From positions 248,001 through 312,000 of the forward strand of contig NZ_SETE01000004.1 in assembly GCF_004152935.1 (NCBI RefSeq): a stretch of 64,000 bases of DNA, read 5' to 3'. The translations under genes were made by a program, and so were the position numbers. This document shows positions 1-64,000 of the stretch, in pieces. Source of the stretch: Brumimicrobium glaciale (GTDB taxonomy: Bacteria > Bacteroidota > Bacteroidia > Flavobacteriales_D > Crocinitomicaceae). The notes under the pieces were generated by a model. The model saw only the letters and a program-made list of their open reading frames with translations. It did no database searches and was not told where the DNA came from. How positions within the stretch are numbered: the stretch's first letter is position 1; every line of letters starts with the position of its first letter.

Positions 1-63
1 TTTTCCCTATCCAAATTGTATTATCCATTCACATTCATTAATATCACAGAAAAAAAACATAAA

Positions 64-627
64 ATGAATAATATAACAGACTGGGAAGGATATCTTGCGA
101 AATTTGAAGAAGTCTTAGCACAAGAGACACCTCAACCACCCTATAATGACCCGATGTATTTGGATTATTTTAAATTGAATCGCAGTAGACAAAAACGTTG
201 GTTGAAAACGGCGAAAATCAATAAAGAATTAACAAAGGCAATTAAAGCAATAGACCAAAAACAAACGTGGTATTTAATTACTGAACCTTGGTGTGGTGAC
301 GCAGCGCATAATGCTCCTTTCATTTATATGATGTCGGAAATCAATCCAAATATTACCTTGAAAATCGTTTGGAGAGATACCGAACCTTTTATGATTGATG
401 ATTACCTAACAAATGGCGGGAAAGCTATTCCTAAATTAGTGATCAGAGATGAAAACAATAAAGATTTACATACTTGGGGACCTCGCCCAGAAGAATGTCA
501 GGTCCTTTTTACAAAACTTAAAGAAGAAAATGCTGACTTCGAAAAACAAAAGATAGAATTGCAAAATTGGTACAATGGTAATAAGGGGGAAGCTATTCAA
601 ACAGAGTTTTTGGACATTTTATCCTAA
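64..627 (+). CDS. thioredoxin-like family protein
   Basis: This is a protein of about 187 aa with a thioredoxin-like fold of the cytosolic 'thioredoxin family' type common in Bacteroidota. The strongest motif is EPWCGDA around residues 75-80, where the usual CxxC active site is reduced to a single Cys (C77) followed by Gly-Asp-Ala. That fits a monothiol or bacilliredoxin-like role rather than a classical disulfide reductase. A later IPKLVI stretch corresponds to the cis-Pro segment of the fold. The open frame extends upstream to a TTG at 16, but the ATG at 64 follows an A-rich stretch and gives a sensible start. There is no signal peptide, so it is probably cytoplasmic. It stands alone before a long repeat-rich spacer, and its last codons are copied downstream at 864-931. 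The fold is fairly sure; the substrate is unknown. Confidence 0.75.
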   Translation: MNNITDWEGYLAKFEEVLAQETPQPPYNDPMYLDYFKLNRSRQKRWLKTAKINKELTKAIKAIDQKQTWYLITEPWCGDAAHNAPFIYMMSEINPNITLKIVWRDTEPFMIDDYLTNGGKAIPKLVIRDENNKDLHTWGPRPEECQVLFTKLKEENADFEKQKIELQNWYNGNKGEAIQTEFLDILS

Positions 628-662
628 AATAACCAAAAACTCTTTTTGAATAATTACGAATT
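595..662 (+). repeat. 68-bp direct repeat, copy 1 (end of thioredoxin-like gene)
   Basis: Bases 595-662 are identical to 864-931 at an offset of 269 bp. Copy 1 covers the last codons and stop of the thioredoxin-like gene plus the following AT-rich sequence, including an AAACTCTTTTTG tract. Confidence 0.9.
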
Positions 663-863
663 ACGAATTATAAATTACGAATTCGAAGAGAGATTGCCCT
701 GATCTAGGCTGCCTTCGACAAGCTAGTCAACGAAGCTTTATCACCGGCGACTGAGCTTGCCGAAGGTGACGAGTTCGAAGAGATATTGCCCTGATGAAGC
801 ATTGCCTTCGACAGGCTCAGTCAACGGATTACTCTTTGGTAATTGGCGCTTCCAAGGTGACGA

Positions 864-931
864 ATTCAAACAGAGTTTTTGGACATTTTATCCTAAAATA
901 ACCAAAAACTCTTTTTGAATAATTACGAATT
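864..931 (+). repeat. 68-bp direct repeat, copy 2 (detached gene end)
   Basis: Identical copy of 595-662 inside the spacer, still carrying the final codons and TAA of the upstream gene but with no coding sequence in front. The DNA between the copies is made of dispersed repeats, which suggests a repeat element inserted with, or was followed by, a segmental duplication. Confidence 0.9.
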
Positions 932-1092
932 GTTAATTGGGAATTACGAATTAGGGTTTACGAAATTGAAAAGTAAAGCTTCAATATCTGTAAGAAGTCA
1001 TAAAGCTTACTCAGTTTACTGATGTTCTTTTAAGGTGCTGATTTTGTAAATAAAACTTACTGTTTGTAGGCTATCAACCCACATCTCCACTC

Positions 1093-1243
1093 CGTAAAGA
1101 TCCTTCAATCGTAAAGTCACGGACTTTAGCGATTTTCAGGATGACGTGCTCCGTGGGGTTTTTCAATTCCCCACATACAAACCTCGTCATCCTGGAGTAA
1201 AGTTCAAAAATTTGTTTTTGAAGCTTTGCGAAGGATCTTTACG
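1093..1243. repeat. palindromic REP/MITE-like element
   Basis: The ends are exact inverted repeats (CGTAAAGATCCTTC at 1093-1106 and its complement at 1230-1243). An inner inverted pair, GGATGACG and CGTCATCC, lies around 1139-1195. The whole 151 bp could fold into one long hairpin. A degenerate relative is visible around 39757-39812. Confidence 0.75.
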
Positions 1244-1690
1244 AAATCATTAAACTTACTCAGTCCCGAAAGTTTAAAACCCTAGCGACTGAGCGCGTCG
1301 ATGGTGACGAATTCATAGAAGTATAACCCTGATAAACACTGCCTTCGATCCATTCGGCAAGCTCAGGAACCTCAGGCTCAGTCAACGGATTACTCTTCGG
1401 CGACCGAGCTTGTTGAAGGTGACGAATTGTAAAAGAAATTAGACTCATGAAAGTTAATAGAAATTTTCTGTTTTTGGATAAAAGTAACGAGGAACCGAAC
1501 CTTAGAAAAACTCTAATTTAGAGAAATTGCTCTGTCTCAATTCTACAATAGAAAACTCACATACAACAACTTACAACTGTAACCAACCATAGAATTTCTT
1601 CAAAAAAGAATCATCTCTCCTATTTTTAGCCTTTAAAGCTACAACCTTCTAATAAAATTGTTTAAATTCGCAAACTTAAATGATAATGCA

Positions 1691-2149
1691 ATGCCTTGGT
1701 ATGTGCTCTTAACGAAACCTAAAAGTGAAAAGAAAGTGGAATCCCGCTTACTGCAATTAGACGTAAATGCATATTGCCCCACCAGAATCGAACGCCGTCA
1801 ATGGAGTGACCGAGTAAAAAAGGTCGAAACTCCATTACTTCCATCGATGATATTGGTAAATTTAGAGGACAAAGAACGTGATATCGTTTTCGAAGTTCCT
1901 GGAGCATTGCGCTATCTTTTTTGGATGGGGAAACCCGCCCAAGTAAGTGAGCAAGAAATTGATGTATTGAAAGAAATGAGTGAAAACCAAGCTAACATTA
2001 TTTCGGTGGAACAACTCAAAGAAGGTAGTGAAATTGATATTACCAACTTGGGAAGTGAAGTCAAAAAAGGGGTGGTGAAGAAGATCTCGGGGAATCAATG
2101 TTGGGTGGTACTCAAAAATTTAGGTTACGTCGTTAAAATCAAAATTTAA
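1691..2149 (+). CDS. UpxY/NusG-like transcription antiterminator
   Basis: A 152-aa protein with an N-terminal NGN domain (WYVLLTKPKSEKK near the start) and a C-terminal KOW-type segment ending in KNLGYVVKIKI. Family knowledge: NusG paralogues of the UpxY type sit at the head of capsule or exopolysaccharide loci in Bacteroidota, bind RNA polymerase and help it read through the long operon. The position here, first before about 19 kb of polysaccharide genes on the same strand, fits that role. The ATG at 1691 (MPWYVLL) matches the usual start; an upstream in-frame TTG at 1658 would add 11 unlikely residues. It is separated from the next gene by about 670 bp of repeats, so the leader it acts on could lie in that spacer. 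It is probably not the housekeeping NusG, which normally sits by secE and the ribosomal genes. Confidence 0.8.
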   Translation: MPWYVLLTKPKSEKKVESRLLQLDVNAYCPTRIERRQWSDRVKKVETPLLPSMILVNLEDKERDIVFEVPGALRYLFWMGKPAQVSEQEIDVLKEMSENQANIISVEQLKEGSEIDITNLGSEVKKGVVKKISGNQCWVVLKNLGYVVKIKI

Positions 2150-2823
2150 CAACATATCCTAAATTTTTAATGGTTAATTATTAAGGTTTAATTATTAACG
2201 CGGGGGATCAATTGACAATGGATAATTGATAATTGATAATTCGCTGGGTGGTTAGCTGGGTGGTTATTTGACTCGGGCGGTTTTTAATTGTCAATTAAAA
2301 TTGATAATTCGCAGAGTGGTTATTTGACATGATTGGAATGATTAATTTGATAATGTTGTAGGGACGGTTTGTAAACCGTCCGTATACACAGAAATCAAAT
2401 TATACAAGCACCAATTGTCGAACTATATTTATTGAATACTTATAATCAACATGTTGTAAATAACAATGTGACTGATGAGGGCGAAGCCGCGGAAAATTGG
2501 GGCTTCGGCTCCGCTCAGCCACCAATTTCCAGGGAGAAGGTGCCTTCGGTAGGGAAAAGGAGAGAAAGTATTGAATATTGAAAAATAGAGGGAGTAATAG
2601 AGGAGTTAGAAAATCCTCCCCCTACCCCTCCCGATTATTTCGGGACAGGCTCTCCAAAGAGGGAGACGAAATCAAAATACCTGACACCTATTAATAATAT
2701 GTATCTCTTTTTTTAACTTAGCTTATTAAATCAAAATTTAAAGAACAGAGGTATTCTTACATTTCCCTTTTTAGGGGGCAGGGGGAGGACGCTAAACACC
2801 TTTTCAAAATCATATTAAAAAAA
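2150..2823. other. repeat-rich leader region between antiterminator and first epimerase gene
   Basis: No gene is seen. It contains TTAATGGTTAA and GATAATTGATAATT simple repeats (2160-2260), a palindrome at 2362-2381, a GC-rich GAAGCC...GGCTTC inverted stretch at about 2478-2530, and a CCTCCCCCTACCCCTCC repeat near 2626 with a partial complement near 2770. It is a plausible site for the locus promoter and for antiterminator action, but no consensus promoter could be picked. Confidence 0.55.
2362..2381. repeat. GGACGG-type palindrome
   Basis: Perfect 20-bp palindrome GGACGGTTTGTAAACCGTCC. Relatives with different arms occur at about 50950-50995 and 57782-57908, so it is one member of a dispersed family. 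Confidence 0.85.
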
Positions 2824-3822
2824 ATGAATACAGAACAATTCACAAGCTTAAAAAACAAAAACATCCTAGTAACAGGAGGCGCTGGTTTCATAGGTTCTAA
2901 TCTTTGTGAAGTTTTATTAGAAATTGGAGCGGTAGTTACTTGCTTGGACGATTTTTCTACCGGAAACAAACAAAATATTAAAACCTTTCTAGAAAATTCA
3001 AACTTTACTTTAATTGAAGGTGATATTCGTGATTTAGAAACTTGTCATAAAGCTTGTGAAAAAATGGATTTTGTACTGCATCAAGCTGCCCTGGGATCAG
3101 TTCCACGTTCTATTAAGGATCCTATTAAAACAAATGAAATAAATGTTAGCGGCTTTTTAAATATGTTAGTTGCTGCAAGAGATGCTAATGTCAAACGTTT
3201 TATTTATGCTGCGAGTAGTTCTACTTATGGTGATTCTGAAAACTTACCGAAAGTTGAGCATATTATTGGTAAACCATTATCTCCGTACGCAATTACAAAA
3301 TATGTGAATGAATTATACGCTGATAATTTCTTTGTAACTTATGGATTAAATACAATCGGATTACGTTATTTCAATGTTTTCGGAAGACGTCAAGATCCAA
3401 ATGGGGCTTATGCTGCTGTTATTCCTTTATTCGTGAAACAATTTATGGATCACGAAAGTCCAACTTTAAATGGTGATGGAACTTATTCACGCGATTTCAC
3501 ATACATAGACAATGTATTGCAGATGAATTTATTGGCAATGACGACAGAAAATAAATCTGCATTAAACCAAGTCTACAATACCGCTGTAGGTGACCGCACT
3601 ACTCTATTGGAATTAACTGAATTATTAAAAAAACATTTGGCTAATTTTGATAGTGAGATTTCTAAAGTAGAGATTAAGCATGGTCCGAATAGAAAAGGAG
3701 ATATTCCTCATTCTTTGGCGGCTGTGGATAAAGCTAAGGAATTACTGGGTTATAATCCTACTCATGTCATTGAAAGTGGGGTTTCTGAGTCTGTTCAATG
3801 GTACTGGGATAATTTGAAATAG
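2824..3822 (+). CDS. wbpP: NAD-dependent epimerase, UDP-N-acetylglucosamine 4-epimerase (WbpP/TviC type)
   Basis: A 332-aa extended short-chain dehydrogenase/reductase. The Rossmann motif GGAGFIG lies at residues 18-24, a Ser cluster at 131-133 and the catalytic YxxxK at Y155-K159. The GSVPRS stretch (91-96) is typical of the WbpP/TviC branch, which interconverts UDP-GlcNAc and UDP-GalNAc (or the uronic acid forms) in the cytoplasm for surface polysaccharides. The ATG at 2824 follows an A-rich stretch; the first ten residues before the Rossmann strand are normal for the branch. It is the first sugar-nucleotide gene after the antiterminator. The family is sure; the exact sugar (GlcNAc or GlcNAcA) is inferred. 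The symbol denotes family similarity only. Confidence 0.8.
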   Translation: MNTEQFTSLKNKNILVTGGAGFIGSNLCEVLLEIGAVVTCLDDFSTGNKQNIKTFLENSNFTLIEGDIRDLETCHKACEKMDFVLHQAALGSVPRSIKDPIKTNEINVSGFLNMLVAARDANVKRFIYAASSSTYGDSENLPKVEHIIGKPLSPYAITKYVNELYADNFFVTYGLNTIGLRYFNVFGRRQDPNGAYAAVIPLFVKQFMDHESPTLNGDGTYSRDFTYIDNVLQMNLLAMTTENKSALNQVYNTAVGDRTTLLELTELLKKHLANFDSEISKVEIKHGPNRKGDIPHSLAAVDKAKELLGYNPTHVIESGVSESVQWYWDNLK

Positions 3823-4075
3823 GATGCCGGTGGCATCTAAAAATTACCGCAGAGGGCACAAAGGAGACGCAATCCCGTACAGTTGTCGGGATCGCAAAGA
3901 AAGAAGGGTTCACCTGCGGTAAAGAGAAAAGAAGATATAACTCAAATAATTAATCTAAAAGAAAAAGTACTAAGTTAAAATCCGGAGGGATTAAGGGGAG
4001 CATCTATAAAAGTTAAGCGAATAAAGAAATCTAAAAACAACGAATAACCAAATCAACAACCAAAAAACCAAAATC

Positions 4076-4453
4076 ATGAATACAAATTTAAAAAACCAGT
4101 GGATCGCTTTGGAAGAAGAGTACCAAGCACTACTTAAAGAAAAAGTTAACAAACACAATCTTAATAACACATCTAACATAATTCATCCATCAATTTCAAG
4201 TCAAATGACTTTTTGTAGTGATGGTGTAATTATTAAGAAACTCAACAATGGATTACATAGAAGTGGAATTAGTGTAAAAGTTTTTGATAAAACTATCGCT
4301 GAAATGAAGACTTTGGATCAAATTAAAAACGGTTCGAACGGAACAAGTGATAAATTATATTTGCCGATTATTGAGTATAAAAAAGAGGAAATAGCTGGTT
4401 ATAATCCTAAGGAAGCCGCTGATCAAGACTTTTCGATTGTGATAAATGGATAA
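4076..4453 (+). CDS. hypothetical protein, 125 aa
   Basis: I do not recognise this protein. It starts with a Lys/Glu-rich, probably helical segment (residues 1-28), followed by a mixed region with Asn-rich stretches, and ends in DFSIVING. There is no signal peptide, membrane segment or metal motif. It lies between the epimerase and pgi, in the same direction, about 250 bp from the first and 210 bp from the second, and the spacers contain repeats, so it need not share their transcript. The start ATG at 4076 follows an ACCAAAAAACCAAAATC leader. It may be a real small gene because the frame is open over 125 codons with normal composition, but this rests on the open frame alone. Confidence 0.5.
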   Translation: MNTNLKNQWIALEEEYQALLKEKVNKHNLNNTSNIIHPSISSQMTFCSDGVIIKKLNNGLHRSGISVKVFDKTIAEMKTLDQIKNGSNGTSDKLYLPIIEYKKEEIAGYNPKEAADQDFSIVING

Positions 4454-4662
4454 ATTTGTAAAATCGTGAGTTTGTTTATTTGTATAACAGTCAATTTGTT
4501 TGGTCAAGGATTATCAAACTTTGTCATAAACGAATTAACAGAAAAAAAACGATTAAATTAAATATAACGGGAATTTGTGAGCGAGACGCAATGCAAACAA
4601 ATTTACTTTCTAACGAATAACCGAAAAAACAAATTTACCCCCCGAACACCCTACTTAAAAAC

Positions 4663-6267
4663 ATGTTCCCTAAAATTAACCCTACTCAAACCAAAGCTTG
4701 GAAAAAGCTTAAAGCGCATTATCTAACGCACGGTTCGATTCACATGAATGAGCTTTTTGAAAATGATACAAATCGCTTTGAAAAGTTCTCTTTTGAGTTC
4801 GAGGATTTTCTATTTGATTTCTCTAAGAATATTATCACCGAGAAAACGATGGAATTATTGATGGAGCTAGCTGAAGAATGTCAACTATCAGAAGCTATTT
4901 CTGCGATGTTTAATGGAGAAAACATCAATGAAACTGAAGATCGAGCGGTTTTACATACTGCGTTACGTAATTTTTCGAATGAACCTGTTCTTGTGAATGG
5001 GGAGAATATTACTCCACTAGTTGAACACGAAAGAAATAGAATAAAAGCAATTTGTGAAGAAATTCATTCTGAGAAATGGACTGGTTTTACTGGGAAAAAG
5101 ATCAAGACCATTGTTAATATAGGTGTTGGCGGAAGTGATTTAGGTGCGGCAATGGTTACAGAAGCGCTACAGCCTTTTTGGGAGGAAGACATGAAACCTC
5201 TTTTCATAAGCAATATAGATGGTGCCAATCTTTTAGAAGCGTTAGAAGAAATTGATTTTGAAGAAACACTTTTTATTGTGGCTTCTAAGACTTTTACAAC
5301 GCAAGAAACAATGACCAATGCCACTACAATTAAAGAATTATTTCTCGAAGAATGTCATGAAGAGTCTTTTATTGAAAATCACTTTATAGCGATTACAGGA
5401 AATAAAGAGGCGGCCAATAAATTTGGGATTCCAGATGAAAATATTTTTGAAATATGGGATTGGGTTTGTGGAAGATTTAGTCTTTGGGGTTCTATGGGCA
5501 TTTCTATTGCTTTAACAATCGGTTATGAGCAGTTTGAAGAACTTTTAAAAGGTGCAAATGCTGTTGATAAACATTTTAAAAATGAAAAACTAGAGAAGAG
5601 TATTCCAGTTATCATGGGGATGTTGAGTATTTGGTACATTAACTTTTTCAATGCAAACAGTGAGGCTGTCCTCCCCTACTATCATCATCTATCAAAATTC
5701 AAAGCCTATTTACAACAAGGTGCGATGGAAAGTAATGGTAAAAGCACAGACAGAAATGGTTCACCCATAAATTACCAAACAGGAGTTGTAATTTGGGGAG
5801 AAGTAGGAACAAATGGACAACATTCTTTTCATCAACTCTTACATCAAGGAACACAGTTTATTCCATGTGACTTTATCATTCCAATCAATTCTCAAAATGG
5901 TTTGCAAGATCATCAAGACAAATTATTAAGTAACGCTTTTGCACAAACAGAAGCATTGATGAAAGGAAGAACACATTCTAAAAATGAAATACCTTTTAAA
6001 ATATTCGAAGGAAATAAACCAACAAATTCGATTTTAGTTAAAGAACTTACACCTTATAATTTAGGGAGTCTTCTTGCTGTTTATGAACACAAAATTTTTG
6101 TTCAAGGAATTATCTGGAATATTTTTAGTTTCGATCAATGGGGAGTTGAATTAGGGAAAGAACTTGCTTCTGATAAATTAGTCGCAATTAAAAAGCATAA
6201 ACAAGCTAAAGCTTTTGATGGATCTACAAATGGATTGTTGAATAAGGTTGAAGAATGGAGGGTTTAA
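4663..6267 (+). CDS. pgi: glucose-6-phosphate isomerase
   Basis: A 534-aa cytosolic enzyme that interconverts glucose 6-phosphate and fructose 6-phosphate. The sugar-phosphate binding signature NIGVGGSDLG is at 152-160 onward. The second family signature appears in the GVVIWGEVGTNGQHSFHQLL region, and a conserved AMESNGK segment precedes it. The length fits the large bacterial/eukaryotic-type Pgi. Fructose 6-phosphate is the precursor of UDP-GlcNAc and mannose-type sugars, so its place in a polysaccharide locus can supply precursors, although it may also be the only housekeeping copy. It starts at the ATG at 4663. An EamA-type or regulatory partner is not seen nearby. Confidence 0.95.
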   Translation: MFPKINPTQTKAWKKLKAHYLTHGSIHMNELFENDTNRFEKFSFEFEDFLFDFSKNIITEKTMELLMELAEECQLSEAISAMFNGENINETEDRAVLHTALRNFSNEPVLVNGENITPLVEHERNRIKAICEEIHSEKWTGFTGKKIKTIVNIGVGGSDLGAAMVTEALQPFWEEDMKPLFISNIDGANLLEALEEIDFEETLFIVASKTFTTQETMTNATTIKELFLEECHEESFIENHFIAITGNKEAANKFGIPDENIFEIWDWVCGRFSLWGSMGISIALTIGYEQFEELLKGANAVDKHFKNEKLEKSIPVIMGMLSIWYINFFNANSEAVLPYYHHLSKFKAYLQQGAMESNGKSTDRNGSPINYQTGVVIWGEVGTNGQHSFHQLLHQGTQFIPCDFIIPINSQNGLQDHQDKLLSNAFAQTEALMKGRTHSKNEIPFKIFEGNKPTNSILVKELTPYNLGSLLAVYEHKIFVQGIIWNIFSFDQWGVELGKELASDKLVAIKKHKQAKAFDGSTNGLLNKVEEWRV

Positions 6268-6430
6268 AAGAGTTATCATGTTATGAGGTTGTCATGTTAC
6301 GGAGTTATGATTTGATGGAACTACAATTCTAAAATTAAATTTCCATCAAATCATAACAACATAACTTCATAACAACCTAACCAGATAACTTCATCACAAC
6401 ATCACAACATCACAATATAACTGAAAAAAA

Positions 6431-6793
6431 TTGACCATCAAAAGCCACAAAGATTTAAATGTTTGGAAAGAAAGCATGGATCTCGTTGAAGACATTTACT
6501 CCATCTCAAAAAACTTCCCAAAAGAAGAAATTTATGGATTAACTAGTCAAATGAGAAGATGTGCAGTTTCCGTACCATCAAATATTGCTGAAGGAGCTGG
6601 TAGAAAAGGAGAAAAAGAATTTGCCCGTTTTTTATACATAGGTTTAGGTTCCCTTTCAGAATTAGAGACACAATTCGAAATAGCAATCCGCTTAAAGTAC
6701 ATTCCAAACGAAATTCAAACAGAGGTGATTTTTGACAAAATAATTTATATCAGAAGAATGCTTTCTAAACTAATTAAAAGCATCGTTTTATAA
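6431..6793 (+). CDS. four-helix bundle protein (S23 / 'IVP' family)
   Basis: A 120-aa protein with the family hallmarks: an opening HKDLNVWKESMDL, a middle CAVSVPSNIAEGAGR, and a closing LSELETQFEIA helix. Family knowledge: these small four-helix bundle proteins were first seen as ORFs inside 23S rRNA intervening sequences and are scattered in Bacteroidota genomes, often inside polysaccharide loci. Their function is unknown. The likely start is a TTG at 6431 right after an A-tract; there is no nearby in-frame ATG that keeps the conserved HKDL segment. It is flanked by AT-rich spacers full of CATAACTTCATCACAACATCA-like simple repeats. Confidence 0.8.
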   Translation: MTIKSHKDLNVWKESMDLVEDIYSISKNFPKEEIYGLTSQMRRCAVSVPSNIAEGAGRKGEKEFARFLYIGLGSLSELETQFEIAIRLKYIPNEIQTEVIFDKIIYIRRMLSKLIKSIVL

Positions 6794-6848
6794 CTAGATA
6801 ACAACATCACTTCATCACAAGATCACATCACAACAATTTTAAAAAAAA

Positions 6849-8258
6849 ATGAAAATTAAAAACATCTGCTGCATCGGAGCTGGTTACGTTGGAGGACCAA
6901 CAATGTCAGTTCTTGCACTTAAGAATCCAAACATAAAAGTTACAGTTGTTGATATCAATCAAGATCGAATTAACTCATGGAATGACGAAAACTTGGGTGA
7001 TTTACCTATATATGAACCTGGATTAGAGGAAATCGTTAATGAAGCAAGAGGAAGAAACTTGTTCTTTAGTACTGATGTAGAAAAAGCGATTGATGAAGCA
7101 GAAATGATCTTTATCTCAGTAAACACTCCAACTAAAACCTATGGTAAAGGAAAAGGAATGGCGGCTGATTTAAAATATATAGAACTTTGTGCTAGACAAA
7201 TCGCTAAAGTTGCAACGACAGATAAAATAGTCGTTGAAAAATCCACTTTACCTGTAAGAACGGCACAAGCCATTAAAGATATTCTAGACAATACAGGTAA
7301 CGGAGTAAAATTTCAAATTTTATCGAATCCTGAGTTCTTAGCAGAAGGTACAGCAGTTCAAGATTTACTGACACCAGACCGTGTTTTAATTGGTGGTGAG
7401 GAAAGTGAAGAAGGTACAATAGCTATGAATTCCTTAGTTGAAATATATGCTACATGGATTCCTAAAGAAAATATATTAACCACCAATGTTTGGTCTTCTG
7501 AACTTTCAAAATTAGTTGCCAACGCATTCCTTGCCCAAAGAGTATCCTCTATTAATGCTATATCAGAACTTTGTGAAGTCACTGGAGCTGATGTTGGTGA
7601 AGTGAGCAGAGCAATTGGAATGGACAGCAGAATTGGTCCTAAATTCTTAAAAGCTTCTGTTGGCTTTGGAGGTTCTTGTTTTCAAAAAGATATTCTCAAC
7701 TTAGTTTACATTGCAAAAACTTATGGTTTAAATGAAGTTGCAGATTATTGGGAGCAAGTAATTATTATGAATGATTACCAAAAAAGAAGATTTGCCGATA
7801 ATATAGTAAGTACTCTTTATAATACCGTATCTGGAAAGAAAATAACTTTCCTAGGTTGGGCTTTTAAGAAAGACACCAACGATACCCGTGAATCTGCGGC
7901 TATTTATGTGGCTGATGCTTTAATGAATGAACAAGCAGAAATAATTGTTTATGATCCAAAAGTAAGCGAGAAAAGAATTTATGAAGACCTTGATTATTTA
8001 GGTTCAAGAAGTCCAGAAGAAAATAGAAGATTACTCAAAGTCGTTAAAGACCCTTATATAGCTAGTGAAGAAGCTCATGCTATTGCTATTTTGACTGAAT
8101 GGGATGAATTTATTGAATATGATTGGAAGAAAATATACGATTCAGTAGTGAAACCAGCTTTTGTATTTGATGGACGAAAGTTATTGGATGCAGAATTAAT
8201 GTCAAAAATTGGATTTGATTATTCTTCAATTGGAATTTCTAAAACGCAAAACAAATAA
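6849..8258 (+). CDS. ugd: UDP-glucose 6-dehydrogenase, eukaryote-like long form
   Basis: A 469-aa enzyme that oxidises UDP-glucose twice to UDP-glucuronate with NAD+. The dinucleotide motif is [11 protein letters not shown] (8-18) and the catalytic Cys is C277 in [10 protein letters not shown]. Many stretches ([45 protein letters not shown]) read much like animal and plant UGDH and less like the shorter Ugd/TuaD forms usual in bacteria. The product feeds the next gene, whose ATG overlaps this stop codon (ATG at 8258 inside TAATG), so the two are translationally coupled. It starts at the ATG at 6849 after an A-tract. The function is very likely. Confidence 0.93.
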
Positions 8259-9268
8259 TGAAAATATTAGTAACTGGAGCAGCAGGCTTTATCGGGTATC
8301 ACTTGTGTGAACAACTAATAAAGCTAGGCCATGACGTTGTTGGATTAGATAATCTAAATGATTATTATGATGTCAATTTAAAACTTGATCGATTAAAAGA
8401 GTTAGGTATTTCAGAAAAAGGAATCCAATACAACAAAAGTGTACAAAGTAATATACATGGTAAGAGACTTCAGTTTATTAAAATCAATTTGGAGGATCAA
8501 GAAAATTTACCTGTATTTTTTAAAGAAAATAGTTTTGATGTGGTTTGTAATCTGGCTGCACAAGCAGGTGTTAGGTTTAGCATTGAAAAACCAATGAAGT
8601 ATGTTGAAAGCAATATTGTTGGTTTTGCTAATCTATTAGAATGTGTACGTAGTAACAAAGTTAGTAAACTAGTTTATGCTAGTAGCTCAAGTGTATATGG
8701 TTTAAACGAAAAAACCCCATTCGCTACTGATGACAATGTGGATAATCCGATTAGTATGTATGCTGCTACTAAAAAGAGCAATGAATTAATGGCACATACG
8801 TATAGCCATTTATTTGGAATTGAAACAATTGGATTAAGATTTTTTACTGTCTACGGACCATGGGGAAGACCTGATATGGCAATGTTCTTATTTACAGATG
8901 CTATTCTAAATGACAAACCTATTAAGGTATTTAATGAAGGAAATCTTTCACGAGATTTTACATACATCGACGATATTGTAAAGGGTGTAATAAATACTAT
9001 TGAAAAGAAAAATCCAAATAAAAGTCTTTACAATTTATACAATATTGGAAATGGAAGTCCTATTAAATTAAATAATTACATAGAGGAAATTGAAGTTGCT
9101 ACTGGAAAAGAAGCTGAAAGGATTATGATGCCCATGCAACCAGGAGATGTTGAACAAACATGGGCGGATACAAGTGCGCTTTTTAAGGATTATAATTACA
9201 AACCATCTACCAACATCAATAAAGGCATAAAGGAGTTTGTTAAGTGGTATAAAGACTACTATAAATAA
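8258..9268 (+). CDS. NAD-dependent epimerase, UDP-glucuronate 4-epimerase type
   Basis: A 336-aa extended SDR. The Rossmann motif GAAGFIG is at 7-13, the Ser-rich ASSSSVYG at about 141-148, and the catalytic Y168-K172 pair in MYAATK. The segments NLNDYYDVNLK, AAQAGVRFS and GPWGRPDM are typical of UDP-glucuronate 4-epimerases (Cap1J/LpsL type), which make UDP-galacturonate. Overlap with the dehydrogenase stop codon supports consecutive steps: UDP-Glc to UDP-GlcA to UDP-GalA. A role on another UDP-sugar cannot be excluded from sequence alone. Confidence 0.85.
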   Translation: MKILVTGAAGFIGYHLCEQLIKLGHDVVGLDNLNDYYDVNLKLDRLKELGISEKGIQYNKSVQSNIHGKRLQFIKINLEDQENLPVFFKENSFDVVCNLAAQAGVRFSIEKPMKYVESNIVGFANLLECVRSNKVSKLVYASSSSVYGLNEKTPFATDDNVDNPISMYAATKKSNELMAHTYSHLFGIETIGLRFFTVYGPWGRPDMAMFLFTDAILNDKPIKVFNEGNLSRDFTYIDDIVKGVINTIEKKNPNKSLYNLYNIGNGSPIKLNNYIEEIEVATGKEAERIMMPMQPGDVEQTWADTSALFKDYNYKPSTNINKGIKEFVKWYKDYYK

Positions 9269-9333
9269 TTGATAAGCTTTTTATTTTTAAAAAATCATCA
9301 ATATTTACACAAAAAATATTATATAAAAATTTA

Positions 9334-10608
9334 ATGTTAAAAAGTATATTCAAAACAGGACTTAGTAAAGTTCTAAGTCTTTTGATAGCTCTAATAATAG
9401 GAATAGTTATTAGTAGAGTATATGGTACAGAAGGTAAAGGATTAATTACTCTTTTAATTTTAATTCCAACAATGATATCCCTATATGCGGGCTTTAGTCT
9501 TGGGGAAGGATTTTTATATTTTATAGGTAATTCTAAAGTATCAAAAAATAATTTTGACAAACTTTTAATAAAAATAACAGTATTATTTTCGATATTACTA
9601 ATAATCACATTTTTCGCAAGCTATTATCTATTAGTAAATTATGAATATTACATATTTCCTCAAATATTATTGATGATTTCACTTTTCTTAGGAAATATTC
9701 TAAAATTTTCATTAAAAGCAGTTCTTAATTTTAAAAGATTTAATTTAATTCAGATACTTGATCCAATTATAATTCTAATTGGTTTAATTATAATTTTAAT
9801 ATTAAAAACAGATTTAAAACTTCTACTATGGGGGTATCTATTAAGTAATATTATACAAAATATAATATTATACTATTCTGTTAAAAACAAGTTAATTACT
9901 AGTACCACTGATACAAAAGTAAATCAAATTTTTAAATATAGTTATAAGGTTCATTTCTTTGGTATAATGAACTTTACAGAAGCAAAATTTGATGTTCTGT
10001 TAATAGGTTATATTATAAATATTAGTGCAGTAGGGATCTATTCTGTAGCAATATCAATTACATTAATATTTCAAACTGTTATTCAAACTTCAATATCTAC
10101 AGTATTATATCCTATGCTTGTTAAAAGTCTACCTGATAAACGAATTAAGATAACAAAAGAGTATTTTAAAATATCATCAACACTTTCTATCTTTTTTTTA
10201 ATTACAATTATATTGTTTGGAAAGTATATAATCACAATATTATATGGAGATGCATTCGCTGAAGCTTACATCCCAATGTTAATTTTAATAATCGGTGCAA
10301 TAGCAAAATCTCCAACTGCATGTATTAATTCATACTTTAAAGCTATTGGAAAACCTAGTGAGCTTTACAAAACCTCAATAGTATCTTTATCAACAAATAT
10401 TATTCTTTGTATAATCACTATACCTACAATGGGCATCATCGGAGCGGCAATATCATCAAGCGTATCCTATTTTTTGTATGGTATAATAATGTTAAACAAA
10501 TTTAAAAGAGACACAAAAACAACTTACATAGAAATGATTGTGTTAAACAAAAAAGACATAAGAAATTTAGTATTATTAGTTAAAAAAATAAATCCAAGAA
10601 ATGGATAA
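9334..10608 (+). CDS. wzx: Wzx-type polysaccharide flippase
   Basis: A 424-aa, very hydrophobic protein with about 12 predicted membrane helices, opening with MLKSIFKTGLSKVLSLLIAL as expected for the MOP/PST superfamily. Such flippases move undecaprenyl-diphosphate-linked repeat units across the inner membrane. Base composition falls here: the genes from 9.3 to about 16.1 kb are visibly more AT-rich (strings of ATT/ATA/AAA codons) than those before and after, as is usual for variable, horizontally exchanged polysaccharide cores. The stop overlaps the next start by 8 bp. The symbol indicates role; sequence conservation in this family is low. Confidence 0.8.
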   Translation: MLKSIFKTGLSKVLSLLIALIIGIVISRVYGTEGKGLITLLILIPTMISLYAGFSLGEGFLYFIGNSKVSKNNFDKLLIKITVLFSILLIITFFASYYLLVNYEYYIFPQILLMISLFLGNILKFSLKAVLNFKRFNLIQILDPIIILIGLIIILILKTDLKLLLWGYLLSNIIQNIILYYSVKNKLITSTTDTKVNQIFKYSYKVHFFGIMNFTEAKFDVLLIGYIINISAVGIYSVAISITLIFQTVIQTSISTVLYPMLVKSLPDKRIKITKEYFKISSTLSIFFLITIILFGKYIITILYGDAFAEAYIPMLILIIGAIAKSPTACINSYFKAIGKPSELYKTSIVSLSTNIILCIITIPTMGIIGAAISSSVSYFLYGIIMLNKFKRDTKTTYIEMIVLNKKDIRNLVLLVKKINPRNG

Positions 10609-12013
10609 ATTATTTGAACATTTAAAAGATGAAGAGGTTTCCTATTTTATCTGGAAAGACACAGAAAAAGTAGAACAGTTTTTTAAAGGAAATGCTGAAT
10701 TAGATCTTTTAGTAAATTTTAATCAAAAACAAAACTTTGAAAAAATAATTTTCACAAATGGTTTCATCCCTCTAATTGTAGTTGATTCTATAAGAATAGA
10801 GAAAATCAATCATTATATTAAATATGAAAATGGGAAGTACTTTCATTTACATGTATATTATGATCTAATAACTGGGAATCATTATACCAAAGAATATACT
10901 TTTAGATTAGATGAATCTATTTTTGAAGACTTTATTTTAGATAGGAATGTAAAGGTTGTTGATATAGAGGGAGAGATTGCATTTCTTTCGATTCGTCTAT
11001 TCATAAAAAATACTATGCTCTTAAAAGAAATTAAAGAAAGTGAAGTGAAAAGATTGAAATTACTCTCTGCGAATTATAGCATAAAGAAGGTATCTCAATT
11101 CATTCACAAAGTGGCACCAATTCTAGAGAACTCAGCAGAGAATTTAATAAATATAGCATTAGAAGGGAAGAAATCAGCTGTTAATCGAAAAAAAGTTAAT
11201 AAACAATTAAACAATTATAAAGAGATAAGAGGACTTAAATTAGTTTATCATTATTTTAAGATCCGTTTTAATCTATTTAGACTGCGTATTAATAAAAGTT
11301 CAAATAAAACACTTACCGGAATAGGAACATCATTTTCTATTATTGGTTCAGACGGATCTGGTAAAACAACTATTACAAGTAAATTACTTAAACAATATTC
11401 TGCAAAAACATCTTGTAGAAAGTTTTACTTAGGTGGTAATTCTAAAACCTATTCAATTATAACTAGGTTATACTATTTCAATTATTACTTTGTTAGAGTT
11501 CTATCACCTTTAAAAGAAAAATATTCTATAGCATGGCTACTTTATTATAATTCAGTTACTTTACTCGAATTAGGTAAAGCAAAAGATAGACGTAAAAAAG
11601 TTATAAAAGGAAATAAGCTAAAAAGCAGAGGATGGATAGTTATATTTGAACGATATCCAGTTATTGGTTTATTTGATTTTCCTAATAATTTAAACGAGCT
11701 GTATTTGCATAAGTTTTATTCACCTTTTAAAGTAATTGATAAACGTATTAAAAAAATCAATAGAATAATAAATAGACTAGAAAAACCTGATATTTCTTTT
11801 CTTGTAATCACAGATATTGAGAATATGAAGAAAAGAAGAAAATTAGCTCCTAATGAGGTAATTGATATTACCAGAAAAATAAAAACGCAAAAAGAATTCC
11901 TAGTTAAAAATAAATCCGAATTATTTTTAATCGAAAATGACGATAAAATAGAGAGGACAATATCTAAAATAAATAATGAAGTAAATAAAAAATTATGCAT
12001 ATTCAATTCGTAG
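10601..12013 (+). CDS. two-part protein: nucleotidyltransferase-like N-terminus and P-loop kinase-like C-terminus
   Basis: A 470-aa protein. The N-terminal part has a NAELDLLVNF stretch around residues 32-41 that resembles the GSxxDLDLL core of nucleotidyltransferase-fold proteins, though the full motif is not clear. The C-terminal part has a strong Walker A GSDGSGKTT at about 248-256 and a thymidylate-kinase-like layout, with a basic middle and an IVIFERYPV segment that resembles the DR(Y/F) region of that family. Proteins of this type occur in surface-polysaccharide loci and may phosphorylate a glycan or carrier, but I know of no proven role. It overlaps wzx by 8 bp and the next gene by 19 bp, so it belongs to the same translation-coupled block. 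It is AT-rich like its neighbours. Confidence 0.6.
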   Translation: MDKLFEHLKDEEVSYFIWKDTEKVEQFFKGNAELDLLVNFNQKQNFEKIIFTNGFIPLIVVDSIRIEKINHYIKYENGKYFHLHVYYDLITGNHYTKEYTFRLDESIFEDFILDRNVKVVDIEGEIAFLSIRLFIKNTMLLKEIKESEVKRLKLLSANYSIKKVSQFIHKVAPILENSAENLINIALEGKKSAVNRKKVNKQLNNYKEIRGLKLVYHYFKIRFNLFRLRINKSSNKTLTGIGTSFSIIGSDGSGKTTITSKLLKQYSAKTSCRKFYLGGNSKTYSIITRLYYFNYYFVRVLSPLKEKYSIAWLLYYNSVTLLELGKAKDRRKKVIKGNKLKSRGWIVIFERYPVIGLFDFPNNLNELYLHKFYSPFKVIDKRIKKINRIINRLEKPDISFLVITDIENMKKRRKLAPNEVIDITRKIKTQKEFLVKNKSELFLIENDDKIERTISKINNEVNKKLCIFNS

Positions 12014-12666
12014 GTCTTCCTGCTTCAGGTAAAACAACAATAGTGGATGAGCTTATTAACAAATACCCTGATAGCTTTATAAGAGGGAGAAAGCGTTATA
12101 AGTCAATTTCCAAACTATTATTGTCAAACCCTGTTCTATTCATTAAATCTATATGGAGTGCTAGATCAGTATTATGGATCAGTATTTGTTCAGTGCAACG
12201 ATCTAAAGTTTCAAACAAAAATAAAGTTTTAGCTATTTTAGGACTTATACTTAATTTGTCCAACTATAAGAGTTCTTTATTATCTTCTAAAAAACATAAT
12301 TTCATAATATTATGGGATGAGTTAATTTTACAACGAACTCTAAGTATCTTTGCATATTCAGAAAAATTAGCTAATGATAAAAGTATTAAAAAGTTTGTCA
12401 AATGGTCTTCTAGTCATTGTCAAACTACTCCAATACTTGTTAGTTTAAATTTAGAAATACAATTGAAAAGACTTCTTGAAAGAGGTGTCCCAAAAAGAAT
12501 GATTAAAATGGATACTTCAACAATTATGAAAGTTAGCCTTGTGCAACATGAAACTTTAAAAAAAATTATTGAAGAGTTAGAAAACTATATCGTTATAGAT
12601 ACTTCATTTAATATTAATGAAAATATAAATAAGATCATTCAATTCACTAAACAAGTTGAAAAATGA
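11995..12666 (+). CDS. P-loop NTPase / kinase-like protein
   Basis: A 223-aa protein opening with MHIQFVGLPASGKTTIVDEL, a clear Walker A (GLPASGKTT, about residues 7-15). The rest is Lys- and Ser-rich with no recognised second domain; an ILWDEL stretch near the middle may be the Walker B strand. Short single-domain P-loop proteins of this sort resemble AAA/adenylate-kinase-like small-molecule kinases. It overlaps the previous gene by 19 bp and the following glycosyltransferase by 4 bp (ATGA), which ties it to the polysaccharide operon. Having two kinase-like genes in a row is unusual. The substrate is unknown. Confidence 0.6.
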   Translation: MHIQFVGLPASGKTTIVDELINKYPDSFIRGRKRYKSISKLLLSNPVLFIKSIWSARSVLWISICSVQRSKVSNKNKVLAILGLILNLSNYKSSLLSSKKHNFIILWDELILQRTLSIFAYSEKLANDKSIKKFVKWSSSHCQTTPILVSLNLEIQLKRLLERGVPKRMIKMDTSTIMKVSLVQHETLKKIIEELENYIVIDTSFNINENINKIIQFTKQVEK

Positions 12667-13838
12667 GTTTAAAAAAGATTTCAATATTTTGTCCTATAAC
12701 ATTACCTTACAAGTCAGGGGCTGGTCAAAATGCTTATAATTTGGCTAAAGCTTTAAAAGATCATAATCACGAAGTACGAATAATTAGCTTTAATCTTGGG
12801 TCGGATGCTAAAAAAGAAATAATCGGTGGAATCGAAATCTATCGAATACCAATAAATACTAAAAATAAAATCACAAAAGCCTTTTCTTACTTCTCAATAT
12901 TCCCTGCTTTTATAAAACATTTAAAGATCTCAGATTTATCAATTATTTTTGGTCCTCTACAGGGGTATACTATTCTAATTTTAATAGGAAAGATATTGAA
13001 TAATGAAGTGGTCTTTAGATCAACTATGTTTGGAAAAGATGATATTACAACCTTAAATAATAAATTTGGCCCAGGACTTTATAAATTTAGGAAGCATATT
13101 TTAAGTAAAATGGGAGGATACATATCTCAGTCTCCAGCAATGACTGAATCCATTGTAAATGAATACGGAAGTAAAATACCAATTCTAGAAAGTGCTCAAG
13201 GTGTTAATACTGAAGTTTTTTTTCCTCTTTCAGAGGAAAAAAAACAATTGCTAAAAGAAGAATTAGGTCTTCCTAAAAATAAGATTAATATTATTAGTGT
13301 AGGTTATGTAATTGAAAGAAAAGGATACAGAGAAGTGTTTGAAGCGTTAAATAGTATAAAAAATGAAGTTGACTTTCAATTTTTAATTATTGGAAATTTT
13401 AATCCAGATAAGGATCATTATATGTATTATCTCAAAAATGAAATGAAGGAAATCTATAATTATGGGAATTCATTATTAAATGATAGGATTAAATTCTTAG
13501 GAGAATCAAATGAAGTTGACAAATATCTTAAAGCATCAGATATATTTGTCTTAAACTCTGTTATGGAGGGTATGCCAAATGTTTTACTAGAAGCCATGGC
13601 GTGTGGTTTACCGTCAGTTGTAAAATCGATGAAAGGGGTAGATGATTATATTACAAAAAAAAATATTAATTCGCTAATTGTAAATGATACTAATGCTTTA
13701 GCACTTGGATTGAAAAAATTAATAAAAGATGAAAAGATGCAAATCGAATTAGGAGAAAATGCTGCGCATTTTATTCAATCAAAGTTTTCAATATCTAAAA
13801 TTTCTTTGGATATAATTAAAAAGTTTAAAAAGAGCTAG
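12663..13838 (+). CDS. glycosyltransferase family 4 (GT-B)
   Basis: A 391-aa GT-B enzyme that transfers a sugar from a nucleotide sugar onto the growing lipid-linked repeat unit at the cytoplasmic face. The N-terminus has the acceptor-side pattern KSGAGQNAYNLAKAL. The C-terminal donor domain has VGYVIERKGYREVFEAL and the diagnostic E-rich motif NSVMEGMPNVLLEAMACGLP (EGxPNxLLEAMA). The start ATG overlaps the preceding stop by 4 bp. The sugar is not predictable. Confidence 0.9.
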   Translation: MSLKKISIFCPITLPYKSGAGQNAYNLAKALKDHNHEVRIISFNLGSDAKKEIIGGIEIYRIPINTKNKITKAFSYFSIFPAFIKHLKISDLSIIFGPLQGYTILILIGKILNNEVVFRSTMFGKDDITTLNNKFGPGLYKFRKHILSKMGGYISQSPAMTESIVNEYGSKIPILESAQGVNTEVFFPLSEEKKQLLKEELGLPKNKINIISVGYVIERKGYREVFEALNSIKNEVDFQFLIIGNFNPDKDHYMYYLKNEMKEIYNYGNSLLNDRIKFLGESNEVDKYLKASDIFVLNSVMEGMPNVLLEAMACGLPSVVKSMKGVDDYITKKNINSLIVNDTNALALGLKKLIKDEKMQIELGENAAHFIQSKFSISKISLDIIKKFKKS

Positions 13839-13839
13839 T

Positions 13840-15090
13840 TTGATTATTTTAAAGTTAATAAATCATATACTCTTTTTTAGTACATTTTTTTGTATTCTTT
13901 ACTTTGAAACATATGAAATTGCTGGAGTTAAGTTTGCCATAATTTGGAAAGCACCTGTTCTTCTATTTATGGCACTTAGAACGTTAAAAGGATATCGGAT
14001 AATTCATAATACAAACTATTTAAAGTATGGTTATCTTCTTACTTTCAAAATGCTCTTTTCTATAAGTGGCTTATCATCAATAATTATTACTGTAAACTCA
14101 ATGATTAGGTTTGTTGTATTTCCATTAATAATTCATTATTTCCATTTATTTATAAGTAATAAAAAAGCCATTTATTATCTTAAAACTTTCTCAACATATA
14201 TCATATTATCAACTATTCCATTTATTTTAAAACTCATAAAACCTTTAAAATCAGGATATGATTTATCCAAGTATGGCATTGATGGAGATGGGTTTATTGG
14301 TGTTTTTCAAAAACCTCATTCTGCTTCAATAATTCTTTCCATTGCTTTAATAATTATTTTTTTCTTTCTTAAACAAGAAACAAAAAAATCAGTAAAGATT
14401 TTTTTTATAATCCTAATTTGTATTGGAACTATTGCACTTATCCAAACATACGTTAGAACAGGATGGGCAATGTTTTTAGTTGGCTTAGGAATATTGTTTT
14501 TACAAAAGAAAAGTTTAATCTACTACATCAAATTAACACCAATCATAGTCATCATCGGATTTAGTGCATTTGTATTCTATCAAAATAATGAAGGGATTCA
14601 AATGCGATTTCAGGAAAAAAATATATATCAAGAGGAATCTACAAGTATCAGTGTTGAAAATATAGGTTCTGGTCGATTTATGATAGCTTTCTATGCACTT
14701 GAAAACTGGTGGGATGAAGGAGTAATATCTATTTTTTTTGGTTTAGGTGAAGAGTTAGCAAGAGAGAAGATGTTAAGTAATAAGGGTAGTGCTATTTTCG
14801 CTCACAATGGATTCATTGAAATATTACAAACAGAAGGTCTTATTGGGTTTATAATATTTATGCTATTCTATATTGGAATATATAAAGCAATTAAGAAAGG
14901 AAAAAAGCATTATTATTATAAATTAAGTCTTGTAATCTTTATGATGCTAATGGCCGCTACATTCCTTCAAGGTGGAGATAACTATGTCGTTTATTGTCTT
15001 TTAGCATTATCTTTATCACTATTAAGTAATTCCAATAGAAAATTAGGCCGAAAACAAACTGCATATAGTTATCAATCACTTAAGCACTAA
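13840..15090 (+). CDS. Wzy-like O-antigen/polysaccharide polymerase
   Basis: A 416-aa integral membrane protein with around ten hydrophobic helices and a periplasmic segment (about residues 245-300) that includes GSGRFMIAFYALENW. A later AHNGFIEILQTEGLIG matches the H-N-x-(F/Y)-(I/L)-x(2-3)-L...G motif of the O-antigen ligase/polymerase (Wzy_C) family. Together with the Wzx flippase this suggests a Wzx/Wzy-dependent pathway. The start is a TTG directly after the previous stop, with one base between; no ATG lies near the N-terminal helix. It could be a ligase (WaaL), but the position inside the locus favours a polymerase. Confidence 0.75.
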   Translation: MIILKLINHILFFSTFFCILYFETYEIAGVKFAIIWKAPVLLFMALRTLKGYRIIHNTNYLKYGYLLTFKMLFSISGLSSIIITVNSMIRFVVFPLIIHYFHLFISNKKAIYYLKTFSTYIILSTIPFILKLIKPLKSGYDLSKYGIDGDGFIGVFQKPHSASIILSIALIIIFFFLKQETKKSVKIFFIILICIGTIALIQTYVRTGWAMFLVGLGILFLQKKSLIYYIKLTPIIVIIGFSAFVFYQNNEGIQMRFQEKNIYQEESTSISVENIGSGRFMIAFYALENWWDEGVISIFFGLGEELAREKMLSNKGSAIFAHNGFIEILQTEGLIGFIIFMLFYIGIYKAIKKGKKHYYYKLSLVIFMMLMAATFLQGGDNYVVYCLLALSLSLLSNSNRKLGRKQTAYSYQSLKH

Positions 15091-15093
15091 ACA

Positions 15094-16140
15094 TTGAATA
15101 AAAGCAAAGTCTTACAAATCGGCCCTCACTCCTACGTTGGCGGTGTTAGTATTCATATTAAACGCTTAACATCAATCCTAAATCAAGATTTCGAATTTGA
15201 ATACATTGATGAATCTCCTTCAGGATTAACTCCAGCAGACCAACTAAATATAAGACGACTAAAAGATCAAAGATCAATTTTAAAAGCTCTTAAAAAACAT
15301 GATTTAATTCATATTCATAGCGGCAATTGGTTACTCAGATTATATTTTATTATTTTTTCCGCTCTATTTAGAAAGCCATTTATTGTTACTTTACATTCTT
15401 ATAGAATAAAAGGTTTTAAAGCATCATTGACAGAACGTTTATTATCAAAAACAAAATTAATAATCGTAGTAAGTAAAGAAATAAAAGGAAAACTACCACA
15501 AAGTCTTAAAGTAAAGGCTGAAATCAAAGAAGCATTTATTCCTCCGATTATAGAAAATGAAGACATTTTACCTTTAAGCATACTAAAGCTAATACAAGAT
15601 ATAAAATTAGAAAATAAAATATTAGTTTCTGCTAACGCTTTTAGATTAACAAACTTTAATGACAGTGAGTTATATGGACTTGACCAGTGTATTGGAGTAG
15701 CTCAACTAGCAAAGAAAAACCAATTAAACATCCATATTATCTTTATAATTGGAACACTTCGTGATGAGGATAAAGAATACTACTTTAGTTTTAAAGATTT
15801 AATTAAAGAAAATAATTTAGAAAATTTCATATCAATCGTTCCTGAGAAGGTTTCATTTGTTAAGCTAATTGAGGAGAGTGATTTAGTGCTTCGCCCAACT
15901 TTATCGGATGGAGACGCATTGACAATCAGAGAAGCTTTATTTTTAAATAAGAATGTTCTTGCTTCGGATGTGGTTCAAAGGCCTCAAGGAACATATTTAT
16001 ATAAAACTGGAGACATTGAAGATTTATATTTAAAAATAGAAGAGGTAACCTCGAAAGAAGCATCAAAAAACCCTGTGTTAAAAACACTTAGTGATTATAA
16101 ACAAGAATACACAAAAATTTACAACCAATGCAACAACTAA
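15094..16140 (+). CDS. glycosyltransferase (GT-B, family 4-like)
   Basis: A 348-aa protein with a GT-B layout. The N-terminal GPHSYVGGVSIHIKRL resembles the GG-containing acceptor loop, DLIHIHSGNW the H-x-H strand, and the C-terminal VLRPTLSDGDALTIREALFL the donor-binding S/E-rich motif. The start is a TTG at 15094, 3 bp after the previous stop, and the protein ends inside the next gene (13-bp overlap). It would add a sugar to the lipid-linked repeat. Donor and acceptor are unknown. Confidence 0.8.
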   Translation: MNKSKVLQIGPHSYVGGVSIHIKRLTSILNQDFEFEYIDESPSGLTPADQLNIRRLKDQRSILKALKKHDLIHIHSGNWLLRLYFIIFSALFRKPFIVTLHSYRIKGFKASLTERLLSKTKLIIVVSKEIKGKLPQSLKVKAEIKEAFIPPIIENEDILPLSILKLIQDIKLENKILVSANAFRLTNFNDSELYGLDQCIGVAQLAKKNQLNIHIIFIIGTLRDEDKEYYFSFKDLIKENNLENFISIVPEKVSFVKLIEESDLVLRPTLSDGDALTIREALFLNKNVLASDVVQRPQGTYLYKTGDIEDLYLKIEEVTSKEASKNPVLKTLSDYKQEYTKIYNQCNN

Positions 16141-18266
16141 CACAAAAACTAGGCTCTGGAGACATGGTCATTCAAGAACTTCCTTATCCACAAGTTGGCA
16201 AAGGAATGGTCGTAGTCAAAAACCATTTTTCAATTATCAGTGCAGGAACAGAAGGTTCCACAGTAACTGCAGCAAGAAAGAGTTTAATTGGAAAAGCAAA
16301 AGAGCGTCCACAACAAGTAAAGCAAGTAATTGACACTTTAAAAAAACAAGGACCAGTTCAAACTTACCGTGCAGTAATGAAAAAACTGGATGCCTACTCT
16401 CCTTTAGGATATAGTTGTGCAGGAGAAGTTTTAGAAGTTGGAGAAGGCGTAACAGAATTTAAAGTAGGTGATAAAGTTGCATGTGCTGGAGCAGGATATG
16501 CAAATCACGCAGAAATCGTTGCGGTTCCAGTTAACTTATGCGTTAGACTAAATACTGATGCCAATTTAAAAGACGCTGCTTACAATACTTTAGGCGCTAT
16601 TTCAATGCAAGGTATTCGCCAAGCGGATATGCGCTTAGGTGAAACTGCAGTTGTAATAGGTTTAGGATTATTAGGCCAATTGGCTTGTATGATTTTAAAA
16701 GCTTCAGGAATTCAGGTGATCGGAATTGATGTCTCAGATGCACCCGTTCAACAAGCAATCAAAAACAAAGTAGTTGATGCTGCTTATACAAGAGATTCAG
16801 CTGGAATTGAAGAAAAGATAAATGCAGTAACAAGTGGTCAAGGAGCCGATGCAGTAATTATTGCCGCTGCAACATCTAGTTTAGACCCTATTAACTTTGC
16901 AGGTGCAATTGCGCGTAAGAAAGGTAAAGTTATTGTATTAGGAGCTGTTCCAACTGGTTTTGAGCGTGACCCGCATTGGTACCGAAAAGAATTAGAGCTA
17001 AAAATGGCCTGTTCTTATGGTCCGGGTCGTTACGATTTAAACTACGAAGAAAAAGGAATAGATTATCCTTATGCTTTTGTTCGTTGGACAGAAAAACGAA
17101 ACATGGAAGCGTTTCAACGTTTAATAGAGACAAAGGCTATAAATTTAGATTATCTAACAACTCATGAGTTCAATTTTGATGATGCTCCTAAAGCGTTTGA
17201 CTTAGTTGTTAAACGAACAGAACCTTTCTCTGGGATTGCATTAAAATATGATGTTGAGAAAGAAGTTACAAAGCAAGCTATAAAAGTAAACGATTTAAAA
17301 GCCAATAGTAAAGTGGCTGTATCATTTATTGGAGCGGGAAGTTATGCTCAAGGGAATTTATTACCGAACATACCGGAAAGTAATGACGTAAGTAGAATTG
17401 GTGTATTGACAAATACAGGAACATCGTCTAAACGCGTTGCAGAGAAGTTTAAATTTGGTTTTTGCGCAACTCAAGAAGAAGATGTTTTAGATGATAAAAC
17501 AAACACTTTATTCATAGCAACCAGACACGATTCACATGCTGAGTATGTTTTAAAAGGATTGAAATCGGGTAAAAATATTTTTGTTGAAAAACCTATTTGT
17601 TTGACCGAAGGTGAACTTGATGAAATTATTACCCTTCAACAAAAAGTACAAAAGCCAGTTATGATTGGTTTTAATCGTCGTTTTTCACCATTCATTTCCA
17701 CTATTAAAAAGAAATTTGGAGAAGGACCAATGACGATGATTTACAGAGTTAATGCAGGAAACATTCCTAAAGACAACTGGATTCAAGACATGGAAATCGG
17801 TGGAGGTAGAATTATTGGTGAAGCATGTCACTTTATAGATTTATTAACTTTCATCAATGGAAGTTTACCAAAAACAGTAACCGCAATGGCACTGCCAGAT
17901 CCAAATGGATTAAACGATACAGTAAATATTTCTATACAATTCGAAAATGGATCTACAGGAATTGTAGCTTACTATGCAAATGGTTCAAAAGAATTACCAA
18001 AAGAATACCTAGAAGTTTTTGCTTCAGGAAACACAGCTATACTTTCAGATTTTAAAGAATTGAAAATATACGGAAAAGGAAAACCTTTCAAAAATAAATC
18101 ATTCAACCAGAATAAAGGTCAGAAAGAAATGGTTGAAGCGTTTATTAACGGACTTCTAAAAGATGGCCAATCCCCTATTCCAATGAAAGATATTTTTGCA
18201 GTGACGCGTGCAACTTTCAAAGTTTTAGAATCAATAAAAAATGGAAGTCAACCTTATGCAGTCTAA
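16128..18266 (+). CDS. bi-domain oxidoreductase (zinc-type alcohol dehydrogenase fused to Gfo/Idh/MocA)
   Basis: A 712-aa fusion. Residues 1 to about 375 form an MDR alcohol-dehydrogenase-like module, with the GEGVTEFKVGDKVAC segment and a Rossmann AVVIGLGLLGQLACMI. From about residue 395 a Gfo/Idh/MocA module follows, with AVSFIGAGSYAQGN and the family's FVEKPI motif near residue 485. Bi-domain proteins of this kind are known from bacterial surface-polysaccharide loci, where they are usually next to a heparinase II/III-like gene; none is present here. It is probably an NAD(P)-dependent enzyme modifying a sugar nucleotide or polymer-linked sugar, but the reaction is unproven. It overlaps the glycosyltransferase before it and the toroid protein after it. 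Confidence 0.85.
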   Translation: MQQLTQKLGSGDMVIQELPYPQVGKGMVVVKNHFSIISAGTEGSTVTAARKSLIGKAKERPQQVKQVIDTLKKQGPVQTYRAVMKKLDAYSPLGYSCAGEVLEVGEGVTEFKVGDKVACAGAGYANHAEIVAVPVNLCVRLNTDANLKDAAYNTLGAISMQGIRQADMRLGETAVVIGLGLLGQLACMILKASGIQVIGIDVSDAPVQQAIKNKVVDAAYTRDSAGIEEKINAVTSGQGADAVIIAAATSSLDPINFAGAIARKKGKVIVLGAVPTGFERDPHWYRKELELKMACSYGPGRYDLNYEEKGIDYPYAFVRWTEKRNMEAFQRLIETKAINLDYLTTHEFNFDDAPKAFDLVVKRTEPFSGIALKYDVEKEVTKQAIKVNDLKANSKVAVSFIGAGSYAQGNLLPNIPESNDVSRIGVLTNTGTSSKRVAEKFKFGFCATQEEDVLDDKTNTLFIATRHDSHAEYVLKGLKSGKNIFVEKPICLTEGELDEIITLQQKVQKPVMIGFNRRFSPFISTIKKKFGEGPMTMIYRVNAGNIPKDNWIQDMEIGGGRIIGEACHFIDLLTFINGSLPKTVTAMALPDPNGLNDTVNISIQFENGSTGIVAYYANGSKELPKEYLEVFASGNTAILSDFKELKIYGKGKPFKNKSFNQNKGQKEMVEAFINGLLKDGQSPIPMKDIFAVTRATFKVLESIKNGSQPYAV

Positions 18267-19455
18267 TCTAAACGATTCTTTCAACTCACTCAAATCCTAC
18301 TGCGAAAAAGAAAACTTCGCAGGTTGGGATCCTTATGACGGCTTAAATTCCAAAATTTTCAGAGCAACACCTTTGAAAAAATGGGATTTAGCTCGTTTAG
18401 CTTGGATTCAAGGATTTAAACGCAGTCCAATCAACTTTAGAAAGTTATTGATGGTTCCTAAACAACATAATGCCAAGGGAATCGGATTATTTCTTAATGG
18501 ATATTGTAATCTGTATATCTTAGCTGAAAAAGGAGATACAAGTTTTGGTACAAAAGAAGAGATATTGATGCATATTCATGAATTAGCTGAGCTACTTTTG
18601 GAGATGCAAAACAAAGACTATTCTGGAGCATGCTGGGGATATAATTTCGATTGGCAAGCACGTCGTTTGTTTTTATTTCCAGCTCATACTCCTACTGTTG
18701 TTGCCACTTCGTTTTGTGTTACAGCTTTGTTGAGTGCATATGAAATAACAAAGAACAAGACGTATTTAGAAACTGCCCTATCTGCGGGAAATTTCATATT
18801 GAATGACCTGAACAGAACAGAATACAAATCTGGTTTCTTGTTCTCCTACTCTCCCTTAAACGGTAATAACACAGTGTTTAACGCAAGCTTGTTAGGTGGG
18901 AAAGTTTTAAGCCAATTGTACAGTTACAACAAAAACGAATTATATAGAGAAACAGCAGAAATAGCTGTGAGAACATGTGTAGAAGCTCAAAGTGAAGATG
19001 GTTCATGGATTTATGGAATGTTACCCGTTCAAACTTGGATCGACTCTTTCCATACAGGATATAATTTAGATGCCATTCAGACTTATCAAGATAAAACTGG
19101 AGACTTGCAATTCAATGAGAGTATAGAAAAAGGATTTAAATACTACATTGAAAACTTCTTTTTGGCAGACGGTACACCGAAATATTATCATGACAAAACC
19201 TATCCCATAGACATACATTGTCCGGGGCAGTTATTTGTCAATTTATGGATTAACAGAAAGTTTGAGGAGAATAAAGTATTAGCGGATTCAGTTTTCAATT
19301 GGGTAAGCAATAATATGCAAGACAAAAAAGGCTATTTCTATTATCAAGTAAAGGAAGGCATGAGTTCTAAAATACCGTATATGCGTTGGAGTAATGCTTT
19401 TATGTTTAATGCTATGAGTTATTTGTTGCTGGAAGAAAAACAAGTAACTAATTAA
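18256..19455 (+). CDS. alpha/alpha-toroid (six-hairpin) protein of polysaccharide loci
   Basis: A protein of about 399 aa (404 aa if the ATG at 18241 is used). It has repeated helix-pair stretches with aromatic-rich turns such as CWGYNFDWQAR, VEAQSEDGSWIYG and IDSFHTGYNLDAI, the look of six-hairpin glycosidases and epimerases. Similar proteins follow bi-domain oxidoreductases in other polysaccharide loci and are often labelled, without support, as aminolevulinate dehydratase. There is no signal peptide, so it probably acts in the cytoplasm, perhaps on a lipid-linked or uronic-acid intermediate. It overlaps the preceding stop, so the two are likely coupled. The function is unproven. Confidence 0.65.
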   Translation: MQSNLNDSFNSLKSYCEKENFAGWDPYDGLNSKIFRATPLKKWDLARLAWIQGFKRSPINFRKLLMVPKQHNAKGIGLFLNGYCNLYILAEKGDTSFGTKEEILMHIHELAELLLEMQNKDYSGACWGYNFDWQARRLFLFPAHTPTVVATSFCVTALLSAYEITKNKTYLETALSAGNFILNDLNRTEYKSGFLFSYSPLNGNNTVFNASLLGGKVLSQLYSYNKNELYRETAEIAVRTCVEAQSEDGSWIYGMLPVQTWIDSFHTGYNLDAIQTYQDKTGDLQFNESIEKGFKYYIENFFLADGTPKYYHDKTYPIDIHCPGQLFVNLWINRKFEENKVLADSVFNWVSNNMQDKKGYFYYQVKEGMSSKIPYMRWSNAFMFNAMSYLLLEEKQVTN

Positions 19456-19549
19456 CTCTAGAAGCCTCCTCCCCCTTGTCCCCCTCCAAAGGGGGAAGTG
19501 AAAAGATAACTTCACTTTTTAAATCTACTAAGCATACAGCAATAATAAA

Positions 19550-20248
19550 ATGATCTATAAAGAACTCAACGGAGTAAAAACATACGCTCCACAGTCACGT
19601 GAGCAATTAATTTCCTATGCTTTTAAAAACAAGTCTATTCTTGTTGCTATCAATGCTGAAAAGATTCTTCATGCAACTGACGAATCAAGAAACATCATCA
19701 ATCGTAACTTAGGTTATCCAGATGGTGTTGGTGCTGTTTGGGCATTGGAAAGTAAAGGATGTGAAAGCGTAGTAAAGATTCCTGGTTGTGAATTATGGTT
19801 AGATATTGTTCAACAATACCAAGACACCGAATCTTTTTATTTGGTTGGAGGTAAAGAAGAAATAATTCAAAAAACTGTTTCTCAATTAAAGACAGATTAT
19901 CCTAAAATCACTATAGCTAATTTCAGAAATGGTTACATAAAGACTGAAGCAGAAAAACAAGAATTAATTAAAGATATCCTTGAAAAGAAACCTTCTATTA
20001 TTTTTATAGCATTAGGTTCTCCCAAACAAGAAATGTTAATGGAAGAGATTCAACAAAAACATCCAGCACTATACCAAGGTTTAGGTGGAAGTTTTGATGT
20101 GTACACTGGGAGCGTTGATCGTGCTCCAAATTGGTGGGTCAACAACAATTTAGAATGGGCCTATCGTTTAGTTAAGCAACCAAGTAGAATAAAAAGACAA
20201 ATTCACTTAGTGAGGTTTTTCGCACTATTGAAAATGGGGAAACTATAA
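19550..20248 (+). CDS. WecG/TagA/CpsF family glycosyltransferase
   Basis: A 232-aa GT26 enzyme. Signature segments are LGYPDGVGAVW (the conserved D of the active site), FYLVGGKEEI, FIALGSPKQEM and GVGGSFDV-like GLGGSFDVYTGSVDRAP. Family members (WecG, TagA) add N-acetylmannosamine or its uronic acid to undecaprenyl-diphosphate-GlcNAc on the cytoplasmic membrane face. The UDP-GlcNAc 2-epimerase gene follows directly, which would supply the ManNAc donor, so an early ManNAc-type step is likely. It starts at the ATG at 19550. Confidence 0.9.
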   Translation: MIYKELNGVKTYAPQSREQLISYAFKNKSILVAINAEKILHATDESRNIINRNLGYPDGVGAVWALESKGCESVVKIPGCELWLDIVQQYQDTESFYLVGGKEEIIQKTVSQLKTDYPKITIANFRNGYIKTEAEKQELIKDILEKKPSIIFIALGSPKQEMLMEEIQQKHPALYQGLGGSFDVYTGSVDRAPNWWVNNNLEWAYRLVKQPSRIKRQIHLVRFFALLKMGKL

Positions 20249-20319
20249 ATCTAAACTATCATAATAGAAATATTAGGTTTAAATAGCCTTATAGCTTAAA
20301 AATCAAAAAAATAAACAAC

Positions 20320-21414
20320 ATGTTAAACATCACAATAATAGCAGGTGCACGACCAAACTTCGTAAAAGTTGCGCCAATTATAAAAGCCATTAATTCGTCT
20401 AAATCTAATGGGAATTCAATCGATTTTAGATTGGTCCACACAGGACAACACTATGACAAAAAAATGTCAGGTAGTTTCTTTGATCAATTGGGAATACCAG
20501 AGCCAAATGCAAATTTAGCTGTTGGAAGTGGAACACAGGCGGAGCAAACCGGCAATATCATGGTTCGTTTTGAGGAAGAATTGTTAGCAAATCCTTGCGA
20601 TATTGTTTTAGTTGTTGGAGATGTAACTTCAACAATGGCGTGCAGTATTACCGCTAAGAAATTAAATATCCAAGTTATACACGTAGAAGCGGGAATTCGT
20701 TCATGGGATTTAAGTATGCCTGAGGAAATCAATAGAATGATTACAGATTCTATCACAGATCATTTCTTCACTACCTCAGAGTTGGCCAATGAAAATTTGA
20801 GAAAAACAGGAGTAAAGGAAGAACGTATTCACTTTGTTGGAAACACAATGATAGACACCTTACTTTCTCAGCGTCCCCACTTCCTAAAACCGCCAGTTTG
20901 GGATGAATTAGGACTCCAAGAAAACGAATATTTGGTGATGACACTTCACCGACCAGCTAATGTTGATGAAGAAGAAAAGCTTAAAGATTTAATGGATGAA
21001 ATCGTTAAGCATTCAAATGAATTGCCTTTAATATTCCCAGTACATCCAAGAACAGCTAAAATCTTAAACAATTTAGGTGTATCGCATCCACGTTTGCACA
21101 TGGTAGAACCATTAAGCTATTTAGAATTTAACTATTTGGTAGAGAAAGCAAAAGCAGTTGTAACAGATTCAGGAGGAATAACAGAAGAAGCATCAATCAT
21201 GAATGTTCCATGTATGACCTTAAGAGACAATACAGAACGTCCAGAAACAATGGAATTAGGAACCAACGAATTAATTGGAACTAATCCAGATGCAATTGCA
21301 CCAGCAATGGAAAAATTGTTTAGTGGTAACTGGAAGGAAGTACAAGAAATTCCAATGTGGGATGGAAAGACTTCTGGAAGAATTGTAGAAAAATTACTAG
21401 AAATTTATGGATAA
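20320..21414 (+). CDS. wecB: non-hydrolysing UDP-N-acetylglucosamine 2-epimerase
   Basis: A 364-aa cytosolic enzyme that interconverts UDP-GlcNAc and UDP-ManNAc. Conserved segments are AGARPNFVKVAPI at the N-terminus, HTGQHYDKKMS, VIHVEAGIRSWD, PVHPRT and DSGGITEEA, all typical of WecB/MnaA. It is last in the polysaccharide block and pairs logically with the WecG-like transferase before it. A strong hairpin terminator lies about 210 bp downstream (21622-21650). It starts at the ATG at 20320. Confidence 0.93.
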   Translation: MLNITIIAGARPNFVKVAPIIKAINSSKSNGNSIDFRLVHTGQHYDKKMSGSFFDQLGIPEPNANLAVGSGTQAEQTGNIMVRFEEELLANPCDIVLVVGDVTSTMACSITAKKLNIQVIHVEAGIRSWDLSMPEEINRMITDSITDHFFTTSELANENLRKTGVKEERIHFVGNTMIDTLLSQRPHFLKPPVWDELGLQENEYLVMTLHRPANVDEEEKLKDLMDEIVKHSNELPLIFPVHPRTAKILNNLGVSHPRLHMVEPLSYLEFNYLVEKAKAVVTDSGGITEEASIMNVPCMTLRDNTERPETMELGTNELIGTNPDAIAPAMEKLFSGNWKEVQEIPMWDGKTSGRIVEKLLEIYG

Positions 21415-21621
21415 ATAGTAGGGAGTATACCGATAAAAATCGGCACAGGTTGAGGAGGGAGTATCGAGGCGATAAACCAAGTTTGTTTTAAACATTTAAA
21501 ATGTACTTATAGTTCATTTATTCGATTCAAAACAAACTAAATTAATCAGTAAAAGATTTTGGGTATTTAGTATTGAGGCGAATATCCAAGCCATTACTTT
21601 CCATTCAAACATTTAGAATTT

Positions 21622-21650
21622 AAAAGAACGCAAATTTGCGTTCTTTTTTG
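21622..21650 (+). terminator. rho-independent terminator of the polysaccharide locus
   Basis: Perfect inverted repeat AAGAACGCAAATTTGCGTTCTT followed by a T run. It marks the likely end of the long operon after wecB. Confidence 0.85.
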
Positions 21651-21727
21651 GTTTACAATATGCTCAAAACCCCAGCGGGGTGGTGTATGTCACCATAGTA
21701 TGCAATGCTATGTTTTCATATCCTTCG

Positions 21728-21811
21728 GCTTAGGGATAGCAGCGGCATCCTTTTTATTACCGCGAGTTTTTTAACTCGTTGTAATAAAAAGATACAGCGG
21801 AAAGCCCGACC
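21728..21811 (+). ncRNA. candidate structured RNA element, copy 1 (flavobacterial repeat, possibly Flavo-1-like)
   Basis: The pattern is TAGGGATAGCAGCGGCATCC, a T-run, a hairpin (TTACCGCGAGTT / AACTCGTTGTAA), an A-run with AAAAAGATACAGCGGAAAGCCC, and GACC. GGGAT...ATCC and CTTTTT...AAAAAG pair around the hairpin. This AGCGGCAT/AGCGGAAAGC arrangement recurs between genes across Flavobacteriia and looks like a conserved RNA. The link to the Rfam Flavo-1 motif is from memory and unchecked. Confidence 0.5.
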
Positions 21812-22018
21812 TGATTTTATTGGAGTTTACGGAGAGAAAATTAGGAAAGCCCCGAATAAATCAGAGTGAGAAACAGAATGAGAATGAAGAAAAAGATCAT
21901 CCTATATCCCTTAAGCTCTCCCTTTAACATAATCGAAGACCTACTCTTTAAATAAAAACCCCAGCGGGGTGGTGTATGTCACCATAGTATGCAATGCTAT
22001 GTTTTCATATCCTTCGGC

Positions 22019-22100
22019 TTAGGGATAGCAGCGGCATCCTTTTTATTACCGCGAGTTTTTTAACTCGTGGTAATAAAAAGATATAGCGGAAAGCCCGACC
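22019..22100 (+). ncRNA. candidate structured RNA element, copy 2
   Basis: Second copy of the element at 21728-21811 with a better-paired apical hairpin (ATTACCGCGAGTT / AACTCGTGGTAAT, one G-T pair). The change TT to GG restores pairing with the CC of the 5' arm. Confidence 0.5.
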
Positions 22101-22409
22101 TTATTTTCTTGGAGTTTACGGAGAGAAAATTAGGGAAGCCCCAAATAAATCAGAGTGAGAAACAGTACCGATAATTATCGGTAGAGAATGAAGAAAAAGA
22201 TCATCCTATATCCCTTAAGCTCTCCCTTTAACATAATCGAAGACCTACTCTTTAAATGAAACTCCATCAGCTGACGGGTGATGAATTTCGCCATAGTATG
22301 GAATGCTATGATTTCATAAAAAAATCTCTTCTCCGCGAACCTCCGCCCCTCCGCGAATCACATTCGGCAAGCTCAGTGCAGCGCTCTACGTAATTTTTCA
22401 TTTTTCATT

Positions 22410-23690
22410 TTATTCCCCATAAATCAAATACCCTTCTCTCACCCCCTTAAACTCCTCCAACCCAACTTTCCAACTCTCTCTAATCTCCGCTTCACTCTTC
22501 CCACCAATAATATCCTTGCGCAACTCATCAGTCCCCGCCAAAATATCAAACCAACGATTTTTCGTTATAAAGAACCCTTCCGATCCCATTGCTTTATAAG
22601 CCATAATCAACCATTGAATTTCCAATTGATTAATCTTTCTATTTCCTGTATCGTTTTTATCTGGAGTTCCATGATCATGTAAATCCATTCCATAACAAAC
22701 TTGATTTTTTAACTTCGGGTCTTTCGCTCCGTAACTCGGAACAGGCGTAAAACTATAAGTAAAGCCTTCTTTTCCTTTCAAATCAGGGTGACCAAAGACT
22801 TCAAACGGGGTTTCTGTTCCTCTTCCTACACTTAAAATCGTTCCTTCGAATAAACACAAGCCAGGATAGAGTTGAATTGCAGCGTCACTTCTTAAATTTG
22901 GCGAGGGCGAAACAGGCAATGAATACGGCATATTTCTATCGTAATTCAAGCACGAAACAACTGTCAATTTAGCTTGAATTTCGTTTTTTAGCCATTTTTC
23001 ACCATTGATCATTTTTGCAATTTCACCGACTGTCATTCCGTGAACTATTGGAATTGGATGCATTCCCACAAAAGATTCATATCCTTTTTTACGAATCGGG
23101 CCATCTACATAATGTCCATTTGGATTGGGTCTATCTAACACCACAACTTCTATGTTATTCTCCGCGGCTGCTTCAATGATGTAATGCAAAGTTGAAATGT
23201 ACGTATAGAAACGCGCTCCGACATCTTGCAAGTCAAAAACCAAAACTTCGATTCCTTCTAATTGTGCCGCGCTTGGTTTTTTATTACTTCCATAAATAGA
23301 AACGATTGTCAAGCCTGTTTTTGGATCTTTATCTGTCGCTACATGTTCACCAGCATCCGCATCTCCACGAAAACCATGTTCTGGTGAATAGACCTTAACT
23401 ACATTAATTCCACTTGAAATTAGTCTGTCAACCAAGTGGGTTTCTCCCACTCTACTCGTTTGATTTCCTACAATTCCAACCTTTTTATTTGCTAAAAGCG
23501 TTTTTATAAGATCGATTTGTTCAGCGCCAACGACAAGTTTCTCTGACTGCTGATCTATGGCCTTTTTTAAGGTATCTTCTGATTTCTCAACTTGATTTGG
23601 CGTAATGATTTCTTGTGCTGGCAAATTGCTTTGACAAGAAACGATGAAAAACACAAAAAAACTTTTTAGGAACAGACGCAATGAGTACAT
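22410..23690 (-). CDS. DUF1343 lipoprotein, NamZ-like exo-beta-N-acetylmuramidase
   Basis: About 426 aa from the ATG at 23690. The N-terminus is a lipoprotein signal, with a hydrophobic FLKSFFVFFIV run and lipobox Cys at C19. Conserved DUF1343 segments follow: VGIVGNQTSRV, KVYSPEHGFRGDADAGE, LVFDLQDVGARFYTYIST, VVLDRPNPNG and LPVSPSPNLRS. Family knowledge: NamZ enzymes remove terminal MurNAc from peptidoglycan fragments, and many Bacteroidota members are exported. The longer frame to 23780 would add an implausible hydrophobic leader overlapping the divergent gene. Only about 21 bp separate it from the FtsX-like gene on the other strand, so promoters must overlap or lie inside the genes. Confidence 0.85.
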   Translation of the reverse strand: MYSLRLFLKSFFVFFIVSCQSNLPAQEIITPNQVEKSEDTLKKAIDQQSEKLVVGAEQIDLIKTLLANKKVGIVGNQTSRVGETHLVDRLISSGINVVKVYSPEHGFRGDADAGEHVATDKDPKTGLTIVSIYGSNKKPSAAQLEGIEVLVFDLQDVGARFYTYISTLHYIIEAAAENNIEVVVLDRPNPNGHYVDGPIRKKGYESFVGMHPIPIVHGMTVGEIAKMINGEKWLKNEIQAKLTVVSCLNYDRNMPYSLPVSPSPNLRSDAAIQLYPGLCLFEGTILSVGRGTETPFEVFGHPDLKGKEGFTYSFTPVPSYGAKDPKLKNQVCYGMDLHDHGTPDKNDTGNRKINQLEIQWLIMAYKAMGSEGFFITKNRWFDILAGTDELRKDIIGGKSEAEIRESWKVGLEEFKGVREGYLIYGE

Positions 23691-23711
23691 TAGCAAGCAT
23701 TTTAAGATATT

Positions 23712-25412
23712 GTGAATAAAATCTATTACATAGCAAAGAAAATCCATAAAGGGAAAGGCGAAGATAAAAAAGTTTCGCAACCCATCACGCGAATTGCTCG
23801 CCTGAGTATTATATTGGCTATGGTCATCAATATCATAACCCTAGCTGTGGTTACGGGATTTCAGAACAAGGTCAAAGATAAGGTAATTGGTTTTGGTTCG
23901 CACGCTACAATTGTTAAAGCTGGTGAAAATTCTACTTTTGAAACGGCGCCTATTGTCTACAGTGATTCATTGGAAATGGCGGTAAGAAACATTCAAGGGG
24001 TTAAAAACATTCAACCATTTGCCTATAAACCTGCTTTATTACAGTCGGATCCTGATACCAATCGCTATAATGTGAACGGAATTGATACTTTCCAAGTGCA
24101 ACAAGAAATTCATGGAATTGTCATGAAAGGTGTGGGTAAGACTTACGATTGGACTTTTTTTGAATCGCATTTAATTGAAGGTATTGTTCCAAATGTTAGA
24201 GACAGTATCCCGCATGATGAAATCATTGTTTCCTCCCAAGTTGCAAAGAATCTTGGAATTGAAGTTGGCGAAGATGTGAGTGTATTTTTCGTAAAAGCAA
24301 CTCCTGTAAAGTTAAAATATAAAGTTTCAGGAATTTTTAAAACTGGCCTTCAAGAATTCGACGAACAAGTTGTAATTGGCGATATGAGAAGTGTTCAGCG
24401 CTTAAATGATTGGGGAATTCAAACTGCAATTCGAGTAGCTGACACGATTACGGATGATGGACAATTTGTTATTTATGCAGATGCCAGAGGTGGAAATGGA
24501 AACTACCGTCACGATTGGGGAAAAGGCTTCGAAAATGCGTATGGTTTTACTTATTGTGATGTTAAAGACACTGTAATTCGACTAATTAGTTCAGATTATT
24601 ATTCTTTTGTAGACGGTTTTGGAGAATTGAATTCTATTCCTGACACTGCATATTTGAGCATAAAAGTCGAAGGAAATAAATATTTGCCTTGTTTTCCTAA
24701 AGACTTAGAAATGGGGCAAATTCAAAAAGAGTTTTTAAATAAATCAGGAACGAAATTCGCAATTAATATCAAAGGTGGAAAACGTGTTATTTTTGAATAT
24801 AAAGACGGAAGAGGAAGTCACCAAAATTACATTGGCGGATATGAAGTTGAGGTGAATAATTTCGCTAAACTGGATGAAATAGCGGATAATATAAAACGTG
24901 CGATTTACTTTCAAGATACAGATGAACAAATAGAATATCGCGTGCGCACAATCTCAGAAGATCAACAAGAGATATTCTTGTGGTTGGATTTCCTAAATTT
25001 GAATGTGATTATCATTTTGGTTCTCATGTTATTGATCAGTACAATTAACATGGGTTCAGGACTATTGGTTTTAATCATCACAAAAACACAATTAATTGGA
25101 TTGTTAAAAGCAATAGGAACGAACAATTGGGACATAAGAAAATTGTTTCTATATCAAGCGGTATTTATTATCCTACGTGCTGTCATTATTGGAAATGTGG
25201 TTGGAATTGGATTGTGTTTATTGCAAGATTATTTCACAATTATCCCATTGAATCCTGAGGTTTATTATTTAGATGCTGTTCCAGTGGAATTGAACTTTTG
25301 GCATATTGGATTATTGAATATAGGAACTATTGTTTTGTGCACCGCCGCTTTGATTATTCCTTCGTATGTGGTGACGAAGATCTCGCCTATCAAGGCTTTG
25401 AAGTTTGATTAG
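23712..25412 (+). CDS. FtsX/LolE-like ABC transporter permease
   Basis: A 566-aa inner-membrane protein. An N-terminal membrane helix (RLSIILAMVINIITLAVVTGF), a long periplasmic MacB-like domain (about residues 60-420), and three C-terminal helices (VIIILVLMLLISTINMGSGL onward, including the LIGLLKAIGTNNWDIRKLF cytoplasmic loop) give the FtsX permease layout. LolC/LolE-type members extract lipoproteins from the inner membrane; others export small molecules or signal to hydrolases. No ATPase gene is adjacent, so the partner must be encoded elsewhere. The start is a GTG at 23712, giving MNKIYYIAKKI. It ends just before the long repeat array. Confidence 0.85.
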   Translation: MNKIYYIAKKIHKGKGEDKKVSQPITRIARLSIILAMVINIITLAVVTGFQNKVKDKVIGFGSHATIVKAGENSTFETAPIVYSDSLEMAVRNIQGVKNIQPFAYKPALLQSDPDTNRYNVNGIDTFQVQQEIHGIVMKGVGKTYDWTFFESHLIEGIVPNVRDSIPHDEIIVSSQVAKNLGIEVGEDVSVFFVKATPVKLKYKVSGIFKTGLQEFDEQVVIGDMRSVQRLNDWGIQTAIRVADTITDDGQFVIYADARGGNGNYRHDWGKGFENAYGFTYCDVKDTVIRLISSDYYSFVDGFGELNSIPDTAYLSIKVEGNKYLPCFPKDLEMGQIQKEFLNKSGTKFAINIKGGKRVIFEYKDGRGSHQNYIGGYEVEVNNFAKLDEIADNIKRAIYFQDTDEQIEYRVRTISEDQQEIFLWLDFLNLNVIIILVLMLLISTINMGSGLLVLIITKTQLIGLLKAIGTNNWDIRKLFLYQAVFIILRAVIIGNVVGIGLCLLQDYFTIIPLNPEVYYLDAVPVELNFWHIGLLNIGTIVLCTAALIIPSYVVTKISPIKALKFD

Positions 25413-25419
25413 ATAAAAA

Positions 25420-27330
25420 GGGATTCCTCAATGTAAGTCTTAATTCCTAAGAAAAAGTATTCCTTCTTAGACCAATAAAAAAGGGATTCCTCAATGTTGT
25501 GCATTTTCGGAATGACTGAGGAAACTCTTTTTTGGTTACTCCTTATTGTAGATGTTAACTCTAAGAAAATGTATTCACTTTTCAGACTAGTAAAAAAGGG
25601 ATTCCTCAATGCTGTGCATTTTCGGAATGACAGTCGGTTGGGTAGTTTATTGGGAAAGAGGTGCAAAAGCGAAGCTTTTGCACCTCTTTCCCACCCCACT
25701 CAAACACCACATTGTCATTCCGGATGGAGTGAAACGACTGAGGAATCTCTTTTTTGGTTTACTCCTTATTGTAGATGTTAACCCTAAGAAAATGAATTCA
25801 CTTTTCAGACTAGTAAAAAAGGAATTCCTCAATGCTGTGCATTTTCGGAATGACAGTCGGTTGGGTAGTTTTTGTGAGAAAGTAGATAAAGCTTCGCTTT
25901 TTCTGCTTTCTCACACCTCAAAAAAATACATATTGTCATTCCGGATGGAGTAAAACGACTGAGGAATCTCTTTTTTGGTTTGTTCCTATTGTAGATGGTA
26001 ATCCTAAAAAAACACTTTCACTTTTCAGACTAGTAAAAAAGGAATTCCTCAATGCTTTGCATTTTCGGAATGACAGTAGGTTGGGTCTTTTTTTGTGAGA
26101 AAGTAGATAAAGCTTCGCTTTTTCTGCTTTCTCACACCTCAAAAAAATACATATTGTCATTCCGATGGAGTAAAACGACTGAGGAATCTCTTTTTTGGTT
26201 TGTTCCTATTGTAGATGGTAATCCTAAAAAAACACTTTCGCCTTTCAGACTAGTAAAAAAGGGATTCCTCAATGCTGTGCATTTTCGGAATGACAGTCGG
26301 TTGGGTGGTTTTTTGTGATAAAGTAGAAAAAGCTTCGCTTTTTCTGCTTTATCACACCTCTAATAAATACACACTGTCATTCCGATGGAGTAAAACGACT
26401 GAGGAATCTCTTTTTTGGTTTGTTCCTATTGTAGATGGTAATCCTAAAAAAACACTTTCGCCTTTCAGACTAGTAAAAAAGGGATTCCTCAATGCTTTGC
26501 ATTTTCGGAATGACAGTAGGTTGGGTCGTTTTTGTGAGAAAGTAGAAAAAGCTTCGCTTTTTCTGCTTTCTCACACCTCTAATAAATACACACTGTCATT
26601 CCGATGGAGTAAAACGACTGAGGAATCTCTTTTTTGGTTACTCCTTATTGTAGATGTTAACCCTAAGAAAATGAATTCACTTTTCAGACTAGTAAAAAAG
26701 GAATTCCTCAATGCTGTGCATTTTCGGAATGACAGTCGGTTGGGTAGTTTATTGGTAAAGAGGTGCAAAAGCTTCGCTTTTGCACCTCTTTACCACCCCA
26801 CTCAAACGCCACATTGTCATTCCAGATGGAGTGAACCGACTGAGGAAACTCTTTTTTGGTTACTCCTTATTGTAGATGTTAACTCTAAGAAAATGTATTC
26901 ACTTTTCAGACTAGTAAAAAAGGGATGCCTCAATGCTGTGCATTTTCGGAATGACAGTCGGTTGGGTCGTTTATTGGGAGAGAGGTGCAAAAGCTTCGCT
27001 TTTGCACCTCTCTCCCACCCCACTTAAACACCACACTGTCATTCCGATGGAGTGAAACGACTGAGGAATCCCTTTTTTGGTTACTCCTTATTGCAGATGT
27101 TAACTCTAAGAAAATGTATTCACTTTTCAGACTAGTAAAAAAGGGATTCCTCAATGCTGTGCATTTTCGGAATGACAGTCGGTTGGGTAGTTTATTGGTA
27201 AAGAGGTGCAAAAGCTTCGCTTTTGCACCTCTTTACCACCCCACTCAAACACCACATTGTCATTCCAGATGGAGTGAACCGACTGAGGAAACTCTTTTTT
27301 GGTTACTCCTTATTGTAGATGTTAATGTTT
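25420..27330. repeat. array of ~220-bp nested palindromic repeats, left part
   Basis: Nine starts of the AAAAGGGATTCCTCAATG motif occur at about 25484, 25598, 25821, 26041, 26261, 26481, 26700, 26922 and 27143, so the period is 219-223 bp. Each full unit has an outer pair (GGGATTCCTCA / TGAGGAATC), a middle pair (CGGAATGACA / TGTCATTCCG), an inner 19-20-bp hairpin with loop GAA or TTC, and a roughly 60-bp linker ending in TTTTCAGACTAGTAAAAAA. Open frames running through it on both strands are repeat translations, not genes. Confidence 0.95.
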
Positions 27331-27416
27331 AGAAAATGACAAGGCAAACTTTTAATTTTAAAAAAGATAGAATATTTTATTTTTATGTTTTGATATTTAT
27401 TACTAACTTGATAAGT

Positions 27417-27719
27417 ATGAAAACCACTAAATTATATTTCACGTACATGTTGTCCAATTATAGTAATAAATTGCTTTATGTTGGATCTTCTAGTAATCTT
27501 TCACAAAGAGTTCATAGGCATAAGATCGGATACTTTGAAGGCCACACAAAGAAATACAACATTAATAGACTAATCTATTTTGAAACTTATACCTCAATTG
27601 ATGAGGCAATAAAAAGAGAACAACAGATTAAGAGTTATAATAGATCAAAAAAGAATAAACTTATAAATAAGGTGAATCCTCAGTGGAGAGAATTAGAAGC
27701 GCCCTTAAACAATTTCTAA
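27417..27719 (+). CDS. GIY-YIG nuclease family protein (UvrC-like, YhbQ type)
   Basis: A 100-aa single-domain protein. The GIY and YIG halves appear as FTYML (8-12) and LYVGSS (20-25), followed by the conserved Arg (R31 in LSQRVHRH) and the metal-binding Glu (E68 in KREQQIK), so the catalytic residues appear intact. The C-terminus is NPQWREL as in many Bacteroidota members. The ATG at 27417 is preferred over the longer frame from 27336, which would prepend a hydrophobic stretch lacking family similarity. It lies inside the palindromic repeat array, between units ending at about 27330 and restarting at about 27720. Family members nick or cleave DNA; the target here is unknown. Confidence 0.85.
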   Translation: MKTTKLYFTYMLSNYSNKLLYVGSSSNLSQRVHRHKIGYFEGHTKKYNINRLIYFETYTSIDEAIKREQQIKSYNRSKKNKLINKVNPQWRELEAPLNNF

Positions 27720-28660
27720 TATATTTAAAAGAGATTTCTCCACCACTGAAAATCACAGATTTTAAGCGCTGTTCGGGATGACAGCTGGTGAGGCGCACTT
27801 TTGGGAAAGAGTTGGAAAAGCGAAGCTTTTTCAATTCTTTCCCATACCAATCAAAGACATATTGTCATTCCGATGGAGTGAAACGACTGAGGAATCTCTT
27901 TTTTGGTTTGTTACTATTGTAGATGGTAATCCTAAAAAAAAACATTCCCTTTCAGACTAGTAAAAAAGGGATTCCTCAATGCTGTGCATTTTCGGAATGA
28001 CATTCGAATAGGTGGTTTATTGGGAAAGAGGTGTAAAAGCGAAGCTTTTTCTGCCTTCTCACACCTCAAACAAATACACACTGGCATTCCGTATGGAGTA
28101 AAACGACTGAGGAATCTCTTTTTTGGTTACTCCTTATTCTAGATGTTAACTCTAAAGGAAAACAATCCCTATTCAAACTAGAAAAAAAGGGATTCCTCAA
28201 TGCTGTGCATTTTCGGAATGACAGTCGAATAGGTGGTTTATTGGGAAAGAGGTGTAAAAGCGAAGCTTTTTCTGCTTTCTCACACCTCAAACAAATACAC
28301 ACTGGCATTCCGTATGGAGTGAAACGACTGAGGAATCTCTTTTTTGGTTACTCCTTATTGTAGATGTTAACTCTAAAGGAAAACAATCCCTATTCAAACT
28401 AGTAAAAAAGGGATTCCTCAATGCTGTCATTCCGATGGAGTGAAACGACTGAGGAATCCCTTTTTTGGTTACTCCTTATTGCAGATGTTAACTCTAGAAA
28501 ATACGCATTCACTTTTTAAACCAATAAAAAAATGATTCATCCCGATTGTTTCATCGTAATAGTAACGACAGTGGGCTGGGTTGTTGTTGTTTATTTGGAA
28601 AAATAAAACACCTGTCATTCCGGATGGAGTGAAATGACTGTGAATCCCTTTTTGAATATT
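27720..28660. repeat. array of ~220-bp nested palindromic repeats, right part
   Basis: Repeat units resume after the nuclease gene: a half-unit at about 27730-27960, then starts at 27968, 28189 and 28410 (period 221 bp), decaying into single motifs to about 28660. Two of these units carry a left hairpin arm of one type and a right arm of another. No gene is seen up to ribD at 28738. Confidence 0.93.
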
Positions 28661-28737
28661 CCTAAATGTATATTCTATAGAAAAAGGGAGAGGATTGAAG
28701 AATATTTTTCTAATATATTCCTTAAATTGCACCCAAT

Positions 28738-29790
28738 ATGACGCAAAACGACATCGACAAAAAATACATGCAACGCGCACTCCAACTCGCTAAACTAGCA
28801 GGAGTCAACGCGGCACCCAACCCAATGGTAGGCGCTGTGATTGTTCACAATGACAAAATTATCGGTGAAGGTTTCCATCAAGAACATGGAAAACCACATG
28901 CTGAGGTCAACGCTGTGGATTCTGTAAAAGATATGTCTTTACTTTCTGAATCTACGATTTATGTGACTTTAGAACCTTGTGCTCATTTTGGAAAGACTCC
29001 TCCTTGTGCGGATTTAATTGTACAAAATAAATTCAAACGTGTTGTTGTGGCTTGTTTAGATACTTTTTCGGAAGTTTCTGGAAAAGGAATTCAACGCATG
29101 AGAGACGCGGGAATAACAGTTGAAATTGGTGTTTTGGAGTCAGAAGCACGTTGGTTAAATAGGCGTTTCTTTACATATCATGAAAAAATGCGTCCTTACG
29201 TGATTTTGAAATGGGCTGAAACGAGAGATGGATTTATGGACCGTTTACCTGAGGATAGAAATAAAGGAATTAACTGGATTACTCAACCTCGGATGAAAAT
29301 GTATGTTCACAAATGGCGAAGTGAGGAACAAGCAATTATGGTAGGTTGGAAAACTATTAATAATGATAATCCACAGTTGAATGTGAGGAAAATCGCAGGG
29401 AAATCTCCTCATCGTTTTGTAATTGATCAAGATGGAAATGTTAATCTGAATGCTAAAGTTTTTCAAGATGGTGAACCAACAACTATAATCAGTTTAAAAT
29501 CTGAAATTAAAGGTTTACCAGATCATGTTGAATTGATTACACTGGATAAGATATCCTCAGAGAATATTTTGTCCATACTATATGACAAGAAAATGTTATC
29601 CGTTTTTATTGAAGGTGGCGCTCAAACGCATGCACATTTCATTGAAGATGGTTTGTGGGACGAAGCTTATCAACTCATAGGAAGTTCTACTTTTGAAAAT
29701 GGAATAAAAGCTCCTACCCTTTCTAATAAAACTTTAATTTCAAGTGAGCATATTGGGAAAGACATCATTCAACACTTTCGTAAATCATGA
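28738..29790 (+). CDS. ribD: bifunctional riboflavin biosynthesis deaminase/reductase RibD
   Basis: A 350-aa cytosolic enzyme of riboflavin synthesis. The N-terminal deaminase domain has the zinc motif HAE (54-56) with C81 and C90 in EPCAHFGKTPPCAD. The C-terminal part (from about residue 150, YVILKWAETRDGF) is the 5-amino-6-ribosylaminouracil reductase domain. It deaminates and reduces the pyrimidine intermediate on the way to lumazine. The start ATG at 28738 follows the end of the repeat array. No FMN riboswitch consensus is visible upstream. It overlaps the next gene by 4 bp. Confidence 0.95.
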   Translation: MTQNDIDKKYMQRALQLAKLAGVNAAPNPMVGAVIVHNDKIIGEGFHQEHGKPHAEVNAVDSVKDMSLLSESTIYVTLEPCAHFGKTPPCADLIVQNKFKRVVVACLDTFSEVSGKGIQRMRDAGITVEIGVLESEARWLNRRFFTYHEKMRPYVILKWAETRDGFMDRLPEDRNKGINWITQPRMKMYVHKWRSEEQAIMVGWKTINNDNPQLNVRKIAGKSPHRFVIDQDGNVNLNAKVFQDGEPTTIISLKSEIKGLPDHVELITLDKISSENILSILYDKKMLSVFIEGGAQTHAHFIEDGLWDEAYQLIGSSTFENGIKAPTLSNKTLISSEHIGKDIIQHFRKS

Positions 29791-30653
29791 TTTATTTACT
29801 TTTAAGCATTGCCAGTTCCACATTGATTTTGGTGTTTTTTAGAGCTTTTGAGCGATTTAAAATCAATGTCTTTCAAGGAATCGTATACAATTACATAACT
29901 GCTTGCGCGGTAGGATTCATACTTTTCGGTGATGAATGGAAACCAGGAGATTTATCAACAGGTACATGGATTCCGTATGTATTTATTGTTGGCGCTTTGT
30001 TCATTGGTTTATTCTTAATGATGGGGAAAAGTTCTCAAGAAAATGGAATTGGAATTACTTCGGTAACGGTAAAAATGAGTTTGGCAATTCCTGTTGTCGC
30101 GGCTATTTTCCTTTATAATGAATCGGTTTATTTAACCAAAATAATAGGCGTTATCACAGCATTGATTGGCGTATTTTTAATTACCTATCAAAAGAAAGTC
30201 GCTAAAGACAAGGGGAGCAAAGGTAAACTATGGTTTTTAATAGTTTTATTTATCGGAGGTGGATTACTGGACACGCTCATAAACTACGTTGAAAAAGTAG
30301 CTATTGGTGAACTCTCTTTGGCTCTATTTTCAGCCATTGGATTTGGAATTGCTGCTTGTATTGGTTTATTCATTATGTTGATTAAGGTTTTGCGCAAAGA
30401 CATTCAATTACAAAAACGTGCTATAATCGGTGGTTTCTTGCTAGGAATACCAAATTTCTTCTCAATTTACTTTTTAATGATGGCAATTAGATTTTCAGAT
30501 TTATCGGATTCTGTTACTTATGCAGTAAATAATACTGGGGTTGTAATTGCTTCTTTTATAGTTGGAATTTTAGTTTTTAAAGAAGCTGCAACTCCTTTAA
30601 AGATAATTGGTGGAGTTGTTTCAATTGCTGCGATTTTGCTTTTGACTTTGTGA
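29787..30653 (+). CDS. EamA/DMT family transporter
   Basis: A 288-aa protein with about ten hydrophobic helices in two similar halves, typical of EamA (drug/metabolite) transporters. The second half includes FFSIYFLMMAIRFSDLSDS and the ending GGVVSIAAILLLTL. It starts 4 bp inside ribD, so the two are probably cotranscribed; a role in riboflavin or related metabolite movement is possible but not shown. The substrate is unknown. Confidence 0.8.
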   Translation: MIYLLLSIASSTLILVFFRAFERFKINVFQGIVYNYITACAVGFILFGDEWKPGDLSTGTWIPYVFIVGALFIGLFLMMGKSSQENGIGITSVTVKMSLAIPVVAAIFLYNESVYLTKIIGVITALIGVFLITYQKKVAKDKGSKGKLWFLIVLFIGGGLLDTLINYVEKVAIGELSLALFSAIGFGIAACIGLFIMLIKVLRKDIQLQKRAIIGGFLLGIPNFFSIYFLMMAIRFSDLSDSVTYAVNNTGVVIASFIVGILVFKEAATPLKIIGGVVSIAAILLLTL

Positions 30654-30659
30654 AATTAA

Positions 30660-30690
30660 TTGGCGGTGATTAATTAATAGTGTATTTTTG
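30660..30690 (+). promoter_or_regulatory. Bacteroidota-type promoter for clpS
   Basis: TTG at 30660-30662, a 20-bp spacer, and TATTTTTG at 30683-30690 match the TTG-N19-TAnnTTTG consensus. The box lies 29 bp before the clpS ATG. Confidence 0.7.
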
Positions 30691-30719
30691 CATTATCAAA
30701 CCAATGGAAAAAAGTTAAG

Positions 30720-30989
30720 ATGAGTACAGAAACATTATTTGAGGAAGAGGTTGTTGAAAAACAAGTTGCAGAACATAATTTAATCGTTTATAATGATGAT
30801 GTTAACACATTTGATTATGTTATTGAATCATTAATTAAAATATGCAAACATGATTCTGTTCAGGCGGAACAATGTACAATGTTGATTCATTACAAAGGCA
30901 GATGTGACGTTAAATCGGGTGAATTCGAAAAATTAACTGGAATGTGTACAGGATTGTTAGATCGTGGAATTTCGGCAGAGGTAGAATAA
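30720..30989 (+). CDS. clpS: ATP-dependent Clp protease adaptor ClpS
   Basis: An 89-aa adaptor that binds N-degron substrates and delivers them to ClpAP/ClpCP. The ClpS core is clear: LIVYNDDVNTFDYVIESL, then QAEQCTMLIHYKGRC and a closing LLDRGISAEVE. The ND(D/E) and H residues of the peptide pocket are present. The family length is normal for short Bacteroidota ClpS. It starts at the ATG at 30720 and has its own promoter just upstream. Confidence 0.93.
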   Translation: MSTETLFEEEVVEKQVAEHNLIVYNDDVNTFDYVIESLIKICKHDSVQAEQCTMLIHYKGRCDVKSGEFEKLTGMCTGLLDRGISAEVE

Positions 30990-31068
30990 ATTTTTGTTCT
31001 TTATCTACTGATTTACAAGCACATTAAAATTAAGCCAAAAGAAAAGATAATTATTTTCCATATTCCAC

Positions 31069-31098
31069 TTGTTTTTGGAAAATAAAGAGTTACTTTTG
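31069..31098 (+). promoter_or_regulatory. promoter of tRNA-Arg
   Basis: TTG at 31069-31071, exactly 19 bp, then TACTTTTG at 31091-31098: a full match to the Bacteroidota consensus, 46 bp before the mature tRNA. Confidence 0.8.
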
Positions 31099-31143
31099 CA
31101 CTCGCTATGAACGATTAGCGAAAGATTAAAAAACATTAAAAAT

Positions 31144-31217
31144 GGCTCTGTAGCTCAACTGAATAGAGCACTACATTACGGCTGTAGAGGTTTCAAGTTT
31201 GAATCTTGACAGGGTCA
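31144..31217 (+). tRNA. tRNA-Arg (anticodon ACG)
   Basis: A 74-nt cloverleaf. Acceptor arms GGCTCTG and CAGGGTC pair with two G-T pairs, discriminator A. The D stem is GCTC/GAGC, the anticodon stem CTACA/TGTAG with loop TTACGGC (anticodon ACG), and the T stem TCAAG/CTTGA. CCA is not encoded. It is followed at once by tandem repeats that include its own 3' end. Confidence 0.93.
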
Positions 31218-31675
31218 CTAAGAATAAAAGCTTTCACTTTAGTGGAGGCTTTTTTCATTTTATATTTTATCTGATTCCGATTTTTTTCGGGACAAGCAAA
31301 TATAAAATGAAAAAAGACTGGCATTCTGAAAGAATGTAAAGATTTTATTCGGAATTCGGAGCGTTAAACGATCTGTAATCTTGACAGGGTCACTAAGAAT
31401 AAAAGCTTTCACTTTAGTGGAGGCTTTTTTCATTTTATACTTTGTCTGATTCCGATTTTTATCGGGACAAGTAAATATAAAATGAAAAAAGACTGGCATT
31501 CGGAAAGAATGTAAAGATTTTATTCGGAATTCGGAGCGTTAAACGATCTGAAATCTAGACAGGGTCACTAAGAATAAAAGCTTTCACTTTAGTGGAGGCT
31601 TTTTTCATTTTATATTTTATCTGATTCCGATTTTTATCGGGACAAGCAAATATAAAATGAAAAAAGACCAAGAAT
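31204..31675. repeat. three tandem 175-bp units carrying the tRNA-Arg 3' end and terminator
   Basis: TCTTGACAGGGTCACTAAGA occurs at 31204 and 31379, and with one change (TCTAGAC) at 31554. Each unit carries the last 14 nt of the tRNA, the terminator hairpin, an inverted TTCATTTTATATTT...AAATATAAAATGAA pair around a TTTTTCGGGAC or ATCGGGAC core, and an ATTCGGAATTCGGAGCG segment. The third unit ends early. From 31676 to 31919 nothing gene-like is seen. Confidence 0.93.
31228..31255 (+). terminator. rho-independent terminator after tRNA-Arg
   Basis: AAGCTTTCAC, loop TTTA, GTGGAGGCTT, then a T run: a nine- to ten-pair stem with G-T pairs. It is copied in both downstream tandem units. Confidence 0.75.
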
Positions 31676-31919
31676 CCTAAATCCCAACATTGCCCGCACC
31701 CGACAACTGATATTACACAAGATTACTAAAATCTCGTAATCATTATTAGCATAGGATTATATCCTGCGCTAGTGCTAAACATCCGCCAGCTGACGGATGA
31801 TAAAAAACCAGATCATCATCTACATTTAAAAATGATAATCAGACTAAAAAAACAAAAAGCCACACCGCTAGGGTATGACTTTTTATTATAAAATTATTTG
31901 AATCTAAATAGACCTTCTA

Positions 31920-32381
31920 TTATCTATCAAGTCTGATTCCTTTTTCATTGAAAAGCATTTTTGATTGAACATCTGCTTTTTTCACACGTATTTCATACGT
32001 TTTAACATCATTTTCTTTGATTACAAATGCTTTTTCAACTTTATAATCAAGATATTCTTCTTGTTTTAAAGCTTCAGTAACTGCTGGCGGCAAAAGTGTT
32101 AACTTCACTTCTTCGTGCTTAACTAATGCACTTGTTTCATGAACTCCGTCAGCATGAGTACCATCTGATGGATGCTCTGCATCTGTTGATGGATGTTCCT
32201 CGTTAGAATCGTCTCCTGCTGGATGTTCTGAATCAGATGGATGCTCATCAGAATGATTCATGTGCACAGTGTCATTAGATGCATCATCTCCAGCCATGTC
32301 ATCATTTGAATCTGAAGAACATGAAGTGCTCATCAATGCTGCTGCTATTACTCCTGTTAATACAATCTTAGTTAATTTCAT
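31920..32381 (-). CDS. His/Asp-rich lipoprotein with PepSY-like C-terminus
   Basis: A 153-aa exported lipoprotein: signal MKLTKIVLTGVIAAALMSTS with lipobox Cys C21. Residues 25-85 are very acidic and His-rich, with irregular repeats of EHPSD, EHPAGDD and EHPSTDAEHPSD, suggesting binding of Zn, Cu or Ni ions. The last 65 residues (ALKQEEYLDYKVEKAFVIK...EIRVKK...LFNEKGIRLD) have the spacing of PepSY-like periplasmic domains. No neighbour points to a pathway; it faces away from the T9SS gene. The fold of the C-terminus and the metal binding are inferences. Confidence 0.7.
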   Translation of the reverse strand: MKLTKIVLTGVIAAALMSTSCSSDSNDDMAGDDASNDTVHMNHSDEHPSDSEHPAGDDSNEEHPSTDAEHPSDGTHADGVHETSALVKHEEVKLTLLPPAVTEALKQEEYLDYKVEKAFVIKENDVKTYEIRVKKADVQSKMLFNEKGIRLDR

Positions 32382-32908
32382 CTCTTTAAAATTTAGTTTT
32401 TTGTGTTAATTAATAGTTAAACATACGAAACAGAAATCATTATTCCTAACTATGATAAAATCTTAGCATTGTAAACAAGCTCGAATTCCTAAAATATTTA
32501 AGTTAAATAAATCTTATAAATCCAAACACAAAGACCATTATATCAACCTAACAACAAGGGTTTTGCACTTATCTCTACAGATAAAATTGTTCCGATCAAA
32601 CATCAATTCAAGTGGTTGATTTTAAAAGTTAAACTTCTTAAAAATTTAACAATTCTTCTAATTTGGACATCTCAAATTCTAGTTAAATTATGAAAAATTT
32701 AATTTAAGAATGTTCTACCCAATATTCAAAAATGAAAGCAATCGAGAAAATCAATAGTGGCTACAAAACGCAAAGATATATTTAGCTGTAGATTTTAAAA
32801 CTCTCATGTTTAGCCGAATATAAAATAAATGGTGAATTTATTCAAAATTATGATTATTTATTTCCTCAATAAATAAGTATTTTACTTAATTTAGTCGAAA
32901 TTTTAGGT
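32382..32908. other. AT-rich divergent intergenic region
   Basis: A 527-bp AT-rich stretch between two divergently transcribed genes, so promoters for both should lie here. I see no open frame, no strong repeat and no full consensus promoter. Confidence 0.5.
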
Positions 32909-34120
32909 ATGAAAATCTACTACTACACTGCACTACTAATCTCACTTTTAATTAGTTACAATGTTAATTCTCAACATTCTGTAATCGTTTCAAAATTCTC
33001 TTGGAATGATATTTCGCTTGATCCCACAATTGCTGATGTGGGTCCAAACGCGTTAAGTATTTCATCAAGTGCTAAAGTTGATGTTAATGGTTATGGCGGA
33101 ACTACAGGACTAAATGCAGGGCTTCCTAAAATGGATATTATAATGATATTTACAGATAATCCAATCTTTAACCTGGATGGAATTGAACTGTCAGTCGCAT
33201 ATCAAAGAGATGAATCTGTTGGAACATTTATGAAAAGAGGAAGTTACTTTTCATTTTTAGACGCTTCCTTTTTGACAGTTAAGTTTAGACTCAAAGATGA
33301 GACAAATACACCAAATTATATTGATGTAAACGCTGGAAATGTGTATCCTATTCCAAGTGATGGAGTTTTTAGAGTTTATAGATTTAGATATAATCAATTT
33401 ACAGGAGTAGGAACTTTAGACGTCGACGGAGATATTAAGTGGACATATAATGGAACGCCTGGACAAGTTATGGATTGGTCGAACGGAGGAAATATGACCA
33501 TTGGAACAACCATGGATGGATCAGGTTCCAACAGAACATTTTATGACGAATATATTTTATCAGAAGTTTTATCAGCCTATCTTCCTATTGAATTAATCTC
33601 ATTTTCTGCTCAGGCAGATGAATATAAATCAGTGGTTAATCTGAATTGGGTAACAGCCTCTGAAACAAACAATGATTTCTTTACCATAGAACGCAGTAGC
33701 AATGGTTTAAATTGGGAAACACTTAGTAATATTGATGGAGCAGGAAACAGTAGTTCAAAATCAATTTACTCTTATTTAGATAAGAATCCTTTTTATGGAG
33801 TTTCGTATTATCGCCTGAAGCAAACTGATTTTGATGGTCTATTTGAATACTTTCCAGTAAAAAGTGTAGAATGCAATTTTACTCTTAATTTTGAAATGTC
33901 GCCAAATCCTATTCGACAAGGCGAGGTGATTCATTTTAAAGAATTGAATACACAGAATCAGAATGCGGAGCTTTTAATTTATGCATCAAATGGTGTTTTA
34001 ATAAAAAGTATAAAAATATCCAAATTTGAATCAAATATTCAACTCAAAAATAACTTAAAGCCTGGAATTTACTTTGTGATATTTGAAGGAGCAAGAAAAA
34101 AACTAATAGTTAGTTCGTAA
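32909..34120 (+). CDS. T9SS-secreted protein with type A sorting domain
   Basis: A 403-aa exported protein. It opens with a Sec signal peptide (YYYTALLISLLISYNVNSQ). Residues 25-220 form a beta-rich domain of unknown type with a plausible lectin-like look (YDEYILSEVL ends it). A linker LPIELISFSAQ, common before Bacteroidota sorting domains, leads to an Ig-like segment (NDFFTIERSSNGLNWE). The last 75 residues carry the type A C-terminal domain (SPNPIRQGE ... LKPGIYFVIFEG ... KKLIVSS). It is predicted to be secreted and anchored by the type IX system. The cargo role is unknown. Confidence 0.85.
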   Translation: MKIYYYTALLISLLISYNVNSQHSVIVSKFSWNDISLDPTIADVGPNALSISSSAKVDVNGYGGTTGLNAGLPKMDIIMIFTDNPIFNLDGIELSVAYQRDESVGTFMKRGSYFSFLDASFLTVKFRLKDETNTPNYIDVNAGNVYPIPSDGVFRVYRFRYNQFTGVGTLDVDGDIKWTYNGTPGQVMDWSNGGNMTIGTTMDGSGSNRTFYDEYILSEVLSAYLPIELISFSAQADEYKSVVNLNWVTASETNNDFFTIERSSNGLNWETLSNIDGAGNSSSKSIYSYLDKNPFYGVSYYRLKQTDFDGLFEYFPVKSVECNFTLNFEMSPNPIRQGEVIHFKELNTQNQNAELLIYASNGVLIKSIKISKFESNIQLKNNLKPGIYFVIFEGARKKLIVSS

Positions 34121-34290
34121 AAATGATGTCCAACTTAAAAATTGGATAAATTAAAAGTCTAAAGTATTTTGGAAGTAATGCTTTAGAACTGTCTTTAGAA
34201 AATTCCAACATTTTGTAAAACAGTATTTTAAAAAAATAATTACCCATCTAAATTTGCATTTAATGACCTTGTTGTGTATTTTTAGGGGTA

Positions 34291-34728
34291 ATGAAAACTC
34301 TAAACCACTTTTTCATAACAATTGTCTTGCTGACCGGTATCATTTTTACTGGCTGTGAAAAAGATATTGAGGCTCCCAATGACGAATGTAGTAAGCTAAT
34401 AGGAGAATGGGAATGGAGTTATTCAACGGCTGGTTTTGGATTTCCTATAAAAACACCAAAAACAGAGGACTATAATCAATCTATTAAATTTGATAAAAAT
34501 GGAAAGCATTACCTATTCATTGATGAAGAGATTAGTCAAGTAAGCCAATTCTTTTTTAAAATATCACCTTCAATTTATGAAACAGGAAATGATTATTTAA
34601 TCTACTACTTTAATGATAAAGATTATAAAAAAGAAATTTCACATTCCTTTGAATTTGCTGACAACAGAACATTAGTATTATCAGAACAGTGTTATGATTG
34701 TTATTCACATGTTTACTTGAGGAAATGA
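34291..34728 (+). CDS. small lipoprotein, lipocalin-like
   Basis: A 145-aa lipoprotein: a signal of about 20 residues ending at lipobox Cys C22 (IIFTGC). The mature part begins CEKDIEAPNDECSKLIGEWEW, and the LIGEWEW plus beta-strand pattern (SIKFDKNGKHYLF) resembles small lipocalin-like lipoproteins of Bacteroidota. A CYDCYSH motif near the end holds paired Cys residues. It starts at the ATG at 34291. The ligand is unknown. Confidence 0.7.
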   Translation: MKTLNHFFITIVLLTGIIFTGCEKDIEAPNDECSKLIGEWEWSYSTAGFGFPIKTPKTEDYNQSIKFDKNGKHYLFIDEEISQVSQFFFKISPSIYETGNDYLIYYFNDKDYKKEISHSFEFADNRTLVLSEQCYDCYSHVYLRK

Positions 34729-34823
34729 AAATCCAAAGTTGCTATATTTTGTTGATCGAAAATGAACCACGACGGACTGAAAGTAGTATAGATTCAAATG
34801 AGAATAAAATTCTATAACTAACA

Positions 34824-34950
34824 ATAGATGTTAGATGTTTAGATTTTAGACGTTAGACGTTAGACGTTAGACAAAAAAAGACGTTAGATGTTAGATGTTA
34901 GATGTTAGACAAATTTTAGTCTTTTGTCTTTTGTCTAACATCTAAAATCT
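34824..34950. repeat. heptamer repeat tract (GTTAGAC/GTTAGAT) with inverted complement
   Basis: A run of GTTAGAC and GTTAGAT heptamers, interrupted by AAAAAAAG, is followed by GTCTAACATCTAAAATC, the complement of the tract. The two sides can fold into a hairpin between the converging lipoprotein and trpG-like genes. It may be a bidirectional terminator or a slippage-prone tract. Confidence 0.8.
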
Positions 34951-35024
34951 ATTTTTTGATATGAAACTTTTTAGAAGCCAAAGATGGATGCACTGAAGCG
35001 CATATTTCTGTGATCAATAAATCT

Positions 35025-35603
35025 CTACTTGATATTCAAAAAGTTATCAATTAATTCTTTACCATATTCAGTTAACACCGACTCTGGATGAAACTGAACG
35101 CCATATAGTTTGTACGTCACATGTCTCAATGACATTACTTGGTTATTTTCATCTCTTGCAGTAACGATTAATTCTTTAGGGAAATTTTCATTCGAAATAA
35201 TCCAACTGTGGTATCTTCCCATCTGAAAAGATTGAGGCAGACCAAAATACAATGGATCATTCGCATCAACAACAGTCAATTCAGTTGAAACGCCATGATA
35301 AACTTGAGCTAAATTCTCCAATTCCCCACCAAAGACCTCCCCTATTGCCTGCATTCCCAAACACACTCCCAACATCTTCTTATGTGGAGCATGTTTTCTA
35401 ATTACTTCTTTTAAAACACCAGCATTTTCTGGTAAACCCGGCCCTGGAGAAAGTACAATCGTTTCATATTTATCAATTTCATCCAAAGTGATTTCATCAT
35501 TCCTAAAAACATCCACTTCATACTCCCCACTTGATTCTATATAATGAACCAAATTGTAAGTAAACGAATCATAATTGTCTAAAACAAGGATTTTATTATT
35601 CAC
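35025..35603 (-). CDS. anthranilate/aminodeoxychorismate synthase glutamine amidotransferase (TrpG/PabA)
   Basis: A 192-aa class I glutamine amidotransferase that supplies ammonia to anthranilate synthase or aminodeoxychorismate synthase. The nucleophile is C81 in GVCLGMQAIGE, and the His/Glu pair lies in FHPES (H172, E174). N-terminal LDNYDSFTYNLVHY is typical of TrpG/PabA. No trpE, pabB or other trp gene is adjacent, so whether it serves tryptophan, folate or both cannot be told here. It starts at the ATG at 35603. Confidence 0.9.
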   Translation of the reverse strand: MNNKILVLDNYDSFTYNLVHYIESSGEYEVDVFRNDEITLDEIDKYETIVLSPGPGLPENAGVLKEVIRKHAPHKKMLGVCLGMQAIGEVFGGELENLAQVYHGVSTELTVVDANDPLYFGLPQSFQMGRYHSWIISNENFPKELIVTARDENNQVMSLRHVTYKLYGVQFHPESVLTEYGKELIDNFLNIK

Positions 35604-35744
35604 TTGCCAAATATAGAAATAAACAAAGTTTTGAATTAATAAATGTCATGGAATATATCGAAACTAAGTAGCATTTAAACAATTAAATTATTATTAATCA
35701 CTCATCTGCAGAGGTTTTATAAAAAATGTCGATAAAAGAAATAA

Positions 35745-36150
35745 AAATACAGAGGAATGATATATTAAAAGTTGACAGACACAAAAAAAAAACCAAAATT
35801 CCAGCGGAACGACATTTTAATAGTTAACAGACACAAACCAGCAAAACAAACCAAGTTCCAGCGGAGCAACATATTAATAGTTGACAGACACAAACCAACA
35901 AAACAAACCAAGTTCCAGAGGAACGGCATATTAATAGCTCAAAATAAAAATCAATAAAACCAAACAAAGCTCCAGAGGAGCGACATATTAATAGTTGACA
36001 GAAACAAACCAAAGTTCCAGAGGAACGAAATATTAATAGCTCAAAAATAAAAACCACCAAAACCAAACAAAGCTCCAGAGGAGCAACATATTAATAGTTG
36101 ACAGATACAAACAAAAAATCAACCAAAGTTCCAGCGGAACGACATATTAA
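35745..36150. repeat. REP-like hairpin array, left of transposase
   Basis: Seven clear units plus a degenerate one near 35749. Each unit has a short hairpin, GTTCC-AGA-GGAAC or GCTCC-AGA-GGAGC (AGC in some loops), followed by GACATATTAATAG or a close variant and an A/C-rich linker such as ACAGACACAAACCAACAAAA. The two stem types alternate. Open frames on both strands here are repeat translations. The remaining sequence to 36329 is AT-rich with no gene. Confidence 0.92.
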
Positions 36151-36329
36151 TAAAACAACGCAGCGCCTTATTCCCTCCACTCTATTCAGCAATAGTAAAA
36201 ATATAATCATTTATTCATCAATACAGTATTCACTATAAATCCCATTGAAATAAAAAATAAACGAATTAAATTACTGGTAAACTCATTTATTTCACTACCT
36301 TAATTTAGAACCTTTAAATCACTTAAATT

Positions 36330-36779
36330 ATGGCTAACACATATTCTCGAATTTATTATCACGCAATTTTCTCTGTAAAAAACAAAGATTATGGAATTCA
36401 TTCAACATGGAAAGATGAATTATACAAATACATTACAGGCATTATTAAATCTAACAATCAAAAAGTTATGATTATTAATGGAATGCCTGACCATGTTCAT
36501 TTATTAATTGGAGCAGTACCAGATTTTAATCTATCAGTTCTAGTAAAAGAAGTAAAATGTAATTCTTCAAAATGGATAAATAAAAACAATTTAACCAAAG
36601 CTAAATTCAGATGGCAAACTGGTTTTAGCGCATTTTCATTAGGATATTCGCAATTACCAATGGTTACAGAATATATTAAAAATCAAGAAATTCATCATAA
36701 GAAAAGAACATTTCGAGAAGAATATCTTAAATTTTTAGACCTTAACGAAATCGAATATGATATACGTTACGTTTTCTAA
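36330..36779 (+). CDS. IS200-like Y1 transposase (RAYT-like)
   Basis: A 149-aa HUH single-strand DNA transposase/nuclease. The metal-binding HxH is H55 and H57 in DHVHLLI, and the candidate catalytic Tyr is Y115 in EYIKNQEIHHKKRTF, a well-kept family motif. The length equals IS200/IS605 TnpA. It sits in the middle of a REP-like array, which makes it a REP-associated tyrosine transposase (RAYT) candidate rather than a free insertion sequence: no IS ends with own hairpins or TnpB gene are visible. A hairpin terminator follows at 36862-36879. The residues look intact. Confidence 0.88.
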   Translation: MANTYSRIYYHAIFSVKNKDYGIHSTWKDELYKYITGIIKSNNQKVMIINGMPDHVHLLIGAVPDFNLSVLVKEVKCNSSKWINKNNLTKAKFRWQTGFSAFSLGYSQLPMVTEYIKNQEIHHKKRTFREEYLKFLDLNEIEYDIRYVF

Positions 36780-36861
36780 ATCAATTTAGATAAAGCAGAA
36801 AAATATGTCGCACCTACGGAGCTTTAAAATCATAAATGCATTAGGTTGATACTAATATTCC

Positions 36862-36879
36862 ACCCCTAAAGGGGTTTTT
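36862..36879 (+). terminator. possible terminator after Y1 transposase
   Basis: Short hairpin CCCC-TAAA-GGGG followed by a TTTTTA run, about 85 bp after the transposase stop. Confidence 0.55.
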
Positions 36880-36899
36880 AGAGACATTAACCATTAAAT

Positions 36900-37985
36900 G
36901 GATTAAGCTTCCTAAGGAGCGGCATATCAATAATTAAAAGAAACAAACCAAGTTCCAGAGGAACTGCATATCAATAGCTCAAAAATAAAAACCACCAAAA
37001 CCAAACAAAGCTCCAGAGTAACGGCATATTAGTAGTAGACAGACACAAACTACCAAAATCAACCATCCAATCACAACTCAAGCTATGGACGAACAACATA
37101 TCATTAATTAACAGAAGCCAAGTTCCAGATGAACGAAATATTAATAGCTCAAAATAAAAATCAAAAAAACCAAAAAAAGTTCCAGAGGAACGACATATTA
37201 ATAGTTAACTGATACAAACTACAAAAATCAACCAGCAAATCGCAATTCAAGCTATGGACGAACAACATATCATTAATTAACAGAAACCAAGTTCCAGAGG
37301 AACGAAATATTAATAGCTCAAAATAAAAATCAACAAAACCAAACAAAGCTCCAGAGGAGCGACATATTAATAGTTGACAGACACAAACTACAAAAATCAA
37401 CCAGCAAATCACAACTCAAGCTATGGACGAACAACATATCATCAATTAACAGAAACCAAGTTCCAGAGGAACGGCATATTAATAGCTCAAAATAAAAACC
37501 AACAAAACCAAACAAAGCTCCAGAGGAGCGACATATTAATAGTAGACAGACACAAACTACAAAAATCAACCAGCAAATCACAACTCAAGCTATGGACGAA
37601 CAACATATCATCAATTAACAGAAACCAAGTTCCAAAGGAACGGCATATTAATAGCTCAAAATAAAAACCAACAAAACCAAACAAAGCTCCAGAGGAGCGA
37701 CATATTAATAGTAGACAGACACAAACTACCAAAATCAACCAGCAAATCACAATTCAAGCTCCAGAGGAATGACATATTAATAGTTAACAGACAATCCAAA
37801 AAAACAAACCAAGTTCCAGAGGAACGAAATATTAATAGCTCAAAAATAAAAACCAACAAAACCAAACAAAGCTCCAGAGGAGCGAAATATTAATAGTTAA
37901 CAGAAACAAACTACCAAAATCAACCATCCAATCACAACTCAACTCAAGCTCCAGAGAAGCGGCATATTACTAAAACAAAGCACTG
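36900..37985. repeat. REP-like hairpin array, right of transposase
   Basis: About fifteen units of the GTTCC/GCTCC hairpin with the ATATTAATAG tail. From about 37120 to 37740 they form a larger 169-bp period: GTTCC unit with a GCTCAAAATAAAAACC linker, GCTCC unit with a TAGACAGACACAAAC linker, and a decayed unit (CTATGGACGAACAACATATC). All units face the same way as those left of the transposase. No gene is seen up to 38130. Confidence 0.92.
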
Positions 37986-38130
37986 CTTTGCTGTCTCTAG
38001 TCTGCTCACAGATAATTCAAACATTACCTAAACCCCACCATTTGTCAAAACATATCAAATCTTCTATTAGTCCATTCTATAAAACGACTAAACCTAATTG
38101 AAATCTTAACTTTGCTAGTCGATAAAAAAA

Positions 38131-39621
38131 ATGGAAGTAGAAAAAAAAGAACTCAACAGAAACTGGATTTTAGCCGCCTTAATGATGACTATGATTCTTG
38201 CAGCGATGGACAATACTATTGTTGCAACTGCAATTCCACAAATCGTAGGTGATTTAGGCGGATTTTCTTTATTCAGTTGGCTTTTTTCTATTTATCTGTT
38301 AATTCAAACCATTACAATTCCACTTTATGGAAAACTGGCAGATTTACTGGGAAGAAAACCAATCATTATCTTTGGAATAATTATTTTCTTATTGGGATCA
38401 GCGGCTTGTGGATTTGCTTGGAATATGCCATCATTAATCGTTTTCAGAGGTTTACAAGCTGTTGGAGCTGGAGCAATCATGGCCACAGTTAATACTATTG
38501 CAGGAGATATTTACACCATTGAAGAACGTGCAAAAATACAAGGTTGGCTTTCCAGTGTTTGGGGAATTGCCGCGATCTTAGGGCCAACACTAGGTGGAGC
38601 TTTAGCAGATTATGCATCATGGCGCTGGATCTTTTTCATCAATATTCCATTCGGTATTTTATCAATCATTTTAATTGTAAAATTCTTACACGAGGGAAAA
38701 ACTTTAAAACGTCCAAAAATAGATTGGGCTGGAGCAATCTCAATGTTAATCACGGCGACAGTTATTATGTTTACCCTTCTTCAAAGTGGAAAATCTTGGC
38801 CATGGCTTTCCTTCACAACACTTGGGTTTTTATCGTTGTGTACCCTTTTGATTTACATAACAGTTCGCATTGAACGTAAAGCTGCCGAACCTATTTTACC
38901 AATTTGGGTTTGGAAAAAACGTGCAATATTAGGTTCAAACTTAGCAACAATAGGAATGGGAATGATTTTGATGGGACCAAGCATGTACTTACCCGTTTTC
39001 GCACAATCAGTAACCGGAGTTGGTGCAATTGCAGCAGGATTTATTCTCGCAAGCATGAGTATCACTTGGCCGCTCTCATCTGCTTTATCGGGTAAACTCT
39101 ATTTAAGAATTGGATTCAGAAATACTGCATTGTGTGGAATTATAATTGTAGCAATTGGAACATTTAACTTTCTTTTTATTCAATTCCCGGGACCTGCTTG
39201 GTCTTTGGTTACTATTCAAATGATGATGGGTGCAGGGTTTGGATTAATTTCCACTCCATTATTGGTCGGAGTTCAATCAACCGTTGAATATGAGCAGCGT
39301 GGAGTTGTCACTGGAGCAAATATTTTCTCTCGTTATTTTGGACAAAGTTTAGGAGCAGCAATATTTGCAGTGGTTTTCAATTATGGAATTAAATCAAAAA
39401 TGGAGTCGGTACCTCAAAGTTTACAAGCTGAATTACCAACAGTCAATCAAGTGGTCGATGTTATGCAATCCAAGGAAACTAGCGCTGAATTGCGTTTATT
39501 CCTCCGTGAGATATTCTTTGATTCTACACATTCCGTTTATGTTGGAATTACAATAATGGCAGTAATAACTTTTTTGATTCTAATTTGGACACCAGCGAAG
39601 TTTCCTACGATAAGGAAATAG
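38131..39621 (+). CDS. DHA2-family MFS efflux transporter (EmrB/QacA type)
   Basis: A 496-aa inner-membrane protein with about 14 hydrophobic helices. Motif A is GKLADLLGRKPI, and the antiporter motif C lies in GPTLGGALADYASWRW, with the DHA2 hallmark FFINIPFG after it. Asp in MDNTIVATAIPQI (first helix) is conserved in proton-driven drug exporters. Such pumps expel drugs or other hydrophobic compounds; no regulator or membrane-fusion partner gene is adjacent. It starts at the ATG at 38131. Confidence 0.92.
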   Translation: MEVEKKELNRNWILAALMMTMILAAMDNTIVATAIPQIVGDLGGFSLFSWLFSIYLLIQTITIPLYGKLADLLGRKPIIIFGIIIFLLGSAACGFAWNMPSLIVFRGLQAVGAGAIMATVNTIAGDIYTIEERAKIQGWLSSVWGIAAILGPTLGGALADYASWRWIFFINIPFGILSIILIVKFLHEGKTLKRPKIDWAGAISMLITATVIMFTLLQSGKSWPWLSFTTLGFLSLCTLLIYITVRIERKAAEPILPIWVWKKRAILGSNLATIGMGMILMGPSMYLPVFAQSVTGVGAIAAGFILASMSITWPLSSALSGKLYLRIGFRNTALCGIIIVAIGTFNFLFIQFPGPAWSLVTIQMMMGAGFGLISTPLLVGVQSTVEYEQRGVVTGANIFSRYFGQSLGAAIFAVVFNYGIKSKMESVPQSLQAELPTVNQVVDVMQSKETSAELRLFLREIFFDSTHSVYVGITIMAVITFLILIWTPAKFPTIRK

Positions 39622-40180
39622 ATTATTACGACTTAGATCTAATCATCGTCAAATTTTGCATTGATGATATCTGAATTAAAAGACTTCAATAGAAATAACC
39701 GTTCGGATCTGGAAGCTTTGATCAAACATGAGAAGATTAATCCCTTAGGCTTACTCATGTAAATATCCTTCAATCAAAAAATCAAAAATTTTATGTTTTC
39801 CGAAGGATCTATTTTACTTCTTTAATATGAATTTATGGATCTTCCGCTGCCGTGTTAATAGGTTTCTATATTGGAAGTAAAGAAATATAAGAAAGGTTTT
39901 GCGATTTAAGTGAGTAACCCAATCATCCTTTAATACTAGCAGGATCCCGCATTAAAATTTATTTGCAACAATTTGACAAACGAATTTTTAACCGGGAATG
40001 ACATCACGGCAAGCTCACCACGACAAGTTCTGTGCAACGCTATGCACCGCAGACTTTATTCTAACGTCAAAATCTAATGATTGATATAAAGGTTTTTAGA
40101 AACTAAATCTAGATATGCTAATTTACATGGTTTTAACTATTTCTGAGCCCAATAAACTTACCTAATCAAGATTGAGATTT
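39622..40180. other. intergenic region with degenerate repeat remnants
   Basis: About 560 bp without a gene. It holds a degenerate copy of the ATCCTTCAAT...CGAAGGATCT palindrome (39757-39812) and a CGGCAAGCTCA-type dispersed-repeat fragment near 40008. The rest is plain AT-rich sequence. Confidence 0.5.
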
Positions 40181-40438
40181 TCAACTATTCTTATTCTCAA
40201 TAAACATTTTCGCAGCTTGAAATTGTTCTTCAAACTCCGATTCTTCACTCCTTTGGTACATTTCCATTTCTGAAGTTAGCATATCTTGAATTTGTAGTTG
40301 CTCGAAATACTTTTTTGCATGAACAAGATGGATTAAAAAACGTTTACCTACTAGTTGAACTTCTTCGAACGTGGTAAATGAAGTAACTTTGTAAAAAGAC
40401 TTATTGTCAAATCGTTTTCTATATTGGGGAAAGTCCAT
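40181..40438 (-). CDS. small hypothetical protein, 85 aa
   Basis: I do not recognise this protein. It is basic at the start (MDFPQYRKRFDNKSFYKV) and mostly helical with Glu/Gln-rich segments toward the end (SEESEFEEQFQAAKMF). There is no signal peptide or membrane helix. It is divergent from the TPR gene with 29 bp between the starts, which suggests overlapping promoters and supports it being a real gene. The phrase KVTSFTTFEEVQLVGKRF looks like a conserved core; a family assignment would need a search. Confidence 0.55.
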   Translation of the reverse strand: MDFPQYRKRFDNKSFYKVTSFTTFEEVQLVGKRFLIHLVHAKKYFEQLQIQDMLTSEMEMYQRSEESEFEEQFQAAKMFIENKNS

Positions 40439-40467
40439 ATTTTTGTATCATTAATTAAGAAACGCAA

Positions 40468-41157
40468 ATGTATATTAATTCAGAACATAAAAAAGCGCAA
40501 GAGCTATTGGATGAGCAAAAGTTTGAAAAATCTTTGCTTGCTTTCAATAAAGCTTTGACACTAGATCCAAATCATCCGGATATTCTTTCGCATAGAGGAG
40601 TGCTTTATTTGCACTTGAATCAAAAGAAAAAGTGTATTGACGATTTAGAGTTATCTCTTCGTTTAGATGAAGATTATGGCTTTCGTTATGCTGCTTTGGC
40701 TTATGCAACAGATTATTTTGGAGATATTGATGCTGCAATAGTTTTGTACGAAAAAGCGGTTCAAGTTGATCCGGATGATGCTATTTCTCATAATAACTTG
40801 GGATTACTCATGGAGAAACGCGGTTATCAGAAAAAAGCGAAAGACAATTTCGAAAGAGCGGATAGACTTGCAGAAATTCAAGACGACATGCTGGGTAAAC
40901 TGGATGAATTAGAAGCTAGAGAAGATAATTTTATTTCTAATAATGGACAGCAAACTAACGGTCAGCAGAAGAAAGACAATCCACTTCCAAAACCTGGTTC
41001 TCAAATGAAACCTCAAGGTGAACGTTTACAACCTAAAAAGTTAGCAACAGATTCACCGAAAACTTTTGGTTCAGTTTCTAAGGATTTAGTTACTGACAAA
41101 AATGTTTTTAAAGAGTTTGTGGCATTTGTAAAGAATGGATTTAAACTAAAGAAATGA
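40468..41157 (+). CDS. tetratricopeptide repeat protein
   Basis: A 229-aa protein with at least three TPR units in residues 1-140: FEKSLLAFNKALTLDPNHPD, a second centred on KKKCIDDLELSLRLDED, and DIDAAIVLYEKAVQVDPDDA. A low-complexity Gln/Asn/Lys linker (about 145-200) follows, and the end is basic. There is no signal peptide, so it is probably a cytoplasmic scaffold. It overlaps the endonuclease III gene by 4 bp, so they are cotranscribed, although a functional link is not evident. Confidence 0.85.
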   Translation: MYINSEHKKAQELLDEQKFEKSLLAFNKALTLDPNHPDILSHRGVLYLHLNQKKKCIDDLELSLRLDEDYGFRYAALAYATDYFGDIDAAIVLYEKAVQVDPDDAISHNNLGLLMEKRGYQKKAKDNFERADRLAEIQDDMLGKLDELEAREDNFISNNGQQTNGQQKKDNPLPKPGSQMKPQGERLQPKKLATDSPKTFGSVSKDLVTDKNVFKEFVAFVKNGFKLKK

Positions 41158-41801
41158 CCAAAAAAGAAAAGGCAAAATTTATAATGGAAGAATTGGACAA
41201 AGTGTATCCCACCACCCCAGTTCCACTTGATCATAAAGATGAATTTACTTTATTAATTGCTGTTTTATTATCGGCGCAATGCACAGATGTTCGTGTGAAT
41301 TTAATTACGCCTCATCTTTTTGCAAAAGCCGATAATCCTTATGACATGATTAAACTTTCTATCGAAGAAATTCGTGAGATTATTAAACCATGTGGACTGT
41401 CTCCTCAAAAATCAAAAGCTATATTTAATTTATCACATATTTTGATTGACAAACATGACGGAATTGTGCCTGATAATTATGAAGATTTAGAATTCTTGCC
41501 AGGCGTTGGACATAAAACGGCTTCTGTCGTAATGTCACAAGCTTTTGGTTATCCTGCGTTTCCTGTTGATACTCACATTCACCGTTTGCTTTATCGTTGG
41601 GGAATTACGAATGGTAAAAATGTAACACAAACTGAAAAAGATGCAAAAGCAATCTTCCCAGAAGAAAAGTGGAACAAATTGCATTTACAGATTATATTTT
41701 ATGGCAGAAGTCACTCGCCAGCGAGAAGTCCGAAGTTGAGTGTGGATTATATTACGGAGGCGATTGGGAGGAAGTCGGTGTTGAAGGATTATAAACCTTA
41801 A
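41154..41801 (+). CDS. nth: endonuclease III (DNA glycosylase/AP lyase) without Fe-S cysteines
   Basis: A 215-aa base-excision repair enzyme that removes oxidised pyrimidines. The helix-hairpin-helix LPGVGHKT is at 115-122 with catalytic K121, and the catalytic Asp is D139 in PVDTHIHR. The C-terminal four-cysteine [4Fe-4S] loop of E. coli Nth is replaced by IFYGRSHSPARSPKLSVDY with no Cys, so the cluster is absent. As I recall, this is common in Bacteroidota Nth proteins and does not imply loss of activity. It starts at the ATG at 41154, coupled to the TPR gene. Confidence 0.9.
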   Translation: MTKKEKAKFIMEELDKVYPTTPVPLDHKDEFTLLIAVLLSAQCTDVRVNLITPHLFAKADNPYDMIKLSIEEIREIIKPCGLSPQKSKAIFNLSHILIDKHDGIVPDNYEDLEFLPGVGHKTASVVMSQAFGYPAFPVDTHIHRLLYRWGITNGKNVTQTEKDAKAIFPEEKWNKLHLQIIFYGRSHSPARSPKLSVDYITEAIGRKSVLKDYKP

Positions 41802-41813
41802 AAACAATTACGA

Positions 41814-41965
41814 ATTTTTTAATTACGAATTACGAATTGTTGGGCGTTGAGATGACTCGGTGTTAGGTGAAATGACTCGCGGATGACATGGGATTTAAAA
41901 AACGCGGATTAAAATAGATTTTTTTAATTCGTAATTCGTAATTATTTCATTCGTAATTTAATTAT
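41814..41965. repeat. inverted AATTACGAATT/AATTCGTAATT simple repeats
   Basis: AATTACGAATT repeats (about 41818-41840) and their complement AATTCGTAATTCGTAATT (about 41926-41960) bracket a short GC-richer core with GGCGTTGAGATGACTCGG-like sequence. The same repeat pairs occur at 651-685 and 56398-56480. Confidence 0.8.
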
Positions 41966-41977
41966 TATCTTTCCCCC

Positions 41978-42898
41978 ATGGCTGAACAAATTAACCGTGA
42001 ATATTTAGAGCAATTTGGGAACTTAGAGGTTCTTGCTAAACAAATTGTTGAAGGTTTTATTACTGGACTTCACAAGAGTCCTTTTCATGGGTTTTCTGTT
42101 GAGTTTGCCGAACATCGTTTGTACAATACTGGAGAATCTACCAAACATGTAGATTGGAAATTGTTTGCCCGAACGGATAAACTTTTCACAAAGAAATACG
42201 AAGAAGAAACGAATTTACGTTGTCAGTTTGTTTTGGATACTTCGAGTTCTATGCATTTCCAACATGATGACAATTGGTCCAAGTTGAAATACAGTATTTA
42301 TGGAATCGCTTCTTTGATGGAGTTATTGAAACGTCAACGTGATGCTGTTGGTCTTTCTCTATTTACAGATAAATTAGATCTACATACTGAAAATAAATCT
42401 TCGAATACACATCACCGTTATATCTTATCAGAATTAGAAAAGTCACTTCATAATTACGAAGCAAAAGAAGCAAAAACCACTGAATCTGTTCAGGTTTTGC
42501 ACGACATTGCTGAATTGTGTAAACGCAGAAGTTTGATTGTTGTATTTTCTGACATGTTAAATGATCCAGAAAATAAAGACAAACTTTTTGAGGCACTTCA
42601 ACACTTGAAGCACAACAAACATGAAGTGATTTTATTTCATGTTGTGGATAAGAAAAAGGAATTAGATTTTCAATTTGAAAACCGTCCGTATACTTTGGTG
42701 GATATGGAAACAGGTGAGGAAATGAAATTGATTCCTGGAGAAGTAAAGGAGCATTATATCAAGCAAGTTGGTGACTATTTCAAGGAGTTAGAACAGAAAT
42801 GTGGAGCTTATGGAATTGACTTTCATGAGTTGGATACGAATAAGCCTTTGAATGAATTGTTAGTTCAGTTTTTGAATAAACGCGGGAAAATGAGATGA
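41978..42898 (+). CDS. DUF58 (vWA-like) protein
   Basis: A 306-aa cytoplasmic protein. The DUF58 core is visible in HRLYNTGESTKHVDWKLFAR and the vWA-like metal site in FVLDTSSSMHF (DxSxS). An IVVFSDMLND segment gives the second metal loop. DUF58 proteins usually work with a MoxR AAA ATPase and membrane vWA proteins to fold or activate envelope proteins; in Flavobacteriia they are part of the Bat (aerotolerance-like) cluster, but no moxR or bat gene is next to this one. It starts at the ATG at 41978. Confidence 0.88.
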   Translation: MAEQINREYLEQFGNLEVLAKQIVEGFITGLHKSPFHGFSVEFAEHRLYNTGESTKHVDWKLFARTDKLFTKKYEEETNLRCQFVLDTSSSMHFQHDDNWSKLKYSIYGIASLMELLKRQRDAVGLSLFTDKLDLHTENKSSNTHHRYILSELEKSLHNYEAKEAKTTESVQVLHDIAELCKRRSLIVVFSDMLNDPENKDKLFEALQHLKHNKHEVILFHVVDKKKELDFQFENRPYTLVDMETGEEMKLIPGEVKEHYIKQVGDYFKELEQKCGAYGIDFHELDTNKPLNELLVQFLNKRGKMR

Positions 42899-42974
42899 TA
42901 TTTAATTATTAATGGTTAATTATTAATGGTTAACGTGTTGGGGTAATTGGCAATTGATAATTTGGCAGAGTGTT

Positions 42975-43172
42975 TATTTGAATAAAATATTATTTATTAG
43001 GGTTAACAAGTTAGGTCGTAAAACAATAATATTGACTAACTAATTTACCAATTACAACCATTAATCGTATCATTCAATTTTTAGTTAATATAGAACTCTT
43101 GCAAAGAGGAAAAAGGGATTTCTCTGGTGCTTAAAATCTTAGATTTTGACAACAGTTGGAATAACAGATCAT
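42975..43172. mobile_element. partial MITE-like element, inverted copy
   Basis: It carries the terminal sequence AGGGTTAACAAGTTAGGTCG (about 42999-43018) and then motifs CTAATTTAC, GAACTCTTGCAAA, GGGATTTCTCTGGTGC, AAAATCTTAGATTTTGAC and GGAATAACAGATCA. These match the right half of the element at 46849-47133 in opposite orientation. The other half is missing. Confidence 0.75.
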
Positions 43173-43273
43173 AGGTGGATTTTCAATGCAGTACATAAAG
43201 CACCTCAAATCATATCATTATAGAAAATAAATAGGTAATCACATATTATCATCTAATTAAAAACATTACATTT

Positions 43274-43291
43274 ATGTAAATAAATTTACAT
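43274..43291. promoter_or_regulatory. palindrome at the translation start of the choice-of-anchor gene
   Basis: ATGTAAAT-AA-ATTTACAT, perfect 8-bp arms, ends 4 bp before the ATG at 43296. It could be an operator or a leader hairpin that hides the ribosome site. Confidence 0.5.
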
Positions 43292-43295
43292 TATT

Positions 43296-46200
43296 ATGGT
43301 TAGAATCTACCTTAAGTTGAATTTTTTCTTGTCAGCAATTGTCATTTTATGTTCGACCTTAACATTCGGTCAAAGTCCTACACATCTTGCAAAAGGGTTT
43401 AACGTTTTTATAGAAAACGACATGACACTTTCTACGAATGAGTCGGAAGGACCGGTTGCTTGTGGTAACGACTTAATATTAAAAGGCAATTATCAAGTAG
43501 CAACAAACCACAGTGGTAACTTTTTGGTAAACGGAACTAAGATTGGACTTTTGGTGGGTGGATTAGTAAAATATGAATCAGGAAATCAATTATATGTAAA
43601 TCAAAACACGTATGTAAAAATTGGAAATAGTCAAGGTTCAAATGTTTGGTATTATGATCAAAACAATGCTGCTTCACCTATTCGAATTACACCGAGTTCA
43701 AACTACAATTCTTCTCCGAGAATCATGCTACAGGCAAATTCCAATCAACTCGGTGTTGGAGTAAATAATAATCCCGTATTTGAAGGAAATCTTGTAGATT
43801 TCTCTAATGCTTTTCAAAAAATGAGAAGTATTTCTTCAAGTATAGCACAATGTTCTGGAAATGCTCAGTTGACAAATCCTAACGGTCAACCCATTCCAAA
43901 CACAAATCTTCCAAGCCAAGTTAAAATCAATCTTCAGAACGGAATTAATTATTTGAATGTTACTGGAGCTGACATGAATAATGTTCAAGTATTTACATAT
44001 AATCAGCAACCTAGCGCTTCTAAGGTTTTAATTATCAACGTGAATGCGCCAGGAAATTTCAACTGGAAAGTATGGAACCAAGCAGGTGTTGGATTTCAAA
44101 ACTGCCCTTATATTTTATATAACTTCTACAATACAACTAACTTAAAAATCCAAGGAAACTCGACAATTGAAGGAACTGTTTATGCTCCTTTTGCAGACAT
44201 TGAGAAAATAGTAAATCAATCTAATATAGAAGGACAAGTAATTGGTAAGTCATTAAATCACAAAGGAGGTGAAATGCATTATGCGCTTTTCGCACCCTCT
44301 ATTACGGGTTGCGCGCCAGCTCCAGGAGTTTCACCAACTTCAGAATTTAATACTACAAACAGTTCTCAATGCTTAAATGACAATCAGTTTCAGTTTAATA
44401 ATACATCCAACACCGGAAGTGCTGTTCAACCCTCTGCTCCATTAAGTTATTTATGGGATTTTGGAGACGGTACAACAAGTACAGACATGAATCCTTCAAA
44501 TATTTATGCTTCTGCAGGCACTTACACTGTTACTTTAACGACTACAAATACATACGGAAGTGATACTGAAACATTACAAATAACAGTTCACCCAACTATT
44601 GATGCAATAGTTACTGTAACAACAACAGGCGTTGGAACGAGTACAGTTACCAAGTACTTTACTTTAACCAATAGCAATCAATTTAGTAATTTTTTATGGG
44701 AACTTTCTTCCATTGGATCAGGATTGTTTGTTAATCAAAGTAACGTGAGTTTTGACTTTACACAAGCTGGATATTATGAAGTTATTGTTACGACAATTGA
44801 TAACAATGGCTGTGAAAACACCAATATGATTCCTGTTGTTATCGCTTCCGATGAAGTAAGTACAGGAAATAATGGTGGTTTAGAAAGTGAAAGTTTAGGA
44901 GATGCTGTATCAAAACAATACGCTAATCGAAAAATGAAAAGCATTCCTACCATATTCGATAAGCAAAGCGCTTTAAAGTATAATAAAATCGAATTATTGT
45001 CTAACGCAACAAAAGGGGGAGGCAATAGCCAAACACTTTTAGAAATGTTTCCAACAGAATTAGAAGTTGGAGATAATGCTTACATTTCTTCTCCTACAGA
45101 TATTCTAGATTACACTACAGCGGAAGAAGTTTTAAGCGTAGACTTTTCTATTAATGAAAAAACAAGAGGTGTTGTTTTAGGTATTAAAACAATTGACAAA
45201 GTTTACAATCATACCAAAGCTTCATGTGACAGATTAAATGGCGCTGAAATTCTAAACGTTAATACAGTTCAAATTGAAGGTTATAATTTCCTTGCACAAG
45301 CTATAAAACAAAGAAATGGAGATGTGGAATATGCTATTTCTTTTGTAGTAGGAAAAAATGAAGATCAAACAAATTATTCTCTTCAAACGAATTGGTATGT
45401 AAATGAGTTTACTAAATCTGATGAAGTTTATAATTTCCAAGTTTGGACTACTTCGCCAGAAGAGACAAATAAGTTAGTCAAAGATATTTTGAATAATTTA
45501 ATTTCTAATACAAACATTGATCAAACTGAAATTCAAAAATTACCTAAAACTTATGCAGCGAAAGTCTCTAGAGAAGGTATAGATATGGTTATAAAACTTA
45601 AAAGCACCGCTGTAGAACAAAGTATTGAAATTTCGATGGAAGAAGTTTATACTGAAACTGGTGGATCTGCTTTAAGATATAATCCTTTTAAATCTGAAAG
45701 AGAACAAATTGTAAGTTTTGAAATTAAAGATGGCTATGAATATGATGCTTTAATAAAAGTAAATGGAGAAATTCAAGATGCTTTTTATCATGCAGATGGT
45801 AATTGGGGATTAGATTTTGACCCTACTTTTACTACCATTGAAGAATATACTGTTTCAAATGATTTTGAGAGAGTTTATGAAGAAAACGAAATGGCGATTC
45901 ACAGGAATGTGCACATTAAAGCACACAGTGAATTTGATTACTTAACGCTTTATAAGTCTTTGTTACCAGGAAATACTCCTGAAGATTATTCAGCTTATAA
46001 ATTCTTATCATTCACAGCTAAAGGAAGTGGATTACTTGAATTAGGTTTAGTAAAATCTTCGGTTGAGAATTGGAAAAACCAATACAAAGCAACTATAAAT
46101 GTGTTAGAAGAGGAACGTACCTATTACATTCCTTTTGATTACTTTAATTCTACAGGAACAATGCAAACCATAAAAGCAAATGACTTAACTATGTTAACGT

Positions 46201-46562
46201 TTACTTTTCTTCCCGTTGAAGCTGAAACAAATGATTTAGACTTAACTATTGAAGGTGTTAAGTTCACAAAATCTGCTCCTGATGGTTATCAAGAATTCCT
46301 AAGCACGATGAGTAATGAATTTATCGTTTATCCTAATCCGTCAAATGGAAACCTTAAATGTGTTCTTTATAGCGAAGAAGAAAGTGATGCGAAAGTTACA
46401 CTTCATGACATAACTGGGAAAATTGTTTATTCTGCTCCAGTTAAATTGACTAAGGGAAGAAATGAATTACAGTTTGATTTAGAAAAACCAAAAGGTGTGT
46501 TGTTCTTCAATATCACAAGTTCTAAAACGAATTTCGGAACGAGTAGAGTGATGTTTAAATAG
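43296..46562 (+). CDS. choice-of-anchor A family T9SS protein with PKD and type A sorting domains
   Basis: A 1088-aa exported surface protein. It begins with a signal peptide (FFLSAIVILCSTLTFGQ). Residues about 28-345 match the choice-of-anchor A domain, with FNVFIENDMTLSTNESEGP and the closing HYALFAP. A PKD domain follows (WDFGDGTTS at about 386, then AGTYTVTLTTTN), then a second less regular Ig-like segment. Residues about 520-1000 form a large domain I cannot place; it is acidic and includes FEIKDGYEYDALIKVNGEI. The last 80 residues form the type A C-terminal sorting domain (VYPNPSNGN ... DITGKIVY). It is secreted by the type IX system and may act in adhesion. A terminator follows at 46603. 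Confidence 0.88.
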   Translation: MVRIYLKLNFFLSAIVILCSTLTFGQSPTHLAKGFNVFIENDMTLSTNESEGPVACGNDLILKGNYQVATNHSGNFLVNGTKIGLLVGGLVKYESGNQLYVNQNTYVKIGNSQGSNVWYYDQNNAASPIRITPSSNYNSSPRIMLQANSNQLGVGVNNNPVFEGNLVDFSNAFQKMRSISSSIAQCSGNAQLTNPNGQPIPNTNLPSQVKINLQNGINYLNVTGADMNNVQVFTYNQQPSASKVLIINVNAPGNFNWKVWNQAGVGFQNCPYILYNFYNTTNLKIQGNSTIEGTVYAPFADIEKIVNQSNIEGQVIGKSLNHKGGEMHYALFAPSITGCAPAPGVSPTSEFNTTNSSQCLNDNQFQFNNTSNTGSAVQPSAPLSYLWDFGDGTTSTDMNPSNIYASAGTYTVTLTTTNTYGSDTETLQITVHPTIDAIVTVTTTGVGTSTVTKYFTLTNSNQFSNFLWELSSIGSGLFVNQSNVSFDFTQAGYYEVIVTTIDNNGCENTNMIPVVIASDEVSTGNNGGLESESLGDAVSKQYANRKMKSIPTIFDKQSALKYNKIELLSNATKGGGNSQTLLEMFPTELEVGDNAYISSPTDILDYTTAEEVLSVDFSINEKTRGVVLGIKTIDKVYNHTKASCDRLNGAEILNVNTVQIEGYNFLAQAIKQRNGDVEYAISFVVGKNEDQTNYSLQTNWYVNEFTKSDEVYNFQVWTTSPEETNKLVKDILNNLISNTNIDQTEIQKLPKTYAAKVSREGIDMVIKLKSTAVEQSIEISMEEVYTETGGSALRYNPFKSEREQIVSFEIKDGYEYDALIKVNGEIQDAFYHADGNWGLDFDPTFTTIEEYTVSNDFERVYEENEMAIHRNVHIKAHSEFDYLTLYKSLLPGNTPEDYSAYKFLSFTAKGSGLLELGLVKSSVENWKNQYKATINVLEEERTYYIPFDYFNSTGTMQTIKANDLTMLTFTFLPVEAETNDLDLTIEGVKFTKSAPDGYQEFLSTMSNEFIVYPNPSNGNLKCVLYSEEESDAKVTLHDITGKIVYSAPVKLTKGRNELQFDLEKPKGVLFFNITSSKTNFGTSRVMFK

Positions 46563-46602
46563 AGTTTAAAGGTTATTTAAATAGTTATTAAACGTATGAA
46601 TT

Positions 46603-46634
46603 AAAGTCCAGACAGAGATGTTTGGACTTTTTTG
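46603..46634 (+). terminator. terminator of the choice-of-anchor gene
   Basis: AAAGTCCA ... TGGACTTT stem with a 12-nt loop and a TTTTTTG tail, 40 bp after the stop. Confidence 0.8.
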
Positions 46635-46848
46635 TTGAGATAATTATGATAACTCAAATTTATAAATTGCAATTTAAATTCTAATTTTAATTGTTTTATT
46701 TTAAGAAAACAAGTCCGTAAAGGTGATACTCTGACTGCATCTTTTCAAAAGAAACCGAGCGAGAGGATTATCCTAATTCTTTAGGGGGAAAATCAAAGGA
46801 ATGGAATCTTTTAGACGCTATATGATTTTGTGTGGATAATCATTTTAA

Positions 46849-47133
46849 TGGGTTGCAAAGCTAAGCCTTAATTCTTTTAAAAGGGATTCCTCAGTCGTTG
46901 CACTTCATCGGAATGACAGGGTTTTCGAGCGTTAGGTGGGAAGAAGGTTGCTGAAAACCCGCACATGATCTGTCATTCCGAATGATGACAAAATCTATGA
47001 TTTTCGGCACCAGAGGAATCCCCTCTTTCTTTTGCAAGAGTTCAATTTTACGTAAAAATTGTATGATGATTAATTGTTATAATCCGTAAATTAGTTAATC
47101 ATCAGTATTGATTTTCGACCTAACTTGTTAACC
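46849..47133. mobile_element. MITE-like element with imperfect terminal inverted repeats
   Basis: It starts TGGGTTGCAAAGCTAAGCC and ends with the near-complement CGACCTAACTTGTTAACC. Inside are GGGATTCCTCAG, CGGAATGACAGGG, CTGTCATTCCG and CAGAGGAATCCCC, the same nested inverted core as the 25-28 kb array. A second copy is at 57135-57452 and an inverted half at 42975-43172. No transposase gene is inside, so it would need one in trans. Confidence 0.75.
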
Positions 47134-47288
47134 TAAATTTTTATTCAAATCAAAAGCTTTTACAGCTAGTATAATTAAGTAGATCCAGAAGAGCGACATG
47201 TTAATAACCATGGACTAAAGTCCTTGGTAAAAAACAGGAACAAAACCCCTCAAAATCATATGTAGCGCTTTTTTTAATTCACAATAAC

Positions 47289-47320
47289 AAAAAAAAGTCC
47301 AGACATTAACGCCTGGACTT
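47289..47320 (-). terminator. terminator of pdhB
   Basis: On the minus strand, AAGTCCAG ... CTGGACTT followed by a run of T. It lies 25 bp after the pdhB stop. Confidence 0.8.
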
Positions 47321-47344
47321 CATTTTAAATATATTATGAAAATT

Positions 47345-48325
47345 CTAATTTCTATACATTGTCGCTTTTACTGCTTTCATGATTCTACTTACATTTGGCA
47401 ACGCTTCTTCCATCAACGGTGGAGAGAATGGGAATGGAGTATCAGATTGTGTTACTCTCATTACTGGCGCATCTAAATAATCAAATGCATAACGCTGTAA
47501 ATGATAAGCTATTTCAGATGAAATTGACGCTAGTGGCCAAGATTCTTCAACAACTACACAACGGTTTGTTTTCTTGATTGATTCAACAACTGTTTCATAA
47601 TCGATTGGTCTTACAGTACGCAAATCAATTACTTCACAAACAATTCCTTCTTTCTTTAATTCTTCTGCTGCTTTGAAAACTTCTTTGATGATCTTTCCGA
47701 AAGTTACGATGGTAACATCGCTTCCTTTTTGTTTTACATCAGCAACTCCAATTGGAATAAGGTATTCTCCTTCTGGAATTTCACCTTTATCTCCGTACAT
47801 TTTCTCAGATTCCAAGAAAACGATTGGACTTTCGTCACGAATTGCAGATTTCAATAATCCTTTAGCATCAGCTGGATTTGATGGAGTTACTACTTTTAAT
47901 CCTGGAACATGCGCATAAAAAGATTCAAACGCTTGTGAATGCGTTGCTCCTAATTGTCCAGCTGTACCATTTCCACCTCTAAATACGATTGGACAATGGT
48001 ATTGACCACCTGACATTTGCAACATTTTCGCTGCACTATTAATAATTTGGTCAGCTGCCAAAATAGCGAAGTTCCATGTCATGAATTCTACGATTGGACG
48101 TAAACCATTCATTGAAGCACCTACTGCTATTCCAGTAAAACCAAGTTCAGCAATAGGAGTGTCAATAACGCGTTTTTCTCCAAACTCGTCTAACATTCCT
48201 TGCGAAACTTTATATGCACCGTTATATTCGGCAACTTCTTCCCCCATTAGAAATACATTTTCATCACGACGCATCTCTTCTGACATCGCTTCTCTCAGGG
48301 CTTCTCTAAATTGAACTGTCTTCAT
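47345..48325 (-). CDS. pdhB: pyruvate dehydrogenase E1 component beta subunit
   Basis: A 326-aa transketolase-fold subunit of the pyruvate dehydrogenase complex, which decarboxylates pyruvate and passes acetyl to the E2 lipoyl group. The family segments are clear: FREALREAMSEEMRRDE, GEEVAEYNGAYKVSQG, DTPIAELGFTGIAVGAS, GGQYHCPIVFRGGNG and HSQAFESFYAHVPGLKVV. The E59-type Glu that activates thiamine diphosphate lies in the MGEEVAEYNGAY region. The alpha subunit and E2 genes are not adjacent. It starts at the ATG at 48325 and has its own terminator. Confidence 0.93.
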   Translation of the reverse strand: MKTVQFREALREAMSEEMRRDENVFLMGEEVAEYNGAYKVSQGMLDEFGEKRVIDTPIAELGFTGIAVGASMNGLRPIVEFMTWNFAILAADQIINSAAKMLQMSGGQYHCPIVFRGGNGTAGQLGATHSQAFESFYAHVPGLKVVTPSNPADAKGLLKSAIRDESPIVFLESEKMYGDKGEIPEGEYLIPIGVADVKQKGSDVTIVTFGKIIKEVFKAAEELKKEGIVCEVIDLRTVRPIDYETVVESIKKTNRCVVVEESWPLASISSEIAYHLQRYAFDYLDAPVMRVTQSDTPFPFSPPLMEEALPNVSRIMKAVKATMYRN

Positions 48326-48505
48326 TATTAAAGTCTTATATTTTCCTTTTAATTAAAAGTAAATTTACGTGGGTAAAACTAAGAATTTTTGCGTTGAACC
48401 TTAAAGAAACGGCATCTTTTTTCTTTAAATAATGCAAGGTTGAACTTATTCACTTATTTTTAGGGTTCATTGTTCACATAATTATTGATTAACCCAAAAT
48501 TTACT

Positions 48506-49477
48506 ATGAAAAAGATCGGAATACTTACTTCAGGAGGCGACGCACCAGGAATGAATGCTGCAATTCGCGCAATTACAAAAGCAGCAATGCACTATGGGAT
48601 TGAAGCTGTGGGTATCAGAGATGGTTTTGAAGGATTGATGAATGGTCGATTTATAAATATGAAATATACCGATGTTGACAACATTATTCAACGCGGAGGA
48701 ACAATTTTAGGATCTGCTCGTTGCCCAGAATTTAAAGATCCCGAAGCAAGAAAAAGTGCTGTTGCCCATGTTAAAGAAGCCGGAATTGATGGATTAATCG
48801 TAATTGGTGGAGATGGTTCTTTTCGTGGTGCAAATGTATTGGCCAAAGAGGTAGATATCCCAGTTATTGGGCTTCCAGGAACAATCGACAATGACTTATA
48901 TGGAACAGAAGCGACAATTGGATATGATACTGCATTAAACACTATTGTTGAGGCTGTAGATAAAATTCGAGATACTGCTACCTCACATAAACGGGTTTTC
49001 TTTGTTGAAGTAATGGGACGAGATTCAGGGTTTTTAGCCTTAAATTCAGCTATTGCATCTGGAGCAGAATCTGTTTTAATTCCTGAAACAATAACCGACA
49101 TAGTTGCAATTGCCAATCAAATAAAATCTCAAAATAAAGGACGCAGAAGCAGTATAATCATTGTTGCCGAAGGAGATGAAGAAGGCGGTGCGATGGACAT
49201 TATGCGAAAAATAAAACCTCATCTAGAAGACTTCAAATTACGCACCACAATCCTAGGACACATTCAAAGAGGTGGCTCTCCCTCCTATTATGACCGTGCT
49301 TTAGCAACTCGTTCTGGAATTATGGCAGTTGAACTTTTAATGGCTGGTGTTACAGAAAAAATGGTTGGAATTAAAGCCGATGAATTAATTACAGTTGACT
49401 TTAAAGATGCGATTGAAAAGAAAGCTATGCCTAAAATCGAAAGAGAAGAGCTTTTGTTGAAGTTGCTTACGAAGTAA
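48506..49477 (+). CDS. pfkA: ATP-dependent 6-phosphofructokinase
   Basis: A 323-aa glycolytic enzyme that phosphorylates fructose 6-phosphate. The ATP-site motif SGGDAPGMN (about 9-17), IGGDGSFRGA (about 100-109) and the catalytic PGTIDND (T126, D128, D130) are intact. The ATG at 48506 (MKKIGILTSGGD) fits the family; an upstream in-frame TTG at 48485 is unlikely. It is divergent from pdhB with about 180 bp between, so regulation could be shared. The product side feeds the same carbon flow as pgi, which is elsewhere in the window. Confidence 0.95.
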   Translation: MKKIGILTSGGDAPGMNAAIRAITKAAMHYGIEAVGIRDGFEGLMNGRFINMKYTDVDNIIQRGGTILGSARCPEFKDPEARKSAVAHVKEAGIDGLIVIGGDGSFRGANVLAKEVDIPVIGLPGTIDNDLYGTEATIGYDTALNTIVEAVDKIRDTATSHKRVFFVEVMGRDSGFLALNSAIASGAESVLIPETITDIVAIANQIKSQNKGRRSSIIIVAEGDEEGGAMDIMRKIKPHLEDFKLRTTILGHIQRGGSPSYYDRALATRSGIMAVELLMAGVTEKMVGIKADELITVDFKDAIEKKAMPKIEREELLLKLLTK

Positions 49478-49658
49478 TTATTAATGGTAAATTGATAATT
49501 CGTTAGGCGTGGTTGTTTTGGTTGTTTATCATCCTTTTTAATTGTCATTTAATAATCTATTTTCAAATGTTATTTATGAGATTGGTCTTGTTTTAGCGTG
49601 AATAAAGCATTTAGTTTTTGTATCTTAATTTAGATAAATATCAAAAACCACTTAATTC

Positions 49659-50225
49659 ATGAAAAACAATAAATACAGAAATGGTTCCTTTCGACTACAA
49701 TCTTGGGATTACCGAAATGATGGTGCTTATTTCGTAACAATAAACGCCGCAAACCACAAGCATTTTTTTGGTGAAATTAAAAATGGAACAATGCATCTCA
49801 ATGATATTGGAAAATTTGCTGAAGAATTTTGGATGGAAATACCTAATCACTTTGCTCACGTTCAATTGGAAAACTTTGTAGTAATGCCAAATCATACGCA
49901 TGGAATTTTAATTTTGAAAGGTTGCGCTGGTTTATCAAGTTCTAATGATACCAATAAACAAGCAGAACCGAAATCAAAATCTAAAATAAGAATTGGTGGA
50001 AAAAATGAAAATTGGAATCCTGGTAGTGTTGGTGTTATCATTAATCAATATAAAAGAATCGTAACAATCAATGCACGTAAGAAAAATCCTTCATTCGGTT
50101 GGCAGCCAAAATTTAATGATCATATCATTCGTAATTCTATATCATTTGAACGAATTCAAAATTATATAGAAAATAATCCTCAGAAATGGGAAGATGATAT
50201 TTTTAATGGGAAAAGGAAACGGTGA
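49659..50225 (+). CDS. Y1 transposase, REP-associated type
   Basis: A 188-aa HUH-type protein. It opens with YRNGSFRLQSWDYRNDGAYF as in the RAYT-like proteins of Bacteroidota. The HxH is H79 and H81 in MPNHTHGIL, and the candidate catalytic Tyr is Y169 in RIQNYIENNPQKW. A basic Ser/Lys insert (about 92-118) separates the two. No insertion-sequence ends are visible. The 150 bp after it hold a short TGTATGCATG repeat tract that may be its REP partner. It is unlike the 36330 transposase in length and motif detail. Confidence 0.88.
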   Translation: MKNNKYRNGSFRLQSWDYRNDGAYFVTINAANHKHFFGEIKNGTMHLNDIGKFAEEFWMEIPNHFAHVQLENFVVMPNHTHGILILKGCAGLSSSNDTNKQAEPKSKSKIRIGGKNENWNPGSVGVIINQYKRIVTINARKKNPSFGWQPKFNDHIIRNSISFERIQNYIENNPQKWEDDIFNGKRKR

Positions 50226-50239
50226 TGCTTATTGGGTTT

Positions 50240-50400
50240 GGTATGTTGGATTATCTTTGTTAGAAGGTTATGCATGCTGGTATGGATGAATGATGTGGTC
50301 CTATGCATATAATGTGTATGCTGTATGTATAAATGTTGGCGGTTCATTCATGTTGGGGGTGTATGCATGTTGGCGGTGTATGCATGCCCTAATAGGGCAA
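50240..50400. repeat. TGTATGCATG repeat tract with small hairpin
   Basis: GGTGTATGCATGTTGGC and GGTGTATGCATGCCC lie in tandem after looser TATGCAT copies (50260-50330). A hairpin TGCCCT-AAT-AGGGCA (50386-50400) closes the tract next to the following gene's end. Confidence 0.7.
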
Positions 50401-50402
50401 GC

Positions 50403-50837
50403 CTACTCCTCCAACAAATCCACAGGTGCAATCTTTTCTATTTCAGGCAAATTCTTTTCGATAAACGCAATTCCTTTTTCGGCATTGCGTTTTAAATTTG
50501 GCAAATGTAGAATTACCTTTTTACCAGATTTCATATTAAATTCTATAGCTGATATTCCAATTCCTGATTTATTTATGTTGATGCTTTGTATATCTTTTTT
50601 AGGTATAGAAATCTCATCGTAAGTGACTTTATTATCATCAACTTTTAGTTCTATTGGTTTTCGAGCGACTCTATGTGCTAAAACACCTGTTAATGTTAAC
50701 AATACAAGTCCAAGAAATATAACAAGATATTGATGGCCACCATTTCTTTGAATAAGTACTGGAATCACAATCCAAATTGGAGAAAGCAATGCAATAGCTA
50801 GGTAAAGTTTCTTTAATCGAATGGCGTACAGCTTCAT
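50403..50837 (-). CDS. small membrane protein, PH-domain-like
   Basis: A 144-aa protein with two membrane helices near the N-terminus (LYLAIALLSPIWIVIPVLI and YLVIFLGLVLLTLTGVL) and a soluble C-terminal half rich in beta-strand residues (KVDDNKVTYDEISIPKKDI, FNMKSGKKVILHLPNL). The layout is like small bPH/YdbS-type membrane proteins, but I cannot name the family. It starts at the ATG at 50837. The neighbours are a transposase gene and an oxidoreductase operon on the same strand, separated by repeats. Confidence 0.6.
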   Translation of the reverse strand: MKLYAIRLKKLYLAIALLSPIWIVIPVLIQRNGGHQYLVIFLGLVLLTLTGVLAHRVARKPIELKVDDNKVTYDEISIPKKDIQSININKSGIGISAIEFNMKSGKKVILHLPNLKRNAEKGIAFIEKNLPEIEKIAPVDLLEE

Positions 50838-50944
50838 TTTAATTATTAATTTTTATTGTTAAATTGTTAACGTTTTGGGGGTTGTTAGACTTGAAGAATT
50901 ATAGGTGGCTTGTAGGATGAATTTTCAAAATTTAATTGATTTGC

Positions 50945-51000
50945 ATGATGTAGGGACGATTTGCATGGTATAGGGACGATTTGCAAATCGTCCGTACCGT
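50945..51000. repeat. GGGACGATTTGCAAATCGTCC palindrome pair
   Basis: GTAGGGACGATTTGCATGG is followed by TAGGGACGATTTGCAAATCG and TCCGTAC; the second copy is a palindrome. It is the same family as 2362-2381 and 57782-57908. The 50838-51094 gap otherwise holds AT-rich simple repeats. Confidence 0.8.
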
Positions 51001-51094
51001 GCAAAATCAAATATAAATTTCATTCTTCGTTTAATAAATCCTCAGGCTCAATTACCTCTACTTCGCCGTTCGTAATTGAATTATTCCTAATTGA

Positions 51095-51787
51095 TTAAGG
51101 AGTAGTCGAACTCACAGGTAAAACTTTCCCATTAAAAAACTTCGGAGCTGTATAGGCAAAATCAACAATGAACTCAGCCATTTCAGATGCAGAAATTGGT
51201 GCTTGTAATCCAGGGAATGCCTCTTCCAACATCTCTGTTTGAGTTGCTCCTAAACACAAGCAATTCATTTTAATTTTTGTGTCTTTGTATTCTTCAGCAA
51301 AAAGTTCCGTGAAACTTGTTATTCCGGCCTTCGATGTTGAATAAGCGGATAATCCAGGGAATTTCACACTTCCTTGAAACGCTCCCATTGTTGAAATATT
51401 CACAATGTGCCCCCCTTCTTCTAGCATTTTGCCCACCATGAATTGCGTCGCGTGCATAACACCAATTGCGTTGGTTTGGTAACAAGCGTTAATGTCTTCT
51501 CTTGTTAATTCAAGAAAAGGCTTATTCACTAATTTTCCAGCGTTATTGATCACAATATCAACCGTAGGAAATTGGTCTAGCGTTTTCGCCATGTCAACAT
51601 GCAGGTCTTCCGACATTAAATCGATAAAACCTGAATGAATATTTTCAGCAGTAAAATTAGATTTCATTGCTTCAGTATTTCTCGATAAAGCAATAACAGT
51701 ATTGGATTTCTCTTTAGCAAATTGAAGGACTAATTCCTTACCAATCCCCCTACTTGCTCCGATAACTACAATTACCTTATTCGTCAT
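51095..51787 (-). CDS. short-chain dehydrogenase/reductase
   Basis: A 230-aa classical SDR. The cofactor motif is VIGASRGIGKEL at about 6-17, NNAG follows at about 80-83 (INNAGKLVN), and the catalytic Ser and YxxxK lie in NISTMGAF and YSTSKAG. It is probably NADP(H)-dependent, cytoplasmic, with an unknown substrate. Its ATG overlaps the end of the paaE-like gene by 11 bp, so it is translated with the epoxidase reductases and may act in phenylacetate metabolism. It starts at the ATG at 51787. Confidence 0.88.
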   Translation of the reverse strand: MTNKVIVVIGASRGIGKELVLQFAKEKSNTVIALSRNTEAMKSNFTAENIHSGFIDLMSEDLHVDMAKTLDQFPTVDIVINNAGKLVNKPFLELTREDINACYQTNAIGVMHATQFMVGKMLEEGGHIVNISTMGAFQGSVKFPGLSAYSTSKAGITSFTELFAEEYKDTKIKMNCLCLGATQTEMLEEAFPGLQAPISASEMAEFIVDFAYTAPKFFNGKVLPVSSTTP

Positions 51788-52886
51788 AACTTATAATTAA
51801 TTCTTCACTGTTTGGATGTGCTTGGCAAGTTAAAATGTAACCATCCTTAATTTCGCTATCTGTTAATGTAAAGTTCTTTTCCATAGTTGCAGAACCTTTT
51901 AAAACCTTCGCTTTACATGTACAGCAGATTGCTCCACGACATGAATATGGTGCATCGATTCCATGACTTTCAACTTCTTCAAGGATTGTATCTCCGTCAG
52001 TCGCCAATTCAAAAACCTCTTCTTCGTCGTCCAAAATGACAGTTACTTTCGATATTCCAGTGAAATTAGAAACTACTGACTCTTTAGTTGATTCCATTAA
52101 AACCGGCGTAGTAAATAATTCATAGAACATTTTCTCATCTGGAACACCAAACTTTTTCAATACATTTTGCGCATTGATAATTACTGGCTCAGGTCCACAT
52201 AAGTAGAATCCTTTCGCTTTAAGTAACTCTAAATTATTTTTGATAATACCGGTAATCACCTCTTCGGTCAACATTCCGTGTAAGTAACCTTCTTTTTCTT
52301 GTTCAGAAAATATATGCGTTGTTTTTACTTTATCTGCTGATAATAGATTCAATTCTTCTTCAAACATTATAGATTGGTCATTTCTATTTGCATAGAATAA
52401 ATCTAAATGTCCTTCTCCTGTTCCGTTGATTAATTTTGCAATGGACAACACAGGAGTAATTCCACTTCCTGCTGCAATGGCAACATAATTCCCATCAACT
52501 TTAGCCATCTTGAAATTTCCAATTGGAAAACTAACTTCGATTTCATCTCCAACCTTAGCTTTATCATTGAAATGAGAAGAAACAACTCCTTTCTCAACTT
52601 TCTTAATTCCAATTGCCAAAGGTTCATTAACATCACTACAAATAGAATAAGAACGGTGTTCCGCTTTTCCATTGATGTCCATTATCAAATTCAAATATTG
52701 ACCTGGAACGTAAGCATAACTTACTTTCAATGCCTCAGGAACTTCAAAAACAACTTTTACTGCATCTTCAGTCAATCGGTCAATTTGTTTGATTTTAAGA
52801 ACAGCACTCGATTGCTCTTTTGTAGCTTTCTTATTGTCTTTGCTTGACTCCTTCTTCCCCCCAAACACTTTTTTAAACAAACTCAT
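51777..52886 (-). CDS. PaaE-like ferredoxin reductase, paralogue 2
   Basis: A 369-aa flavin reductase. An FAD-binding barrel (about residues 28-130, VPGQYLNLIM and HRSYSICS) is followed by an NAD-binding domain (about 135-270, AAGSGITPVLSIAKL) and a C-terminal plant-type [2Fe-2S] domain with CRGAICCTC (about 310-318) and a last Cys in ILTCQAHP. The N-terminus has an extra Lys/Ser-rich tail (MSLFKKVFGGKKESSKDNKK). PaaE passes electrons from NADPH to the diiron PaaA epoxidase. It is one of two paaE-like genes in a row here, so it could serve another oxygenase or be a variant partner. Confidence 0.88.
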   Translation of the reverse strand: MSLFKKVFGGKKESSKDNKKATKEQSSAVLKIKQIDRLTEDAVKVVFEVPEALKVSYAYVPGQYLNLIMDINGKAEHRSYSICSDVNEPLAIGIKKVEKGVVSSHFNDKAKVGDEIEVSFPIGNFKMAKVDGNYVAIAAGSGITPVLSIAKLINGTGEGHLDLFYANRNDQSIMFEEELNLLSADKVKTTHIFSEQEKEGYLHGMLTEEVITGIIKNNLELLKAKGFYLCGPEPVIINAQNVLKKFGVPDEKMFYELFTTPVLMESTKESVVSNFTGISKVTVILDDEEEVFELATDGDTILEEVESHGIDAPYSCRGAICCTCKAKVLKGSATMEKNFTLTDSEIKDGYILTCQAHPNSEELIISYDE

Positions 52887-52906
52887 ATCTATCTTTTATA
52901 TCGTTA

Positions 52907-53980
52907 TTATTCATCAAAAGAAACTACCAACTTTTCACTTATCGGATGTGCTTGACAAGTTAAAATATATCCGGCTTCAACTTCGTCAGCTTCTAGCGCA
53001 TAGTTAACATCCATTCTTGCTGAACCTTCCAAAACTTTTGCTTTACAAGTACAACAAACACCGCCTTTACATGAAAAAGGTACATCAGCACCCGCTTTTG
53101 CAGCTGCATCTAAAATACTTTCTCCATCACTTTGCAAATTCAATAAAATCTCCTCACCATCTAGAATAACCTTAATATTAGCTTCTACTTTTTCAGCAGC
53201 AGCAACAGTTGGTAATGGTTTTTTATTGGTTTGAGTTGGCGAAGTAAATAATTCAAAATGCACTTTCTTAGGATCAAAGCCAGCTTCTTCAAAAACATCT
53301 TTTACAGCGTAAATAGTTGGTTCAGGACCACAAACAAATATTTCGTCTGTATCTTGACCTTCCAAAACTGCTTTATAAATACTTTCAATTTTATCTTTAT
53401 CCAATAAACCTTCTTGTAGTTTATTTCCTAATTTCTCATTACTAAATACATGCATCAAGCTAAACTTGTTCATGTATCTATTTTTCAAATCTTCTAATTC
53501 ATCACGGAAAATAATGTGGTCAACACCTCGATTACCATAAATCAAAGTAACATTACTTTTCTTCGCAGTATGCAAAATTGTTTTGATCAATGACATAACA
53601 GGAGTAATTCCACTTCCACCAGCAAAAAACAAGAATGATTTATTCGTATTTTCGTCAATTTCAGTAGTAAATGTTCCCATTGGCGTCATCACTTCAATTT
53701 CTTCTCCAACCTTCAATACATCATTTGCAAAAGTTGAGAACTTACCATTAACCATCTTTTTAACAGCTACACGCAATTCATTTTCCTGCAAACCAGTACA
53801 AATAGAGTAAGATCTTCTAACATCTTCACCATCAATTGTGGTTCTGAAAGTCACGTATTGACCTGGTGTATATTTATAATTCTCCGCAAACTCATTAGGG
53901 ACTGATAATGCAATAGATACAGCATCATTAGTTTCCTGACGAATATCTTTTACTTTTAATGTGTGAAATCTTGGATTCAT
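52907..53980 (-). CDS. paaE: 1,2-phenylacetyl-CoA epoxidase reductase subunit PaaE
   Basis: A 357-aa NADPH reductase with the same three domains as its neighbour: FAD barrel (YTPGQYVTFRTT, RRSYSICTG), NAD domain (FAGGSGITPVMSLIKT) and [2Fe-2S] domain with CKGGVCCTC (about 302-310) and a final Cys in ILTCQAHP. It lacks the basic N-terminal tail of the paralogue and reads more like textbook PaaE. The ATG at 53980 (MNPRFHTLKV) is preferred over one three codons upstream. It is divergent from paaABCD, 290 bp away, and the intergenic region presumably drives both. Confidence 0.9.
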   Translation of the reverse strand: MNPRFHTLKVKDIRQETNDAVSIALSVPNEFAENYKYTPGQYVTFRTTIDGEDVRRSYSICTGLQENELRVAVKKMVNGKFSTFANDVLKVGEEIEVMTPMGTFTTEIDENTNKSFLFFAGGSGITPVMSLIKTILHTAKKSNVTLIYGNRGVDHIIFRDELEDLKNRYMNKFSLMHVFSNEKLGNKLQEGLLDKDKIESIYKAVLEGQDTDEIFVCGPEPTIYAVKDVFEEAGFDPKKVHFELFTSPTQTNKKPLPTVAAAEKVEANIKVILDGEEILLNLQSDGESILDAAAKAGADVPFSCKGGVCCTCKAKVLEGSARMDVNYALEADEVEAGYILTCQAHPISEKLVVSFDE

Positions 53981-54272
53981 AATTTTCAAATTCTGTGCTT
54001 ACAAAATTAACAACTAAAGGCAATTTTCTTGGATTCCGTGGTAAAAAGTTATATCTTATTGCAACATTGATTTTAAAAGTGACATTTAAGCTCTTTTCAG
54101 CCATTAGGATTATATATTGTTGAACTTATGCTTAATTATATTGTTTTAACTGGTAAAAAGTAAGATAAACAGAAAGTAGAGTTGATAATCAAGATAAGAA
54201 ATCGTAATTATTTTATAAATTTGTAGAGGAGCTGATTTTCACAAAAGATTTGCGCTCAAAAAACTAAAAAAC

Positions 54273-55226
54273 ATGGAGAAAGATAATTTAGAAGCATTAG
54301 ACAAGAATTTCCAGGACAAAGTTGATCGTGAGATTAAAATTGAACCGAAAGATTATATGCCTGATGCATACCGTAAAACTTTAATTCGTCAGATATCACA
54401 GCACGCCCATTCAGAAATTGTAGGACAACTACCAGAAGCGAATTGGGTAACACGTGCACCAAATTTGAGAAGAAAGGCTGTTTTATTGGCTAAAATTCAA
54501 GATGAAGCTGGACATGGATTGTATTTATACAGTGCTGTTGAAACTTTAGGAGCAGATCGTGAAGACACCATAGATGACTTGCACTCTGGTAAAGCTAAAT
54601 ATTCAAGTATTTTCAATTACCCAACATTGACTTGGGCAGATATGGGAATGGTTGGTTGGTTAGTCGACGGAGCTGCAATTATGAATCAAGTACCTTTGTG
54701 CAGATGTTCTTATGGACCTTATGCGCGTGCAATGGTGCGTGTATGTAAGGAAGAATCTTTTCACCAACGTCAAGGATTTGAAATCGTGACGCAATTGGCT
54801 AGAGGAACACAAGTTCAAAAAGAAATGGCGCAAGAATCATTGAACAGATGGTGGTGGCCTTCATTAATGATGTTTGGACCAAATGATGCAGAATCTACAC
54901 ATACTGCTCAGTCAATGGCTTGGAAAATTAAACGAAACACCAACGATGAATTAAGACAAATGTTTGTTGACGCTACTGTGCCGCAAGCAGAATTAATTGG
55001 ATTAAAAATTCCAGATAAGGATCTTAAATTCAACGAAGAAACAGGTCATTATGACTTTGGAGAAATCGATTGGGATGAGTTTTGGCAAGTTGTAAAAGGG
55101 TACGGACCATGTAATGATGAACGTGTTGCAGCCCGTAAAAAAGCAAAAGAAGATGGAATGTGGGTTAGAGAAGCCGCAAATGTTTATGCTGAAAAAAGAG
55201 CTAGACGTAATAAAAAAGTATCTTAA
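54273..55226 (+). CDS. paaA: 1,2-phenylacetyl-CoA epoxidase catalytic subunit PaaA
   Basis: A 317-aa diiron subunit of the PaaABCE complex, which epoxidises the ring of phenylacetyl-CoA. The metal ligands are seen in [13 protein letters not shown], the [15 protein letters not shown] region, and the [12 protein letters not shown] segment (ExxH), with a second ExxH in [13 protein letters not shown]. The length matches E. coli PaaA. A -7 box TAAATTTG at 54216-54223 lies upstream, although no TTG is found at the right spacing. It heads the paaABCD block. Confidence 0.95.
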
Positions 55227-55262
55227 TAAAGCATTCACTAATTATATTCAAGAAAAGAAATT

Positions 55263-55550
55263 ATGAGCAAAAAAGAATGGCCACTTTGGGAAGTATTTAT
55301 TCGCAGTAAACAAGGATTAAGTCACAAACACGCGGGTAGTTTAAGGGCACCAGATGAAGAAATGGCAATCAATAATGCACGTGACGTTTACACACGTCGT
55401 AGCGAAGGTGTGAGTATTTGGGTTGTTGAATCTAAAAATGTTGTTGCATCAGATCCTTCTGAAGCTGGACCAATGTTTGAACCAGCAAATTCAAAAATAT
55501 ACCGTCACCCAACATTTTATGAAGTTCCAGAAGGAATTAAACACATGTAA
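55263..55550 (+). CDS. paaB: 1,2-phenylacetyl-CoA epoxidase subunit PaaB
   Basis: A 95-aa structural subunit of the epoxidase. The typical PaaB start WPLWEVFIRSKQGLSHKHAG and DARDVYTRR-like NARDVYTRRSEGVSIWVV are intact. PaaB bridges PaaAC heterodimers in the full complex. It follows paaA by 36 bp and precedes paaC by 9 bp. Confidence 0.95.
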   Translation: MSKKEWPLWEVFIRSKQGLSHKHAGSLRAPDEEMAINNARDVYTRRSEGVSIWVVESKNVVASDPSEAGPMFEPANSKIYRHPTFYEVPEGIKHM

Positions 55551-55559
55551 GCCGAAAAA

Positions 55560-56318
55560 ATGACAAAACAAGAAGCATTATTTGAATTTTTATTGCGAAA
55601 AGCAGATGACAGTTTAATCCTTGGTCACCGTTTGTCTGAATGGTGTGGACACGGTCCTATCCTTGAGGAAGACATCGCATTAACGAATATTTCACTTGAT
55701 TTAATTGGTCAAGCGACAGAATTATATAAATACGCTGCTGAAGTTGAAGACAAAGGAAGAACTGAAGATGATTTAGCTTTCCTGCGTATTGAAAGAGAAT
55801 ACAAAAACGTATTGCTGGTTGAGCAATTAAACGGAGATTTCGGAAAAACAATTGTTCGTCAATTCTTCTTTGATCACTTCGAACATTTATTGTACGAAGG
55901 ATTAATGAACAGTAAGGATGAAAGAATTTCTGCAATTGCCACAAAAACAATTAAGGAAGTTAAATATCATTTAAGACATTCAAGTGAATGGATTATTCGT
56001 TTAGGAGACGGAACTGAAGAATCTCATGACCGTGTTCAAGCATCAGTTAAAGATTTATCTCGCTTCATAAATGAATTATTCTACCAAGATGAAGTAGAAG
56101 AAATCCTTATTAAGGAAGGAATTATTCCAGATGTTAAAGAATTCAGAGTAGCCTTTGAAAACAACATTGAAAAAATCCTTGAAGAAGCAACATTGAAACT
56201 TCCAGAAGAAAAATGGCAGTTAACAGGTGGTAGAAAAGGAGTTCACTCTGAGCATTTAGGTTATTTATTGGCTGAATTGCAATATATGCAGAGAACTTAT
56301 CCGGGAATGGAATGGTAA
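55560..56318 (+). CDS. paaC: 1,2-phenylacetyl-CoA epoxidase subunit PaaC
   Basis: A 252-aa non-catalytic partner of PaaA in the epoxidase core. It has the ferritin-like helical fold (LSEWCGHGPILEEDIALTNI, SLDLIGQATELYKYAAEVE, and RHSSEWIIRLGDGTEES). The C-terminus HLGYLLAELQYMQRTYPG is typical. PaaC keeps the PaaA fold but has lost the metal site. It ends just before a repeat island that separates it from paaD. Confidence 0.95.
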   Translation: MTKQEALFEFLLRKADDSLILGHRLSEWCGHGPILEEDIALTNISLDLIGQATELYKYAAEVEDKGRTEDDLAFLRIEREYKNVLLVEQLNGDFGKTIVRQFFFDHFEHLLYEGLMNSKDERISAIATKTIKEVKYHLRHSSEWIIRLGDGTEESHDRVQASVKDLSRFINELFYQDEVEEILIKEGIIPDVKEFRVAFENNIEKILEEATLKLPEEKWQLTGGRKGVHSEHLGYLLAELQYMQRTYPGMEW

Positions 56319-56485
56319 AATTTAATGGTTAATGGTTAATTAGTAATGGTTAACGCGTTTGGACTTTTCATTAATGGTTAACGGTCTGATTTGTAAATCA
56401 ATTACGAATTACGAATGTTTGAATTATTTCATAATACTTTCAACTGAACAATTCGTAATTCGTAATTACATAATTCGTAATTAAT
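56319..56485. repeat. repeat island between paaC and paaD
   Basis: TTAATGGTTAATTAGTAATGG repeats then an AATTACGAATTACGAAT run and its complement (AATTCGTAATTCGTAATTAC) fill the gap up to the paaD ATG. The arms can pair into a long hairpin just before translation of paaD. Confidence 0.85.
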
Positions 56486-56968
56486 ATGAAAGCTGAGGAT
56501 ATTTGGGCAATGCTTGAGGACGTTACGGATCCAGAGGTTCCTGTGTTGACTGTTGTTGATCTTGGAGTTGTTCGTGATGTTCAGTTTGTGAGTAAAGATC
56601 ATTGGAAGATAATTATTACTCCGACTTATACTGGATGTCCGGCCATGCAGGTTATTGAGGAAGACATTAAGGCAAGATTAGCCAAAGAAAACATTACAGT
56701 TGATGTGGAACTGGTTCTTTCTCCTGCTTGGACAACGGATTGGTTGAGTCAAGATGGTAGAAGAAAGCTTGAAGAATATGGAATTACTCCGCCACAAGAT
56801 GAGGGAGATAAGTCTGTTCTTTTTGGTAAAAAACCTGTTATTCCTTGTCCACTTTGTAAGTCGAAAAACACAAGATTGATTTCTCAATTTGGTTCTACGG
56901 CTTGTAAAGCACATTATCAATGTAATGATTGTCAAGAACCATTTGATTATTTTAAATGTTTGAAGTAG
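56486..56968 (+). CDS. paaD: 1,2-phenylacetyl-CoA epoxidase subunit PaaD
   Basis: A 160-aa protein with an N-terminal MIP18/DUF59-type domain (DPEVPVLTVVDLGVV, TPTYTGCPAMQVIE) used in Fe-S or diiron assembly. Its C-terminal part has zinc-ribbon pairs, CPLC (about 132-135) and CNDC (about 150-153). PaaD is needed for epoxidase activity, probably in metal-centre assembly. It completes paaABCD; ring-opening and beta-oxidation genes are not in the window. A terminator follows at 57002. Confidence 0.93.
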   Translation: MKAEDIWAMLEDVTDPEVPVLTVVDLGVVRDVQFVSKDHWKIIITPTYTGCPAMQVIEEDIKARLAKENITVDVELVLSPAWTTDWLSQDGRRKLEEYGITPPQDEGDKSVLFGKKPVIPCPLCKSKNTRLISQFGSTACKAHYQCNDCQEPFDYFKCLK

Positions 56969-57001
56969 AAGATTAATATAATATTGAGTAAAGCTTGATT
57001 G

Positions 57002-57034
57002 AAGAGGAGATAATTAATTATTTCCTCTTTTTTT
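57002..57034 (+). terminator. terminator of the paaABCD operon
   Basis: AGAGGAGATAA-TTAA-TTATTTCCTCT stem of 11 pairs with a T run, 33 bp after the paaD stop. Confidence 0.85.
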
Positions 57035-57134
57035 GTGCGTAATCGTTTTTAATTTCATTGAATATAAAAGCATTATAGAAGAATCAGTAATTACCAAAAT
57101 CCTTTTATACTGTTTGCTGTTCTTTATGGTTCTA

Positions 57135-57452
57135 TTGGGTTACCAAGCTAAGTCGTAATTATTTAAAAAGAGATTCCTCGTCGTTTCACTCCATCGGAAT
57201 GACAGGTTTTCGTTGGCTTGGGTGGGGTAAAATTTGCTCAAGCTTCGCTTGAGCAAATTTTACCCCAAAGACTTCTCTAAGAACTGTCATTCTGATAGTT
57301 GAGAAAATATTAGATTTTAACAACTGAGGAATCCCTTCTTCCTTTTTGCTAAAGTTTAACTCTAGATAAAATTAATTAATGCGATTATCTGCTGTATTAT
57401 TAAAAAACATTTCGTTAAAATTAGGGATTAACGACCTATATTGGCAGCCCAA
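57135..57452. mobile_element. MITE-like element with terminal inverted repeats and perfect central hairpin
   Basis: The ends TTGGGTTACCAAGCTAAG and the reverse complement of TTGGCAGCCCAA agree at about 17 of 24 positions. The core has GAGATTCCTCG, CGGAATGACAGG, a perfect 21-bp-arm hairpin (57223-57243 and 57247-57267, loop TTC), CTGTCATTCTG and TGAGGAATCCC. It is a copy of 46849-47133 with a different hairpin stem. Confidence 0.8.
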
Positions 57453-57566
57453 TATATCTATTCAAATCTAGCATCGATATAAAAATTAATTCCTCCAATT
57501 TGTTTAAATTAATCGTTTTAACTATCTTTCTTGGAAATTTAAAGAATTACACAAAAACAATATAAC

Positions 57567-57779
57567 ATGAAAAAAATGAAAGTTTTAATGGCAACAGGAA
57601 TGTTTTTCCTAGCTGGAATGATGTTTACTGCATGTGGCGCTGAAGGTACAGAAGTACAAGAACAAACGGCTGAGCAGGAAGTTTACCAATGTCCAATGGA
57701 TTGTGAAGACGGAAAAACTTATGAAGTAGAAGGACAATGTCCTCTTTGTGAGATGGATTTGGCTTTGGTTGATGCATAG
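57567..57779 (+). CDS. lipoprotein with heavy-metal-binding domain
   Basis: A 70-aa exported lipoprotein: signal with lipobox Cys C23 (FTAC). The mature part ends in a single small metal-binding domain with CPM (42-44) and CPLCEMDL (58-65), the pattern of the HMBD domains found in copper-efflux and CusB-like proteins (YxCPMxxx...CPxCxMxL). It is a minimal stand-alone version with about 30 residues per domain. It may bind copper or zinc in the periplasm. No efflux gene is adjacent. Confidence 0.85.
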   Translation: MKKMKVLMATGMFFLAGMMFTACGAEGTEVQEQTAEQEVYQCPMDCEDGKTYEVEGQCPLCEMDLALVDA

Positions 57780-57781
57780 AT

Positions 57782-57908
57782 TTTCATAGGGACGGTTTTG
57801 TATGGGTGATTTGTATGGGGGGTTCGTATGGACGGTTCCATATGGGTGATTTGTAGGGGCGGTTTTGTAAGGGCGATTTGCAAATCGCCCCTACAGAACC
57901 GCCCCTAC
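57782..57908. repeat. tandem and palindromic GGGGCGGTT/GGGCGATTT repeat
   Basis: GGGACGGTTTTGTATGGGTG-like units repeat loosely, then nested palindromes follow: outer arms 57853-57864 and 57897-57908, inner GGGCGATTTGCAAATCGCCC (57871-57890). The last bases overlap the end of the OmpA-family gene. Confidence 0.88.
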
Positions 57909-59836
57909 AAATCTTTACGCAAATCCACACTTTGGATTTCAATTTTTCTTTCGCTTGCTGCTGCTCTGGAATACACCGAATTTTTCTTGTCGTTTGGGTT
58001 GTCACTAACAATTTTGTTGGCTTCGTCTTCTCCGAATGGGATTTGAACTATTCTTAATTCTCCTCCATTTTCTGATGTGTTATTTAAGTATTTCTTGAAA
58101 ACACCATTATCAAAAGTGCTCAGATAATTTACCATCGAAGCAATTCTTCTTTTAGTCAAATTCACATTGTAATCGTTTTTTGCCAAGGGACTTGCGAAAC
58201 CTTTGACGGTTAATTCAATTTTGCGACCGCGTTCTAATTCTGTAATCAGAAGTGAAATAAATTGGTTTAAATCATTTACTCCTTGCTTGACATATTCTAA
58301 AAAGAAATCTTCGATATCATCTTTTGCATCATCACTTTTCTCTCCTTTTAATCCAACTGAATACTTTTTCTTGTATTCGTCCATCATTGCGATATAATCA
58401 TTATAACTATCTATATAATTGACATTGGAAACTGTGTCGGTTGATCTTGGATTTGGTACATCATTATGGAAGTAAAGCGTGACCGGCAATCTCCTGTTTA
58501 AATCTTCTAGCGTTTCTTCAATTGTTGGTGGAAAATCAATTAATGGTTTCCTAATGCTATAAATATCGCTGCAACATGTTGGATTTTTACTGTAATTACT
58601 TCCCAAACGATTAGAACTGAAAAATGCAGAATCATTTGAAGAAGTCTCAAAATAATACAAATCGTTGGCTGGCGAATTAATCGGTTCCATCATATTTTCT
58701 GGATCTCCGAATGAAGTATTGTAATGCGATTTAAAAACATCATAACCTCCAAAACCATCATGCCATGAGCTACTAAAATACAGTGTTTTCGTTTTACCGT
58801 CCCAAAAAGGCGATAATTCATTGTCAATAGAATTTAATGTTCTAATATTAATTGGTCGTTGAAATTGGTTTCCATCTTTTATAAAACTGTACCACAGGTC
58901 CATTCCTCCTCTACCTCCTTCTTGGTCAGAAACAAAAAACAATACTTCGCTTCCATCCCATTCGCCAATAAATGGCATTGTCGTATTTGAATTCTCAACA
59001 TTTATTATGCTTCCTAAGGTGTCGATGTCAACGAATTTCTCTCCATCAACATAAGCCACAAGAATTTTGCATTTATAATTGTATCCATCATCTTTACAAT
59101 AACTAAAGTAGAATCGATTTCCATCTAAGCTAAAAGTTCCATTTCCAGTATGCACATTTTCGTAGGCCAATTCATCAATGCGGTTTTCAGTTTCAAATTG
59201 TCCTTCCTTTATTACTGATGAATATAAATGTGTGCGATAAGATGGATCGTAAACTTCTTCGCTTGTGCTTATAGAATCTGCTCGAAGTGATGAGAAAATT
59301 AATTGATTCTTATGAATTCTATGTCCAAACTCAGCATTTGGCGTATTGATATGATCTGGCAAAGCCTCAAAAATATAATCTAATGAATCTCCTTGATTGG
59401 ATTTTGCCCAAATACAAGATTGAATTTCCGCTCTACTTTTTTGATATAAGTATCCTCTTCTGTCATTCCTGTATTTCTTCTTTCCCAATTTAAAAAGCTC
59501 CAAAGCTTTATCATATTCTCCAGTTTGTTTGAGCATTAAACCATATTGTAATAAACTGGATGGATATAGCTCTGCTCCTTCTCTGCCATATACTTTTCCA
59601 TAATAAAAAGCTGCTTTTGGATAATCTTTATATGCTCTTAATGTTTCGGCATATTCCCATAAAATATCAATTGTATTAGAATCAATTTTCATTGCTTTTT
59701 CATAATACTGCAAAGCATAGACATAATCTCCTTCTTGAAATTTTTCTTGGGCAAACTCAAGATATTTTTTCAACTCTTGCCCAAAAGAAGCTGTTGACAA
59801 AAACAGAAAGATGAATATTATATAAAATCTGGACAT
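57905..59836 (-). CDS. OmpA-family protein with TPR and PD40-type propeller
   Basis: A 643-aa envelope protein. It has a signal peptide (FIFLFLSTASFGQ), TPR-like units at about residues 25-120 (YVYALQYYEKAMKIDSN, AFYYGKVYG, EYDKALELFKLGKKKY), a PD40 beta-propeller region (about 160-440, GNRFYFSYC, LWYSFIKDG and LYFSSSWHDGFGGYDVFK), and a C-terminal OmpA-like peptidoglycan-binding domain (TVKGFASPLAKNDYNVNLTKRR). This is the usual partner of PorP/SprF genes in T9SS-type cassettes. It overlaps porP by 19 bp. Its stop codon lies in the adjoining repeat arm. Confidence 0.9.
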   Translation of the reverse strand: MSRFYIIFIFLFLSTASFGQELKKYLEFAQEKFQEGDYVYALQYYEKAMKIDSNTIDILWEYAETLRAYKDYPKAAFYYGKVYGREGAELYPSSLLQYGLMLKQTGEYDKALELFKLGKKKYRNDRRGYLYQKSRAEIQSCIWAKSNQGDSLDYIFEALPDHINTPNAEFGHRIHKNQLIFSSLRADSISTSEEVYDPSYRTHLYSSVIKEGQFETENRIDELAYENVHTGNGTFSLDGNRFYFSYCKDDGYNYKCKILVAYVDGEKFVDIDTLGSIINVENSNTTMPFIGEWDGSEVLFFVSDQEGGRGGMDLWYSFIKDGNQFQRPINIRTLNSIDNELSPFWDGKTKTLYFSSSWHDGFGGYDVFKSHYNTSFGDPENMMEPINSPANDLYYFETSSNDSAFFSSNRLGSNYSKNPTCCSDIYSIRKPLIDFPPTIEETLEDLNRRLPVTLYFHNDVPNPRSTDTVSNVNYIDSYNDYIAMMDEYKKKYSVGLKGEKSDDAKDDIEDFFLEYVKQGVNDLNQFISLLITELERGRKIELTVKGFASPLAKNDYNVNLTKRRIASMVNYLSTFDNGVFKKYLNNTSENGGELRIVQIPFGEDEANKIVSDNPNDKKNSVYSRAAASERKIEIQSVDLRKDL

Positions 59837-60816
59837 ACTCTATGTTTTATAATCTCAGGTTTAAACCTATGAATAATATAGCGGAAACTGAATTCCAATC
59901 CTCCACGCGATCTGCTGGCAGGCGATAAATTTGAAGTATTGATGTCGTAAGAAATTCCAGCCCAGTAATTTTGATATTCCATTCCTGCGGAGATGTAAAA
60001 AGCATCGCTACTTCGCATATAAATTCCCGCCATGATTGATTTGTAGTTTCCTAATCTGTCTTCGAGAATATACCTTACTTGAGAACCTAAAATTAATTCG
60101 CGGTATTTTCCTTGTAAATTCAATTGTATACTTGGTAAAATATCCCAGTCAAATCCAACTTTATATTCTGCTTGCGTGAAGAAATTAAAACGCATATCTC
60201 TTTTAATTTTCTCTCCAAAAAAGCCTTGATTGGGTCTATTGATGTTGAATAATCCTAAACCTGCAATAATACGTTGTCGTTTGCCTTTCTGAAATTCATA
60301 AGCTGCTCCAACTCCCCATGTGAAATTCGTTTTTCTTTGAGATTGGAACACTTCATTGCTGGACAAAGATTCATCAAATTGTGAACCATTCCATTGGTTG
60401 TCAAAAGTGAAAGCAGAAGCGTCGAAAGAACGAAAGTTAATTCCAAATTGAATTCCTGGCCTCAAAAGATGGACTGAGTCTGATGTTAGTTTATAAGTAT
60501 AAGAAACAGAGGGTTGAAATTCGATTGTACGAAAAGAACCATCTCCGGCTACATCATTGGTTAGAAAACCACCGACATTAAAATCTTTGTAGATTTGTTT
60601 TACTTCTCCCGATATTGAGAAAGTTTGAAAAGGAACTGTTACATTTCTCCATTGATCTCGGTAATTGGCATGAATCCGATAATCTCCATTGAAACGACCA
60701 ACATTGGCAGGATTTTGAAACACCGGATTATGATCAAATTGTGAAAAGTGAATGTCCTGCGATTGAACAAAATTCGACCACAACAATAAAACAAATATGT
60801 ATTTAATCGTTTTCAA
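59818..60816 (-). CDS. type IX secretion membrane protein PorP/SprF
   Basis: A 332-aa outer-membrane beta-barrel protein of the PorP/SprF family. A signal peptide (IKYIFVLLLWSNFVQSQD) is followed by the family opening IHFSQFDHNPVFQNPANVGRF-like segment and alternating strands with aromatic ends. Members bind or anchor secreted proteins carrying type B sorting domains at the cell surface. It begins right after the stop of the type B cargo gene and overlaps the OmpA-family gene, so the three are one operon. Whether it is housekeeping or a dedicated partner of this cargo is inferred, but the latter is likely. Confidence 0.9.
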   Translation of the reverse strand: MKTIKYIFVLLLWSNFVQSQDIHFSQFDHNPVFQNPANVGRFNGDYRIHANYRDQWRNVTVPFQTFSISGEVKQIYKDFNVGGFLTNDVAGDGSFRTIEFQPSVSYTYKLTSDSVHLLRPGIQFGINFRSFDASAFTFDNQWNGSQFDESLSSNEVFQSQRKTNFTWGVGAAYEFQKGKRQRIIAGLGLFNINRPNQGFFGEKIKRDMRFNFFTQAEYKVGFDWDILPSIQLNLQGKYRELILGSQVRYILEDRLGNYKSIMAGIYMRSSDAFYISAGMEYQNYWAGISYDINTSNLSPASRSRGGLEFSFRYIIHRFKPEIIKHRVCPDFI

Positions 60817-63800
60817 TTATCGAATCAATGTAATATTTCCTTTTATTAAGAACTCTTGATCATCAATACAGTGTCCTTCTAAATAATAATCATAAACATC
60901 TGGATCAAGTTTTTTTCCTTTAAAAGTCCCATCCCAACCCTCATGTAATGTCGTTGATTCATAAATTAATTCTCCCCAACGGTTATAAATTCTAAAAATG
61001 ACATCACTAACAATCTGACTTCGGATATATAAAACGTCATTTTCCCCATCTCCGTTTGGAGTAAATGCATTGGGAACAAAAATGAATGGTTCATTACAGA
61101 GATAAGGAAAAGCTTTTACTGTAACAGATGATGTTTTTGTACAAATACCGTCTGAAATAGATACTGTGAATGTAGTTGTTTCAAAAAGGGTAGCATTGGT
61201 TTCTTGCGCAGTTGGGTTCGCAACATTTTCAGATGGCGACCATGAATAGGAGTATCCATCTGGTTTAGCCGACAAAGTTACATCCGTACCTGCTGGAATA
61301 ATCGATTCTGATGCTGAAGCAAGGACACTAGATACGTCAATATCACTCACCAAAACAAGAATCGAATCGAATAAAACACAACCGTTATTGGCAACTGCGG
61401 TAACATAAACATATTGCGAAACATTCGGTTGAATAGTCACATCGCTTGTTCCATCGCCAGAAACGACAATAGAATCGGGCTGCCAATCGAAATCAACAAA
61501 AGTTACAGCGCTGTTATTACTTAAAGCAGAAATGACAGTTTCATCACCCAAACATAAATTGGTGTTTCCCTCAATCACTAAATTAGCGCTAGTGAAGTTT
61601 ACAGAAACACTATCAATAACACTGCATCCGTTATTGGAAACAGTAACATAGTAATAACCATAAACCGGATCATTAATAGTCACTGATGAATCTGAAACAG
61701 TCAAATTTAATGTATCAGTAAAGTTAATATTCGTTGACCAAACAAAAGAAGTAGCTGTTCCGTTGGCGTCTGCAGTTAGTGTAATCGTATCTGGAACACA
61801 CAAATTGATCTCAGGAATATTTTCTAAATCAATTTCAGGATAAACTTCAATGGTTATAAAAGCAGTATCAGAAATAAAACAAATTGAATCAGTAATTATA
61901 AGTATAACTTCATAAAACCCTGGATCTGTATAGGTAATTGTCGGATCTACTGTTGTTGAATCTAAATTGCCGCTTCCAAAATCCCATACAAAACTATAGG
62001 CGCCAGAGGAAGTGTTTTCGAAATTCACAATAAAGGGCGAACATCCAATGGAATTATCAGGTGTAATGTCGGCATCTAAAACGAGATTAATAACTTCTAC
62101 ACTGTCCATGACGCTGCAGCCACCATTCGAGGCCATGAAGTAATAGTAACCATCTGCAGGATTTACAATTGTTACAGTAGAGTCAGCTATAGATAAATTC
62201 AGGGTATCAGTAAAATTATTATTAGTTGACCAAACGAAAGATGTTGCAGTTCCATTGGCATCAGCCGTCATTGTTATAGATGTTGAATCACATACATTAA
62301 TTTCAGGAATACTTTCTAAAATAACTTGAGGGAAAACTTCAATAGTAATATAAGCTGTATCAACAATTGAACAAATTGAATCCAGTACAGTGAGTATCAC
62401 ATTATAAACTCCAGGAGTTGAATAAATAACCGTGGGTTCAAAGGTTGTTGAATCTACATCTCCATTTCCAAAATCCCATAAATAGGAATCTGAATCGGAT
62501 GAAAAGTTTTCGAAATTGACCTCAAAAGGCGCACATCCTGTCTCTGACGCTATTGAAAACTCGGCATTTGGAATAAGATTGAAATCAAATTTGAATGTTA
62601 AAGCATTGCAATTAGTAGATAAATTTTGATTTGACCAAGCTCCTGGTGTGGTTGGGAAATTACTAAATCCACCACATCCACCACAAACTCCTTGGTAAAC
62701 GACACCATTTTTATCAAAGCGACTTGTTCCACCATCCACATGTTCTGGCGAAGAAGTACTGCCCAAATACGACCCATAAAGTAGACCATTAAAATCTTGT
62801 TCTACCACCATTAAGTAAAAATCAAATCCGCTGGGCGGCGTACTTTGAAATGCATTTTGAGTTACTGGCATTCCACTCATCGGACTAGCTTGCAGAATAT
62901 TAGCTCCCCAACCTGAAACATACATATTTCCACAGATATCCACTAAAAAGGCAGATGGAGAAATATCAAATATTGGGTTTCCACTTCCAAAAACTGTTGA
63001 CCCTTCAATAATTGATAAATCAGGATCGAATCTAGCGATAAACTGACTAGAATTTGGATTTGAATAAGCGGCATTAATAACTGGAAAAAGTCCTCCATTA
63101 CTCTGACCTAAAACAAAAATATTATCTAATCGGTCTATTTCCACAAAAAATACCTGATCATAATTTAGCGTTCCAACATAAGTTGAATGTGTCAAAGTCA
63201 ACCCGTCAGGTGATAATTTCCCAATAAATCCATCTGCTTCTCCTCCGGCATTTGTAGATTGGTATGCACCAGGAGTACTGTTTAAATCCAAGGAAGTTGT
63301 TCCACCTCCAAAGACAATATTGTAGCTTGAATCTATTTTCACAGAATAAATAGCATCTGCTTGTGATCCGCCATAATAACTAGAAAATAATAACGTAGAG
63401 AAATCATTTTTCAATTTAAAAATCACTCCATCTTGTTGTCCAGCTAAAGCAGGCTGAAAGGCATTTTGTGTTGGGAAATTCGCCGAACGTGAGCAGGATC
63501 CTATGATTATATTATTCAAAGAATCCAACATGATTTCACCACGAAATTGATCTCCATAATTTGTGGTTAAACTATCATAAGCGCCTGCAGAAGTATAATT
63601 CCCAGCACTAATCATATAATTTATTCCATCATTCTTATTTCCTCCAACATAAGTTGAACCTAATAAATTATGACCGTCTGTACTGAATTTAACAACATAA
63701 ATATCTGTTCCGTCTATTCCGAAATTTGTTCCGTTTGATGTAATTGCAAAAGGAACTCCTCCCCCATGATTAGACTGAAAACCATTAACAATTGGAAAAT

Positions 63801-64000
63801 CTAAAGAGGAAGTTGAGCCAAAAGCATACAAGTTATCGGCTGCATCGCAAATTAAGGAATGTGGAACATCTGTACCATTTGTATTGGTTCCTCCACCATA
63901 AAAAGTAGCCCACAACATTGTTGTTCCATCAGCAGAATACTTTACAACAAAAGCATCTGTAGTAACACCTCCAACATTTGTCACTGTCATATTTGAGGAA
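60817..64000 (-). CDS. type B T9SS cargo (gliding-motility C-terminal domain) with SBBP and PKD repeats, 5' end beyond window
   Basis: At least 1057 aa; the frame is open to the edge, so the signal peptide and true start are missing. The first half has SBBP-type beta-propeller repeats with recurring T-y-x-G-G/N-x-x-D-g stretches (ATFYGGGTNTNGTD, STYVGGNKNDGIN, SSYYGGSQAD). Two PKD domains follow (YLWDFGNGDVDS, FVWDFGSGNLDS), then further Ig-like repeats. The last 95 residues form the type B/gliding C-terminal domain (FVPNAFTPNGDGENDVLYIR, IYNRWGELIYES). It is secreted and probably held at the surface through the adjacent PorP/SprF protein. It likely acts as an adhesin. Confidence 0.9.
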   Translation of the reverse strand, partial: SSNMTVTNVGGVTTDAFVVKYSADGTTMLWATFYGGGTNTNGTDVPHSLICDAADNLYAFGSTSSLDFPIVNGFQSNHGGGVPFAITSNGTNFGIDGTDIYVVKFSTDGHNLLGSTYVGGNKNDGINYMISAGNYTSAGAYDSLTTNYGDQFRGEIMLDSLNNIIIGSCSRSANFPTQNAFQPALAGQQDGVIFKLKNDFSTLLFSSYYGGSQADAIYSVKIDSSYNIVFGGGTTSLDLNSTPGAYQSTNAGGEADGFIGKLSPDGLTLTHSTYVGTLNYDQVFFVEIDRLDNIFVLGQSNGGLFPVINAAYSNPNSSQFIARFDPDLSIIEGSTVFGSGNPIFDISPSAFLVDICGNMYVSGWGANILQASPMSGMPVTQNAFQSTPPSGFDFYLMVVEQDFNGLLYGSYLGSTSSPEHVDGGTSRFDKNGVVYQGVCGGCGGFSNFPTTPGAWSNQNLSTNCNALTFKFDFNLIPNAEFSIASETGCAPFEVNFENFSSDSDSYLWDFGNGDVDSTTFEPTVIYSTPGVYNVILTVLDSICSIVDTAYITIEVFPQVILESIPEINVCDSTSITMTADANGTATSFVWSTNNNFTDTLNLSIADSTVTIVNPADGYYYFMASNGGCSVMDSVEVINLVLDADITPDNSIGCSPFIVNFENTSSGAYSFVWDFGSGNLDSTTVDPTITYTDPGFYEVILIITDSICFISDTAFITIEVYPEIDLENIPEINLCVPDTITLTADANGTATSFVWSTNINFTDTLNLTVSDSSVTINDPVYGYYYVTVSNNGCSVIDSVSVNFTSANLVIEGNTNLCLGDETVISALSNNSAVTFVDFDWQPDSIVVSGDGTSDVTIQPNVSQYVYVTAVANNGCVLFDSILVLVSDIDVSSVLASASESIIPAGTDVTLSAKPDGYSYSWSPSENVANPTAQETNATLFETTTFTVSISDGICTKTSSVTVKAFPYLCNEPFIFVPNAFTPNGDGENDVLYIRSQIVSDVIFRIYNRWGELIYESTTLHEGWDGTFKGKKLDPDVYDYYLEGHCIDDQEFLIKGNITLIR

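Follow-up and report, generated by a model that had tools for sequence, protein, structure and literature searches.

The array of nested palindromes at positions 25420-28660 of a 64,000-nucleotide stretch of the Brumimicrobium glaciale genome (contig NZ_SETE01000004.1, positions 248,001 to 312,000, in the following referred to as the window) is best explained as the product of amplification, at this locus, of a nested-palindrome repeat family whose members are dispersed and intergenic. This repeat family travels, in part, with a gene encoding a GIY-YIG nuclease, and the covariation of its stems is best read as the mark of DNA copying inside palindromes and not of a conserved RNA. The explanation as a whole, i.e., an amplified repeat family with a GIY-YIG gene, stems shaped by template switching and a spread driven by the nuclease, is regarded as reasonably probable.

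Architecture of the array

The array consists of 11 units at a spacing of ~220 bp. Each unit is built from an inner palindrome (~20 bp per arm, 3-base loop GAA or TTC) that lies within two outer inverted arms, the left arm being GATTCCTC...GGAATGACA, with variants, and the right arm TGTCATTCC...GAGGAATC; arm to arm a unit measures about 145-165 bp. Tandem Repeats Finder reports a period of 220 with 8.2 copies for 25514-27325 and a period of 221 with 2.9 copies for 27801-28431, which together with the 11 palindromes agrees with the preliminary description of about 11 units of ~220 bp with nested inverted pairs. The loops, described there as flipping between GAA and TTC, were counted as TTC in 7 and GAA in 4 units. 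A GIY-YIG gene lies between units 8 and 9, which that description of 25420-28660 did not mention, and partial or degenerate units are present at both ends of the array. The features of the window are the following:

25422..25525, unstranded: left-end partial units that have outer arms and no inner hairpin (sequence; repeat families D4, D8)
25600..25747, + strand: nested palindrome unit 1; inner palindrome 25651-25693, centre 25672, loop GAA
25823..25968, + strand: unit 2; inner palindrome 25873-25915, centre 25894, loop TTC
26043..26188, + strand: unit 3; inner palindrome 26094-26136, centre 26115, loop TTC
26263..26408, + strand: unit 4; inner palindrome 26314-26356, centre 26335, loop TTC; paired change versus units 2, 3 and 5
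26483..26627, + strand: unit 5; inner palindrome 26533-26575, centre 26554, loop TTC
26702..26849, + strand: unit 6; inner palindrome 26753-26795, centre 26774, loop TTC; paired change versus unit 1
26924..27070, + strand: unit 7; inner palindrome 26975-27017, centre 26996, loop TTC; paired change other than that of unit 6
27145..27292, + strand: unit 8; inner palindrome 27196-27238, centre 27217, loop TTC; stem same as in unit 6
27417..27719, + strand: GIY-YIG nuclease gene, 100 aa, with the ATG used as start in the congener copy (Pfam PF01541, E 5.8e-13)
27733..27896, + strand: unit 9, 3' of the nuclease gene; inner palindrome 27802-27844, centre 27823, loop GAA
27970..28116, + strand: unit 10; inner palindrome 28021-28063, centre 28042, loop GAA; chimera of two stem types
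28191..28337, + strand: unit 11; inner palindrome 28242-28284, centre 28263, loop GAA; chimera as in unit 10
28412..28458, + strand: unit without hairpin, the two outer arms nearly joined (sequence)
28534..28648, + strand: degenerate last unit, right arm alone well kept (sequence; repeat families D6, D7)
46885..47020, unstranded: degenerate dispersed copy, outer arms without good inner hairpin (hairpin scan)
57135..57452, - strand: dispersed single copy of the MITE subfamily, complete; inner palindrome 57223-57267, flanking duplication imperfect

The inner palindromes of the units centred on 25894, 26115, 26335, 26554 and 27823 each contain one or two mismatches in 20 pairs, the last of them two. 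The units centred on 28042 and 28263 pair poorly and have arms drawn from two stem types. A hairpin scan of the window revealed other palindromes as well, and outside the array the loop type GAA/TTC occurs only at 57223-57267. Of the two single elements listed in the preliminary description, the one at 57135 is complete, while that at 46849 keeps the outer arms and lacks a good inner hairpin.

Dispersal of the repeat family and the orthologous site

A DNA search against the own genome, which comprises 4.27 Mb in 12 contigs, gave 97 matches, and many of these are single copies elsewhere. Elements were read at 36 loci of this genome, two of them chosen for GIY-YIG paralogues, and in 30 of 32 own-genome elements the inner motif is located 39-42 nt from the loop centre on each side; the exceptions are L053, with 48 and 46 nt, and L069, which is without a right motif. 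Among 59 elements collected by script from own and related loci these distances range from 34 to 47 nt, and stem sequences vary widely among the family elements. The exact pattern GGAATGACA-N(70-95)-TGTCATTCC is found in 7 of the 10 genomes of the genus (own and 6/9 congeners) and in 0/49 more distant genomes, and the reversed pattern was found in none of the 59 genomes searched.

The array itself is most readily taken for an insertion. In 9/9 relatives no exact family motif lies less than 1.5 kb from ribD, hence they lack the entire array at this site. An ftsX-like gene abuts ribD in five relatives (G001, G005, G007, G008, G009); in G002 a gap of ~515 bp between these genes holds a repeat of another type, as judged by eye, and in G003, G004 and G006 the ftsX-like gene lies outside the stretch examined around ribD.

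A MITE subfamily of IS1595 type

One part of the family, the TGGGGTAAAATTTGC subfamily, is a MITE of IS1595 type. Its elements are ~310-320 bp long and have the ends TTGGG.TACCAA and 8-bp duplications, which are perfect by reading at L044, L045, L046, L048 and L049; by script, duplications were recovered at L046, L049 and L144 without mismatch and at L050, L139, L141, L146, L151 and L155 with one mismatch. In this script mispaired flanks reach the best score of 4 or less in 2/150 cases and several real loci score 3-4, i.e., chance-like, and the MITE claim therefore rests on the repeated ends and not on the scores. The left end of the TGGGGTAAAATTTGC subfamily has 13 long matches in the own genome, ten of which, those with an intact palindrome, were examined; one of the ten, L069, has lost its right end. 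In the congener G007, a 307-aa IS1595 transposase (PF12762, NF033547) is located between the ends ATGGGTTACCAA at L140, which are similar but not identical to the ends of the TGGGGTAAAATTTGC subfamily. The candidate L060, with GGTTCTACC ends and an 8-bp duplication, was dropped as its score of 4 is equalled by chance-like hits (26335, 57245, L069, L148, L170).

These copies with shared palindrome and ends, the perfect duplications in several of them and the transposase with similar ends in G007 would be in line with the whole family being ordinary MITEs mobilised by IS1595, the array and the nuclease gene being accidents of one insertion. Given such ends, the GIY-YIG protein is indeed not needed for this subfamily. 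However, a search for ends with duplications found none of the TTGGG.TACCAA type on the array units, on which ground a pure MITE account of the array was rejected, and the recurrence of nuclease gene and 3' element together at an unrelated site and the phylum-wide link of repeats with nuclease genes, both described below, also speak against the broader account. We consider it unlikely. As to the statement of the preliminary description that no named family has this structure, it holds for RNA as far as Rfam matches at gathering scores over the array go, while for DNA one subfamily does belong to a known type.

Covariation of the inner stems

The paired differences between inner hairpins reported in the preliminary description are present in the sequence in the examples quoted there. 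Pairing is seen in 97.7% of the 780 cells of 40 stems, 39 of them distinct, and 16 of 20 pairs show two-sided changes. The covariation score, the point that had been marked for checking, is 0.668 for the 40 stems versus 0.161 for shuffled and at most 0.177 for slid controls, values that are uncorrected for ancestry.

The array offers a second line of evidence. Stems of type A (25672, 26774, 26996, 27217) show paired changes only, two in number, and stems of type B (25894, 26115, 26335, 26554) show one paired and one unpaired change, with one G·T common to all four; the flanks diverge by 4-7% within type A and by 5-12% within type B. In these eight units, 27823 and the two chimeras (28042, 28263) being left out of the count, three paired changes and one unpaired stem change were thus observed. 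Under independent mutation on a star tree, 10 to 15 unpaired and 0.05-0.13 paired changes would be expected, three or more of the latter having a P of 2e-5 to 3e-4. This excess of paired and scarcity of unpaired changes indicates that the pairs change together and that lone changes are rare. The array and its covariation are real.

DNA copying or RNA fold

The two-sided changes could be taken as a sign of a structured RNA or of a bidirectional terminator, in which an A-run, a long stem and a T-run are selected as RNA and the stems evolve by compensatory mutation. A 172-nt unit folds better than by chance, with a z of -7.5 as RNA and of -8.4 as DNA and 0/200 shuffles equalling it, and for the 33 of 49 elements outside the array whose neighbouring ORFs could be called by a crude rule, the neighbours are convergent in 16, tandem in 15 and divergent in 2 cases, both of which would be compatible with such a role. 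In contrast, of the 1060 pairs in 52 distinct stems (the two chimeras left out) 1031 are Watson-Crick, 9 are G·T, 7 are A·C and 13 are of other kinds, a count in which element orientation is weak for 15 of 60 elements. As G·T is as rare as A·C, the pattern is DNA-like; in an RNA stem a preference for G·U would be anticipated. Further points against an RNA are that both loop orientations occur in near-identical copies and that the paired changes are too numerous for two-step compensation. At gathering scores, Rfam 15 has no match over the array, and in the window only Flavo-1 is matched, elsewhere; on this and on the missing G·U preference a known RNA family was rejected. Selection as RNA or terminator appears unlikely.

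The loop inversion is seen most directly in the ten own-genome copies of the TGGGGTAAAATTTGC subfamily, whose loop is TTC in 6 and GAA in 4 and whose stem differs by a single base, while the flanks are mostly 1.5-6% apart (12-14% for the damaged L069). A tree of the loop states, with 5 changes, was not distinguishable from shuffled labels (mean 6.2, minimum 4), and for this reason the loops serve as evidence here only in that their states are mixed. The sequence GCGAAGC folds into a DNA hairpin of unusual stability. When the template is switched between inverted repeats, their arms are reported to be homogenised and their spacers inverted, and in a yeast study GAA/TTC inversions of three-base spacers are shown (PMC8604942). 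A second article argues that template switching is able to create and maintain hairpins, and loop inversions are rare among the RNA genes considered there (PMC8794818). We infer that the stem pairing is a property of the DNA, a template switch making one arm a copy of the other and turning the loop around. The preliminary description had named two causes, selection on the fold and copying of one arm from the other; copying fits better, given the lack of a G·U preference, the loop inversion and the excess of paired changes, and fold selection is the less favoured of the two. Against the copying account it has to be noted that the arms of two units remain chimeric and poorly paired and that unit 27823 has two mismatches in 20 pairs.

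The stems of the MITE subfamily change more slowly than their flanks, an observation that would be in line with selection on the palindrome: in the ten copies no paired and one unpaired change were found versus 6.3 to 8.4 expected (P 0.002-0.013). Copying alone predicts no such thing, and reversion or selection thus acts besides copying. This slow change, as well as the nearly constant distance of 39-42 nt between motif and centre on both sides in 30/32 own-genome elements, would also suit DNA palindromes that are selected because a host protein uses them as binding sites or cruciforms and that are spread by recombination only. However, the stem sequence is almost free, the distances are relaxed in the wider element set, and a single genus among the 59 genomes searched has the family by the exact pattern. 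A host-protein site of this kind has little probability in our view, and DNA copying inside the palindromes is retained as the preferred reading.

The GIY-YIG nuclease gene

The longer ORF of the GIY-YIG gene in the array begins at 27336. In the congener G001, a 64% identical GIY-YIG gene lies between family elements and is neighboured by genes resembling polysaccharide export genes, as judged by eye. The comparison of both copies gives pN 0.21 and pS 0.78, showing that the protein sequence is constrained. A single gapped local alignment with G001 extends from ~40 nt upstream of the gene to the end of the 3' element (window 27375-27898), and the left arm of unit 9 is of the same type as that of the 3' element of the G001 gene, unlike the other units of the window. 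Because of this shared alignment and shared left-arm type, gene and 3' element look like one block that is present at two unrelated loci. A PDB sequence search with the protein retrieved UvrC (1yd6, E 0.16) and a UPF0213 protein (1zg2, E 0.0011) and nothing else, and 3 loci were obtained when a large genome collection was scanned with it. In the open-access literature none of the papers listed by topic deals with GIY-YIG proteins and such repeats, as judged by title or opening of the abstract, and no relevant title is among those listed by sequence string.

Within the genus, a family element was found by script within 700 nt of 4/21 small and 0/9 large GIY-YIG genes, a count that misses the bulged-stem element at L200 and in which the array gene of G001 is outside the 21. 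Against a role of the nuclease it is to be said that an element is near just these 4 of 21 small genes and that most family elements are without a GIY-YIG gene nearby.

Nuclease genes and repeats across Bacteroidota

PF01541 matches were drawn from 61 Bacteroidota genomes, and ~12 kb were analysed around 20 of 29 loci, with a GIY-YIG ORF found in 19 of the 20 stretches. A strong match between both flanks (250 bp on either side, score above 16) is present at 16/19 GIY-YIG genes versus 4/111 neighbouring ORFs (p 3.5e-14), and the four matching neighbours are two PDDEXK_3/GxxExxY genes, one 23S_rRNA_IVP gene and one repetitive ORF. In agreement with this, 32 of 48 loci are above the 95th percentile in a permutation test. 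The flank sequence occurs elsewhere in the same genome for at least 9/13 GIY-YIG pieces versus at least 3/13 control pieces, 13 of the 16 flank pieces being used for this recurrence test. In two cases (L214/L242, L227/L251) a tRNA gene precedes the GIY-YIG gene, and the 3' end of the tRNA gene is repeated beyond the latter.

The two other gene families also lie between matching flanks, with scores above 16 in 16/28 PDDEXK_3 loci versus 23/600 permutations and in 15/26 23S_rRNA_IVP loci versus 16/600 permutations. The repeat types differ between the gene families, as compared by repeat words picked after inspection of the data: words of the CGCAGAG/ACACGAA type are found on both sides of 12/28 PDDEXK_3 loci versus 0/126 neighbours, short tandem repeats on either side of 8/26 23S_rRNA_IVP loci versus 1/126 neighbours, and GTCAT words on both sides of 6/25 GIY-YIG loci of the phylum, 2/25 in the genus and 2/126 neighbours, the latter words showing no enrichment when any one side is counted (9/25 vs 34/126). 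The GIY-YIG flank repeats of the phylum are not generally palindromic, and the idea that they are was rejected, since only 3/16 reach p<0.05.

Proposed mechanism and implications

In the proposed mechanism, a DNA polymerase would switch template inside the palindrome, by which one arm would be copied onto the other and the loop inverted. The GIY-YIG enzyme may, with less certainty, cut the repeats, perhaps as extruded hairpins or cruciforms, and repair of the break from another repeat copy would then spread gene and repeats and build tandem arrays, much as a homing endonuclease would do if it were targeted to a dispersed repeat. This second step, with the nuclease as the putative driver of the spread, is the less certain part of the mechanism.

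As a tentative generalisation, possible but in our estimate less probable than its opposite, small GIY-YIG genes across bacteria would be selfish, living in dispersed repeats and spreading by cutting copies of them; the PDDEXK_3/GxxExxY genes and the 23S_rRNA_IVP four-helix bundle genes would do likewise with their own repeat types, and in this genus the GIY-YIG repeat would have become a nested palindrome whose perfection is maintained by template switching.

Two-sided stem changes are usually taken as proof of a functional RNA, and here they look like copying of DNA from arm to arm, in a family that is large enough for measuring the copying process in nature. The link to the nuclease provides a candidate engine for the palindrome repeats. 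As it is also seen across Bacteroidota, nuclease genes that live in repeats may form a general class overlooked by annotation.

Comparison with known systems

The dRS3/NIME repeats of Neisseria have in common with the array ATTCC-N-GGAAT inverted arms around a variable centre. They differ from it in sequence, genus and centre.

REP palindromes are about 20-40 bp long and are paired with TnpA_REP (RAYT, Y1) transposases. Both systems combine palindromes scattered between genes with a nuclease of a single domain; in contrast, the nuclease here is GIY-YIG and not Y1, and the units are about 145-165 bp long with a period of 220. An origin as RAYT/REP was rejected, as Y1 genes do exist in the own genome (9 matches in all) but 0/8 of the loci examined hold a family element.

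Free-standing GIY-YIG homing endonucleases share with the system described here the small GIY-YIG gene, the constrained protein and an insertion that is absent from relatives. They differ in that no intron or intein was seen here and that the putative target is a dispersed repeat.

IS1595-type MITEs have terminal inverted repeats and 8-bp duplications in common with one subfamily, and a congener carries a transposase element with similar ends; here, however, the core palindrome also occurs with other flanks and beside some GIY-YIG genes.

Quasipalindrome correction by template switching shares the one-step arm identity and the inverted loop, including the GAA/TTC flips of yeast (PMC8604942, PMC8794818). 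The known events are scattered, whereas here a whole dispersed family appears to be shaped in this way, a link that is drawn from the pattern of the stems and loops.

Flank repeats and neighbors of small genes

At one locus, in a Paracaedibacteraceae MAG (L102), a GIY-YIG gene has similar stretches of about 82 nt at both sides, with the start of the next gene included, and at another (L183:1388-1465) a GIY-YIG gene is adjoined by an ARAGORN-called tRNA with the anticodon tta (stop), which may be a damaged tRNA. In the test for recurrence of flank pieces elsewhere in the same genome, the control intergenic piece from genome G103 is itself a repeat, of which dozens of copies are spread over the contigs of that genome. 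The Bacteroidota PDDEXK_3 and 23S_rRNA_IVP genes, two other small-gene families to which the test for matching flanks was applied, often carry matching repeats at both flanks, and the type of flank repeat varies with the gene family (loci L254-L283 and L284-L313). Within the window, short CATAACAA/AACATCACA-type repeats lie either side of a 23S_rRNA_IVP four-helix bundle gene (repeats and gene, 6300-6860; ORF 6431-6793).

Palindromes and other repeats

A different kind of palindrome, TTGTAGAG..CTCTACAA, adjoins uvrC in the genome of B. glaciale and in two congeners (L194 at about 1875, L198 at about 1378 and L199 at about 1379), and the pairing of its inner stem is kept though the letters change from species to species. 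Further repeats and RNAs are found in the window:

603-643 and 872-912: identical 19-bp hairpin, present twice with a spacing of 269 bp
21716-21815 and 22005-22104: tandem pair of Flavo-1 RNAs
31202-31668: tandem repeat into which the end of a tRNA-Arg reaches (period 175 bp, 2.7 copies, 96% matches)
57783-57913: GGGGCGGTT-type repeats, terminated by a loopless, near-perfect 33-bp palindrome

Comparison with REP/RAYT-type systems

An IS200-like Y1 transposase gene (PF01797, NF033573) is bracketed by two arrays of CCAGAGGAACGACATATTAATAG repeats (35750-36152, 36330-36779 and 36945-37942 of the window). Gene and arrays together look like a REP/RAYT-type system that is distinct from the palindrome array with the GIY-YIG gene.
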